Shown in pieces: positions 1-64,000 of a stretch of 64,000 nucleotides of DNA. The DNA is taken from positions 15,872,001 to 15,936,000 of the forward strand of contig OX387193.1 in the NCBI GenBank assembly GCA_947561395.2, in the 5' to 3' direction. The notes below the pieces were generated by a model. That model made no database searches, had not been told where the DNA came from, and saw nothing but the letters and a program-made list of their open reading frames with translations. How positions within the stretch are numbered: the first letter of the stretch is position 1; the number at the start of each line of letters is the position of its first letter. Source of the stretch: Buxus sempervirens (taxonomy: Eukaryota > Streptophyta > Magnoliopsida > Buxales > Buxaceae). A program made the translations under genes and the position numbers.

Positions 1-297
1 TAATTGATTATCAAATAGTTTCTTTGCTTTAATTGTTGTAATTGGAAATTGGTGATACTCGATCTCTTCTAATTGTTCAAGCATCAGAAATGGGAAATTG
101 GACTCTGGAGGTTGAAGGCTTCAATTGCAAAGTTCAAGATTCATTCTAAAGAGGTATTCTTCTATTTAATTTTCTGATTTTAAAATTAGTATAAATATTA
201 TTATTATAAGTAAGTCTCTCATTCTACCTTTCTTATAAATTAGTATCACCAAATATTTATTATAATATTATTTATTAAGAATTTTTTTTTCAAAAAT

Positions 298-833
298 TTG
301 ATAATGAACCCTAGGTATCCTATGTTTTTTGACACTGAAGAAAGGGAATATCTTAGACCCCTTTCTGACCCAACATTTTTTGATGATATAACCCAACCCC
401 AATATAATGACCCTCCCATCCAAGATCTTGAAACTGAATTGCCTTCGCAAGATATGGGATTGTCTTCCCTACCACCTAGGAACACCAAGAGGAGTAGAAC
501 CTCCGGTGTTTGGCTCAATTTTACAATTGAAAATGTAGGGAGTGAAGAGAGGGCAGTGTGTAACCATTGCAAAAAACATTTTAGTTGTAAAGGAGAAGGT
601 GGCACAGGCCACTTGAACTGGCATTTGCATAAATGCCTTCCAAAACATGGCCAAATTGACCCTAGGCAAACCCAAATTTCTACTAGTAGTGTTACTATGA
701 GTAATTTTGTTTTTAATCAAGAAGAAACTAGGCTTGAAATAGTAAAGTAGGTAATTCAAGAAGAATTACCCTTTAGATTAATAGATTCTAAAAGATTTAA
801 CCGTTTAATAAAATTATTTATTAACAATTTTCT
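298..833 (+). pseudogene. hAT-family transposase N-terminal fragment with BED zinc finger
   Basis: The open part encodes about 150 residues. The region around residues 70-113 has the BED-finger pattern: an aromatic VWLNF start, CNHCKKHF, then HLNWHLHKC. This is the DNA-binding head of plant hAT transposases (Ac/RICESLEEPER type). The open frame meets a TAG stop at 748-750. The same frame then continues with EELPFRLIDSKRF, which resembles the conserved ELPF segment that follows the BED domain in these proteins, so the copy is broken by a stop and then lost. The RNase H-like catalytic core and the dimerisation domain are absent. The AT-rich DNA upstream (1-297) looks like the untranslated leader of such elements. 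It cannot be an active transposase. Domesticated BED proteins exist, but nothing here suggests domestication. Confidence 0.75.
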
Positions 834-2060
834 AAAATTAAAAAAAATCATAATAGTCACAAGTCCTAAAAAGGGAAAGTTTCTAATTTAACTGGATTTT
901 ATACAAAAAAACTATTTCTAAAATCCTAAAATGGAAAATTTTCTAAATTCCTATATATACAAAATTCCTAAAATTTTAAATTCCTAAAAAGAAAATATTA
1001 AACTTAAATTTTCTGAAATACAAGATTATCATATTTTGAGATTTCTAAAAGAAAAAGTACCTAAACACTAATGTGATGGATATATATTACAGTAATGGAT
1101 TAGACCGTAATAGAGAAAATAATGGTGTGAATAAACTATAAATATTAGCTAAAAAAATCTGGAGCTAATAGAACCATGTTCAAACATATGTGACCGAACT
1201 CATTGAGAACCTTATTTCATAATAACAGAATTGTAAATACACAAACCAAGTGTGATTAGACTGCAATCCTTCTCATGCAAATATGAGAGATTTACAAAGA
1301 CAAATGACCAAATTATCAATCACACTTCAATACCAAAATTAAGCGCAGATTCTACCACATCCTCAAACAAAGGACAAACATGCAATGGAGAACAGATTAT
1401 TTACTCTAAATTTCTAAACCATCTCTTGGGCTCAAGACAATAATTATGATTCTAGACATTATATACCAAAATAGCCTACATGCACCCAGCTTTTTTGTTA
1501 TCCACCCTAACTTTCTTTTGGCCATTGTACGTCCCCTGTCTAACCAAGTGGAACCTCATCCTCCTTTCCCCAACCAAAAAAAACCCTTTCTATATTCCAC
1601 ATTGGAACTTCCACGTTCGTATTTCAATTTCCCCCTTCCTATTTATTTCAATTATTATAACCCTCTAAACTCACGGAATTAGGGTTCAAAGAAAAATCAT
1701 TTCAGGCTTGGGATTTCATGGAAAAAGCCCGGGACCTTGTCTGACAATCTACTGGAAATTCAGGAGGTTGGAAGAAAGTTTTCAATTGCTGCTCAATTAT
1801 GTATTTGCACAATCTGGTGGCCATTTGGAAGGAAACATCACATTATACAAAGATAGAAACGAGGACATCATTAGAGGATGAGATTTAGCAGGAATGTGGG
1901 AAGTTTTAATCAAGGCAGTGTTAAAATACAGTGTTTGTTTCAAAATAGAAACGAAGAAAGAATCTACAAGTTTAAACCCCAATAAGAAAAATGAAATCAA
2001 ATGCATGATTTGAGACTTAATCCAAAAACGAAACTTACTTGTACATGAAAATGTCCAGCC
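834..2060. other. AT-rich stretch with no recognisable gene
   Basis: From 850 to 1060 the sequence is a degenerate run of short TTCCTAAAA-like words. From 1450 to 1800 it is CT-rich and promoter-like. I saw no domain, splice-supported exon or repeat terminus here. Confidence 0.5.
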
Positions 2061-2159
2061 CGTGAAGCTCTTCCTCTCCAGTTTAATGACTACCTTGCTC
2101 CCAAATCGGAAGATGGTGAGGGAGAGAAGTAGCCAAAAGGTTCAGAACCTTCCCAAATA

Positions 2160-2163
<4 letters not shown>

Positions 2164-2212
<49 letters not shown>
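2164..2212. repeat. (GA)n microsatellite
   Basis: About 24 uninterrupted GA units. The stretch to 2330 is GC-richer and reads like the 5' part of a minus-strand transcript, but no coding frame is supported. Confidence 0.95.
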
Positions 2213-2215
<3 letters not shown>

Positions 2216-2321
2216 GAGAATGGGCGTCAGAGAGAAGGCCGTCGGTGGCTTCCGTTGGAGAAGTCAAAAATCGTTTGGTGTCGACTCTTTTTCCTTTTGA
2301 GGGTGTCGAACAACAGATTTT

Positions 2322-2507
2322 CGTGTTTAGGGAGCTACAATGCTTCCTCAAATATGAGGAAGCACTGTAGCACATTTTAAAATATTAGGGGAATAAAATA
2401 AGGATAGGGAAGCTGGTGGGAGTAATGTTTTGTCAAAATCTCTATTTGGTTTCTATATTTTAAGGAAAGGGAGGTGAATAGGGAAGCTGCTGCTAGTGCT
2501 CTTAGGC
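2322..2507. repeat. Dispersed repeat R1, copy 1
   Basis: Shares an ordered series of words with 34165-34318: GTGTTTAGG at the start, CACTGTAGCAC, AAATAAGGAT, TTTTGTCAAA, a TTTGGTTTC block, and CTAGTGCTCT at the end. Read in reverse, it starts AGAGCACTAGTAGCAG, a style seen in short non-autonomous elements of many plants. No target duplication was found, so its class is open. Confidence 0.55.
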
Positions 2508-3042
2508 AACACAAGTGGTGTACCTTAGGTATTCAAGTGGGGTACCTTAGGTATAATTGGGGGGTACCTTGGGTAATACCTGGGTGTACTTTGGGCATAC
2601 AATGGGGGTACCTTGAGTAATACTTGGATGTACCTTAAGTATAGAAGTGGGGTACCTTGGGTATACTTAAGAGATTATTTGGGTATTCTTGGGAGATACT
2701 TATGGTACACTTGAGAGGTACCTTGGGTATTCTTAAGAATTACTTTAGGTATTCTTAGAGGATAGTTTGGGTACACTTGAGAGGTACCTTGGGTATACTT
2801 TGAAGTTACTTTAGGTATACTTGAACTAATTTGAGGGTATCTTAGCCAATTGAAATTGAAAATTAACATGAACTAAGTTTACCTTAATAACCTTCAATAG
2901 AGTTCAATTTGTTTTCCCCAAATCCTCAAGCATGATCAACATCCACTTCACCTTCATAACACAAGTGCTTAATTAGTCTAATAATCACACTTTAGATAGT
3001 TAAACTTAATAATTAAGACATAATCCGGGTCGGGGTTTTACA
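2508..3042 (-). mobile_element. Truncated long LTR fossil, probable Ty3/gypsy type
   Basis: Read on the minus strand from 3042, it begins TGTAAAACCCCGACCCGG, like the starts of the three complete long LTRs in this window (TGTAAAACACC, TGTAACGCCCC, TGTAAAACCC). It contains a degenerate tandem array at about 2512-2835, built on a GGTACCTTGGGTAT word repeated roughly every 30 bp. The complete 38.4-kb copy has an array in a similar place. The other end is missing, so this is a partial fossil. Confidence 0.5.
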
Positions 3043-3119
3043 CATGATCACTCTCCATGAGCGCACACTTATCACTGTGGCATTTTATGCATATTTTAAT
3101 TTACTTTTCGTTGGTACCT

Positions 3120-4236
3120 AAGTGCATGTGTTCATGTTTTGGCCGAAGACAAAGCAAAATGGCCTTTCAGGCTTTCGATTCAACCCGTTCCTCATAAGGG
3201 GAAGAATCTTGTTGTTTAACCAAAGGAGGGAAGCCTCCAAAAAACTTGGGTTGTCATCTCAAAAGAGGGAGAAAGGCCCCCTAGCCCTTCTCCCTACAGT
3301 GCTTGGCTCCATCATCTAGAAAAGCATGCTTTAAAGTGTTAAAACCAACCTTGAGAAACCACTATGTTTTCTATGCCAACCGTAAACTCAGAACGATCTT
3401 GACTAAACCATATATTGTATAAGGTTTAGTATAGAAAGTTTGCAAGTTTGGGTTTTGGTGCTAATTTTGATTAAAATCAATCTTCAAAGGTTCGCCAAGA
3501 AGCCAGTAGGGTTCCTGGGTCATGGGACTTGGGATTGCCAAAAGAAAATTTTGAGCTCATGTGGGCCTTCCAACAAGGCCCACACCTTCCTTGCATACCA
3601 AAATCCACTCCATGTGGATCCCAGACCAACCCGAACCCACTATGGGCTATCCCCAAGCCCACAATCTCTCAAACCCAAAAGGGTACTATTCCAAAAATAG
3701 CAACCCTAAAGGGGACTTTGGCTACTTTTTTAGCCATACTTGGCATCCTATGGGCCTTTCAACGGGGCCTACACATCAAACTCAGATCACTTAAGCTAAA
3801 AAGATAAAATCAAAGTAAAGGGACCTATACCACACATGTGGTCCCACCAAGACTTAAATCAAAGCATGCTTGTCTAGGAGCGGGTGAGATGAAAGTGAGT
3901 TCATTCAATCAAATTTAACCAGGGATGACCCGTGGGACCCGTCACCCGATGGGGCAAACCGAGGTGTCTACGGACTTCCCTGGCCCCTAACCGAGCACTT
4001 TTTCAGAATCTTGAAATGCAGACCACCTATTACATAGCCTTTTTAGGCATCCAAGTGTCTGTCTGCACCCCATCAGGTAGTGACGACTCCCCAAACCCCT
4101 TTTATTCAAATCCAACATCCCAATCCCAAAAGCATACGATCCTTCACGCTTTCACCAAAGGGTGGGTCGGGTACTCCCCAAAAGGGAGGTGATCATATCA
4201 CCATCCCCATGTGCGCCACAGATCGACGAGTGCACA
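3120..4236 (+). mobile_element. LTR-like element family ABC, copy A (fossil)
   Basis: The 3' kilobase matches two other loci, 36120-37226 and 47386-49766. Shared words in order are GGGCCTTCCAACGGGGCCC-like, GGACTTCC, CCGTAACCGAG-like, CTGCACCCCATCAGG and GTGGCGACTCC-like. All three end in a CACA run at 4236, 37226 and 49766. This arrangement is common in long terminal repeats of large plant retroelements. No internal protein domain was seen, so it is either a solo LTR or a non-autonomous relative. The left end is not resolved, and the right end joins the duplicated block directly. Confidence 0.6.
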
Positions 4237-4396
4237 ACTAACAACTAATGTCTATATATGTGTAGTGTGCACGTGGACCCACTAGCATTGTTTTAAAACA
4301 TTTCGTGCCCATCCCTATTAAGTGCCACACACTAGTTTAACTCACTACCAAAAAAAACACACTAGTTTAATAAACTCAAAATCTACCGGCTATTCT

Positions 4397-7126
4397 TGTA
4401 AAACACCCTGAATTTTGAGAATTTATTAATTAATTATTATAGAGTTATTTAAGGAAATTCAGTTAATCCAAGCATGGATTTGTGTTTTTAAAGGTGATCA
4501 CTTGGAGGAGGAAGATCCGGAAATTGAGACTAATCCAACGGTGGATCTTAAGATCAAAGGTAATTGATAATTAAGGTTCTATTTTAAATTTAATTGGTGG
4601 AATACATGGAGTTCATGCATGTGAGATACGTGGGATCATGAGAGATTAAAATAGAAACAAAATAGGAATAGAAGGGAGGCGTGCGTATGTTTTAGGAGTT
4701 GCTAAAGCAAAATTGAGTTTTAGGAAAGCTTTCTAATTTGCTTGGGCGTGTGAGTTTAATTGGAGAGAAAATTCTAACTTAGCCTCTTTTGTTTTGGACG
4801 ATTGAAGAAGAGGAAAACTCTCTTGTTTGGATGCTTGAGGACTTCCATTGGTTGCAGTAGAGAAGAAGAAGTGTGTTTGGTTGTTCTTGAGCAAACAGAG
4901 GAGTAGCACTCCATTTAGTCACTATCTGCATGATTTAATAAGTGTACTTGTTTGGTTTGATATCAAGGATGTGTTGAGATGATAATCTAAGTATTTTCGT
5001 GCTATATGGTGACTTTTGCTGAGACATATTGATGGTTGAATAGGGGGATTGAAATATTTCTGTTTTCTATTTTTTGTTTGGTAGTTTTGTGATTAATTTA
5101 TTGTGATTCATGAGTTTGAATGGTTAGGATTGATTTAATATGTTGTATGAGGGATATTAGATGTGTTGGATTAATTTTGAGTTGTTGGATTTGGGTTTAA
5201 ACGAATTTAAAAAGGAAAAACTAAAAAGTCGGATTTCCGGAATTAACCGCAGTTGGCCAAGCACCTAACAAATCGCTCGAGCGACCATGTCTAGTGCCTT
5301 GCCTGCAAACCCTCTTCGAATGACAGCTCACTACGATCGCTTGAGCGTGAAGGTTGAGTGCCCGTTTAAATTATGTTTATCAGAGGCCGCCCAACAGGAT
5401 CACTTGAGCGCCTAGGGTTGATCGCTCATTCAAATTATAGCTTTAAGATCGCCCAAAAAGACCGCTCAAGCGCAAGGGTCAAGTAGTCAACATTGAATTT
5501 GATTTTCTGGTATTTTGAGCAATTTTTCATTATAAAATGATTTTTAATGAAATTTAACCAACGTACCAATAAGAATTAAGTGTTTATGAGTTGTTTTCAC
5601 TGGCCGTTTGTTTAAAAATAATTTTACAAAGATTTTGGGTACGTTCTACTAAAATAGATCTTGTTTTGGTTTAAATGAGAGTTTTGGTTCCAAACTTTGT
5701 TTTAAAATGAATTGGTTGATTCCAGCAAGTGTAAAAGTTAGTTTTATATGTATTTAAATTGGGAAATTGACCGGAAATGTTTTCTACGTGATTTGGGTAT
5801 ATTAAGCTTATGATTTGGGTTGTAAAGGCATAAATTACTCTATTATGCCACTTGGCACTATATGGTTTCATGTTGTTATTAAATTATTGATTGAAAGTGT
5901 CTAGTGGGCATAGCTGAGTATGGATCCATAGTGTCAAGCTAGATTATGAAGGAGTATTTCCTTGATTGAGTACTTTTGCTTTACAATCATGCTCTCTTTG
6001 CAAGTTAGTTTGCATCAAAAGGTTTTCATGTACAAAAGGGACTCATTTTAGATTTAGCTTGCTGGTAAGGCTCGCGTTAGTGAGGTTATTCTTGTATGTG
6101 GTGATAAGCAGCAATCCTCATGATGTGATTTATCTTGCTACATGCATGGTAATACATGTCAACTCCATATTTCAAGATTTAGCATGCTGGTATGTGAGTT
6201 CTTGCACAATAAGCCGATGTCCAGGACTCTATATTTCTAGATTGATTTGCTGCTGGTATGTGAGTGTTTACTGGCTTCGCTCATAAGTCGCAAAGTGGCA
6301 TAGTGAATGCAAAGTGGTTACTCAAAGACTTATTTACTTCACAAGTCCTACTAATATTATTATGCATTGGTTTGTGATATGATTTTGGTTTGGTATTGCT
6401 CTTGAACAATGAGAATTATAAGGTTGATTATTCACATACAACGATTTAACTTGTATGTTGAGGAGTACATTGAGGTATTTTGTCATGATTGGCCAGCATT
6501 GTTTCTTTTACAGTATTGACTTATCTTGAGTTGTTATGGATTTATTTTATTTGATTTATTGGTTTGGTTTATTTGATGAGATTCTTATCATTTAATTAAT
6601 CGTTTATTTTGCTAGGCATGAATGAAAGTTATTTTTATATATGAACTATTTATACATGCATGTGCTGCTTACTAGGATATTCGTATCTCACACTGTGTTT
6701 TGTTTTTGTTTTCAGCTGACCCACATGAGGACGTGACCGGGGTTGATTGTTTGGAAGGAGAGATTCCTGAGTTTGTAGCTAAGGATTATTATTATCTATA
6801 CTAGACTGTTTTCTTTTACTTGAGTTTATTAACAAATGTTTTTATTTTGATGGTCTTATTATTGGACTTGTTTATGAGAGTAAGAGAGAATTTAGTTTTA
6901 CCCATTTGTTACTAGACTTGGATATTATTCTTTTTATTTGGGTGGTTTGACTTTATTTGGAGCCCATGCTTACGGTTATTGATTAATTGAATTTTATTTC
7001 CGCACTCTAATATTAATTGGAATTGTTTAAATTTAATATCTGATATTTAGTAGCTTTGGCCCCAGTAATACTTTGGGTATCGGTTTGGTGAATATTTTTG
7101 CACAGACTCGGATTCGGGGCATTACA
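4397..7126 (+). mobile_element. Solo LTR of 2.7 kb, probable Ty3/gypsy type (fossil)
   Basis: Starts TGTAAAACACCC and ends GGGGCATTACA, flanked by the perfect 5-bp duplication ATTCT (4392-4396 and 7127-7131). The paralogous block 2 has the uninterrupted target CTATTCTCAACC near 15090, so the boundaries are independently confirmed. An internal zone (about 5270-5480) holds several diverged copies of a CTCGAGCG/CTTGAGCG word, also found in the copies at 38.4 and 56.6 kb. No gag or pol segment lies between the ends, so this is a solo LTR. Confidence 0.85.
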
Positions 7127-7923
7127 ATTCTCAACTTATTAAATCCAAGGTATTAAAACTCAACCAATATATACCAAGTCATACTGCTTAGTATAAATAC
7201 ACATAATACGACTTAAAATCAGCTGGAGCCCCTCACTGGTCCAATCTACTCATCCAATGGTGAGTGGCATGTAAATGTCAATGAAGATGTTGACATATAC
7301 ACGTCAGTGAATGATGTTGATGTGTACAAAGCCTTCATCATTGAACCAGTAGATCTTTTAGCATGGGCTAAAGTTAATATGGTCTCATTTAGTTCTAGAA
7401 CTTTACTCACGTGAAATGAAATGAAATCTGTGTGCCAAACCCACTGTGAATCTCAATACACACAATTTTCTAACTTCAAATGTTACCAAGATTCATGCAT
7501 TTACTTTCTAATTCAACAATTATTCATTTCTCCTTCAACAACCCAAATTTTTGTGCTCCAACTCTTTAATGCAATCACACAAAAGTCTATAATTAGAAGA
7601 AGTTAAGAAAAAATTCATAAAAGCAAAATTTGAAAAGAACAAGAGATAGAAAGACACCCCCACATGGAATCCACAAATTGTCATTTCAAAATTCAATTTT
7701 TTCTCTCTCAATTTCATCATAGCTGTCAATCATTCAAAAGATTAAAGCCAATTAACTATCTCTTTCTTCCCACCCCACCATCACAGTTGATTATCTTGCC
7801 AACCCAATTTTTACTACTTCCAAGGCAAAACTGAAAAACCCCAATTTTTTATGAATAAAACAAAGCTTCAAAAAATGCTGACACAAATCTATGCGCCGGA
7901 AAAATCATCTCTCATTATCTTAA

Positions 7924-8276
7924 GGGAAAATTGGTTTCAAGTGATACTTTTTCAAAATATTTCAGATTCAATCATCTATCTAAATCTTAATAATTAAGAA
8001 TTAGTGATACCTTTTTAATATAATTGAAAATCAATATCTGTTCATAAAAACTTTCTTCCGAAAATACCCTCAAAAGACTTTGAAAACATTTCACTCATTT
8101 TGTTACAAGTGTGGTTTGCAAGTCTTTTTGAGGACATATTCAGAAAAAAAAAAAACTCTTTATTAACAATAAAATAACATTGATTCTTAATTATGTTAAA
8201 AATGTATCACTAATTCTCAATTACTAAGAATTACACAATTGGACCTGAACTCTTTTGAAAAATAATCAATTTTCCC
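7924..8276. mobile_element. Mutator-type MITE, family M1
   Basis: Starts GGGAAAATTGG and ends CAATTTTCCC, with long imperfect inverted arms. The flanks are an imperfect 9-bp duplication (TTATCTTAA / TTTTTTTAA), and block 2 has the single unoccupied site TTATTTTAA. The core word AAAAGACTTTGAAAAC and the arm words recur in the better-preserved copy at 20444-20882. Nine-base duplications with long terminal inverted repeats are the mark of Mutator-like elements. It has no coding capacity. Confidence 0.8.
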
Positions 8277-8675
8277 TTTTTTTAATCCCTAAAACCCCAC
8301 ATATTTGCTATCGTACGCCCCCAGGGGGCAACGCGCACACCTCCAAGAACGTAGAACGAGGAGTCATATCAGATCGTACCCACCCCGGTTCCGTGCCACG
8401 TACACGTCAGAAAAGATCCTAACTGAGCTTCAGTGGTGGGCTCTCGATGGCTCACGTAGAACGAGGAGTCATATCACGCTAATATGTAAAATAATAAATA
8501 TCATTATTAGATATTTTCTTATACTATTACAGAAAGCGAGGTCTAGAGATTTAGACTAAACATTCTCCTTTTTAAAAAGTGATCATTAACATTTCGTAAA
8601 GACTTTTATGCCCCCATTCAGTTACGAGTGTTGATTATCATTTGGTACGTGTATTATTACACGTGTACCCATTAA

Positions 8676-8878
8676 TCTATATTATTATATAAAGCCCAGA
8701 CCCTATTTTCTCCTTGACATCTTATACTCAAAACACTCTTCATTTTTTTTTTTAAATTAATTTCTATAAGTTAATGCTACGTGTATGGCTTACTAACTGC
8801 CTAACATTATATACACAAAACGCCCTCTTCTTTTTTAAAAAAAAATTTGATTCGTGCATAACGTGTACGTTATCCTAG
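8676..8878 (+). mobile_element. Short non-autonomous Helitron
   Basis: The 203-bp element starts TCTATATTATTATATAAAG and ends CTAG, inserted between A (8675) and T (8879) as Helitrons require. Just before the end is a 6-bp stem, CGTGCA / TGTACG, with a 5-base loop. No helicase or Rep sequence is present. It is a diverged relative of the copies at 22.2, 34.3 and 63.2 kb. Confidence 0.7.
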
Positions 8879-9239
8879 TTATATAAGAAAGGAACATAAG
8901 TCGATAAATTTGGAATCCGGATCAAGAAAAATTTTAACACCACAATACAAACATAATAACCCAAGTGGTACCTTCAACTTGTATTGTACTTAATTATACT
9001 TAACTCTAATTATAATGTGTATTTAAAGATTCAGTCAAACCGAACCTCCTTGCACACGATATCACCCAAGAATAATCCCTCCTCAAAGCTTTTTTTTGTT
9101 TCTCATTTGCTTTTGGGAGATCTCTTTTCTTTTAGAAATGAAAGATCTCTCCCTTGGATTTGCTAACAAGCTAACTAGTTGCACACAGCACGACACTCCA
9201 CCCAAGCACGTCGCTTATACTTTCCATACGCGTGTTGAA

Positions 9240-10373
9240 GGATATTATTTTTTTTTTTTATATTTACAATTTATCTTTTGAGGTATTCAACATAGGGATG
9301 GCAACGGTTCAGTTAAACCGACAAACCGAACCGAACCAAACCTATTAGGATCGGTTTTGAGTCTTTAATAAACGGTTCGGTTTTGGTTTTTAATTTTAAA
9401 AATCGATGCGGTTACGGTTTAGTTACGATTTTTAGGTGAAACCAAACCGAAACCGAACCAATTATGTATTATATGTACAAGCTTTGAGTTGCACAATTGC
9501 AGAACCCTTTAACTGATTAGCTCATTAGGGATGACATATCCCTCCTAGAGTTTAGTAGTCTTGAATGGTTATTGAAACAAAAAATTTCACTTGAATTTTC
9601 CTTTTTCATTGTACTTCTATGGAAATTCTTTTGATACAATGTTTCATTAACACATCCCTGTGTAGACACGATAAAAAAATAATATGAATTTAATCTATCT
9701 GAACTTCCAAAAAAGGAGAAATGGTTCGATTCGGTTACGGTTTTAAGAATATGAAAGTTAAACGGTTTTGATTTTAAAATTAGTAAACCCTAATGGTTAC
9801 AATTCGGTTATAGTTTCAATTGTAAACTTGTCGGTTTGGTTTTGGTTTTACAAACCGAACCATTGCCGTCCCTAATTCAACCATCCCGCTTTCCTCCTAA
9901 AGTTTTCAAAATACCAATTTACCACTTAAGGTTTCATGTGAGTAACAGTCTGCCCCCTTTAGAGGTTTGTCTATTAAAAATTTTATAAGCGTTTATGAGG
10001 TGGCAAGAAATAAAAAATATATTAACAATTCTTCCCTTATTATTTTGATTATTTATAATTAAATATCAAGATTACCTTTTAGTGGAGTGGTTCAATGTTT
10101 GTAGTAGTGGTTCAATGAACAATAACCAAACCTAATTAACATCTGTCTTTTTGGTACTCAAGGTCTAAATCAAGCCCTTTTTTATTTTAAATGTAAATGA
10201 AAGAGGCAAATTTATCAATTAACAATTTCTAAGTGTAATTTTAAAGGTTAAACGTGTAAAAGGAGGAGATTGTTATACATAAAAAACTTCAAGGTGGTAA
10301 ATTGGTATTTGGGAAACCTCATGAGGGAAAGAAGGATTATTGGAAACTTAAGGGGGTAAAATATAAATATCCC
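9240..10373. mobile_element. Foldback element with a nested hAT MITE
   Basis: The two ends are inverted copies: CCAATTTACCAC at about 9935 answers GTGGTAAATTGG at about 10298, and GGATATT at 9240 answers AATATCC at 10372. The left arm is interrupted by the hAT MITE at 9293-9874. Removing that insert restores the arm alignment. The target duplication is not clear, so the class (Mutator-like suspected) is inferred from arm style only. Confidence 0.6.
9293..9874. mobile_element. Non-autonomous hAT element, CGGTTT subterminal type
   Basis: Terminal inverted repeats TAGGGATGGCAA and TTGCCGTCCCTA (one mismatch) are flanked by an 8-bp duplication, ATTCAACA / ATTCAACC, with one mismatch. Both ends carry dense CCGAACC / GGTTCGGTTT words, typical of subterminal transposase-binding arrays. 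It is 582 bp long with no open frame, and lies inside the left arm of the foldback element at 9240-10373. Confidence 0.85.
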
Positions 10374-13089
10374 TTTCTTTAACACCATAATAGTAAAGCG
10401 AATCCTTGAAATTAAAAAGACAGAAAATTATAATTAAAATTTATAATTATACTAAAACCTAAGAAAGCAAGAAAATAACTCAGAATTTTACTAAAAAAAT
10501 TTAATAAGCCGCATGTGACCATCCCGGAGAGAGAGGGAGGGAACACACGTGTACAGCTTGACAATTCCCACGTGTTGCATTACTGGAGAAAAGGATCCAA
10601 AGGAGAAAGGGACATCCACTTGGAACACAGATATTGTCACTTCAACTTGGTTTCTTTTCTCTCAACTTGATCATGGGCATCAATAATTCAAAGTTTAAAG
10701 CCCATTAACTATGTTTTCATAATTTTTCCCACTTGTCATGATCTTCCCAAGCAACTTTTTATATAAGAAATGGCAAACTTCCTCTTTTGAATAAAGTGAC
10801 CCATCAACATCTCTCTTTTTTTTTTTTTTTTCTAATGGGAAGCCAGCACCTAGACTGGGAAAAGTCATGTCACTTATTTAAACATTAAACTGGAGTAGAA
10901 TCTTCTGCTATGTTTACTTGAATTGGTCCCTGATTCTTTAACTGCGAGATGCTGTCATGTGCGTCGGGCATCTCATTGTTAATTTTTTTTATTATTATAA
11001 ATGTTTTAAGTAGGCTCCACATGAATAAATAAATAAATAACTGACTGTGAAATGCTTCAATAATTACTTTCTTGTGTGTATCTCATGTTTGCAATCCCAC
11101 GCCATAGATGCAAGGTGCCACCTTGCTTTGAGTGCTTTGGGTTTGGATTGGGGGATGAAATCATATGCAATTTAGGGTTCCATTGTCTCTTGCTCTTAGA
11201 GTGGGATGCTTCTACAAAAATTGTAGACGATTTTGTGGGTTTAGGCTCATATTAGTTTGGGTTTCAATTCCAGCCGAACTTGACTTTTTGAATTAATCCT
11301 ATTTTTAGCAAAGCTTAACCCGGTTCAAACTCGGCCAACCTGCGTTGTTTTCAACCTAAGGATTAGGGTTAGTGAGGAATTGATTCTTAATTTATAGGCT
11401 ATGTTTTTTCTTTTTCTTTTTTTTATTTGCTATAGATTCTATCTAACCAAACACAACAATAATGACAAATTAGGGTTTCTAAAAGAACTAATTTACCATT
11501 CAATTAGTCATCACTTAACGATACATGAGTGTATACGGTGATTGTAGAAATAGCTCGTCTCTACTGTCATGTGGAGTATATTTTTTATTATCGTAAATGT
11601 TTCAAATGGGGCCCACATGAAAAACATTAAGCGTGAGATGCTCTTCCTCACGACCAAAATAGGGTTTAATTAATTTAGGTAAACATAGCAAAAGATTTCA
11701 TCTCATAATAAAGGCGAATCTAGGGATTAATGAAGAAAAATGGATTAATCAAACAAAAGCATCCACTAATGGCCAACAAAGCCCTTCAACATGCCACCTT
11801 AAACACATACAAAGCCTAAGAAATAGTTAAAAGAAGTTCCACGTCAGGGGACAGGCCGGTTCAGGAGGGAGCATACGTGTACTCTGTGTCAGTACCCCAC
11901 GTGTTGTGTTGGCTCAGCCGGGCCCTTTTGCTTTCGTGCTTGATACATGAACCTTGCTGACTCGGTTTTATTGCCTTGTTTTGGGCTTTTCTTTTTCTTT
12001 TCCCTTTTCTAAACTAGTGGTGTACGTGTAACTGCATGTCCCCATGTGCACATGTTTGGTTAATAAATCAGTATAATATATTTTTAAGACATAATTATCA
12101 TTTAAATTCATCTTACTAGGGGTCTTACAGATGTCCCAAGCCATGTGTTTATTAGCCTTTGTCACATGTATAATGGTTACACATACTAATTATTAGCCTT
12201 TGTCTTGCAGAAGTATCTTCACTCTTCTTTTGCAAAAATGAGCATCTTGGTTGTTTTTTATTTATTACTAGATAAATATAAATTAACTGGAAATATGAGT
12301 TTTGAATAAACGAAATGGAAAAAAAAGGATTCGTGTCGCCAACTGATCACTTTGTTGGGAACTGACTTATGATAATGATGATGATGATAAATGTACTGGC
12401 AAATTGATCTAGCGAAGGAGATGATGGGCTAGGCCAAAAGGTAGAACACATCTTCTACTAGTTGTATGTGAATCAAAGAAAATAACACAAATATGAATTT
12501 ATTTTTTATATAGACTCAAACATGGTATGTACCTAATACGATCTCGATCAAATAAAAATTGAAATTGAAATTGAAATTGAAATTTAGACATTCTAATATG
12601 ATTATATTCAAATTTGAATATGAAATCTACAATTAAGTTCCATTATTCTTCTCTTTTTAATCTTTTGGCAATTAACAAGTCTTCTTTAATTTAATTTTGA
12701 GGCATGATACCAGAGCAGGAGGTCTAGTGTTTCACTCTTACAAGCAAGAAATTTATTTGTCTATTTATATCTAGGGGTGTATGTCATGTGTTTTATATCT
12801 TTCATATGTATGTTTCAGCACAAGGTTGCAAAATGGGGGAGAGTGTTAGGTTATCATAGATCAGCCCTTTTGATATACATGGTTAGTCGTTGACCTATCA
12901 TCTTAACCATTAAGGTGCATTGGTTGTTTAAAACGTTTTAAACAATTATTAAAGAAAAAAAAAGTTATATAAAATGAAGAGCAAAAATTCTAGCATAAAT
13001 TTTTTTTCTTCCAGAAAATGACCCTTATAATGTTTTAAAGTATGTCCCATTTAATCATATTTATCTTAATTTCCTAAAAAAAATATCAA
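10374..13089. other. Non-coding stretch with a diverged third copy of the duplicated block
   Basis: 10540-10830 loosely matches blocks 1 and 2. It has ACACGTGT, ATTGTCACTTCAACTTGG, TCTCTCAACTTGATCAT, AAAGCCCATTAACTAT, GATCTTCCCAAGC and a TGAATAAAG end, and it is clearly older. 10940-11060 and 11530-11650 share TGTCATGTG, ATTATTATAAATG-like and CCACATGA words and look like two copies of a small repeat. (ATTGAA)n lies at about 12557-12583. No gene was found. Confidence 0.45.
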
Positions 13090-13135
13090 TCTATACTAAT
13101 ATATAAAGGTAATTTTGAGAGATTCTGGTAATTTT
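13090..13135 (+). mobile_element. Possible Helitron 5' end
   Basis: TCTATACTAATATATAAAGG follows an A, like the 5' ends of the other Helitron copies in the window. No matching 3' end was found. Confidence 0.3.
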
Positions 13136-13379
13136 GAAAAAATGCTAGACCTCACAAAGGCAAGAGCGAAATTATTGTTCATTGGAAGCACATGTCGCCG
13201 TCAAATGCAACTTGGGAAGATTATGGCGAGTTTGAGCTGCGGTTTACAGAATTTTTCCTTGGGGACAAGGAAAATTTTAAGGGGTGGAGGAGTTGATACA
13301 ATCCAAAAGCAGTAGTTCATCTAAACATGACCTATTTTTTAGCACTACAATTCAATAAATAAAACTTCTTCCTATAGTA

Positions 13380-14790
13380 GTTGGTTAGGCAATTTTTGCT
13401 TTATTTAATCCTTATTAGTTTGTGGCAGATTGGATTGTTAGTTTGTTGCATTATCAGTTTGTTGCAGATATATTTATTAGGTTGGTTTTATTAGTTTTGT
13501 TGTTATTAGCATTTATCGTTCTTGGATTGTAAATTCTATTTATAGAGTCACAAACATGGAATAAATCATCTATCAGTGTTTTTCAAGTTCATGTTATGAA
13601 TTTAGGAGTTCCCAAGGAGACTCGAATTCCCTACTCAAGATAATAGGATCCCTTAAAGAATCCTAATTGGCAAAATAGGTAGACATAGAAGGATTGATCC
13701 TGTTGGTCCCAAATTGGTCCAGGTGTGACACGTGGCCGTGGGGATGATGTTTCTTCGTGCGGGCGTGTCAGTATCTTTCGATACGATGATTTGGGTCGGA
13801 TCTTGACCCCGAACACCTGTTCCAGATCTAAACCGACGTCGGTCTATCCGTACTACAAGTCACCTGTAATAAAAATTGATTAGACGATAGAATGAAGACA
13901 AGGGGTTCAGTCTTCATTTGGGTTCTTGTTCGTGTTTGAAAGTAGCAATAAACGATAAGGAAATACTTTTCTTCAGATATCGGTCGCCTGAAATGCAACC
14001 ATTGATTACAATAAATCCTCAAGTAACTCAAAAGGAAATAAAACAAAAGAAAATCAACTGGATCAGCAGGACCGGCCTCTCCTGACCTTATAACCGTGAT
14101 CGGAGTATAAGGAAAGGAGGTAGGGGCGACTGCTAACGAAGTCAATTCGGGGGGTTCACCCAAGAAAACTACTTAGCCAATGTTTCGGCAATCACCTAGA
14201 TTGACCAAAGATGGTTTCGGGACCAGCTGCTCGTAACCCTGTAGCCGTAATCGAAGTACAGGACCAGGAGTCAGGGGCAACCGCAACCTTCATGCTGGTG
14301 GCATGGTCTTTTACTTCAACTGGAGTAAATAGTAGCTTGAAGTGTCACTGCGACAGGAAGCAGTGAGAGAGGTTCTAGATTATCCTTTCTTGCTATAGTT
14401 TGGGTGTAGGAGATTGGATAGTGATCACGGATGATCGAGTTATAATCATGGCGAAGAGGTTATTTCACATGGATAAGAAGAAACCGATGAATAACTTCCG
14501 AAACAGACACATAGTTTGTGCATGTGAAATAACCTCTTCGCCACGATCATAAACCAACAAAGTTTTCGTCCATCGTTGCCCATCCACATATGGTTTCGGC
14601 TATCAATCCTTTGTTGATGGTGACATCATCCCTTAAACGTAGAGCACGGTTATCACATGTGCTTACGTGGCTTCGGCTAAGTATCTGGCACATGTGGATG
14701 CTGACGTGGCCTATCTGGTTGAATTAGGCCATGTAGATGCCACGTAGTCTTTCCTTATTTGTCGGTCTATGGAAGGTGTAAACAGATCCT
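13380..14790. mobile_element. LTR-retroelement debris, unclassified (fossil)
   Basis: 13430-13580 has the look of a Ty1/copia-type LTR: short TTGTTG-rich phrases, a TATTTATAGAG promoter-like box, and AATAAA soon after. 13640-14760 is GC-richer than its surroundings and does not match host genes I know. It carries the strong inverted repeat at 14445-14550. No protein domain was recognised. The boundaries and the joining of these parts into one element are guesses. Confidence 0.35.
14445..14550. repeat. Inverted repeat able to form a hairpin
   Basis: The 27-base arm at 14445-14471 (core GGCGAAGAGGTTATTTCACA) is matched on the opposite strand by the arm that starts at 14521, with one mismatch. 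The loop is about 49 bases. It lies within presumed retroelement debris. Confidence 0.85.
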
Positions 14791-14971
14791 CTTTCTTTTC
14801 TACTCAAAAGCTAGTCACACATTCCCAAGTTCAAGCACGTATCACCCTCTGCACTTTGAATGCTTAAAAGACTATAACAGACACTACGTATATTATGTTT
14901 ATACGTATTTATGACTATTTCTTTAGAATGCTATTTAAGAAATTTAAAATTTACTACATCCCTTGAATTAC

Positions 14972-16128
14972 TACTAACAACTAATGTTTATTATGCACAT
15001 GGACCCACTAGTATTGTTTTAAGACAATTCATACCCATCCCTATTAAGTGCCATACACTAGTTTAATAAACTCAAAATCTATCGACTATTCTCAACCTAT
15101 TAAATCCAAGGTAATAAAACTCAACCAATATATACCAAGTCATACTGCTTAGAACTAGTAAAACTTAATATGACTTGAAATCAGCTGGAGCCCCGTGTTG
15201 GTCCAATCTTCTGGTCACATCAATGAATGAAGCTGATGTGTATAAAGCGCTTACCATTGGACTAGCATGCATACATCAGTGAATAATGCTGATGTGTATG
15301 CAGTGTTTAAAATTAGACTAACAGATCTTCCTGTGTAGGCTCCAGCTAATATAGTCTCACTTGGTATTAATAGTTATACTCACACGAAATGAAATGCAAT
15401 CTGTGGGCCAAATCCATTGTAAATCTCAATAGTCAATACACAATTTTCCAACATCAAACGTCTTTTGGTGCACCAACTCTTTTAATGCAAACACATGGAA
15501 AACCAATATTAGAAGTTGTTCTTTTAATGCAAACACATAGAAAACCAGGATTAGAAGTTGTTTAGATCACTCGTTGTCAAAGACTCGGAGGCTTAACGGT
15601 TAACAATTGGGCCGCCTAGCATAAATATTTACTAGAGAATTGCCAAATCATGAAAGCAAATTTTGAAAAGAACAAGAGAAAGAGAGAGAGAAAGAGACCT
15701 CAAGTAAAATCCATAGGTTGTCAATTCAAAATTCAATTTTTTTCCCTCAATTTCATCATAATAATCAATCATTAAATATGCCTCTTTCTTCCCACCCCAC
15801 CACCATCACCACATTTTAAAAAAAACCATCACCAGAGTTGATTATCTTACCAACCCAAATTTTACTACTTCCAAGGCAAAAACTCCACTTATCATGAGTA
15901 AAGCAAAACTTCAAAAAACGCTGACACCGAATCTAAGCGCTGGAAAAATAATCTCCCATTATTATTTTAATCTCCCCTCATCTTTGCTAGCGTACGCCCC
16001 TACGGGCAACGCGCACTCCTCCAAGAACGTAGAACGAGGAGTCATATCAGATCGTACCCCCACTCCGGTTCCGTGCCACGTACATGTCCGAAACGAACCT
16101 AACTCAGCTGCGGTGGTGGGCTCTCGAT
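14972..16128. repeat. Segmental duplication, block 2 (unoccupied copy)
   Basis: Matches block 1 (4237-8455) but lacks the solo LTR and the M1 MITE found there. The 3' part (15990-16128) is the best conserved and includes GTACGCCCC, CAACGCGCA, CCGGTTCCGTGCCACGTAC and GGTGGGCTCTCGATGG. Block 2 lies about 2 kb upstream of the FLZ gene. Together with the adjoining DNA it contains ACGT-core words (CCACGTAC, ACACGTGT at 16132, TGACGTC at 16421). No coding sequence is recognised in it. Confidence 0.8.
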
Positions 16129-16550
16129 GGTACACGTGTGCAGTGAAGCGCCGAGGACGGGCAGGCTCTGCCACCTGCCCGAGTTTTACGGGCAAAGGTG
16201 TGGGTGGAGGGAACAAAAACCTCGGAGGTTGTGCCCCCAAGAAATAAAAATTAAATTAATTAAAAGTCCTTTCACGCTCTCATCATCACAAGGCGGTAAT
16301 GGGCGGTGGGGTCCACGTACTTCGATGGTTTTGTCGTCAGTGGGACCCGCGCTTGTAACTCCAAGTTAAAAGAGACGAAGACGACAAAATAGTGTGGGCT
16401 GAACCGGACGAAACGACAAGTGACGTCGGACGACTAGGATGTGTTTGGAGCTTTTTAAGAGGGGAACAGATGAGAGAGAAAGTGACTGGCTATAGTGGGT
16501 GGAGATCAGAGTTAGTACAGGTGGGTGACCCAGGGAGCCGGTTAAATAAT

Positions 16551-16576
16551 TAGAGAGAGAGAGAGAGAGAGGGGGA
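16551..16576. repeat. (GA)n microsatellite
   Basis: A short uninterrupted GA run upstream of the FLZ gene. Confidence 0.9.
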
Positions 16577-16829
16577 TAGAGGCATGTGCCATGTGCTGCC
16601 GTGTCATGAGCGGAACTGGCAGGTGAGGCTGAGATCTGGTCAGGTTTAAGTAATTTTTGAATTTTTTTTGGATTTCATGGATTGATTTTTGTGCCCTTTG
16701 AAATATGAAATATTTACGAAAATACCATCTCTTTTTCCTAACTCAATAAATCTGTTTTATTTATTTTTGGTTAGTTTCTTCTTTTGTATGCGCTGTAAAC
16801 TTGAGTATTGGTATGAAAGCATTTTCTCT

Positions 16830-17080
16830 ACAACCAAAATCCAATGGTTCCATGAAACCACCATTTGGGATGGAATTTGAATGTGTGGGGTCCCCTCTTG
16901 AAATGGCATCCATCCGTGCGTTTCACGCTAACACGACTGAGTGGCTCTAGGTGAACGGATGGATAGATGCTGCTAAGTGGTACCAGCATGGAATGGATGG
17001 ATAGATGCTACATTTCAATAGGAGGCCCCACACCCCAAAACACATACACCATTGAACCACCAAATTTTGGCACCAAAAGA
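16830..17080. mobile_element. Foldback MITE
   Basis: GTGTGGGG followed by CTCTTGAAATG and CATCCATCC on the left is answered by GGATGG, CATTTCAATAGGAGG and CCCCACAC on the right. The inverted match extends outward with mismatches. The centre holds repeated GGATGGATAGATGCT words. No target duplication was identified, so the superfamily is unknown. Confidence 0.65.
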
Positions 17081-18130
17081 CATACTTTCGTTATGTCTGC
17101 GTACAATTTTTTCTGATTTCAAGTTGGATGTCTCTGAGATATTTTAGCTTTAAAATCAGTTAAAACTTATTGTGTCAATTGAAATTTCATATCATTATCA
17201 ATGTTATTAATTAAATCATGCAATTGAGATGATCAAATTTAAAAATCACAATCACAAATTTCTCCAATTAATTTCAACTTATATCCAAGTATTGATTGAT
17301 TCAAAGTTAAGGTAGTGAAGGATTTTAATTTGAGAGCGTCCAACCAATTAAAACTTCATGTGTTTTTTAAAATTCTATATCATCGTCAAGTTTGTTAATT
17401 GATTTATGTAATTATGATAATCAGTGTTTCGAGTTTCGGCAGCACGCCGCTGAAATTTTGATTTTTTCTCCCAGCGAAACATTTCACTGTGGGAATTTGC
17501 TAGGTAATTTTTCTGGCGATTTTTTAGCGAAATGGGGTGGCGTGCAGAGCGAAACGGGCTTAAAAAATACAAATTTATTTAATTTTTATTAGCAAAACAC
17601 ACGGTGTGTCAGCGAAACGGAGTGGTATGCGGGTGAAATTTTCCCAAAATATAAAATAACCCAAATGTTACCCATTTTAAATTTTCCGTCGTTTCGGTGA
17701 CACGCCGACTCGTTTTGGCCGATGGGTGTTTCGCACCGAATCAGTAAACCTTAATGATGATTAAATTTGAGATCTAAATTGAGTTTAAGGTCATGATTGG
17801 AGGGAATCCAAATTCATCTACATTTTTGCTTCCTACCAAAAAAAAAAAAAAAAAGGATCTAGATTTTTGCTTGGAAATTATGGCTGGTAATTAAAGAACA
17901 AAAATGTAACTTTTGACTAAACTCATGGTTTAACTCTGGCCCAACATCCAAGACATTGAAAATGACATGACCAGTAATAGTTTTGTAATTAAGAAAGACA
18001 AGCAAGGCCATTGAGGTAAGAGTAACTCTGAAATACAGGAATGGCAGCCAATGGATTCAAATCTCAGGAATCCCAGCAATCCGCCGTGGTTTAAAGGTCA
18101 CCCCCAAAACCTCCTCTTGTTTGTAACTCC
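17081..18130. other. Intergenic DNA upstream of the FLZ gene
   Basis: 17418-17750 is built from repeated GCGAAAC / GTGTTTCG words and looks like an old repeat of unknown class. The rest is AT-rich. No gene was seen. Confidence 0.5.
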
Positions 18131-18133
18131 CTC

Positions 18134-18140
18134 TTTATAA
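18134..18140 (+). promoter_or_regulatory. Probable TATA box of the FLZ gene
   Basis: TTTATAA lies 100 bp before the start codon and is followed by a CT-rich leader (18150-18215), the usual layout of a plant core promoter. Confidence 0.55.
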
Positions 18141-18240
18141 CCTTCACCTTCCTCTCCTCTTCCTCCATAACATCTCTCTCTACATCTCTACTTCTCTCCC
18201 CTCTATAGAGCTCTTTTGTTCTAGTTCTCAGTACCCTTTA

Positions 18241-19064
18241 ATGGACTCTTTGACCTTCCGGGGACCGATGAGACGGCCTACTTTCATCGAAGATGATGAT
18301 GGTTTGGCTTCTGTTGCAGACATGGAGGCTGGGTTCTCTGGGAATCATCCGATCTTCACGAAATCTTCTTGTTTTAATGCGTCAAGGAGGAAGGGGAGTT
18401 TCAGATCTCTTTCTTTCGCTTCTGCGTCTTCACCGCGGTCGTCCAGGTTCTATGACGTTAAGTACGAAGAACCCCATTTCCTTGAAGCCTGTTTTCTCTG
18501 CAAGAAGCCATTAGGAAATAACAGAGACATCTTCATGTACAGGTTAGCTACAAACAAAGAACCCCACTTCATTGTTTCTCGTATTTTTAGTTTGTCTCTG
18601 ATTTCAGACACATCAAGTTCAAGTCTCTTTCTATGCCTTTTGGTTCAGGAAAAAGGACAAAAAAAAAAAGGCAATTTTTTTCTGTAATACCATGTCTCTG
18701 AATTCTGAGACTTTAATCAATGATTTCTGAGATACCCAGATGGGATTAGAGCGTTTGGTGTTTGATTTCTTTTAAATCGTGAGTCGATTTTGATTTTTGG
18801 ATTGTTCTTGTTTCTGAAATGAGTCTTCGGTGAGAGCTGGGTTCTGAATAACTTCTGATGGGTGTTTTGGACCTTTGATTTTGCAGAGGGGACACTCCAT
18901 TCTGTAGTGAAGAGTGCAGACAAGAACAAATAGAGATGGACGAAGCAAAAGAGAACTGGAACCTCTCTTCTTCCATGAAAGCATTGAGAAAAGACCAGAG
19001 GAAATCTAGCCCCAACAAGGCCCAGAATTACCCTGTAAGGGCTGGTGCTGTTGCAGCTGCTTGA
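18241..19064 (+). CDS. FLZ: FCS-like zinc finger (FLZ / DUF581) protein, two exons
   Basis: Exon 1 is 18241-18542 and exon 2 is 18887-19064. The intron has a GT donor at 18543 and an AG acceptor (TTTGCAG) at 18886. The joined frame encodes 159 residues. The FLZ domain spans about residues 78-125: [31 protein letters not shown] and QIEMDEAKE, with zinc ligands C84, C87, C107 and C111. The intron falls after the MYR motif. The N-terminal half is serine- and basic-rich and likely disordered. FLZ proteins are plant-specific adaptors that bind SnRK1 kinase subunits, and some are controlled by ABA, sugar or energy state. Length, motif order and the C-terminal AVAAA-like end fit the family. The start codon is the first ATG after the TATA box and opens MDSLTF. 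I see no damage, so I take it as functional. The exact paralogue cannot be told from sequence alone. Confidence 0.93.
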
Positions 19065-20443
19065 CTTGCACTAGACCTTGAAAGATATAGAACGACCAAA
19101 ATAAGATTATAAGACAAAACCTCCAGAAGTTTAAAAAGGAAAAAACTACGGGTTTGAATCCATGTGGAGCAAAACAGAAGAGGATCGAGCAAGAGAGAAA
19201 GATGATAAGCCTCCATTTTTGAGAAATTTTGCTTTAACTTTTGTGAATGTTTATAAGAGAAATAACCCTTGGTTTGATCTTGTTGTGTAATGATCTTTTC
19301 CACTACTTTTTTTTTGAATTTAAATTTATTTTGGTTACTCTGTAAAATCGCAAGAGTAATAGAAGTTTTCATGGTTTCTCATCTTTTTTTCTGGGTTTCT
19401 CTCAACCGTAGATGATCTGAATCCTCCTTTCCCTTCCTCCTCTCTTTGGTTTGTTATTTTTATTTATTTATTTATTTTCCCCCTTCAGGGGAAGGTATTC
19501 TGGGTTGTCCCATCAGGGTTCGATTGGGTGTTAACACGAGGGCTTCATTCCCTATAGGCTATATAGCCTAGATTGAAGAGTGGAGTGGCCACCCAATCAA
19601 GGTAGGCAGTTCTCGTTTATATGAGAAGAGATCTTCTCTGTTTAATTAGCCACTTGGATAATATTTCAACTCATTAAGGCCTTTTAATATGGGCTGATTT
19701 GCAATAAGTTTTTCCAGATGTGTCAGTGGCAGTCTAATTTCATGTGTATTTTGCCACATGGAAAGATTTTTATTTGGGAATCTTAAGTTGGTGTTAAAGA
19801 TTCAAAAACCCACTTGGAGAAATAAGAAGGCCCAAGAAAGGGAAAAATAAATAAATGGGATCTGCTTTTATATTTGTTGGAGAGTGATGTGCAGTTGCAG
19901 GCTTGCAGAAACTTAGTGAGCTCTTACCGCAGGACTGATCAAAGAAGATTTTGCAGAATTGATAATTAATCCAAAGATTGGGCAGAAGGGACCAATTCCA
20001 TGAACTTTTGCACTAGATGCAGTGCGTCAAGCTTAATTAGATACAATAATTTATGGTAAAAGTGACCTATAAAGCCAATGGGGCATGGGGATTTCCACAT
20101 ATAGGGATGGCAAAATTTGACCAAACAGGTTAATCTACTTGTTTTAATGGGTTCTGAGTTAAGATAACGTGTTAGTGCCCTTGGCCAATGCAAACACTGA
20201 TATGTGACGATGAACCCAGACTTCCTAGATTTTTTTTCTTTTTTCCTCTTCTCTTTGATGTTACTCAATTGAGTTGATTTCTACACCCATAAAAAATTTA
20301 TTTTGGTGGCAGAAACTGCTTTGTTACTTGTTTGTTCCATGCATGTCTACCGAAAACTCTTCTTTGAATATTTTTGAGTTGATTATGCCATCATTTACTG
20401 CACTTTTCATTCCAGTTCTAGTTCCAAGGACCCTTTTCTCATA
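19065..20443. other. 3' flank of the FLZ gene and non-coding DNA
   Basis: Probable 3' UTR to roughly 19400, then unassigned sequence. TAGGGATGGCAAA at 20104 resembles a single hAT end but has no partner. Confidence 0.4.
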
Positions 20444-20882
20444 GGGTAAATTGGTTTCTAGTGATAAATTATCAAAATAATTCAGATTCAATCGACAAAA
20501 TCTCGATAATTGGTTTTTAATGATATTTTTTTAAAATAATTGAGAATCGGTGTCATTTTACTATTCATGGTTTCTTTAAAATATGCCCTAAAAGACTTTG
20601 AAAACCTTTTCACTCATTTTGTTATAAATGAAGTTTGCAAGTCTTTTGAGGGCATTTTTGGAAGAAAGTTCTCAACAGACTTTGAAAACCTTTTCACTCA
20701 TTTTGTTATAAATGAGGTTAGCAAGTCTTTTGAGGGCATTTTTGGAAGAAGGTTTTAAGGAACAGTAAATTAATACCGATTCTCAATTATGTAAAAAAAA
20801 TATCATTAAAAACCAATTACCAAGATTTGGGCGACTGAATCTGAATTATGTTAATAAAATATCACTAAAAACCAAATTTCCC
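20444..20882. mobile_element. Mutator-type MITE, family M1, well-preserved copy
   Basis: Long terminal inverted repeats of about 110 bp (starting GGGTAAATTGGTTT, ending AAACCAAATTTCCC) are flanked by a perfect 9-bp duplication, TTTCTCATA (20435-20443 and 20883-20891). The centre is a tandem pair of an approximately 80-bp unit, each opening with AGACTTTGAAAACC and closing with GGCATTTTTGGAAG. It is the same family as 7924-8276, which has the unit only once. Confidence 0.88.
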
Positions 20883-20891
20883 TTTCTCATA

Positions 20892-22201
20892 TACATGTGA
20901 GTAAAATGTAGTGGTCAAAATGATTTATTTGACTCAAAGTTTGTTTGGTTCGTTCCCTCCTCCAGGGTCACTTAATCTGAATCTTGCTCCATGAATGCAC
21001 TACAAGCCCATGAATGTCATCAATGATCCTTTTCCCTTCCATACATAGGCTTTCACCTGTAGCATGCCATAGGTGACATTCATTAAGATGGACTGCGATG
21101 AAGCAGCATGTTGCTCAACAGGAGCAACTAGAGTGAAACTGTGAAAGTCTATATCAAGATCAAGATTCATCTACTTGATTTTTGGGAGGCTTCTCACTCA
21201 AAATTAATTGTAGGTGTCGGAGAAATCAGGGAAGCCCTCTGACTTGCTCACCAAGATGCTTTTTACTTCAATCAATTAAGAGGGAGATCTGGTATATAAA
21301 GTCAATGGTCAAATATTGCATGTTTCAAATCTTTTGACTTAGTTATTCAATCAAAAGATTATAGCGAAATCAAATACCTAACATTATATAATTAAGCTGA
21401 TTTATGTCATTCTTAATTTCCTCATTAAGCAAATGGTTGGTCATAACATATTTCAAAACCAATGCTCATGTCAAATTCTATTCTCATATCTGTCAAATTC
21501 TATACTTGCAATCCTCATGTTCTTTAAGCATCAAGTGCTAGATTTGGGGGACGTTTGCTGGGTACCATGGATTATGCATTCTGCATTATAGTTTGAATTT
21601 TGAAGATCCAGATTTTCATTGTTGATTTTCCGCATCCATAATCTTGTTTGGATATCATGGATTTTAGAATTTAATTATATGATTAGTATCTACAATCTCG
21701 TTTGGTTGACACTTGATATTAAGATTCATGTTGTAGTTTTTATATTAACAATTGCATATAAAAATAATATAATATATAATAATAAATATAATATCTTATA
21801 TGAAATATATATATTGTAATCTTTATTATATAGTATGAAATTAGTAAATTAAATAAAATCATTGAATCTCAATTTTTAAAGATTTTATGTAAGACACAAA
21901 TTCCAGGGAAGAATCCCATAATTCAAACCCTAAACCCTAAGACACGCGCTTGTGTAGCAAAAGAATTAAATAATTATAGGCAATTCAATAGGAGATTTAA
22001 GAAAAAAGGAGAGGGGGGCTGGGTGTAATTATATGTATAAGGAAATAAAAGTAAGTAGAAGTAAGAGTTAAAAACATTTTGGATAATATGAGGTAGCTAT
22101 ATATATATATATATATAAATGATTAAGGCGAAGATAAAAGTAAGGACAATTTTTATAGCAAATCTAAGTCGAGAATGTTAAGGTTTCTTTTTATAATAGT
22201 A
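20892..22201. other. AT-rich non-coding stretch
   Basis: Contains a telo-box pair (AAACCCTAAACCCTAA) at 21925-21940 and a (TA)n run at about 22099-22118. No gene was found. Confidence 0.5.
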
Positions 22202-22441
22202 CTAGTATGGTGCATGTGTAGTATTGTATGTGTGTAAGAAGTTAAAAGACAGAGAGAATGTGGAAGGGAATAATTGCAAAATTGATTGTAAGTTTTCGAT
22301 AAAATTGAGCCAATTTTGACCATTTTATCCTTTTATTAACAAAACTTCTTAGTAGTGTGTAAGGGTTGTTTTGAAAAGCTATACATTTTGTTTGGCAAGC
22401 TTCCCAAGGGGCCTTCTCGCGTTAAATATAGAATATATAGA
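22202..22441 (-). mobile_element. Short non-autonomous Helitron, family H1
   Basis: Read on the minus strand, it starts TCTATATATTCTATATTT, followed by GCGAGAAGGCCCCTTGGGAA, and ends CAATACTACACATGCACC then CTAG. It is bounded by A and T. The same start and end words occur at 34340-34593 and 63177-63400. It is 240 bp with no open frame. Confidence 0.75.
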
Positions 22442-23569
22442 TGATAAAATTTGAACCAAATGCTGTACCAGGCTCCAAAATCCGACCACAATGCACAACA
22501 AAGGCTCCCTTGGTCTTTTTCACATTATTGGTTAGGGCAAGGTTTTAAATCTCCGTACGGTCCTGAACCAACACAATCAAAAATCGATCAGTACTAGCCA
22601 ATACCGATATGAATAGTACCAAGTTTTTAAAGCTTAGGTAAAGAAGAATAAAAACAAAGGTAAGATCCAAGCAATCCTCCTTACAATTACAAAGATAGAG
22701 ATAGACAATGTAGAATAGGGGTAAGGTCTTTATATGAGGAAGAAGAAAAAGATAAAAGAGAAGGAAAACAAAGATGAGTTCATCTCGACTTACCCAGTTT
22801 AAATGCTAAAAGCCTGGTCTCGCTTTGGTTTATTAGGCCCCATCTTACCTTTATCCGGTTTCTTTGGTCTAACCCAGTCAAAACAATGGCCACTGTGGCT
22901 TACAGGTTCCTGATGGATTAGGGTTGATTACCCAAACCCGAATTTAGAACCAATTGATTAATTGAACCAAATTCAAAAGGCAAATCGTAAATCCAACCCA
23001 ATCCGATTTGCATTCTCCATTTGATTTCGCGGAGCAAAAGATAAATTAAATATCATATATGGAATGCAATTAAAAAAAGAACACCCATACAAGTCTACTC
23101 TGATTATGTGAGAAGCTTTTGTCAACAATTTAATGACTTTTTAGGAGAAACTATTATGGTGTGGTATGATTTTGTTAACTATATTATTTTTCTCCTCTCC
23201 TGTTTACTCGGAATTTTGACCAAATCCTAACAAACTAAAAACAACAAAATGAAATTCTCATCCATTAAATTACTATGAAGATATTCATTTGTGCTTAGAA
23301 ACAACCATCACATAAGATTCACAAAAAGATCAGGCTCAGAGAAAAGGAAGAATGAATAAATTTGGACAGAATAGTCAAAATCAACTGGTACAGATGATAG
23401 AAACCATGACTAATCCAAAAGATGAATCATCTACCTTTTTAACCATGCTAGAAATATCCATTTCTAGGGACCTACTTGATAGGGATCATTCATTTTTCCC
23501 TCTCATAGAGATGATGAAAACAACAATACATGTGATTTTACTAACCAAAATTAAATTCTTCTGCACAAG
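22442..23569. other. Non-coding stretch
   Basis: Unassigned. The upstream exons expected for the beta-amylase fragment that follows were not recognised. Confidence 0.4.
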
Positions 23570-24535
23570 AGTCCAAGTTGGGATAGGACCTTATGGGGAG
23601 CTGAGGTATCCATCTAATCCAGAAAGCAATGGAACAAGTAGATTTATGGAATTGGTGAATTCCAGTTATATGACAAGGTAAGCGTTTCAGAGCAAAAACT
23701 GCTCTTCTTCAATTACTCTTTCCTACCCACCAACTTCAAACAATAAATTGATATGAGCCACCTATCAGATTATTCTAACCCACGAAAATCATTAACTGAC
23801 ATATATGGGTTAGATGGAGCATTCAAAGATGAAAAAATTCACATTTGGCTGATTTTATTTTATGCTCTTTTATTTTAACAAGATGTGTATGAACAACAGT
23901 ATATGAGAATAATGGGGGAAGAAGTGGACCCCATGATTCAGGCCGCCGGTACAATCAATTCAATGAGTACACCGGTTCTTTTGGAGTGAAGGAACATGTA
24001 ACTCTGAGTAATGTCATTCCTTTTTAGAATGGTACTCGGTAAAGCTACTAGACCAAGGTGACAACATCCTAGCAGCATCAAAGGACATATTCCTAGACTC
24101 TGGTGCTAAACAATGTGGGAAGGTCAATGGAACTCATTGGCATTAGAATACCAGGTCACACACAGCTGAATTAACAGCTGAATGATGTCAATATGTTTAT
24201 CTGCCAATAGTACACATGTTCATCAAGAGGGTGTTGTGTTTAACTTCGTATATATGGACATGAGAGATGGAGAACAGCCAGAGCAAGTAAATTGCTCACC
24301 TGAAGGTTTGGTTCGTCAAGTGAAGATGCAACTAAGGCTGCAGAGATAGATATTGCCGGAGAGAATGCACTGGAAAAGAGTGGATACTCCATGTCCTAGC
24401 AACAAATAGGTCAGATTCAGTGAATAGGCTGATTTCATTCGCTTACCTGAGAATGAAAAATAGGTTATTTGAAGGGGAAAACTGGTGGAATTTGGGTAGC
24501 ATTTATGAAAAGCATGTCAGACAGCAGCTAGAACA
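23570..24535 (+). pseudogene. BAM: Beta-amylase pseudogene, unprocessed fragment
   Basis: Beta-amylase releases maltose from starch ends. Three stretches match the family in order. 23570-23677 gives VQVGIGPYGELRYPSNPES and then, in a shifted frame, GIGEFQLYDK, ending at a GTAAGC donor. About 23930-23970 gives GRSGPHDSG. 24015-24530 gives [35 protein letters not shown] and [15 protein letters not shown], in changing frames. The intron between the first two stretches survives, so this came from genomic DNA, not from an mRNA copy. In-frame stops follow HWH and recur after AELTAE, and there are several frameshifts. The N-terminal half with the first catalytic glutamate is missing. It cannot make an enzyme. 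Confidence 0.85.
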
Positions 24536-26720
24536 TCATATTCCCTGCGTTTGACTCCATTCAGTCAAACCTTTACATTGGTTTTATCAATGACTAGAAT
24601 GTGAAGACAAAAGAGGCAGCCCTTGTATAAAAGAAAAATTTAAAATCCATGTATGCATTTAGGATTTGCATAGTTTTGGTATTTCAAGAAGGAGAGATGG
24701 AAAATGAGGAAAGGAGCAAAAATTAATAAATAAATAAAAAGGTATACTTAAACTATGATTTTAATAACATTTATGTAACATTAGTCAAAATAAAAACAGA
24801 AACAATAAGCTGGACCGTTGTTTCATTTCCAATGAAGAGCTCATGTACGCCAAAAATAATCCAATCACACGATTTTAGCCATTTGCTTTCACCCAAATTT
24901 CTTTGGGATATGAGAAACTTCAGTTTTGAAAGAATACTATTATCAGATAATTAAAAATTAGTCAATTACACCAAAAGTTTTTATTGAAGCTCTCATACAC
25001 AGGACTCTAGTTAGTGAGTTCTGATCTAAATATTGTATTATTAAGCCTTAGATCTAGACAATACGCAAGAAGATTTTCAAGAAAATAGGTCAAACAATGG
25101 AAATAATGAATTTAAACACAACATATATTGTATTTTGGTTGGTGGGTGTAGGGTGGGGGGGATTGAATTTCATGAAAGAGTAAATCCTTGTAAAGACGTG
25201 TCAGCTGTTGAAACAATCCTCATCAGAAGCCAACAGTATATTCAACAACAATATCTGAATAACAGAGTTCTTTTGCTTCTAGAAACATCAAATCTGAACA
25301 CCATCATTTCTCTTAACAATAAAAGCATGACTTCCAGTACATGAAGCAAGAGAAACTGAGGCACGTGTATGCAGATGCTCTAAGGAATAAAATAACCAGC
25401 TCTTTCTCCTAAGGTAATGCTCCATTCTTTCAAGTGCAAATGCAGATGTTAGAATATTTCATAAAAGAACCTGATGTTTTGACTGTGTGCATCAATACAG
25501 ACACCTAAAAAGCAGTTATGGGCCTCAAGCTTGAACTAGTTCCCATCTTCTACATCTGTAACAGAGGCTCTGCTCTGCTTAGCTACACCTTACAGCAATG
25601 AGACTCCTGGGAAACACAGATATCACTGAAAAGAGTTTATGCCACATGGACACATTGACTTTGACAACCACAGATAGAATAGTTTTTTCAACAAAAAAAA
25701 TCATCTAACATGATGAACATAACGAATTTAGTCTAGGTATGGAATTTTTTGGAATTACTCTGGATAGACCCTAAGGGCAGAAACCACTGCTGAATGGTGC
25801 CTCACTTAGCCAATTCTTTCATTAGTAAACCAAACAGCAAGACAGGCTTTACGGATACTGATCTCTCAAATTGTTTCATGAGCCAGAATTAAAGAATATG
25901 GTGGTTCAGTATAAGAATCAAAAAAATTAGAAGGCTTGAGAACTTCAAAGTGGAGAAAAATCAGATAGCAAACTCTACATGGCCCTCTACTAGAAGTATA
26001 TCTTGAGTTTCATTGTGTGATGCATGAATTATAGACTCCCAGTAGATAAGACACTAAAGCAGTCCTGCTGGCAATGAAGAGTCAAGAGACTTGATTGGTT
26101 GTAACTGGACCTTGCTCCCAGGAGGGAAGATCATTACTCCACCAAGGGACAGTCTTCAATTTGTATTCATAATAGATATCCTGGTAACCTTTTTCCAAAA
26201 TGTCCTATTTTTAGATGGCTCACTTTTTACCCCGAAAGGAATTTCTTCTACAAGTAGCTACCCTCAAATCTCATGTCTTGCTGCATGACAGATACAACAC
26301 AGGCAAATTTTTTGTTGAAGTGTGCTAGTCAATACCATAATCTTTTTATTATTACATTAAAATAAGCATAAATGACTAAAGTGACATCACAATAGTTATT
26401 ACATTATTCCCTACCACCCTTAAAGGTATAGAGCATGTACAAACCATATGCAGCCTGGAATATACAACAAATTGCCTCCTACTAAGAAGTTAGTAAATAT
26501 AAAACCTAACTAATTTACTAACATAGGGCATGTGGGTCCCACTAGGTCTCACAATTAGTAATTTAGCAAGATTTTTTTTTTTTATGCTTTTAGATTTAAT
26601 TTATTTGAGTTGTATTAGGCCTTTAAGTTGTTTCAAGGATAGAGTTTGATTATTGTAGGATTGGCATATGTTAAAGTTCTAATTTTACAAGGTTTATACA
26701 TTGTTTTTTTCTATTTTTTT
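24536..26720. other. Non-coding stretch after the beta-amylase pseudogene
   Basis: No domain, repeat terminus or splice-supported exon was recognised. It may hold decayed 3' parts of the same gene. Confidence 0.4.
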
Positions 26721-26742
26721 ATTAAGAAGTCAATATGGAGGG

Positions 26743-26909
26743 CGGGCCTTGGCAATGGTAAGGTTGCTCCATTGCGGCCTTAAGGTCGCGGGTTCAAGTC
26801 ACAGAAACAACCTCCCTGCCTATGAGGGTAAGGTTGCGTACATTAGACCCCCTCCGCAGACCTCGCACAGTGGCGGGAGCCTCGTGCACTGGGCTAGCCC
26901 TTTTTTTTC
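26743..26909 (+). mobile_element. Au-type SINE
   Basis: The tRNA-like head starts CGGGCCTTGGC and holds a B-box (GGTTCAAGTC). It is followed by the diagnostic Au body words GGTAAGGTTGCGTACATTAGA, CCTCGCACAGTGGCGGGAGC-like and GTGCACTGGGCTAGCCC, then a T run. A 22-bp target duplication with one mismatch flanks it (26721-26742 and 26910-26931, starting ATTAAGAAGTCAATATG). This is a full-length, fairly young copy. Au SINEs are known across angiosperms. Confidence 0.93.
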
Positions 26910-26931
26910 ATTAAGAAGTCAATATGAAGGG

Positions 26932-27430
26932 AATAAAGGATCCACACAAATTTAGAATTGAATAATATTTTAAAAAATCCTTTTTGCCTTTTCCTTCCTC
27001 GTGGAATCAAGGTTTCCATTGAGTTATAAATGGTGATTTTCTTCCCCCTTCTCCTTCCATGTTTTCACTGTGCTATTTGATATCATATCCAATCCCTAAA
27101 ACTGCTGAAAGACCAAATTCAACTTAAACAAAGTAAATCTGAAAAATAAAAAATGTAACTCCTATTAAATCACTACTTGTGAGACCTAATAAGGCCCCAC
27201 TTGTGTTACATCAATTCCCTCTACTAGAAGAAAACTCAACTTTGTGTTAGGCCATATTATGCTCCTATGAATCTGGTGAATGGTACTCAAACACATCTTG
27301 CACATTAAATGTCTTCAAAATTGTCATTTTATCAAGAAGATCAACAACATAGGCTTTATTATTAATCTTTAGCGAAATCCCTTATGTTCCAACCTTCTTT
27401 TCTTTAACTTGTATTTTCCAATTGGAAAAT
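26932..27430. other. Non-coding stretch
   Basis: AT-rich. Nothing recognised. Confidence 0.4.
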
Positions 27431-27439
27431 GTTCCTTCC

Positions 27440-28040
27440 TTAGATGAATCATCACTTGGTCACCTTCCTAGAAAATGCTCAGACAATGATGCTTATCGGG
27501 TGGTTCTTTATATTAAATATTAGATTCTTCAGTTTCTTTTTGTCATTGCTACGTTTCCGACCCTGTCATCTGTACCAACACCAATTTCTGGTAATTTCGG
27601 TAATAGAACGAAGTCCAGTGTATGCTTTGAAATGCGCCAACAGACAATATCAAAAGGTGATTTCTGGTAGATCCATTAACATTACAGTTGTGATAAAATT
27701 CAGCTTGAGTGAGAAAGAAATCCCATTGCTTAAGCTTACTTGCTCAAGCTTGTCACTATACAGACGTCTTATAATATATCCAAATGTCCTGTTCATTACT
27801 TGTGTTTGACCATCAATTTGTGGATAACATGTACTATAGCAGCTAAAGTCTTCTTGCAAGGATGTGTCAAACATCCTCCATAAAGTCTTCTTGCTAAGCT
27901 GCTTCTATAGTTTCACTCCCCTTCAGGTATCTAGGGTTGCCTCTAGTGCCAATCTTAGAAGGATTGAATTTTGGACGACTGTGTTAGCAAAGGTGGAGCA
28001 GAGATTAGCTCATTAGAAAGAGGCATTTGTCTCTTTTAGG
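27440..28040 (-). mobile_element. Ty3/gypsy retrotransposon fossil, integrase-region fragment
   Basis: On the minus strand, words around YPQIDGQTQVMNRT match the conserved YHPQTDGQTE segment of gypsy integrases. Only this small internal piece remains. It is broken and lacks LTRs, and it looks old. Confidence 0.7.
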
Positions 28041-28204
28041 TTGAATTACTCTTATCCAGCCTTCTTTGTGTAATATTCCGGTCATTTTTTCTTTTTCTTT
28101 TTTTTCTTTTATGAATTGCACCAAAAATTATATTATAAAGAAAATAGGGAAGATACATGGGATGCAAAGACTCACGATTAACCATGACTGCTCTATCTAC
28201 ACCA

Positions 28205-29335
28205 ATCTACTTCGTCTCCCTCTTTATGGTCCCCACTTGTGTCTCTATGTGTATTGAGAGATTTCAACGTGATTTTATTTGGGAAGGGTCTGGTGCAAAC
28301 TAGGACCATCTGGTATAGTGGGAGGAGGTTTAAGGATAAAAGTAAAGGGACACTGCATTTGGGTAATATTATGACTCATACTTTAGCACTTCTATGCAAG
28401 TGGTTCTGGTGCTTTATCACGGAGAGGGAAGGTTTGTGGAGGAAAGTAATAGCTAGCAAATATGTGCTTCATAGAAACAGTTGCAACATCAAACTTAAGG
28501 TCAAAATGACTCAAACGAGCCTTGGATTTCCTCTTTGTTTCCACCTTTTTTCCCTTTCACCAGATTCTGGATTGGTAATGGGATTTCCATTGCCTTTTGG
28601 TTGAATCATTGGTGGAAGGAATGTCCCCTCCACCTATCATTTCCTCAACGTTTTATCATTTCTTAAATCTGCTTCTGTCACAAATATTTTGACTTGGCCT
28701 AAATCAGGCTTAAACTATAATTCTCAGTTCATGAGAGATCTAAGGCCGCTGATCTTCTGGAACTCAGTTCCTTACTCCCTCTTCTTAACAATGTTGTTAT
28801 TGTGCCTAACATCCTTGACACTTGGGTGCTGACTCCTGAATCTCGGGATTGTTTCACTTCTAAATCCTTCATTTCTTACTTTTGTATGGACAAAGAGGAC
28901 CCTCTTGCCCATTTTTCACTCCTTAATATTTGGAAGTCTAATGTCCCACCTCATGTCAAAGCTTTCACTTGGTCTGCGTTGCTTTACAAAATTAGTATTT
29001 GTGACATGATTCAAAGCAGAATGCCTATTGCAGAGTTGTCTCCTGAAAAAAATGTGTGGTGCATCATTAGCAGGTGGAGTCAGTGGATCAGCTCTTTATG
29101 CAATTTGAATTCTCATACAGATTATGGATGGCATTTTTTCAGTTGATCGTATGTCTTGCTGAGTGCTTGCTACCTTAATTGATATTTGAGCAGTGGAAAT
29201 TTACATATATCCAGAAGAAAGGGAGGCTTCTACATTATCCTGCCCCCCTATGCTTTCAATTTGTAAATATGGAAAGAGAGGAATACAAGAAAATTTTTAG
29301 GGAACTTCATCTTGTTGGGAAGAGATCATCGAATC
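28205..29335 (+). mobile_element. L1-type LINE fragment, 3' part of ORF2
   Basis: Matches the end of plant L1 reverse transcriptases and the following zf-RVT region. FMVPTCVSMCIERFQRDF and GNIMTHTLALLCKW are followed by LWRKVIASKY. Then comes a zf-RVT block with IWKSNVPPHVKAFTW. Several frameshifts and stops separate these pieces. The catalytic RT core is absent. This older copy was later hit by the LINE at 29354-30009. Confidence 0.8.
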
Positions 29336-29353
29336 AATAAGGGTGTTGAGTAC

Positions 29354-30009
29354 GGTGGGATTTTTTATGCTTAAAGTGAAGTTTTTTGCATGGACTGCCT
29401 TCCTGAATAAGATTAATACCTTAGACAACCTTCAGCATCGTAAAAAATTTTGGGCTTTGTCATTGCATGTTTGCATAAATTTGCTTGAAGGCTGGGGATT
29501 CAATGGATCATTCATTACTGCATTGTGAATTTGTGGTCAATTGGAGGAGATTGATGCTGTTGTCTGGAATACAGTGGGTTTTCCCTAGATCTCTTGATGA
29601 GTTGGCACACCAATGGCGTTTCACACATATGTCAAAGAGAGGAAGAAGCCTTTACTCAGAAGCTTTCTTTGCTACCATGTGGCTAGTGTGGATGAACTGC
29701 AATAGAAGGATTTTTGAAGACACCTACAGCAGTTGAGAGTTATTCTGGAAAAAGTTATGGCCCTTGCAGCTTTTTGGTATCAATTTCTTTTCAATGGTGT
29801 GAATATGTAGTGGGGGACATTGTAAGAAATTGGGAGTGCTTATAACTTAGAGTGGTGAGCATGTGGAATAAGTTTTTGTGAGTGGTTAGATGGTGCTTTT
29901 TCTGGTGGACGCATCCCATTTCTCATGGGATGTGTTTCCATTTCTGTAAACTGATTTTGGACTTATTTTCTAATATACTTCTCTCATAACTGATCAAAAT
30001 AACTTAATA
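29354..30009 (+). mobile_element. 5'-truncated L1 LINE with 18-bp target duplication
   Basis: The direct repeat AATAAGGGTGTTGAGTAC flanks it perfectly (29336-29353 and 30010-30027). The insert encodes only the zf-RVT end and tail of ORF2 (KVKFFAWTAFLNKINTLD, HSLLHCEFVVNWRRL, MWLVWMNCNRRIF), followed by an approximately 270-bp 3' region with an A-rich end. Strong 5' truncation and a long duplication are normal for target-primed reverse transcription. Confidence 0.88.
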
Positions 30010-30027
30010 AATAAGGGTGTTGAGTAC

Positions 30028-31866
30028 ATCTTGGATGGTTATTGTACCAGAGTTTGAAGGGTTCACTATCACAGATTATTTTATGTAATTGGAAAGCAGT
30101 AGTTAGTAGCGAGATCTTTGGTAGATGGTTTGAATACCTCATTCAACCATATAAACATGTTTGCCATTTCCCTAGTGCTTGCAGTTTAGGATGGGCACAT
30201 GAGGTAGCTCTAGCTCTTTTCCTGTATTTTGGGGTAAGAAGTTTCTGGATTTAGGTTCTAATCTGTGTCTTGGTTATGTTTGTCTTTGTACTCTTTCAGA
30301 TTTTAGTATCAATTACGGTGCTTTTCAACAAAAGAAGAAAGGAGAACAAACAAAAAGTGAAATGGGAGAGGAAAACAAAAAGTGAAATAGAAGTCCCTCT
30401 CCCTTATAACACTTTTAATTTAAAAGAAAATGCCACTCATGGGATGAAACTGATTAACCATTTGTCATTATCAAGGTTCAGAATACTCTTATATCATGGC
30501 AAATCTATCAATTCTACGGATTGATTAGTCTTTAAAAATAATTTATTTGTATTTTACTATAAAAATAAAGGACCATAGCCAATAAAGAGCCAGTCAAAGC
30601 AAAGGTCCTAGGAAGGATGAACAGGCAAGAAATACTTTCACCATAAAGTCAAGTGACAGTCCCTTTTATTTTGTTATAAAAACTACACACCCCCCCTCCA
30701 AAAAAAAAAACAAATAATAATACTTTCCCAAAATAGAAACAAAAAAATTATGATTAATTTCTATAGGATAGGATTGATAAATTATAATAATGATAACCCA
30801 TAACTGACCTATCAAACCTATGGACATCTCACATTGCTATGAAAAACATTTTTAAAAATATCATATTTTTTTATATGAATTATATGAGATATTTCAGCTT
30901 TTAGTGCTGTTTCATACATACTTTTATAACAAAATTTGGCTCAACATCACACTTAGAAACATATTATGGTTTAATTTTTCATAGAATTACATGCATGCAA
31001 TGGTCTGTTTGCACATTTCATATACCATATGAGTGGCTATATGATACCCCATGCATGTTATATAGTCTTTTTTTTTCCTTTTTTTTTTCCTTGTTGGAGT
31101 TTATCTTTGTATCTATATGATTCTTGTTTAAAATTTCTAAGGCTTACCTGGATAACATGCTGAGGGAGTCTACAATACAGGTATACTTTTCTGCAAAATA
31201 AAGCTTTTGAATAGCAAGATTTTGAAAGAGTGGTACCCATAGGAAACACATTCCCATTCACTCCTAAAACATATAAAAGTGGTAGCCCTTAAGTTCCTAA
31301 AAAAAATTAGGGAAATGCTGATTATTTCTTGTGGTCTCTGATTTTATACCAAAAAATACCCATGTAATTGTCATTTTTTTTCACCAAACCTGCATGATTT
31401 AATTCTTAATTCTTGCAACATCCGAATACCTTGGACTTTTTTTTTTCTTTTGAAAATCATTTAACCTCACTTTACCTGCATATTACTTTCCAGCATTTAT
31501 TGGCATCAAATAGAGCCATAAAAGACCCAAATGAAAAGGCAAATTGCCAAATTAGCTCCTGGTAAATGTCCATACGGATATAAGAAAACTTTCTAAGTAG
31601 TATCCACATCATTATCCACCAACAATTCGGTAAAATAACTATCATTTACAAGAACGCTTGAAAGTTATAATGCTACAAGGGCTTCCACAAACTACATTTC
31701 CTTTTACGGCCAAAATACCAGTTGGCCTTAATCCAAGAACTAAGTTCAGACCGCAGATAACTGGAATGCAATCTCCCTTACCAAATGCCGAACATCTAAT
31801 TGAAGTCAGAATTTATGGAACATAATCTACCACCACCACATCGAAAGTCCCAGAGAAGCTTACCTG
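30028..31866. other. Non-coding stretch
   Basis: Right flank of the LINE insertion, then AT-rich DNA. The end may include the 3' UTR and a 3' UTR intron of the small minus-strand gene: CAG then GTAAGC reads on the minus strand at 31867-31861. Confidence 0.4.
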
Positions 31867-31884
31867 TGCCATACAGAAAGCGAT

Positions 31885-32184
31885 TCAGGTATCACGAGGC
31901 CCGTTGGAGTTCGAATTACCGCGCCGGAGATCTTCGATCAACTCACTGAGCTCTTTCCGAGCAGATTCCCTCCCAAACATAAATCCGTACCTAAGAAATT
32001 CGAGTTAAATTTGGATCAGAAATTAATAACAAACAGAAACCCTATCACTGACAAGAGCAAAAGCTCAATCCAGACAACAAGAGGAGATGGACTAGAAATA
32101 GAAATAAAAAATGTACCAGAAGGAAACTGCAGAGAAAACTCCCGCCGTAGCAACTGTTTGAAGGAGAGTGAACGCTTTCTCCAT
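31885..32184 (-). CDS. Small 57-residue membrane-type protein, two exons
   Basis: Coding exon 1 is 32184-32117 and exon 2 is 31990-31885. The intron has a GTACAT donor at 32116 and a CTTAG acceptor at 31991. The joined frame gives 57 residues. It opens MEKAFTLLQTVATAGVFSAV, runs through one hydrophobic segment (residues 6-28) and into WYGFMFGRESARKEL, then ends in a charged helix, ELIEDLRRGN, and a short polar tail. The splice restores an uninterrupted WYGFMFG motif, which argues that the gene is real. From memory, similar short proteins occur across land plants without known function. I cannot confirm this here. A probable acceptor at 32298 (TTTTGCAG) suggests a 5' UTR intron. The hAT MITE at 32413-33076 would lie in it or in the promoter. 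Confidence 0.68.
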
Positions 32185-32412
32185 CAAATAGTCGGGGCAG
32201 TTGCAGGGAACTGAGCACAGTGGAGGAGTAGCTAAATTAAATTTGAACTCTGAAGAAATGCCCAAAAGCAACGCGTTGCACGGACAAGTTACAACCTGCA
32301 AAAGGAACACTTAAGAGTGGATTTTGGTTTCGCACGCGTTACAGATGGCAGAAGAATGGCACGCACTAAGCGCGTAGCAAAATAATTATATGTTTAAGAG
32401 AACTAGCAGCAG

Positions 32413-33076
32413 TAGAGGTGGCAATGGGTCGGGTTGATGCATGGGGTTAACAAGCCAAGGCTCAACCCGAACCCGCCCGTTTAATAAACGGGTTGGAATA
32501 TCCCAATCCTAATCCAACCCGCCAACCCGTTTAAATAATTTAAATTACTATTAAAAATTTTAATTCATTCTAATATCAAAGTCTATACAAATTCTATTTT
32601 TAATTCATTTTAATATTAAATGACACCTAACAAGCATAATAACACAACAATCATTAAGATATAACTAAAATAACATGAAGAAAAGAACTAAAACATACTA
32701 ATAAAGTTTTAAAAGACTTTGCTTGTGATCAATGCGTCAATTTATATTAGTAGAAGCTAAGAAATTTGAAATATTTATACATAAAAAGTCTTTCTTCATT
32801 TTATCATTTGTCATTATATATTAAAAGAAGAAAGATTGAATAGCCACAACTATTGTTAATATAATTTTCTAAGCTTTTATTACACAAAAAAATAAATGGG
32901 TTGTAATCGGGTCATTTCGGGTTGAGGGGTCAAACCCTAACCCAACCCGTTTATAATCGGGTTGAGAATTCATAACCCTAACCCAACCCGTTTGTTGAAA
33001 CAATCAACCCTGACCCGCCTAAGACTGGGCGGGTTTGGGCGGGTTGGCGGGTCACGGGTTACAATTGCCACCTCTA
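32413..33076. mobile_element. Non-autonomous hAT element, AACCCG subterminal type
   Basis: Terminal inverted repeats TAGAGGTGGCAA and TTGCCACCTCTA are perfect over 12 bp. They are flanked by the perfect 8-bp duplication AGCAGCAG (32405-32412 and 33077-33084). Both ends carry dense CAACCCG / CGGGTTG words. It is 664 bp and AT-rich inside, with no coding capacity. Confidence 0.95.
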
Positions 33077-33653
33077 AGCAGCAGTATATTCATGCAAATT
33101 CTTTATTTTGGGGAATCTGGTTCACTTTCCTATTATATGGATTGTCTTCTTAGCAAATCACTACATCAGATTCCCTAATTTTTTTTTCCTAAATCATTAA
33201 AATATTAAATTTTTTTTAAAAAAATATTTTTTTAAAGAACGAAACCACTATTATGATAAACTGCAATGAATTCAAGTATTCAAGTTACTCAAATCCCGTA
33301 TTGAAATTTGACCAATATTATGATAAACTGCAATGAATCCTGAACAAATAACACAAACGAAGCGTGCCTCTATCCCTCAAGAACCAGAAATTTCTTAGAT
33401 TTCACCACTTCAATAATCACAAATAATCACACTGAAGATCAAAGCTTTTGAGAAACAGCAATCAACCAACAAATCTTTCCGCAACTTCAATTAGATGCAA
33501 GAGTCCTTAAATATATTTCAGATTTTTCCATTAGAAAATATGAAAATTGTCGACAGATTTGAAAGGAGGAAAGAACGAAACCAGATTTTATAATTTGAAT
33601 TTAATCTGAGTGAATGAATGCACTAATTAGGATGTTAAGAGATCTGTCGCACC

Positions 33654-34150
33654 TTTCTCTGCAGCAATTTGGACTCTTCGGTAGTCCTAGATTTCCGGTT
33701 CTACAACAACAATTGAAAACTCTGACATTTCAGAATTCTTGCTTTTGCCCATAACTCAAACATCAAAACAAGCAGCACTTCCAAAGAAAAATCATTACAA
33801 GGGAAAGCCGAAATGGCATGCGAGTAAAAGTTAAGAACCTCTGTGGTCTCTCCCTCTCGCAAGCTACAGTTTGGTGCCTCTGAACTCTGAAGCACGGCAA
33901 TGTTATCCCTTCCCTTGCCCGTTTCCTCACTGAAGAGACGAAGACAAGCACATCTGTTCTTTTTCCAGAAAAAGTGGAAGGCAAAATCGAGGCAGGGAGA
34001 GAGAGGGGTGGGCTTACCGTTGAAGAGCTTTGTTCTTCTCGTTCTTCTCTTTCGCAAGGTTCATGTTTCTCTTTCACAAGCCAAGCATCGTTCCACAGGG
34101 GTTTTTTTTTTCTTTTTTCTCCTTTGAAGAGTTGCACAAATCGCGGGATC
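33654..34150 (-). other. Possible 5' exons of the small minus-strand gene
   Basis: A transcript-like GC-richer block at 33839-34150 ends (minus strand) in CAGAG then GTTCTT. A short piece at about 33692-33657 is bounded by TTGTAG and AAAG then GTGCGA. These are plausible splice sites for untranslated exons leading to the acceptor at 32298. No protein domain is seen in the long frames here. This is a guess that RNA reads would settle. Confidence 0.3.
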
Positions 34151-34164
34151 CATGTTCAGGGAGT

Positions 34165-34318
34165 GTTTAGGTAGTCACTGTAGCACTTCCTAAAAATTTA
34201 AGGATTTGAAATAAGGATGGGTAATCTGTTGCAGGACAATTTTTGTCAAATTCCTTATTTTGGTTTCCTATTTTAGGGATGGGGAGCATTACAGGTAGTC
34301 TGCTACTAGTGCTCTAAG
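34165..34318. repeat. Dispersed repeat R1, copy 2
   Basis: Same word order as 2322-2507, ending CTACTAGTGCTCTAA. Both copies follow a GC-richer, transcript-leader-like block. Confidence 0.55.
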
Positions 34319-34339
34319 CAATTAATCGAAAGATCTGTA

Positions 34340-34593
34340 TCTATACTATATACAAAGCGAGGTGCTCCCTTAGGAAGTGTGCCTAAATTAATAGCCTTTT
34401 TTCTCATATCACCCTTGAAATTACACGCCATAATATATTAATGTAGGGTTGTTATTGTCTTTTTCGCTCTTACCTACATTGGATAATCAGTTACATTCCC
34501 TTGAACACAAGTGTTTCAATCCTACATTTTCTCTAACTACATCCACTCAAAATCACGGTGATAACTATCAATACTACACGTGCATCCTGCTAG
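34340..34593 (+). mobile_element. Short non-autonomous Helitron, family H1
   Basis: Starts TCTATACTATATACAAAGCG after an A, followed by TTAGGAAGTGTGCC. It ends CAATACTACACGTGCATC then CTAG, followed by T. It is 254 bp and matches the 22.2- and 63.2-kb copies at both ends. Confidence 0.75.
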
Positions 34594-36119
34594 TTGTTAT
34601 TAAAAAGAAGAGGGAGAAATACTCTTTGATTTTGGCCCTCCTTTTTTTTTTCCCAAACATTGACCTCTCTAAAGCCAAAAAAGACCATTCAAAATTCAGA
34701 CCACTCAAAATTCCACAAGTTGAGGACACTTTACCATTCAAAATTCAGACCATTCAAAACATTGCCTTTAGCAATATATGTCCACGTTCCTCTATAATCC
34801 CCAACTTTATCTTGTTCTTAATTTTAAAAACAAGCACTTTACTTCCCTCATACTTTCAAGATATCTTTCCCCTCCAATTAAAAACATCATCTTTATCTTT
34901 TTCCCACTCACAAACACAAATTAAGTCTTCATCTCCTACTTCACATTTTCTCTCCTCCATTCACGTTCCTTTTTTTTTTTTTTTGGTATCTTTTTATAAT
35001 TTGCAATTGCTGATTAAGATTATTCTCCAAATTCACTTGTAAGTTTTTTTTCCTCCAATTTTACATTATTATTCCTTTTTTTTTCCTTCCATTTTGGTTT
35101 TCTTCATATATGTTAACAAAAAACATTATTTATAAGATAAATACATAATGAAAAAAAGAAAATTACGATGGTGGATTCTTCCCCATCTTTATGCATCTTC
35201 TAATCTTAAATAACTATATGTAATTAAATGATTTCTTACAAAATACAAATAACTAAACAAAAGATAATGGTTTATTACAACGGATCTAATCTAATATACT
35301 AAAAAATCTTAACAAAAATGACATACTGATGTCAACTTAGCACAAATATATCGAAATTATCTTCATTCTTTTACAAAAATTCTAATCGATGTTGCAAATT
35401 ATTTATGTTTTTAAGATAAGTACATGTAATAAAATCAATCTACTTATTTACAAAAGTAGGACACGTTTTAATCTATAAGTTTATTTTTTATAAAATTTTC
35501 AAATTTGAACTAACATTAATAACTATATATGCTAAAATTACCTACATATCAAATCCCACGTTACTAAACAATTAAATTTCATTCTTTTCTAAAAGATTCT
35601 TTTCATGTTATTTTGTGGTTCCATTCTCTTTTCACCCTATCTTTTCTTTATCTTCTCCATCTTTGTCCATATGGCCATGGTAGCCCGGGGGGGGGGGGGG
35701 GGGGGGGGGGGTCATCTCAATCTAAAAGAGAAGAAGAGGGCCCATGCTAACCCCCCTTTAAGGCATCATCAAGGTCTCCCCTTTTTTAGTATTACTGTTA
35801 TTTGGTCTTATTTGATAAAGGGAGAGATTTTTCTCCCTTCTCCCCTTTTCACATCTAATGTACCCCTTAAAGCCCCTCCAATCCCCTTCTTTAGTTGCTT
35901 TTAATGTATATCCGGGCATGCTTTCTTTTCTTTGCTTTTAATGCTTAATCATGAGATGGTGTGATATGTTTGCGTAGGATTGGTAGACAACATGCTTAGA
36001 ATCCATGCCTATGCTTCTCCATTAGCCACCCCACTTGCATGAATGATGGCATGACACAAGCACACTAATTTTAGCATATCTCGGTACTAATTTGTTAGTT
36101 CATGTAAATATTTAGACTT
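34594..36119. other. AT-rich stretch with a long G tract
   Basis: No gene. The long plus-strand open frame at 34449-35042 is low-complexity, has no domain and overlaps the Helitron, so I do not call it. A run of 25 G lies at 35687-35711. The left end of the following LTR-like copy may lie in here. Confidence 0.45.
35687..35711. repeat. Poly-G tract of 25
   Basis: An uninterrupted run. Such runs are unstable and can be assembly artefacts. Confidence 0.9.
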
Positions 36120-37506
<1,387 letters not shown>

Positions 37507-37562
37507 TTAGAATTTAAACATAATCTCAGTTTGACAAGGTGAAAACTTCATAATTATGATTA

Positions 37563-37694
<132 letters not shown>

Positions 37695-39239
37695 TCATAT
37701 TTGATCTATCTTCTCCATCAGGAAAACCAGTAGGCCATACTTTTCCCAACGTTTAATTGCAAACTGCATACGATTATTAATTAATATACTTCATAAAATA
37801 TTGTAAACTAAACTGGGAAATTATTGCAACAGATGATGATATATACATACACCAAAGTTATGGCTAGCGAAGCCAATTCTATGAATCTCACTCCCACAAG
37901 TGACATCATCATAGCACTCATTAAGGATGGCCATACAAGGATAATATGATGCACTATATGCCATCTCGAATTCTTTCTTCGCGTTATCTGATAAGGCATT
38001 ATACACACCCAACATGCCCTGTCATGGCACAAGAAAAGTACACTCTCAAATGCATATATGATCAATCCAACTTGGTTCTTGTAATTGTGATAGACATATA
38101 CTGTTATATTAAACCACGTAATATCAACATAGAAATTTAAAATGAATGTAATTCACCTTTGATGATATGGTCTTCACTATGTTCCCAATGATATGGTGCA
38201 TGTATCTAAGAAGTAATTAGATGGGCGATAATCAGATATGTGTCAAGTCAATAAAGCAAGTGCAAATACAATATTAATTATAAGACTTGGTAGTTACCTA
38301 GCTCCCCAAAAATACCACTCTGGTACTCTTGCTCTAGTGTTGTGGCAAATGTAAACAGCGAACCAAGGGCAACCTGTAACGCCCCGAACCCGGGTCTATG
38401 CACAACAAGCACCAAACCCGAATCCGAAGTGATACTGGGCCCAAAACTACTAATTACCAGACATTTAAATTCAACAAATTGCATTAATTATCAGAGTGCG
38501 GAATTAAAGACATTAATTTCATCAATATGCGTGGCTAAATATAACCATCAAAATAACTCATCAATGTAAATTCATAAATCTGGTAAATGGGTTTTCTAAC
38601 ACACTTTCTCTTATATTCAATTAAATCATAAACTCTCTATCAAGGTACATTTATATCAACCTTTAATAGAAAGATCTAAACTAAATAAGAAAAATCCTCA
38701 GCTCAGTAATCTGCGACTCCCCCTCGAGTTAACCCCAAGGACGCTCTCACGTGGAACAGCTGAAAAATAAGATAAAGAAGTAGGGTGAGATACAACTATC
38801 TCAGTAGGTAACAATGCATGCTAGAAACAGTTTATATATAAAATTAATCATTCATGCACGATAAAATAATTGAGTAGTCACGGTCGATAAGAAGAACGAG
38901 TAATCACCATACGAAACCAAAATCTAATCAGTGTTTGGAATAAAGAGAGTTTATTATGTAACCTTAGTTTCAATTAGAAAGGCAATGTAATATAAATATC
39001 ATCTAAAGGATTTTCCAATTCACTGCCAGTATTGTCTCCCTAAAATAATTCTATAATTAATTCATGGCTCATTTATATTCTATTTTAGAATCATTCAAAT
39101 CAAATTACAGCTAAACCGTTTAATCAAACTCTTCTTATTCAAATGTAGATCACGTCATTCATAATTAATAGTAAATCTCAATCTGATAACAACATTCTCC
39201 CATGTAGGATGTAATCACGTAGTAATCACATTTACCCTA

Positions 39240-39840
39240 CATAAGGTCTCTCCCGCAGGAGTCATCATATCTCACCCACAGGTGGTCACATCTCATCCGC
39301 AGGTGGTAATCACATATATTTCCCTTGTAGGATGCAATCACATCGTGATTACATCTGCCCCACAAGAGGTCACATCTCTCCCGCAAGAGGTCACATATCT
39401 CCTCTGTGGGATGCAATCCAATCAGGATCACATCTCTCCCAACAGGAGGTCTCATCTCACCCGCAGGTGGTCACATATCTCCCCTGTGGGATGCAATCTA
39501 ATCACGATCACATCTCCCCCAACAAGAGATTTCATCTCACCCGCAGGTGGTCACATATCTCCCATGTGGGATGCAATCCAATCACGATCACATCTCCCCC
39601 AACAGGAGATCTCATCTCACCAGCAAGTGGTCACATATCTCTCTTGTAGGATGCAATCTAATCAGGATCACATCTCCCCCAACAGGAGGTCTCATCTCAC
39701 CCGCAAGTGGTCACATATACATTTCTCTTGTGGGATGCAATCACATCGTGAATACATCTCCCCCACAAGAGGTCTCTCCCGCAGGAGTTACACATCTCAC
39801 CCACAGGTGGTCTCATATCTCATCCGCAGATGGTACAATC
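39240..39840. repeat. 80-bp tandem array inside the solo LTR
   Basis: The word GATGCAATC recurs at 39331, 39410, 39490, 39570, 39650 and 39734, a period of 79-84 bp. Units alternate CACCCGCAGGTGGTCACAT and TCTCCCCCAACAGGAGGT. The long open frame across it is a by-product of the array. Spacer-like unique segments are absent, so it is not a CRISPR array. Confidence 0.92.
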
Positions 39841-40498
39841 TCTTATAGCCATCATGGCATTCAGTCCACAATCCAATTATATTTTGAGAAGGAAATTACC
39901 TATATAGAATCCTTGTAATCATTTCAAGTGAATTTGATCTTCTTTAAACCTCAGATTGTACTAAATCATAAAACAAGGTGGTTAAATATCTAATATGAAC
40001 TTTTTAGTATAATTGGCTTTCAGAGACACCTTAAGAATAATCTTAGAGAAGTGTTACAAGGAGTGGAAATCCAAATAACCTATTTTATAATGATTTGGGA
40101 CTAAGAATGTCATAAAATTTTCAAAATACATTTTGGATGAGTGGAATAGTCTTAGGATTTCCAATAAGGTCACCATACCAAAAATCAATCAATTTTGAAA
40201 CAGAAAGTTTCGGACCCCAAAAATATTCTAAGTCTGATTAAAACGTTGACTTTTGGGTATATAATTTTTCTAGACAAATCTACAAGGAGTTTCGGGCTCA
40301 AAATTTGGTTGTAGTCTATTGAAGGGTAAACACATCTCCTAGAATTTTATGGGCTTCTGAATCACTCATCTGGGTATCAAACCCAAAACGGGCTTTTTGA
40401 TAAAAACCGGGAAAACTGGAAATTTAGGCATGAACTGGAAAGTTGACTTTTTATTGGCTGGGAATTGGACCTAAGAAGTATTTTTATTGGTTCCAAAT

Positions 40499-40512
40499 GG
40501 GGGGGGGGGGGG
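40499..40512. repeat. Poly-G tract of 14
   Basis: An uninterrupted G run within the solo LTR. Confidence 0.9.
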
Positions 40513-41542
40513 TAAAACCTTATTTACATGTAAAGACTTAAGTAAATGGAGCAATAAATACACATGACATTTACTTAAATGTCTTTCAGGTAAATAAGGG
40601 TGATGTGTAGGAGGCTCAGGTTATTTGGAAAAGGGTTGGAGAAGAAAAGGGGATGAAAAACTGTTAAAATTGCATTTTTTTTGTTAGAGCGCCTAAGATC
40701 GCTCAGGATCGCCCAGACGGTCAAAGGTCGGCGGTAGTTAGTTTTTGATCGCCGACGATAAGTCTTCAAGCGATCTTCGGCGGTCTTAAATTTTACACTA
40801 GCGCCGAGGATCGCCGAGTGCAGAGAGGTCGGCGGTCTCCCAAAAACGAATATACACTGTTTAAAAATCTGATTTTTCATGTCCAGGATGATTCTAACAT
40901 AATTATATGAATGATATCAAGCTAAATACATGTATATACAACACTAAAACATGCAACACAATCGATTAACCTTTAGAACACAAAACGAAACGAAAATCGA
41001 TGCTACCTACCTCTTGAACGTGCGTTCTCCTCCTCCTTCTCTAAACAACAACACTCAGACTCAAAAACACTCCTTTGGGATGAAATAGAACCAGAGCAAC
41101 CTCCTTCTTCTTCTTCTCTGGTTGTTCTCACAGTCGCTCTCGGTCGTGCGGCTAACAAATACAAGCAACACGTTTAGGTATTCCACATGTATTTCCTTAG
41201 GTTTTGTAACTTACTTATATACCCTCATATCCCGCGCAACACACATGTACCAACTCCACACATCGCCCAATCTATCTCATTAGAAATAAAATATTAATCT
41301 TACCACGATAACTCGCGATCAGACGCTTCGATCTGCGCCAAACTCCTGATCTCCACTAATAATGATATTCTCTACAATAATAAATTATTTCCATCCATAA
41401 TAATCCTCAAGAATATTAATTATTATTTTATTTTAATATTTGGGAAAATTCAGGGTTTTACACAACCGACCAACCCAAGGCAACAACAGTAGCTCTTCCA
41501 TCGACATCCTGAATAAAACACAAGAATAATTAACTAGTACTA

Positions 41543-41908
<366 letters not shown>

Positions 41909-42144
41909 TTAAAATAGGGCAAGTATAGATAATGAATAGAAATGGTTGAAAATACCATTAATCAATTAAGTAGTAACGTATTTCCTACAACTAGATGAGC
42001 TGTAAGCCATTACGAAAAAGGATCAAGTATCTTGATACAGGATTGGCACAATCGAAAATAGGCACAAAAAGGGGAATGCCAAGGGTGTAGAACATGCATT
42101 CTAAAAAGTTTTTAAAGCAGAACAATCATCTTAAATCCTTATCA

Positions 42145-42369
<225 letters not shown>

Positions 42370-43113
42370 CTAATTATATGGGAAATATGCTGAAAGGAAC
42401 AACTTATGATGGTAGACAATTAACCTTGACCACAATATCAAACTTTGGCGAGCCATCTTGGTAGGGCCCATTAACAATGAAATAACAATGGAGAACTTTA
42501 ATTTTGCTTGTTAGGGCCCACTAAAACCTTTTCTTGGGAGATATGGTGACTGTGAGGAGATTTGGCGAGCCACCTTGGTAGTTGTGTAGCGGGGTTCTCG
42601 AAGCGGCTGGCTACGGTGATTGACTGTTTTCCCTTTGGATTTTGGTGGTTTGGAAGTCACTTTTCCCCATCCTCTCTACTGGTTTTGCTCAATCAGTGGT
42701 ATTGGGTGCGGTTTGTGTTTTTCTCTCTCCTATTCCTCTGGTGATATTCTGTCTGTTTGCAAGTTGTTTCTTTTGCTTCGGCTCCCTTCTTTCTCCTTAT
42801 CATGCTCCCCAGTTCTCTCTCTCCATCGTCTTTCTTGTCCGATCTTCCATCCCCTTGATTTTTCGTTCCTCTTTAGGTCTCCCTTTCATAAAGCCCCCTC
42901 CCTTTTCACTCTAAGCATCCTTATCTTCGTCATCGTCCTTTTCTCCGTGGGGTGGAGCCTTTTTCTCCAATTTTCTCACTCGGGTGGGTCTTTTTCCTCT
43001 TAACTTCCAGTTGAAAGTTTCCGCTTCCATGGCTATCATGAGATAAGCTTTCGATTTCCTTGGGGGTCCTGTGGGGTTTTGGCGTGTATCTCCATTTGTT
43101 TTCACATTCTGCT

Positions 43114-44099
43114 ATGGAGGAATTATTTGACAGGTTCCACAATCTACTAATCCCGGCTAGACCAAAAAAGGATTTTTCCCTGCAAGGAGAGGAAAAAACT
43201 AGACTTGCAAAGCGGTGGAGGAATCTTCTCCTCATTGGAATATGCACATCATCGGCCTCCCTAAACTCGGTCCAGAACTTCATGGAGAGAGTTTTGAAGC
43301 ACATGAACATCATCGATATTTCTAGGGTCTCAGATATACGTTTCTTGATTTCTTTTGTTGACGCTCAAGACCTCACCAAAGTTTTGGCACAGAGGCCATG
43401 GACCATCAACAACTTATTCACCTTGATGGAACACGTTAGGTCTCCAGATATAGTAGCATCATTTTCCTTCTCCAACTTTGTGGTTTGGACGCATATACTG
43501 GATTTACCTAAAGCTCTCATGGATGAAGATATCGTCAATCACTTGGGAAATGAATTTGGTAAAACTCTAATGGTTGAATTTCCTTGTGATGGTGCGCTAG
43601 AACCTCTTTGCATCAAATGGGAATTATCGATGATGGAGCCGCTCCCTCCTGGCGTGTTTGTTGAAGATTTGGAGAGCAACAAAATTTGGATTTCATTCTA
43701 CTAAGAAGGGATCCCGGATTTTGTTACTCTTGTGGGTTGATAGGGCACAATTTAAACTCCTGTGTTAATCTTAAGCCAGGGAAAGCTTTCAAGCTTCTTG
43801 AGGTGGATGATGTCCCAAGATATTCATTGAAGAACTGTACCAGTAATCAGCAGCACCATGCTCAAATTGCCGGAGTGGAGAGCCATAATCAAGGCCAGGA
43901 GACAACTGCTTTTGCTAAGGGACCATCATCCCCGATTCAAATTCAATCAGGGTCCTCGAATTGGGTTCAGAACCCGCTAGCTATATTGGATCCAAGTTTA
44001 CAAGATGGGCTTCCTGGCCCATCATCAACAAGGGACTTTGGATCAATAACGGATTTTGGGTCCTCCAATATTACCATGGAAGCCCAAAAGTTTAAATAA
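43114..44099 (+). pseudogene. LINE ORF1: DUF4283 domain and CCHC zinc knuckle
   Basis: The start MEELFDRFHNLL opens a DUF4283-type domain: RWRNLLLIG, RFLISFVDAQD, RPWTINNLFTL. This is the nucleic-acid-binding part of plant LINE ORF1. It is followed by a knuckle, CYSCGLIGHNLNSC (C-x2-C-x4-H-x4-C). The frame shifts once near 43690, between the domain and the knuckle, where IWISFY ends and the next frame continues. The proline- and serine-rich tail ends at 44099. In intact elements this protein coats LINE RNA and escorts it to DNA. Confidence 0.82.
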
Positions 44100-44511
44100 G
44101 TCTCTGATGCAAGCAGCTCTAGGACTTTTGAGGCCCAATCGTCCATCTTCACTTTCTACATGTTAGATGGATCAAGGAATGTAGGTAAGAAAGCTGTGGT
44201 GAATTTTCTTATGACTGACTTCTTCCCTAAAGAGTGGCAGGATAGAGATTCTACAAAGGATACTCAGCTATCTGCATTGCGACATCTTGTGCTCTCTGAG
44301 AAGAAGTTGGAGGCCCCTACTAGGAAAGGTTGCTAGAAGGGTCGAGCTTCCAGAAGATCAGCTCAGCAAAACATTGATGCTCACGGAGGATTCTGCCAAC
44401 CCATGCCCCCCAGGAATTTGCTCAAACATCAAAGAAAAGAAAAACTTCTTCTTCTGAAGGGTCTCACTTTGCTTTTGTTTCTCGTATTAAGAACATGAGT
44501 ACCCCGACCTC

Positions 44512-47500
44512 ATGAAAATCTTTTTCTAGAATTGCCATGGTCTTGGTCAGACCTTGACGCAATTTTTTTTGAAAGAGCAACTTTTGAAATGCAATCCAGA
44601 TCTCATCTTACTCTTTGAAACTTTTGCTCCTTTAAGATTAGCTCCTAAAATTCTGAAATTAATTGGTTTTGGAAAAAATTTCTTCGCATTACCTGTTGTC
44701 TGTAGGAAAGAAGGCTTTTTGATATTGTGGAAGTCACAAATAAGTGTGACTGTGTTGTTTACTGATGTGTGGTTAATCTTACTACAAATCTCGGCTAGGG
44801 GATTTACTTGGTACACATGTTTCATTCATGCGAGTTCCAAAATTGACATTCAAGCACAGCAGTGGCAATCAATTTAAAACATGGCTTCCAGTTTCTTTGT
44901 CCCTTGGATGATCTATGGGGACTTCAATGCTGTATTACATCATTTTGAAAAAAGAGGGGGATCTGTTATTAATTGTCAGCAACAAAACAATTTTTTTGAG
45001 TTTATTCAAGATTATAAGCTCATTGAGGTCCACATGAAAGGGCCTAGGTTTACATGGTGCAATGGGCAGCAAGGGCTAAGAAGAATCTCTGAGAAATTAG
45101 ATTGTTTTTTTTTATTTGCTGATTTCTTTGACCACTTTCCTCAACTGATCTCTTATTCCCATCCGATCTTCTTGTCTGACCACTGCCACATTTTAATTGA
45201 GTTGTGTCCAGTAAACAGGGAGAAACAAAGGCCCTTCAGATTTGAGGCTATGTGGCTTGAAAAAGAGACATGTCAGCTTATGGTTACTAATTCTTGGCAA
45301 TGGTCTGATTGTGGTCGCCAACGATAGTTATTTGAAAAATTCTCTTCTTTGCTTCGAATTTAAAGAAATGGAACAAGGAAAAGATTGGATGTATTTTCAA
45401 AAGAAATAATCAACTTTTGACTTCCCTGCAGAGAATTCAAGAAATTATGGAGAGAAATCCGTCCCCGATGTTGGAAAGGCAGGAGGAAAAAGTTTACCAA
45501 GAATATGTGAAGGCTCTAAAACAAGTTGAAACCCTCTGGTTTCAGAAATCAAGAATTGCATGGCTAAAAGATGGAGACAGAAACACTTTGTTTTTTCATA
45601 AGTCCACTTTGGTGAGAAGACAACGCAATCATATTTATTCACTAAAAGCTGAAAAGAATGAAGAAGTATCATCAAGAAAGGGTCTAGAAGAGATGGCAAC
45701 AAGGTACTTTCAAGATATGTATACTTCCTCTCCTTTTTGGTCTAATCTCCAAGGTAATTACTTCTGAACAAAATGATCAGTTGACCTCTATTCCTTCCCC
45801 TGAAGAAATCTGGAACACGGTCAAAGGTATAGGTGCATTTAAATGCCCGGGCCCGGATGGGTCCAAGGTATTTTCTTCTATCAATTCTGGCAAACTATAG
45901 GACAAGAATTTTTTATTTCAAAAGTGTTGCCTCCAGGTTTGAGCCACACCTTTATTTCCTTGATTCCTAAAATGCTTCATTTGAGAAGAATCGGTGATCT
46001 TAGACCAATCAGTTTGTGCAATTTTAGTTACAAAATTGTTTCAAAAATTCTGGTTAATAGGATTAGGCCTTTTTTATTAGAGATTATCTCGCCTAATCAA
46101 TCGGCTTTTGTTCCTGGCAGGGATATCAAGCATAACATCTTGATCAATCAGAGATTTTTCACTATTTTGCGAAAAAGAAAATGAAAAAGCCAAAAAAGAA
46201 TCTCTCTTCCAAAAGAAAAAAGAAGGGCCCTTAGGGGATGTATGCCTTGAAGATCGATTTCTCAAAGGCATATGATCGGCTGTCTTGGGATTTCTTGAAG
46301 AAAGTCCTTTCTGCTTACGGTTTTAGTGAGGAAGTCATTCAACTCATAATGGCTTGTGTGACATCGATAACATATAGCATCCTCCTCAATGTATCTCCTA
46401 CTGGAAAAGTTTCTGCTGAGAAGGGTCTTTGTCAAGGGACCCTTTGTCCCCCCTACCTTTTCATCCTTTGCCAGCAGACTCTCTCCTTGGCAATTCATAG
46501 GGCTGAGGAGGATGGTAGGTTTAGAGGGTTGAGGGTGAGAAAAGGTGGTATGGCTATATCACATCTGATGAACGCCGACGACGTCGTGCTTTATGGTTTT
46601 AATGAGGGTCGGGAAGCTCATAATTTGGTCCGTTTGATTTATAAATACTGTAGTGAATCTAGGCAGGAGCTGAATCATCAAAAATCCTCTATCTTGTTTA
46701 GCAAGGACTCATCGGTTTGTAGCAGAGTTGAAATTAAGAGAATTTTCTAGATTGGGGATGGTTGGCCAATGGATTCATATTTGGTAGTTCCTATCTTGTG
46801 GAACAAGTCGCTACTTAAGGACTGTAAGGCATCCTCCAAAAAATGGCAAATCGGCTTGCTAGCTAGAAGACATTGTTCCTTTCGCAAATGGGCCATATTA
46901 CACTCATTCAATCTGTAATTTCTGCACAACTATTATATCTAATGAGTTGCTTTTTATTGCAGCAGGAAGTACTGGACAAGATGGATGGAATGGCGAAAAA
47001 TTTCTTGTGGAAGAAGGGCGACGGTCAAGGTCTACATTCTATATGTTGGGAACACATCACTCAATCATAGCATAGTGGAGGACTTAACATAAAAAGAGCT
47101 GGGACCATGAATAAAGCTCTAATTTTGAAAGCCGAGTGGCAACTTCAAGTTGGTTCAAAAGGGCTTTGGAAGGACTTCATGAAAAACACGTACTTCCAAA
47201 ACAAGAATTGCGTTGAGGCTTCTTCCAGTATTAGCCATTCATTTGGCTGGAAACATATTAGAAGGGTTGTTAGTTGGATTCAAAAAGGTAGTGAGTGGAC
47301 GGTGGTGAATGGTAGTAGGATAGACATTTTAAATGATAACTGGGTGAAGGAAACTACGAACAAGTTATAATTCCAAAGGAATACTTGTAAGCACCTCATT
47401 TTTGCACCCCTCTAAAAAGCCTGAAAGCAAAACCCTAAAAGACAGGTCTAAACCCTCAAGAGCAAAATATGACTTTCCCTCTGAGTCTAAATTGATTACT

Positions 47501-50500
47501 ATACCCTATCCCAATGGGTAGAGCATCCCGATACGGTTCCAATGCAATTAAGTTTGCAGGGATCAGAGCTCGGATGGAAAAGATATGAGCAAAACAGTCC
47601 CATAGGCAAATCAGTCAAACTTAAAATATCTTAATTAAACTAATTAAGATAAATGAGAAATAATAAAATTGGGGGAAGTCTAATTAGGACAAAACCGTAC
47701 ATAACCTGCGGTTTTCACCAAAACCGCACGGTATGTGTGGTTACTGTTCATTTTAGGCAAAACCACTCTGAGTATGTGGTTTTGTCCCTGTTTGCTATAA
47801 AAGGCAAGTTCGGACAGTGGGACAAGGATGGCTGGTCTTGGCTATTCCTTCTCCATCTCCCCTGCACCCTGAAGCTTCGAACCCCCCTCTCCCATCTCCT
47901 TTGCCTCCCACTCCTCCCAAATCCATCCTCAAGATCTCCTAAGCTCTCCACTTCTCTTCTCCACTCCTACCAAACTTGAAGGAGGTTTTGTTGCTGCTGG
48001 AAGGGAGTCTCCCAGCATTTGGTTTTGCTTCAAAGGAGTCCCATACACTGCTCCACCACCCCCTCACCCTCACGTATCATTTATTGTAATGTTTTATACC
48101 ATATATGTGAAAGTGAGTTGTTCTATCATGTTTCTGGACTAACCTTCACTTGGAGTTGCTGTTCATGCATTATCTTGGTTATTGGTTCTTCATTCTACCA
48201 TGTAGGGAATCTCTAAGTAAGGGAGAACCCTACGTATGTTGCTGTGGAGTGTCCTTTTCTCTTATTTTTGAGCTGCATGTCTGTATTAATCTACCTATCT
48301 CTAACCTTGCATGCTCCTCCTCCCTGTTCACCTACTGTTTGGGCATGTATGAGCATGATCCCCTTCCCCCCATTAGCATATGCTTTCTGTGAATCAATAT
48401 TAGGCTCTTCAAGCCTTTCGTAGCTGCTATCCCAGCTGCTATAGGAATTCGAAACCTTCTCTAACCATTAGCCTATTAGAACTGTGCAAGCATGCTCCAC
48501 TACCCCCTTTGGCTGTAGCCGTACCCTCCATGGAACACCTAATTGTTCTAAGAAGCATGTCTCCCCCTATGTCACCAGCTGTTCCCAGCAGGTTCCCCCG
48601 CCTGTGCACTCCACTAACCCAACAGAAATACCATGCTTGCAAACCATCTCCCCCACCTTCATCCATGCCATCTCCAGCATAGTGTTGGAGCCTCTCCACT
48701 CCTTGATAGCTGTTGCCCTTATATTATTACAGCAGATTTTATTTGCTTTATTCTCTTTCTTTGTGTGGTATTTACATGAATCCTGTTCCCTTGCATGGTG
48801 TGGAAACAAGTGTGTTGAGCTTATTTGAGTGAGCATGCATTAAGTCTTTATTTGATCACATTTTCTTTTGCCTAGGTGAAGCTTGTTTGCTACTGGGTGT
48901 GTATTGAGAAACCAAGACAGGGGCTCCATGGTCCCCGTCAAGCATTGTATATAATCCAAAGGGGGAAAGGCAGCCCCATGCCTCCCCCCTTTTTCTTTGA
49001 TTTGGAAAACCCAAAAAAGAGGCCAAAGAGGGATCTTCCCCTCTCCTTGAACTACTGTGGGCTCACACAGGGGCCCACACAACTGCTGGAACACCACAAA
49101 GGGCCTAGGAAGCCAAAGCCCCAAAGAAAATTGTCTTTTGGGTTCTTCTGGGCCGAAACTGCATGCACAGAGCGATTTGGCTCAAACTGCACCATATGTG
49201 TGGTTCGAGCCAAATCGCACCTGTTCTACAGTTATGCCCAGTAAACCCACAGATTTCATGTAAATAAACAACCCCCAAACCAAATAACCAAATCCAATAA
49301 GCTGGGTTATCCTACATAACCCCAAATGGGAATTCGGCTTGACCTAAGCCCTACTTGGTATCCAATGGGCCTTCCAACGGGGCCCACATTAGACCAACAT
49401 CACTTGGATAAAAAGATAAAAATCAATTAAAATAAAAGGGACCCACACCTTTGAAGGTCCCATTTAGGATTAATAAAGTGAGCATGCTGGTGTAGGACGT
49501 AAGGGTGAGTTGAACCAAAGTTGACTCGAACCAGTGAGACACATGGGACCCGTCAACTGACGGGGCGGACCGGGGTATCTATGGACTTCCCCGGACCGTA
49601 ATCGAGACCTTAACTAGAATCTCAAGCCGCAAACCAAAGCATATATCCTTAGGGCACCTAGGTGTCTGCCTGCACCCCATCAGGCAGTGGCAACTCCAAT
49701 ACCCCCGTTCCCGCACCCTTTCATCGTGCTCGCCTCACATCGCGTGTTCACCACGACGTGCGCACAATAGTTCAATCTGTAGTAATTTGATCAGCTCATA
49801 AATGCTCAAATATGCCAATGGGATAGACTTACTATCCAGAAATTCTGGAATCATGAAGTGGTCTTGAAACTCCTGGCTACTCCGATAGCATGATCTCTGC
49901 AAGCAGACAAGAGGAATTGGAGATACTCCTCCAATGGAGAATTCTTAGTTGCCTCTGCATACAGGCTTATTCTTGGGGATCACCATGCGTGTAATGATTC
50001 ATCTTTTTTGATGTGTTGGAATTTAAAATTTTTACCTTTGATTAAGCTTTTCTTATGGAAGTGTTTCGCAGGTGGTTTGCCTACTGCAGATTTTCTGGCT
50101 CCATTGCCCATTTTCTTGGGTGATATGGTTGAAAATTTTGGGTGGTATGCTGCAATCAACTGGTCCCCAACAGTGTGTTCGGCTATGGTTTAAGTTTATA
50201 TTTGAACTGGCTAGAACAAACCATGCTATACAATCAACTGATTTTCTCTCTCAGGTGGAAATTTTTTGTTGGTCAATCTGGACTGAGAGGAACAGAGTTA
50301 TTTTTAAAGGGAAGAAACCATCTGTATTGAATGTAACAAAAGAATTTCATAAATTGCTTGAGGATGCTAAATGTTCCTCCTCTTTTTTCACAGGTTGGAA
50401 ATCGATGTAATTTGATTAGGGAGGTAGCGTGGACTACACCTGAGGAATCCTGGATAAAGCTCAATTTTGATGGAGCATATCCACGTGATCAGAATCGTGC

Positions 50501-50588
50501 AACAATTGGGGGCTTGCTGAGAAACTCAGATGGGAATTTCATAGGGGGATTTGCAATGGAGTCCTTGGACCGATTTACTTGTACCTAG
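44512..50588 (+). pseudogene. LINE ORF2: endonuclease, reverse transcriptase, zf-RVT, RNase H, interrupted
   Basis: Opens MKIFF, then a stop where tryptophan is usual, then NCHGLGQ, matching the canonical start of plant L1 endonucleases. Later endonuclease words are YGDFNAVL (44910) and SDHC (45176). RT begins near 45840 with CPGPDG, LPPGLSHTFISLIPK, DLRPISLCN, SAFVPGRDI, IDFSKAYDRLSWDFL and the catalytic box NADDVVLYG (first residue usually F). After 47370 the frame is interrupted by the LTR-like element and resumes at 49767 with a zf-RVT block (LLWKCFAGGLPTADFL) and the start of RNase H (WIKLNFDGAYPRD, 50440). The frame ends early at 50588. At least five frameshifts or stops are visible, so it is inactive. 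Confidence 0.88.
47386..49766 (+). mobile_element. LTR-like element family ABC, copy C (fossil), nested in the LINE
   Basis: The only copy with both ends visible. It starts TGTAAGCACC and ends GTGCGCACA, with a 4-of-5 target duplication (ATACT / ATAGT). LINE ORF2 stops at the left end and resumes at the right end, which sets the boundaries. It is 2381 bp and has no recognisable gag or pol, so it is a solo LTR or non-autonomous element. It is younger than the LINE. Confidence 0.78.
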
Positions 50589-50757
50589 ATTTCTAAACCT
50601 CATACATCCTTATCTTGTTAACTGTTGGATGATAGGAGGGGTGTAACTTTCATGAGACTATGAATATAAGTTGTGTCATTCCCTATCAAATATATATATA
50701 TATATATATCAAAGTTTGCTTCTGCAAGAGAATCCCTCAGATTCTGAGCCTGAGCTG

Positions 50758-51070
50758 GACCCTACATGGATAAAAAAATGGGATTAGCATCCGAAATAGG
50801 TTGATGAAAGATACTCTTCTTTAAGGAATATTCATACATAAACAAAATGAATAGAAAAAATGGCCCCATAAAAAATGCAACCAACTTTATAGAACAGCTA
50901 AGATCGATCATGGATTCCATAAATAATGCTATCCGAAAAAGGCCATACCAAAGAGTAGAAACTTTCATGTATGTTTTATATTGTGAATTTATAATTTCAA
51001 TGCGCCATAATAAACATATTATGAAGCATTTTGAGACAGGTGATTAGTAGAATACACAAAATGCAGATAC
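50758..51070. other. Upstream intron remnant of the KARI pseudogene
   Basis: No further KARI exon (the expected VIGWGSQ part) was found. AT-rich. Confidence 0.4.
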
Positions 51071-51075
51071 ATAGT

Positions 51076-51260
51076 AAGGGGTGCAACTTGGTTCGGTTTG
51101 GTCTGGGTTGAGGTCAACCCAAGAGCAAATCGAAATTATATATAATCAACCCAAAACCGAACCAAACCGAACCGAACCGAAAATAAAAACAAAACCAAAC
51201 CAAACCGAATTCCATGAAGTCAAATCAGTTCGGTTTGGTTTCGGTTAAACCGATACAACC
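51076..51260. mobile_element. Probable hAT-type MITE, CGGTTT subterminal type
   Basis: AGGGGTGCAACTTGGTTCGG on the left is answered by AACCGATACAACCCCT on the right, with dense CCGAACC words between. No 8-bp duplication was found, because the right edge runs into a CT-rich tandem duplication. Confidence 0.6.
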
Positions 51261-51274
51261 CCTCCTCCGCCCAC

Positions 51275-51315
<41 letters not shown>

Positions 51316-51365
51316 TGTTTCGGTTAAATTGATAGAACCCCCTCCCACCCCTCTCTCTCTCTCCA
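51237..51365. repeat. Tandem duplication with (CT)n
   Basis: GTTTCGGTTAAACCGATACA...CCCCTCTCTCT at 51237 recurs at 51316 as GTTTCGGTTAAATTGATAGA...CCCCTCTCTCT, a duplication of about 80 bp that includes the end of the MITE. A (CT)n run lies at about 51280-51310. Confidence 0.75.
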
Positions 51366-51488
51366 TCCAGCCTTCATCGCCCACAATAGTAACATCAGGC
51401 AAGAGTTGCTACAGCTCACAGCAACAAAACCCAACCCCTTTCTCCATCTCTCTCCTTAGTCCCTTTCCCCCTCTCCTGCTCAACACCA

Positions 51489-51511
51489 CCCCCCCCCCCC
51501 CCCCCCCCCCC
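51489..51511. repeat. Poly-C tract of 23
   Basis: An uninterrupted C run in a pyrimidine-rich stretch. Confidence 0.9.
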
Positions 51512-52234
51512 TAATTCAACCCCCACCTGCCAAAAACATAACAGATCCCCCTTCTCCCCTTACCCCATTCAACGTCCCCACATAGCAGAAACCTCATACT
51601 GATTTTAGAGTCCTTTGAATTTTAAAATATTAAAAATATAATAATATATTTCTTAAAAATTTATATTTTCAGAAATCATGTATGAATCTCTTTTCAACCA
51701 ACGTTTGAGTTTATAACTTATGGGCCAAATCGGTGGCCCTGATATGCTACACGTGACCGCATCTTATGGCCAAAGTAGGGGTGGTAAACATATGGCAAGC
51801 GATTTCATCTTCATCACATTTGACAGGTGCACATTTTGTTTTCTTAGTTGTTTATTGTGGATAGTATCAATCTTTACTTTCACACATTTCATCGAGACCA
51901 TGGGGGAGATACGTAATCGATTGCAGTAGATTTCATCCCTGTTGTAGGAGGATTTTTCATTAATTGTAGAGGGCACACGGAAAAGGTAATTTTGCTCAAA
52001 ACATTTAAAAAGCAAACAACTTTGTAACCTTTACGTATCTTTTTGCAGCCAACAACACTATGCGTATAAAAATTTAGACTTTATTATTTTCTTCAAGTGG
52101 GGCTTTTCGCCTGCTCTTTTGGATGGTTTGACACGTGGTAGCCGTTAGAATGGAATGATTACTAACCAGCAGCGACAGCTACCGTTCCCAACTCAAGCCG
52201 ACCTCATCGAGCTTGCATGTAGAGTTATCATGTG

Positions 52235-52267
<33 letters not shown>

Positions 52268-53300
52268 TAAATCAGAGTCTTAAAACCTCATATTCTCTCT
52301 CCTTCACATGGACGTTCTCTTCTTTCTCTAGTGGCTCTTTTGAGCCCCACATTAAAATAATTTATTTATAATTACTTTTCTAAAATAGATAATATTTGAT
52401 TTTTTCCTTATCTTTAACTTAGTTAATATATATCTTATGCAACCCCATAAGCCATTTTGAGTCCTACGTTAAAATAATTTATTTGTAATCAATAATTTTT
52501 TAAAATAGATAATAATTGATGATATATGGTTCTACCTTTTCAGAGTCCTTAAACCCCATAAGCCACCATAAATACCATATTAGAGAAAACACATATTAAG
52601 TAACTAATATTAGATATTGAGATAATTATTAAACAAAAATATCTCATATTAAAAACAAAAAAGTCTAATATTAATTAAATATTAAAATTATAACTATAAT
52701 TAAATTAAAATTTAAGTTTTTTTTTTTCACTTTCACATCCCTAAAATATCCTTTTTTAAAATCTTTAATTTCAAATAAGATAATAAAAAACAAAATATCT
52801 CATATTAACTAGATATTAAAAATATCTGTTATTTACAATTTTTTAGTTTTATTAATTGGAAGATAATATCAAAAGATCATAATTTAATAAATACAATTAA
52901 TATAACGTTAAGATATGTCTCTAGTAAGAATCATAATATTATTATTAAAAAAATTATTACGCTTTTAGAATCTTAATTAATATATCATATTTCTCTTAAA
53001 AAATATTATATATTAAATTCTATATTTACCAAGTTAGGATAAATATGACATATTTCAATATTTTTAGAATTTTAACTAAGGATATATCAAATTTATATGA
53101 TACTTCATGGGCCCCATGCAAACAAGATAAATGCTTTTTAAAAAAAAACGTTATTAAATAAATATAGGGAAGAAACGTCCTTGGCATATAGGAAATAAGA
53201 TAAAAGGAATAAAGATAAATATAAATATTAGGAGCAAATATATATCACTGTAGTCAATATTTAAATTATTTAATAATATATTATTTAAGAAAATATGTTT
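51512..53300. other. AT-rich stretch with small internal repeats
   Basis: (AC)n at about 52247-52266. An approximately 117-bp unit starting near 52341 (TTAAAATAATTTATTT, AAAATAGATAAT) recurs near 52458 and partly near 52543. The segment is probably the inside of a Helitron that ends at 53328. No gene was found. Confidence 0.5.
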
Positions 53301-53328
53301 CCGTTTTTAGCATGGGTAAAACAACTAG
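53301..53328 (+). mobile_element. Helitron-like 3' end
   Basis: CCGTTTTTAGCATGGG, then TAAAACAA and CTAG followed by T. The 4-bp stem CCGT / ATGG is weak. The corresponding 5' end was not found. Confidence 0.45.
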
Positions 53329-53360
53329 TTTTCTTTTATATTATAATATAAATATATCTA

Positions 53361-54132
53361 TCTATACTATGTATTAAAGTAAACTACTTCTAGCTGACGT
53401 GGCAGCTTCGGGCAGCCTCAGGTGTCCGAACCTCTAATAATTCCTCTCCCTCTCTCTCTCTATCTCACGAACCAAAATTTTAAAATCCCAAAAGGTTATC
53501 TACCGAAACTTTTTAAGAAACCTCTAATGCCAAGGATGTTTCTTTCCTAAAACATTATTGAATTTTTGGGGATTTTATCCGAAAAGTGGAATCATCAAAA
53601 TTTTAAAATCCCTAAAATGTTATCTCTCGAAAAATTTTAAGGAAACTCTAATCGGGTTTTTCTCCTAAAATGATTAGAAAGCTGATTCATCGAATATATA
53701 TAGAGCAAATTAAATCTATTCCTAAAACGGAAATTGGAATCATTGAAGATAACGATGCTACTTCTACGACACATCTGATTGAAAGTAGAATCATTATACC
53801 AATTAATTAAGATACTAATTAAATTTGAAATATAACATTCATTATAATATCAGTAAATGAAGTTATATTTATTTTTAAATGTTAGAATGAATTTATTATA
53901 ATATAATTATAATTATAATTATAATATTATCATATAATTAATTTATAATTATAATATTATAATTAATTTATAATATAATTAAATTTCTAATCTAAAATTA
54001 ATTATCTTTTGTCTATTAATTTATAATTATGTAAGTAACTAATTATTCTCCTTATCTATTAAGAATTGTGGTACGTGACATATTGAATTCAATATGCGAT
54101 AACCGTGCATCATACGGGCTACCTACTGCTAG
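53361..54132 (+). mobile_element. Probable non-autonomous Helitron
   Basis: Starts TCTATACTATGTATTAAAG after an A, and ends with the stem CCGTGCATCATACGGG followed by CTACCTACTGCTAG. The base after CTAG is G, not T, so the exact end is uncertain. The interior is AT-rich with TATAATTATAAT runs. Just beyond the end, CTAGGGAAGTGTGCCTA occurs at 54129 and again at 54205, pointing to a further, partly duplicated copy. Confidence 0.5.
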
Positions 54133-54799
54133 GGAAGTGTGCCTAATATTAATTATAATTATAATATTATAATTAATTTATAATATAAGCCAAAGGGATT
54201 ACTAGGGAAGTGTGCCTAGCTGACATGGCAGGCTTGGGAGGTTCTGGCTGACGTGGCGGGTTTGGGTAGTTCGGATGACACGTGTAATCCTAACAAAATT
54301 TGAGAACGAAATAATACAATTTCTCCTGCACTCGGAGTAGAAAACGACGCTTCGTCTTTTGCCTCTGTTGATTTGCTTTAAGAGTCTTCCTCTCCTCGTC
54401 AAAACCCCTCTTCTCTTGGCTTGAGGTGACATGTAAACGGTAAGAATTTTCCTTTTTTTTTTTTTTTCTTTCTCTCTTCAAGTATTGTCCGAAAGGCTTC
54501 CAAACCCTCCCTCTTTCCGTTCTCTTCGACGAAGGAGGCTAATCACTCCTAGCTTCCCTCTCTAGCATTCTCCTCAACGGTGACTCTTCAATAATGTATT
54601 CAGTCTCCGTCTTTTCTCGGATCCGGTGATCCGCTCATTGGAAGAGCTGAAGCAAGCACCGGAAGCACGACCGTTATTGTAGCAGCAAATGTGGATCATA
54701 CTTCTACTATTATCGTGGCAAGCTCTTTACCTCCGTTTCTCTCCCTCTCACGCAAGCCTCAACGTTGTTCTCTTCCTCTCTCTCTCAAGCCTTGATTTG
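54133..54799. other. Helitron-like debris and CT-rich stretch
   Basis: Contains the repeated GGAAGTGTGCCTA words, then a GC-richer region (54300-54790) that reads like genic DNA but matches no family I know. Confidence 0.4.
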
Positions 54800-55177
54800 T
54801 AGAGCTAGCAAAAAGTGAACCGACCCGACGGGTCAACCCGATTATAAACAGGTTGGGTTGACCCGTTTATTAATTGGGTTGGGTACGGGTTGAGGTTTTC
54901 CCAACCCGTCCGAAATCGAGTCAACCCAATTACAACCCGTCCACCCGACGGGTTACCCGATTAAAGTGTTTATAAATTTACTTAATCTCTAGGGTTTCTT
55001 TCGCTTTGTCTATTTCGTTTTGTCTTCGCCTCTCGCAGTCTTGCCCTCTTCTTCCATTTCCATTCCGCAGCTCCAGCGACCCAAGTTCATGAAAGAGTTC
55101 CCTCCTGCGCCTGCGGTATTTTCGAAAGGGAGATCATCTTCATCCTTCATCCTTCAAGACTTAGTTTAAAAGGAAAA

Positions 55178-55339
55178 ATGAAGGGACAAACTTCTGCAGA
55201 TGTTGAGGTTTGTGTGGATGCAGACACGCTGTGGGAGGTCTATGGAAGCATCAAACTAGGGAAGTCCTTCCTGTTTTGCTTCCAAACGTCGTTCAAAAGC
55301 TAGAGGTTGTGGAAGGAGATGGAGGGGTCGGAACTAGGG
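55178..55339 (+). pseudogene. Captured Bet v 1 / MLP-like gene fragment (5' part)
   Basis: Begins at ATG with MKGQTSADVEV, then TLWEVYGSIKLGK. After a one-base frame change it continues LLPNVVQKLEVVEGDGGVGT. This matches the N-terminal third of Bet v 1-fold proteins of the norcoclaurine synthase-like / major latex protein group, including the glycine-rich EGDGGVGT loop that lies over the ligand cavity. Sequence similarity stops right after GVGT, near the usual intron position of this family. The downstream two-thirds are absent. The fragment lies wholly within the hAT element and in the same direction as the HSP70 piece. It is not a working gene, but a short peptide of about 40 residues could be read from its ATG. 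Confidence 0.82.
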
Positions 55340-55795
55340 CCGGCAAAAAGATTTTGGGTTAATTGTTATATCGTGGCTTTCGCGTGATTTTCAACTGTCA
55401 AGTGAGCTTTGGCTCGATTTTTCTAAATCTTGAACTTCATTGTTCTATGATTGTTGGATCCTGCCTCTATAAGTCGTTTTCTTTGTATCACAACGGTAAT
55501 AGTTTTGCCTTAGCAAGGAATCTGCAGTGGTGGATCGTCTGTTTCTCTCCCTCTCTCTCTCTTCCCTACACTTCTATTTTGTTTTATTATTAATTTATTA
55601 TTATTGGTTTTTGAGGATGCCAAGTTACTCGATCCTTCATCTCCGGCTAGGGTTTATGTTCTATATTCTCTATATTTTGGGGGGTTAGAAATAAGAGGTT
55701 CGATTGTGTAGTTTCTCGGGTGATCTAATTTTTGTTTGTGTGCTTATCTTAGTGGCTTGCCCTTATCTTAATTGTCTCTCTGTGTTGTTTCGTAG

Positions 55796-56025
55796 ATGCG
55801 AAGCGTCTGATTGGTAGGAGATTTAGCGAAACATCTGTCCAGAGCGACATCAAGCACTGGTCCTTCAAGGTCATTGCTGGTCCTGGTGACAAGCCCATTA
55901 TTGTCAACTATAAGGGTGAAGAGAAGAGTTTCGCTGCAGAGGAAATCTCTTCAATGGTTCTTGTGAAAGATGCGTGAGATTGTAGAGGCCTGTCTCGATT
56001 CCCCAATAGAGAATGCTATTAAGTA
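55796..56025 (+). pseudogene. HSP70: Captured HSP70 fragment with its upstream splice site
   Basis: Exon sequence starts after TTTCGTAG and reads (D)[49 protein letters not shown]. After a one-base insertion it continues MREIVEA. This is the start of exon 2 of plant cytosolic HSP70 genes, which have a conserved intron within the aspartate codon before AKRLIGRRF. The CT-rich DNA before 55796 looks like that intron. Keeping the intron edge shows capture from genomic DNA, not from mRNA. The piece covers only part of the ATPase domain and ends near 56025, before the AYFNDSQRQAT segment. Confidence 0.9.
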
Positions 56026-56622
56026 AAAATTTTGTCAGAGATGGTGGTGGTACTAAACCCAGTTTCACGCATGAAGATATTGGTGTATGTGATTCAGCAG
56101 TGGTGCTTTGTGTTTGTGGTTTTGTTGCCTGTGATGGTGGTGTTTGTGTCATTGTTGAAGATGGTCACTGTAATGGTTGTTGCTTTTGGTAGTAGTAGTT
56201 TAATTTTTTTTTTTTTTTGGGTAGTGGTAGTAGTTTAATTTGATGCAATAGAATTAGTTGTGGTGGTTTAAATTGAATTTCTTGAGAAAGTTACAGAAGT
56301 ACAAGTTTGTAAAATGTACGCCCTTTTTCAAAATCCTTTGATGTATTTGGGAAAACCGAACCTATGAAAGCCCAAAGGTTTAATAATTGGAGGCCTTTAA
56401 CTTATTTATTATTTTTTTGCAGAAAAAAATAAATAAATAAAAAATAATCTGGTTGGGCGGGTTGAACCTGTTTAGTGACGGGTTGGGTTCGGTTTGGCAT
56501 TTTTGTAACCCGCCACTAATCGGGTTCAACCCGAACCGACCCGATTAACTTTAACCCGATTATGACCCGAACCAAACCCTGCCCGTTGCTGGCTCTATTG
56601 ATTTGTATCTTCACTCGCCGAC

Positions 56623-59600
56623 TGTAAAACCCTTGATTTTCCTAAAATAAAATAAATCAATAAATAAATAATTAATGAATAAATTAGAGAGATTTAGAAG
56701 TAAAGGTAATTAAAAAGGAAAAAAAAGGAATCTAACTTATATTATAAAGGAGAACCTGAAGAACTAATATTTAAGATTGAAATCTCAAATTATGAAGAGA
56801 AATAATAAAAATAATAATATTTGAGGAATTGAGAAGAAATTTAAAGATTAAGAAGGGGAAATCAAAGAAAAGGGGTATTTTGGTCATTTCCAATTGGTCA
56901 AATTAATAAAAGGAATAAAATAATTAATTATTAAGTTAATAAACTAAACTAGATCAAATTTTAGTTTAGTTGAATTTAAAATAAGGAATTTAAGGTTTAA
57001 AAGAAGGAATAACGACTTAATTGTAATTATACTATTTAGGATCCTTAATTTTAGTAAAATGGGAGAATAATAAGTGTTTAATTAAAATTTAAAATTTAGG
57101 ATGAGAATTAGCACGAAATTTAATTAGGAAATTTTTAAGAGAAAGTTTAAGGAAAATAATTAGGAAGAGGGGTAAAGGAGGAAAGAGTTTTAAAAATTGA
57201 AGTGGGGATAACCTATTAGGGTTGCTTATTAAGTGGCATATAAAAGGGGAAGTTTAAGAGGAGTTTATGGTTTTCAAATGAGCCAAAATGAGGGGAAAAG
57301 AGAAGGGAAATCATGCCTAGACCTGGAGAAAAATAGGGGAAGAATAGAGAAAAGAAAAGAGGGTTTTATGAAGAAAGGGCAGTGTTGCAAATGGCCGAGC
57401 AGCCCTGTTCGAATGGAGATCTAGAACAATCCAACTGTTGGATCGGCCTCAAACTTGGTGGTTTTGATCTACACTCGAAGAACTACAATCTGAACAGTGG
57501 AGATTGAATTTGGAGAAGTTTAAAGGGGTGCGATCAAGCTATGAAAATCAGTGTACGATCAGATTTTCGGAAGAAAGAATTCTCATAATGAGGCAAGTAG
57601 CAAACACCTTTTGGAAAACTGGAGACTGCATGATTTTCGTATGAATTTGATGATTAATCGTGGTTTACGTGATTCAGAATTCGTTTTAAAAAGTTTAGGG
57701 AATTATAAATCAAGTTCGTTTACTTTCTCTTTAAAGAATTTGGAAAAGTGTTGAATAAAAGAGATTAAATTTAGTGAGAAAAACTTAGATAAATTTTTAG
57801 TCACTGAGATTAGGTTAGGATTGTCTTAGAGATATTTTAGAATGAAATTTAGATGTTTAGAAACAATTTAAAACCATAGAAATTTGAGAAATTTCGGAAA
57901 TCTAAAAAACCCAGAAAAACAGTGAAATTGACCGAGTGCTCGAGTGGCCGCTCGAGCGCAAATACAGGTGCCCCGCTTGTGTGTTTCAAAACAGAATTAA
58001 AATTTAACCTGATACCCAACGCCCGGATTACCACTCGAGCACCATTGCGAGCAGCTTAAGAAGAAACTTACCAGTAGAGGTTGCCCAACAGACTGCTCTA
58101 ACGCCCAGTCGAGCGGCATCTGTAAGAATTTCCAGATTTTTGAGATTAGCCCAAATCCATTTTTAATGATTTTTTTGGAAATTTTAAAGTTATAACACCT
58201 ATAATTAGGATAATTTGAGATGTAAGAAGTGGCGGAATTAAATTTGGATTAAAAGATAGTAATTTGGGACAATGATTTTAAAGATGAAATTTTTGGAGAT
58301 GTTTTGAGTAGAAAGAGGTCACAACCTATTTAGATCTGATTTTGGGTAACTTAACCTATTCTTAAACTTCAATATAGACCTAAGTTACCCTCTGGATGAA
58401 CTAAATAATAGAGTTACTAAGTTTTGACACCTTAGGCTCTAAATGAGGGAAAATTTGGATATTATTAGATCATAGAAATAGGGAAGTTTTAGACAAGAAT
58501 TAGAAACATTGTTAGTGCCTAGGAATGTGAACTAAAACATGAAAAAAACTTAAATAATAACGACTCATGCACAGCATCAATTGTAACATTTGATTAAAGG
58601 ATTTATTCGCGTTTTTAATGACAGAATTTATTATTCTTTCTATTACGGTTGAGTGATACTACTTCCTGTGGTTGAGTTGATACTTACTTTTACGGCAGAG
58701 ATGGGTAATCCTCTATTGTAGAGATGTGTAATCCTTTACGATAAAGATGTGTAATCCTTTACAGTAAAAGTGTGTATTCCTCCTACAGTAGAAGTGTGTC
58801 CTCCCGCGCTAGAGATGCAATTACTACGTGTTTCATTAATGAGATTATTGACACGTATATGTCTCTACGTATGTGGGTTGTTGTGTCATGTATGGGATTT
58901 GGCTATTGCCATATTATTTATTCTGCTATTGCGGTTATGTTTCTGGCACGATTGTGTCTCCGCTATTGTGGCTATCTCATGGTGTATGCTTTTATTTTAG
59001 TATTGACTAATATGTTATTAAGTTATTTAGAGTTTTTGGATTGTGAGTTGTGTCTAGAGGCTTAGCTCTTACATGGATTCATAGAGTAGCTAGTAAATGA
59101 AATTGTTTTATGGAGTTTCTTATTCTGTGTCATAGGCACTCCATCATCTCGAGAATGGTACCGCTCCTGTATTGGTCGGTCGCTACGTTACCTACTCCTA
59201 TATTGGTTGGTCCGTACATACTAACTTACTCTTGTATTTGTTGAGTACTTCTGTTGGGTGTCGAATAGCCTGTCCGGTATCGGCTGGTCCACCTATAAAT
59301 CAGTTAGGTACATATTAGCACATGTCTGTAGAAAACTTCGGTTTACAAATTTTATTAGTCCTATGATGTCACAGGTGTGGTTTGCTGATTGTTATGATTG
59401 GTGTATTATTATTTTTATTATCATTGACCTGGTTTACTCGCATACCTTATTAGTTGTTTTATAAAATTATGGATTGTTTTATAGCATGCATATTGCTACT
59501 TGTTATTAAACATTATTTCATGTTTCCGCACATAATTCTGATAATGAAATTAGAAAAAGTTTAAATTGTTCTATATTTTTAGTTGCTTTGGCCACATACT

Positions 59601-59646
59601 CTAACTCCTCGGGTCTGGATAATTGACTCAAAACCGAGGTGTTACA
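56623..59646 (+). mobile_element. Solo LTR of 3.0 kb, probable Ty3/gypsy type (fossil)
   Basis: Starts TGTAAAACCCTTG and ends CGAGGTGTTACA. The 5-bp flanks match 4 of 5 (CCGAC at 56618, CTGAC at 59647). The GCTCGAGTGGCCGCTCGAGC zone (about 57938) and a tandem-like GTAGAGATGTGTAATCC array (58690-58810) correspond in position to the same features of the 4.4- and 38.4-kb copies. No internal coding region is present. Confidence 0.8.
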
Positions 59647-60061
59647 CTGACAGCCTCGATTACATCATTGGCGTACACCATCCCTGTGTTTCATCCCCTT
59701 GAACCTTACCTCTCACTCTTGAAGGTTGATGGCAAGTTGATCTTGATGGGTGTTATCAACACCCCTCTTCAATTCGTGACACCAATGGTTATATCTCAGG
59801 TACGTAACTCTCTCTATATATCTCTAATTTCTCTCCTATAATTACAACTCTTTCTGTGGGAAATTCGTTCATGGTTTGATGACTGTTTAATTTGAAGGGA
59901 GAAAGGCGTTCACGGGGAGTTTTATAGGGAGCATAGCGGAGACGGAGGAGATGCTAGAGTTCTGCAATGAGAATGGGGTGATATCGATGATCGAGAGATT
60001 GAAGAAGAACGATGTGAGATACAGGTTTGTGGTGGATGTGGCGAGTAGCAAGCTTGATTAG
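59647..60061 (+). pseudogene. CAD: Cinnamyl alcohol dehydrogenase (CAD) C-terminal pseudogene
   Basis: CAD makes monolignols for lignin. Exon 1 part (59647-59799) reads DSLDYI, then, after a small frame change, [38 protein letters not shown], ending at a GTACGT donor. Exon 2 (59898-60061) reads [52 protein letters not shown] and a stop. About 14 residues (EVVKMDYINTA-like) are missing between SMIE and ERL, suggesting an internal deletion. The intron is kept. The N-terminal catalytic domain and zinc ligands are gone, and the left edge is exactly the end of the solo LTR. It cannot be an enzyme. Sinapyl-type or CAD-like paralogues are equally possible sources. Confidence 0.9.
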
Positions 60062-60346
60062 TGATAATCCAACTAAGTTTTTGGAAGCTAAAAATTTATC
60101 AATAATTGCGTAAGGTTAGCAGCCACTACCAGTAGGATGTTATCCCTTTATTTCTATGTGTTTTCCGCCAGTCTTAATGGCGCCATGGTCAACAAATTTG
60201 TGTCTCAGCATTAATGAATGCATAGCAAGTCGGCGTTGGTCAACATATCTGTGAGTGAAGGCGGAAGGTATGAATCAGATCTTTTTTTGGTTGATAGTCA
60301 CATTATTAATTTCATTTTAATTTGTCGCTACATATATTTTATTTAA

Positions 60347-60881
60347 GGGAAAATTACCATACACCCTTACTTTTAAAACTTTTTTCCACAAAACACTACC
60401 CTAGCTGCTAAATACCTACTTTACATTGTTTTTCCAGAAAAAAAGACGAGATGCCCCATTTCATATGTCAAAAGACTTAAAATGCCCATTTCGTCCCTTG
60501 ATATACGTTTTTATATTTAAAATTTTTGTTTGTATGAACCGCCTACAAATGAACCAATCGGTCCATTTAAAAAAAAACCCGATCTTCACCCCTTTTCAAC
60601 TCTTTAATTAGGTTAAATGTTAATTAGGTTAAAGAGTTGAAAAGGGGGTGAAAATCGGGTTTTTTTTTTAACATGAAACCTTAGGTTCATATAAACCAAA
60701 ATTTTAAATATAAAACCGCATATCAAGGGGCGAAATGGGTATTTCAAGCCTTCTAATATCTGAAATGGGGCATCATGTCTTTTTTTTTTTTTGAAAAAAC
60801 AATGTAAAGTAGGTATTTAGCAGCTAGGGTAGTGATTTCTGGAAAAAAGTTATAAAAGTAAGGGTATATGGTAATTTTCCC
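60347..60881. mobile_element. Mutator-type foldback element, 535 bp
   Basis: Nearly the whole element is one inverted repeat. Arms of about 260 bp start GGGAAAATTACCATACACCC and end in its complement, meeting near 60610. The perfect 9-bp duplication TTTATTTAA flanks it (60338-60346 and 60882-60890). A transcript through it would fold into a long double-stranded hairpin. It has no open frame of interest. Confidence 0.93.
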
Positions 60882-60890
60882 TTTATTTAA

Positions 60891-63176
60891 TTAAACATCT
60901 AGATTTCTCCAAAGAAAATAGAGCTGACACGGATCTCCGCTAAAATCCAGGACTCCATTGACATGGAGTTGCTGGAAAAACCTGTATGCTCATTTGTTAT
61001 AAGAGTAACAAGTTCCCGACTGTAAGCTTACTTTTTAAACCCCAACTAATAAATCCCTCATTTGTCGTCTAATTTAGTCGTTTTTCCCTTTGTGGTTATT
61101 ATTTCATTTTAAAAAAAAATTATGCATTTTTATTGGTCGGCTTCTTGCTTTCCCTCCAATGATTCATGTAGACAGAGCAATTATTAGTTTTCGGTTCTTT
61201 TTAAATGTCTTATACATGTTGTTTACTAAAGTGCATAAATGTGGGGAACATATTTCATTGATATGGCTACACTTTATGGCATATGTAGATAGGACTTCCT
61301 TCTGTGTATTGATTGCCGATATGTTAGAAGAGAAAAGATCATACACATATGCCAACATGGTAAGCAGCATCAGTAAGTCTTTATGGCCCAGTTGGGATGT
61401 CGAGAAAATACAGGATAGTAATGTAAGAAAAGAAAACGAAAAAGTGAAGGAAACTGATATGTAATTTCCATGATGTTGTTTGAATATTGTTAGAAATTTT
61501 TATAGTTATTGCTGAAAATCTTGCATTTGTGTTTGGATAGCAAGAAATTCATTAGAATTAAGGTAGTTGTAAGACAGATGCAACACTTGAATTCAAGATA
61601 GGATTTGTCTCGCTCAATTTACTTTTTACCCTTTGGATTTGCTAGTCATTTGAACTGATTTACCTGACTCAATTGAACAGAATATCATCACAAAAATTTC
61701 AAGGTAAACAAATTTACATTCAAAATTCTTGATCCTTCCTCAACCTCCTTAATTTGAAGCGTCAGTACTAGAACTTTAGAAAGAGTTCTACAAGGTCCCA
61801 CCATGATCAACTTCCTATACATTATCAAACAACTATGATATGCAGTTCTTCTGCATGAACACCAGTCGTTAATTTATGCACTCACGATTATTATTATTAA
61901 TGTCTACCTAAGTAAATCATTTTGCATATACTTCTTCATTGTTTTGAGACTGGCAAAGGATCGCATTTTGTCAATAATTGATGAAAACACGTATGTCCAT
62001 AGATTTTCACTTGATATTAAATACGGCACCAATATACAGTCCTTACCTATTCCATTTTTACTGGCAATCTGCACAAGGGAAGGTCAGTTGGCAGAGATTA
62101 CGAGAGTTGGTGGAGACTACGAGATGTGCCGATCACAAGGGGTCCTCCAGGAACGTGAAATGTCAAGCTGATTTACGACTTTGACAACTGCCAGCAGCGG
62201 AAGCAACCCCTTCACCCCCATCCCATCCGTCGTCACCCTCATCCAACTCTCTTAAGGTCTTCTATATATACGTAATTGTGTTAATTTTAATTTTATGTAA
62301 CATGCCTTTTATGTAAATGGCTGTGTAAATTTTATTTTTAGATAAAGCTTGCCCAGCAAGTTATTAATAGGTGTTATTAGGAAGGGTAGTTGGGGTAATC
62401 CAAATGTCCGAGACAAAATGGTTTGGACTTTCTTTTAGTAGAGTTTTTTATAGATTAATTGTACTTAAAAATTATTTAAAAAAAAAAAGATTAACCATGC
62501 TTAAAATTAACAGTGGCTTTTTATAGGCTTTGTTTCGTTCATATTAAATCTTAAACACGTTTGTATCATTCTAGATGCCCCCAGATTGCTATTATATATG
62601 TAAGGGGATGAAATCTTCTACTATTCTTTCTGCCATGACCGTGAGATGCTGCCATGTGAAGTATCTCACGGTCACTATTATTTCACGGTTGCAATTATTT
62701 CTTCTGTACTTATAAATCTTCTGAAAATCAAGTACCAATAGAATGGACACAACTGAATTTCCTGAAATATATAAAATATATGTAAAACATTAAAAATAAT
62801 AGCGAGAAAGTGTCTAGAATTTTGGTAAAAGTAACTGGCATTTCTGAAATTTTATTTTGCCCAAAGTCCTATATGACTAAAGTTCTCAAGATCTTGATTC
62901 TTATCCAAAATGTGTTGGAATTTGATGTATAGATTATTATATCATTTAATGGAAAAGACTGAACAATTTGAAATTTTGATGTCACCTTCAAAATGTTAAA
63001 TTGCACATTTAAATTTCTTAGTATAGTTTTCTATTTTTAGTATGGTATATAAATGTATATTGTATTCAAGGGACAACGATATTATATATGCTCCAAATCT
63101 AAAAGGCCAATATTGCCAAATATTGTTTTTCATTCACAATGATTTGTATTGTGGAATCACAGGAGTATTCTGTATA
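60891..63176. other. Non-coding stretch
   Basis: No gene could be supported. A frame at 61978-62184 has coding-like composition (SWQRLRELVETTR) but I recognise no family. A perfect 11-bp inverted repeat, GACCGTGAGAT, with a 15-base loop lies at 62637-62673. Confidence 0.4.
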
Positions 63177-63400
63177 TCTATACTATATTTAGCGCGAGAA
63201 GGCCTCTTGGGAAGCGTGCCTAAAACAATTCATTCTTCCCCAAAATGTCCATTCCTTGTGTAGTTTGGGGTTTCAATAATACAAGCTGTCTAAACTCAAC
63301 ATTTTCATTCAAAACCCAGTTAGTCTGTAGCTGTTCCCCCACTTCTCCTCTCCCCATTCCCTCTCTCCATCGAGCAATACTGCATGTGCACCCGTGCTGG
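63177..63400 (+). mobile_element. Short non-autonomous Helitron, family H1
   Basis: Starts TCTATACTATATTTAGCGCG after an A, followed by GAAGGCCTCTTGGGAAGCG. It ends CAATACTGCATGTGCACC then CTGG, followed by T (CTRR rule). It is 224 bp. Its 5' 45 bp nearly match those of the 22.2-kb copy. Confidence 0.75.
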
Positions 63401-63904
63401 TTTGTATTAATTGAAGAACTCTACATGTGTTGTTTCCCAATTGTTTCTTGGAAAACATGGCTGTCTCACAATCAGATGATCAGTTTTGATACAAAAGAAG
63501 GTTATGCAATTAACAATGGTTGTTAGGGGGAAAAAAATAAAAGAGAAAAAAGGGGTACTGGGTTCTGTAATTCTTGTTCTTTTCGTATTTGCAAGTTGCT
63601 GTGCAATATCTGTAACATCCGATTAACATCATTACTTTCGAACAGTAGCCCAACCACCTAGGATCTCCCACTGTTTAGTGCCGAAAGCTAATGGCCAGAA
63701 TCTTGACTTGAAAATACTGTTATCTCTTGATACGAACCTATATTTCCTGTTTATATAATTTCCAGAAATCACGTTGAGACCTTAGACTTCATCTTGTCTT
63801 AGGTTTTTACAAGAACCATATCCTACACCAAAACCTGCAACCACCGAGAGAACATTGGGTTGTGGGATTCAATCACGATAGAAGAGACCACCGATTTGTC
63901 GTCA
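63401..63904. other. Unassigned stretch
   Basis: Nothing recognised. The right part (63820-63960) becomes purine-rich, like a transcript leader. Confidence 0.4.
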
Positions 63905-63962
63905 GAAGAGAGAGAGAATCAAGACGAGAGGAGGAGGAAGGAAAGAGAGAAAAAGAAAGAGA

Positions 63963-64000
<38 letters not shown>
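63905..64000. repeat. (GA)n / purine-rich microsatellite at the window edge
   Basis: GAGAGAG, GAAAGAGAAA and then pure GA units up to the last base. It continues beyond the window. Confidence 0.9.

Follow-up and report, generated by a model that had tools for sequence, protein, structure and literature searches.

A probable Pack-hAT element with pieces of an HSP70 gene and of an MLP/PR-10 gene between its ends

The route by which cut-and-paste transposons capture unlinked genes is unsettled, and gap filling, fork switching and the fusion of neighbours have all been proposed. Pack-hAT is a named class, mentioned four times, in the study of Gisby & Catoni 2022 (PMC8903248), which surveys Pack-TYPE elements in maize and also in rice. 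In the accessible part of that study the gain of DNA is ascribed to the fusing of neighbouring insertions, similar examples are stated for hAT, and one subgroup of the PIF family carries an added second gene piece. Among animal Pack-TIRs, 208 of 370 are hAT elements (PMC8277862). A previous sequence-only reading of the locus described here presented gene capture by hAT elements as little known. This view has some ground, as the word hAT is absent from the main text of a 2026 review of plant gene capture, but the available text on Pack-hAT elements of maize, Hatvine-6 of grapevine, animal Pack-TIRs and a fungal hAT with histone H3 speaks against it. The Pack-hAT kind is already known, and the novelty of capture by a hAT was overstated in that reading. 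As for the particular combination, no report of HSP70 and Bet v 1 captured within a transposon was found in the literature searched.

The element and its class

The window, that is, the whole 64-kb stretch of DNA analysed, was scanned throughout for pairs of 8-bp repeats, separated by 150-6000 bp and enclosing TIRs that match at no fewer than 10 of 13 positions, the left TIR being required to start with TAG, CAG, CAA or TAA. The scan returned three candidates, at 32413-33076 (13/13), 54800-56597 (11/13) and 53971-55589 (10/13). In 100 Markov-1 shuffles of the window, the mean number of candidates was 0.12 at >=10/13 and 0.01 at >=11/13. The candidate at 53971-55589 was discarded as a probable chance occurrence, its TIRs and TSD being all A or T but for one C. 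The features of the other two are collected in Table 1.

Table 1. Coordinates of the hAT elements found in the window and of the parts of the element at 54800-56597
Feature	Position	Strand	Remarks
Element, complete non-autonomous hAT	54800-56597		1798 bp; perfect 8-bp TSD, TIRs, end arrays, no transposase
Left TSD TTGATTTG	54792-54799	.	
Right TSD TTGATTTG	56598-56605	.	Exact copy of left TSD
Left TIR TAGAGCTAGCAAA	54800-54812	+	11/13 against right TIR
Right TIR TAGAGCCAGCAAC (as read on - strand)	56585-56597	-	11/13 against left TIR
Left subterminal ACCCG/CGGGT array	54823-54964	.	Includes repeat families D2, D3, D6, D7
Segment upstream of MLP ATG; MLP leader/promoter or another gene	54971-55177	+	No Pfam match over cutoff in three frames scanned
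5' fragment of MLP/PR-10 (S-norcoclaurine-synthase-like) gene	55178-55334	+	Frameshift near 55260; ATG-frame stop TAG 55301-55303
hAT-terminus-like TAGGGCCGGCAAAAAG at MLP breakpoint	55335-55350	+	13/16 to the element's left end
T-rich stretch with TTTCGTAG at its end; putative HSP70 intron, 3' part	55351-55795	+	Protein homology begins directly 3'
HSP70 exon fragment, ATPase domain, AKRLIGRR...ENAIK	55796 to ~56023	+	Extra base near 55969; first-frame stop TGA 55975-55977
T-rich segment (T 0.40)	56024-56445	+	No Pfam match in two frames scanned (56010-56189, 56023-56235)
Right subterminal array	56446-56584	.	Includes inverted repeat I1
Second complete non-autonomous hAT	32413-33076	.	664 bp; TIR TAGAGGTGGCAAT 13/13; TSD AGCAGCAG; ACCCG/CGGGT arrays

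Plant hAT elements have TIRs of the kind TAG(A/G)G..GGCAA, and Ac-like elements carry short subterminal repeats in both ends. The element at 54800-56597 has short TIRs of the plant kind, with a matching pattern at the ends of the second hAT, and is flanked on both sides by the 8-bp duplication. The latter may also be read as 10 bp, TTGATTTGTA; the 8-bp reading is preferred because the symmetry of the TIRs holds with 8 bp only. Short subterminal repeats are found in both ends: taken together, ACCCG and CGGGT number 10 in the 171 bp of 54800-54970, one in the 1475 bp of 54971-56445 and 8 in the 152 bp of 56446-56597. The perfect duplication, the hAT-type inverted repeats and the subterminal arrays claimed in the sequence-only reading are thus confirmed.

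Two other types of gene-capturing elements were considered. Pack-MULEs have a 9-bp TSD and usually long TIRs, and Helitrons have neither TIRs nor TSDs. The first identity is ruled out by the 8-bp TSD and the symmetric short TIRs, and the second by the very presence of TIRs and a TSD. Transposase is absent from the element, as its longest stop-to-stop frame is 105 aa, and its movement would occur in trans, through a hAT transposase binding its ends. Captured coding DNA, consisting of the HSP70 and PR-10/NCS pieces, lies between the TIRs. We conclude, with a probability of about 0.85, that the element is a Pack-hAT, namely a non-autonomous hAT, presumably of a plant nuclear genome, that has taken up copies of DNA from two unrelated genes. 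The initial description of a transposase-less hAT element holding two captured gene pieces that point the same way is borne out by the TSD, the TIRs, the arrays, the homologies and the length of the longest frame.

The same cannot be said of the age of the element. Its perfect TSD had been taken as a sign of recent mobility, a claim left without support by a simple calculation: at 5% divergence per copy, 44% of such pairs (0.95^16) would still be perfect. The perfect TSD is thus weak evidence of youth. Self-comparison of the window revealed no second copy of the interior of the element. The second hAT, which served as comparison, has ends of the same type and an A+T-rich interior, and it has two short subterminal stretches in common with the element (27 bp at 96% and 22 bp at 91%). 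The other matches of the element (E<=0.01, all of 48 bp or less) are internal to it or correspond to scattered sites of simple composition. Its end patterns had no match in viral contigs (two patterns) or in genome contigs (one pattern), collections of viral and prokaryote sequences that are uninformative on the number of copies in the plant.

Various other features were observed in the window. Single TAGGGATGGCAA sequences at 9293 and 20102 on the + strand resemble the ends of another hAT group and have no partner in the TSD and TIR scan. An open frame at 244-750 (+) weakly matches the BED zinc finger (16.1 bits, cutoff 20.6) and might encode the N-terminal part of a hAT transposase, or belong to a gene derived from one. 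As for retroelements, a LINE-like remnant is present at 43042-46750 (+), with DUF4283 and reverse transcriptase matches over cutoff and an endonuclease match under cutoff, in separate frames, and a weak zf-RVT match at 28721-29146 (+; 21.7 bits, cutoff 27.5) is perhaps part of another one. A match to ketol-acid reductoisomerase at 41543-41908 on the - strand (KARI_N, 26.9 bits, cutoff 20.6) corresponds to a gene exon or a stray fragment, and an FCS-like zinc finger at 18127-18687 (+; zf-FLZ, 40.5 bits) is likely a plant gene exon; together with the PR-10/MLP homology, it suggests that the DNA comes from a plant. Long self-inverted sequences at 60345-60883 (81% identity in self-BLAST) and 20443-20883 (75%) are perhaps fold-back elements, and a direct-repeat array with a spacing of ~80 bases, at 39165-39850, is open in more than one frame.

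The captured gene pieces

The HSP70 and MLP pieces have the same orientation within the element. The first HSP70 frame (55798-55974, P0001) matches PF00012 with an E-value of 2.9e-11 and, on its own, PDB HSP70 chains with a best E-value of 7.5e-19. This frame is shifted after 57 codons. When the piece is joined over the 1-base frameshift, 74 of 75 residues match PDB HSP70 (E=8.6e-24), and since the match continues across the extra base, the piece is considered to span ~55796-56023. HSP70 relatives were found at 38 loci of viral contigs, with 37-55% identity, and only one of these loci (L001) served here, as a reference for HSP70. The peptide that follows the frameshift, taken alone, matches the L001 protein weakly, with scores at least as high for 114 of 2000 shuffled peptides; it is supported by the joined PDB read. 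Nine frames of the element were searched with Pfam: that of HSP70 gave the one match over cutoff, seven had no match at all, and a Peptidase_M78 match in one frame was discarded because its 12.8 bits fall below the cutoff of 22.

The homology with HSP70 starts at an AG, immediately 3' of TTGTTTCGTAG. The 461 bp upstream of it (55335-55795) contain 44% T, and pyrimidines occupy 15 of the 20 bases that precede the acceptor-like TAG. To the eye, the residues encoded upstream in the same frame bear no resemblance to the single HSP70 relative with which they were compared. In plant cytosolic HSP70 genes, an intron presumably splits the Asp codon before AKRLIGRR. We found no statement on intron position in plant HSP70 in the literature searched; in the available portion of an HSP70 paper, the genes of subfamily A are described as having zero or one intron, with the exception of one gene. 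We strongly infer that the stretch before 55796 is the 3' part of an HSP70 intron. Such a start of the homology, at an AG preceded by a tract rich in T and in pyrimidines, makes capture of HSP70 at the DNA level, from a genomic copy, probable. The same features support as probable the claim of the sequence-only reading that the splice acceptor was kept. As for the intron-exon fragment that it proposed, the exon homology and the AG after a T-rich tract hold, but the frame is broken and the fragment reaches as far as ~56023.

The MLP piece was identified by reading it over its frameshift, with S-norcoclaurine synthase as the best match (E=2.7e-7). Taken alone, the N-terminal frame piece matches S-norcoclaurine synthase weakly (E=0.5), and the second frame piece matches a PR-10-type phytohormone-binding protein (E=3.8e-6). 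The score of the Pfam Bet_v_1 domain, 11.8 bits, is under its cutoff of 22.4. A Bet v 1/MLP 5' fragment had been proposed at the outset, which agrees with the PR-10/S-norcoclaurine-synthase homology, but its frame is broken. The homology extends to GDGGVGT or one residue further, which sets its limit at 55334-55338. In viral contigs, 85 stretches matched the pattern used to look for relatives of the MLP piece, and none was confirmed.

Assembly and coding potential of the element

The element would have been assembled in at least two steps, and the sequence found at the limit of the MLP piece offers a possible clue as to how. TAGGGCCGGCAAAAAG matches the left end of the element at 13 of 16 positions, in left-end orientation, and its right end at 11 of 16, and it starts within ~3 bases of the limit of the MLP homology. 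The pattern TAG[AG]G[CG][CT][AG]GCAA has five matches on both strands of the 64 kb, namely 55335 and the four true ends of the two complete hATs, and it was present in 2 of 2000 strand searches of the shuffled interior (54961-56440, 1000 shuffles), figures that flatter the site because the pattern was composed after the site had been seen. With a plain score against the left end, at least 13/16 was reached in 4 of 200 shuffled interiors, and a further site of the window, at 16746 of the - strand, where there is no known end, also matches at 13/16. Independently of these figures, a real end is favoured by the location of 55335, at the limit of the MLP homology.

We tentatively read 55335 as a fossil left end belonging to another hAT, one that carried the HSP70 piece and fused with its neighbour. 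In the likeliest form of this assembly, a hAT with the HSP70 intron-exon piece, whose left end would be 55335 and right end 56597, would have landed in the first exon of an MLP/PR-10 gene, or of a copy of such a gene, beside a hAT with its left end at 54800. The inner ends of both hATs would then have decayed or been deleted, and the outer ends (54800 and 56597) would have moved as a single unit, thereby creating the TTGATTTG duplication. A merger of two hATs, one of them already in possession of HSP70, follows a published model, with similar hAT examples reported (Gisby & Catoni, PMC8903248), and we give it a chance just short of even. Several observations argue against it. No ACCCG/CGGGT array follows the internal end, whose raw score was equalled or exceeded in 4 of the 200 shuffles just described. 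Moreover, no second GTCGGAAC was found with up to one mismatch on the + strand of 54700-56700, nor was a facing right end detected by pattern in the interior. That the two hATs fused across the MLP gene and left a fossil inner terminus at their junction is a tentative proposal, with the odds somewhat against it. If true, the fused hAT would preserve in its sequence a trace of how multi-gene Pack-hATs arise by fusion. What is new here, and the one feature that gives this element added interest, is the possible inner end.

Alternatively, a hAT may have been broken or abortively excised, and the repair may have switched template to the HSP70 and MLP genes, without the fusion of two elements. This explanation, which competes on the assembly of the element only and is compatible with a Pack-hAT, is also a possible one, to which we would give somewhat less than an even chance. 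For the majority of single-copy animal Pack-TIRs, gap filling is the proposed origin (PMC8277862), and it fits with the fact that the pieces are short and unrelated, with no complete inner element remaining. Alone, it predicts no terminus-like sequence in left-end orientation at one of the breakpoints, but the template might perhaps also have been switched to the element's own end, giving rise to the sequence at 55335. The perfect TSD is a further difficulty, as it indicates that the element or its ancestor transposed. Fusion and gap filling make different predictions on copies that hold HSP70 alone and run from 55335 to 56597. The presence of two gene pieces and a candidate inner end yields a sharp prediction, for which one genome search is sufficient; otherwise, this would be one more Pack-hAT.

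The sequence-only reading had envisaged a chimeric transcript, in which the MLP leader and ATG would be spliced onto the HSP70 acceptor. The acceptor-like TTTCGTAG with its pyrimidine-rich context and donor-like sites at 55208 and 55402 would be compatible with such an event, and a chimeric RNA from the element is possible. In contrast, a chimeric protein is unlikely because both captured frames are broken, with stops at 55301-55303 (TAG) in MLP and 55975-55977 (TGA) in HSP70. Splicing from the best-scoring donor-like site, 55208, would not keep the HSP70 exon in frame, and among the donors tested only 55212 gives an in-frame join, with a poor score of -3.42 and a product of 71 aa. Most likely the element makes no protein, and a functional chimeric gene is very improbable. 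It is also very improbable that MLP and HSP70 remnants which were neighbours beforehand came to lie by chance between hAT ends of separate origin: both pieces are indeed decayed, but an 8-bp duplication with TIRs at >=11/13 came up 0.01 times per shuffled window, and the arrays sit at the two ends of the element.

Comparison with known elements

The probable Pack-hAT identified in this study shares features with several described systems, as far as the available parts of the respective sources go. The fungal element of Dothideomycetes (PMC6710886) is likewise a hAT with an 8-bp TSD and a captured host gene. Its histone H3 gene has no introns, which points to the capture of a transcript or retrocopy, whereas HSP70 here looks genomic. 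Animal Pack-TIRs (PMC8277862) also have hAT ends around gene pieces, as exemplified by the 5' UTR piece in frog hAT-N8_XT; they are mostly single copy and explained by gap filling, and no two-gene case was seen among those described in the accessible text. Hatvine-6 elements of grapevine (PMC2528002) have common TIRs, with genic introns and exons in their variable region, but unlike the present element they have a transposase coding sequence in common. As for the Pack-hATs of maize (PMC8903248), they are similarly non-autonomous, with TIRs, an 8-bp TSD and captured coding DNA. Their end sequence is different, as presumably is the plant, and the element described here combines pieces of two different genes with a candidate internal end.
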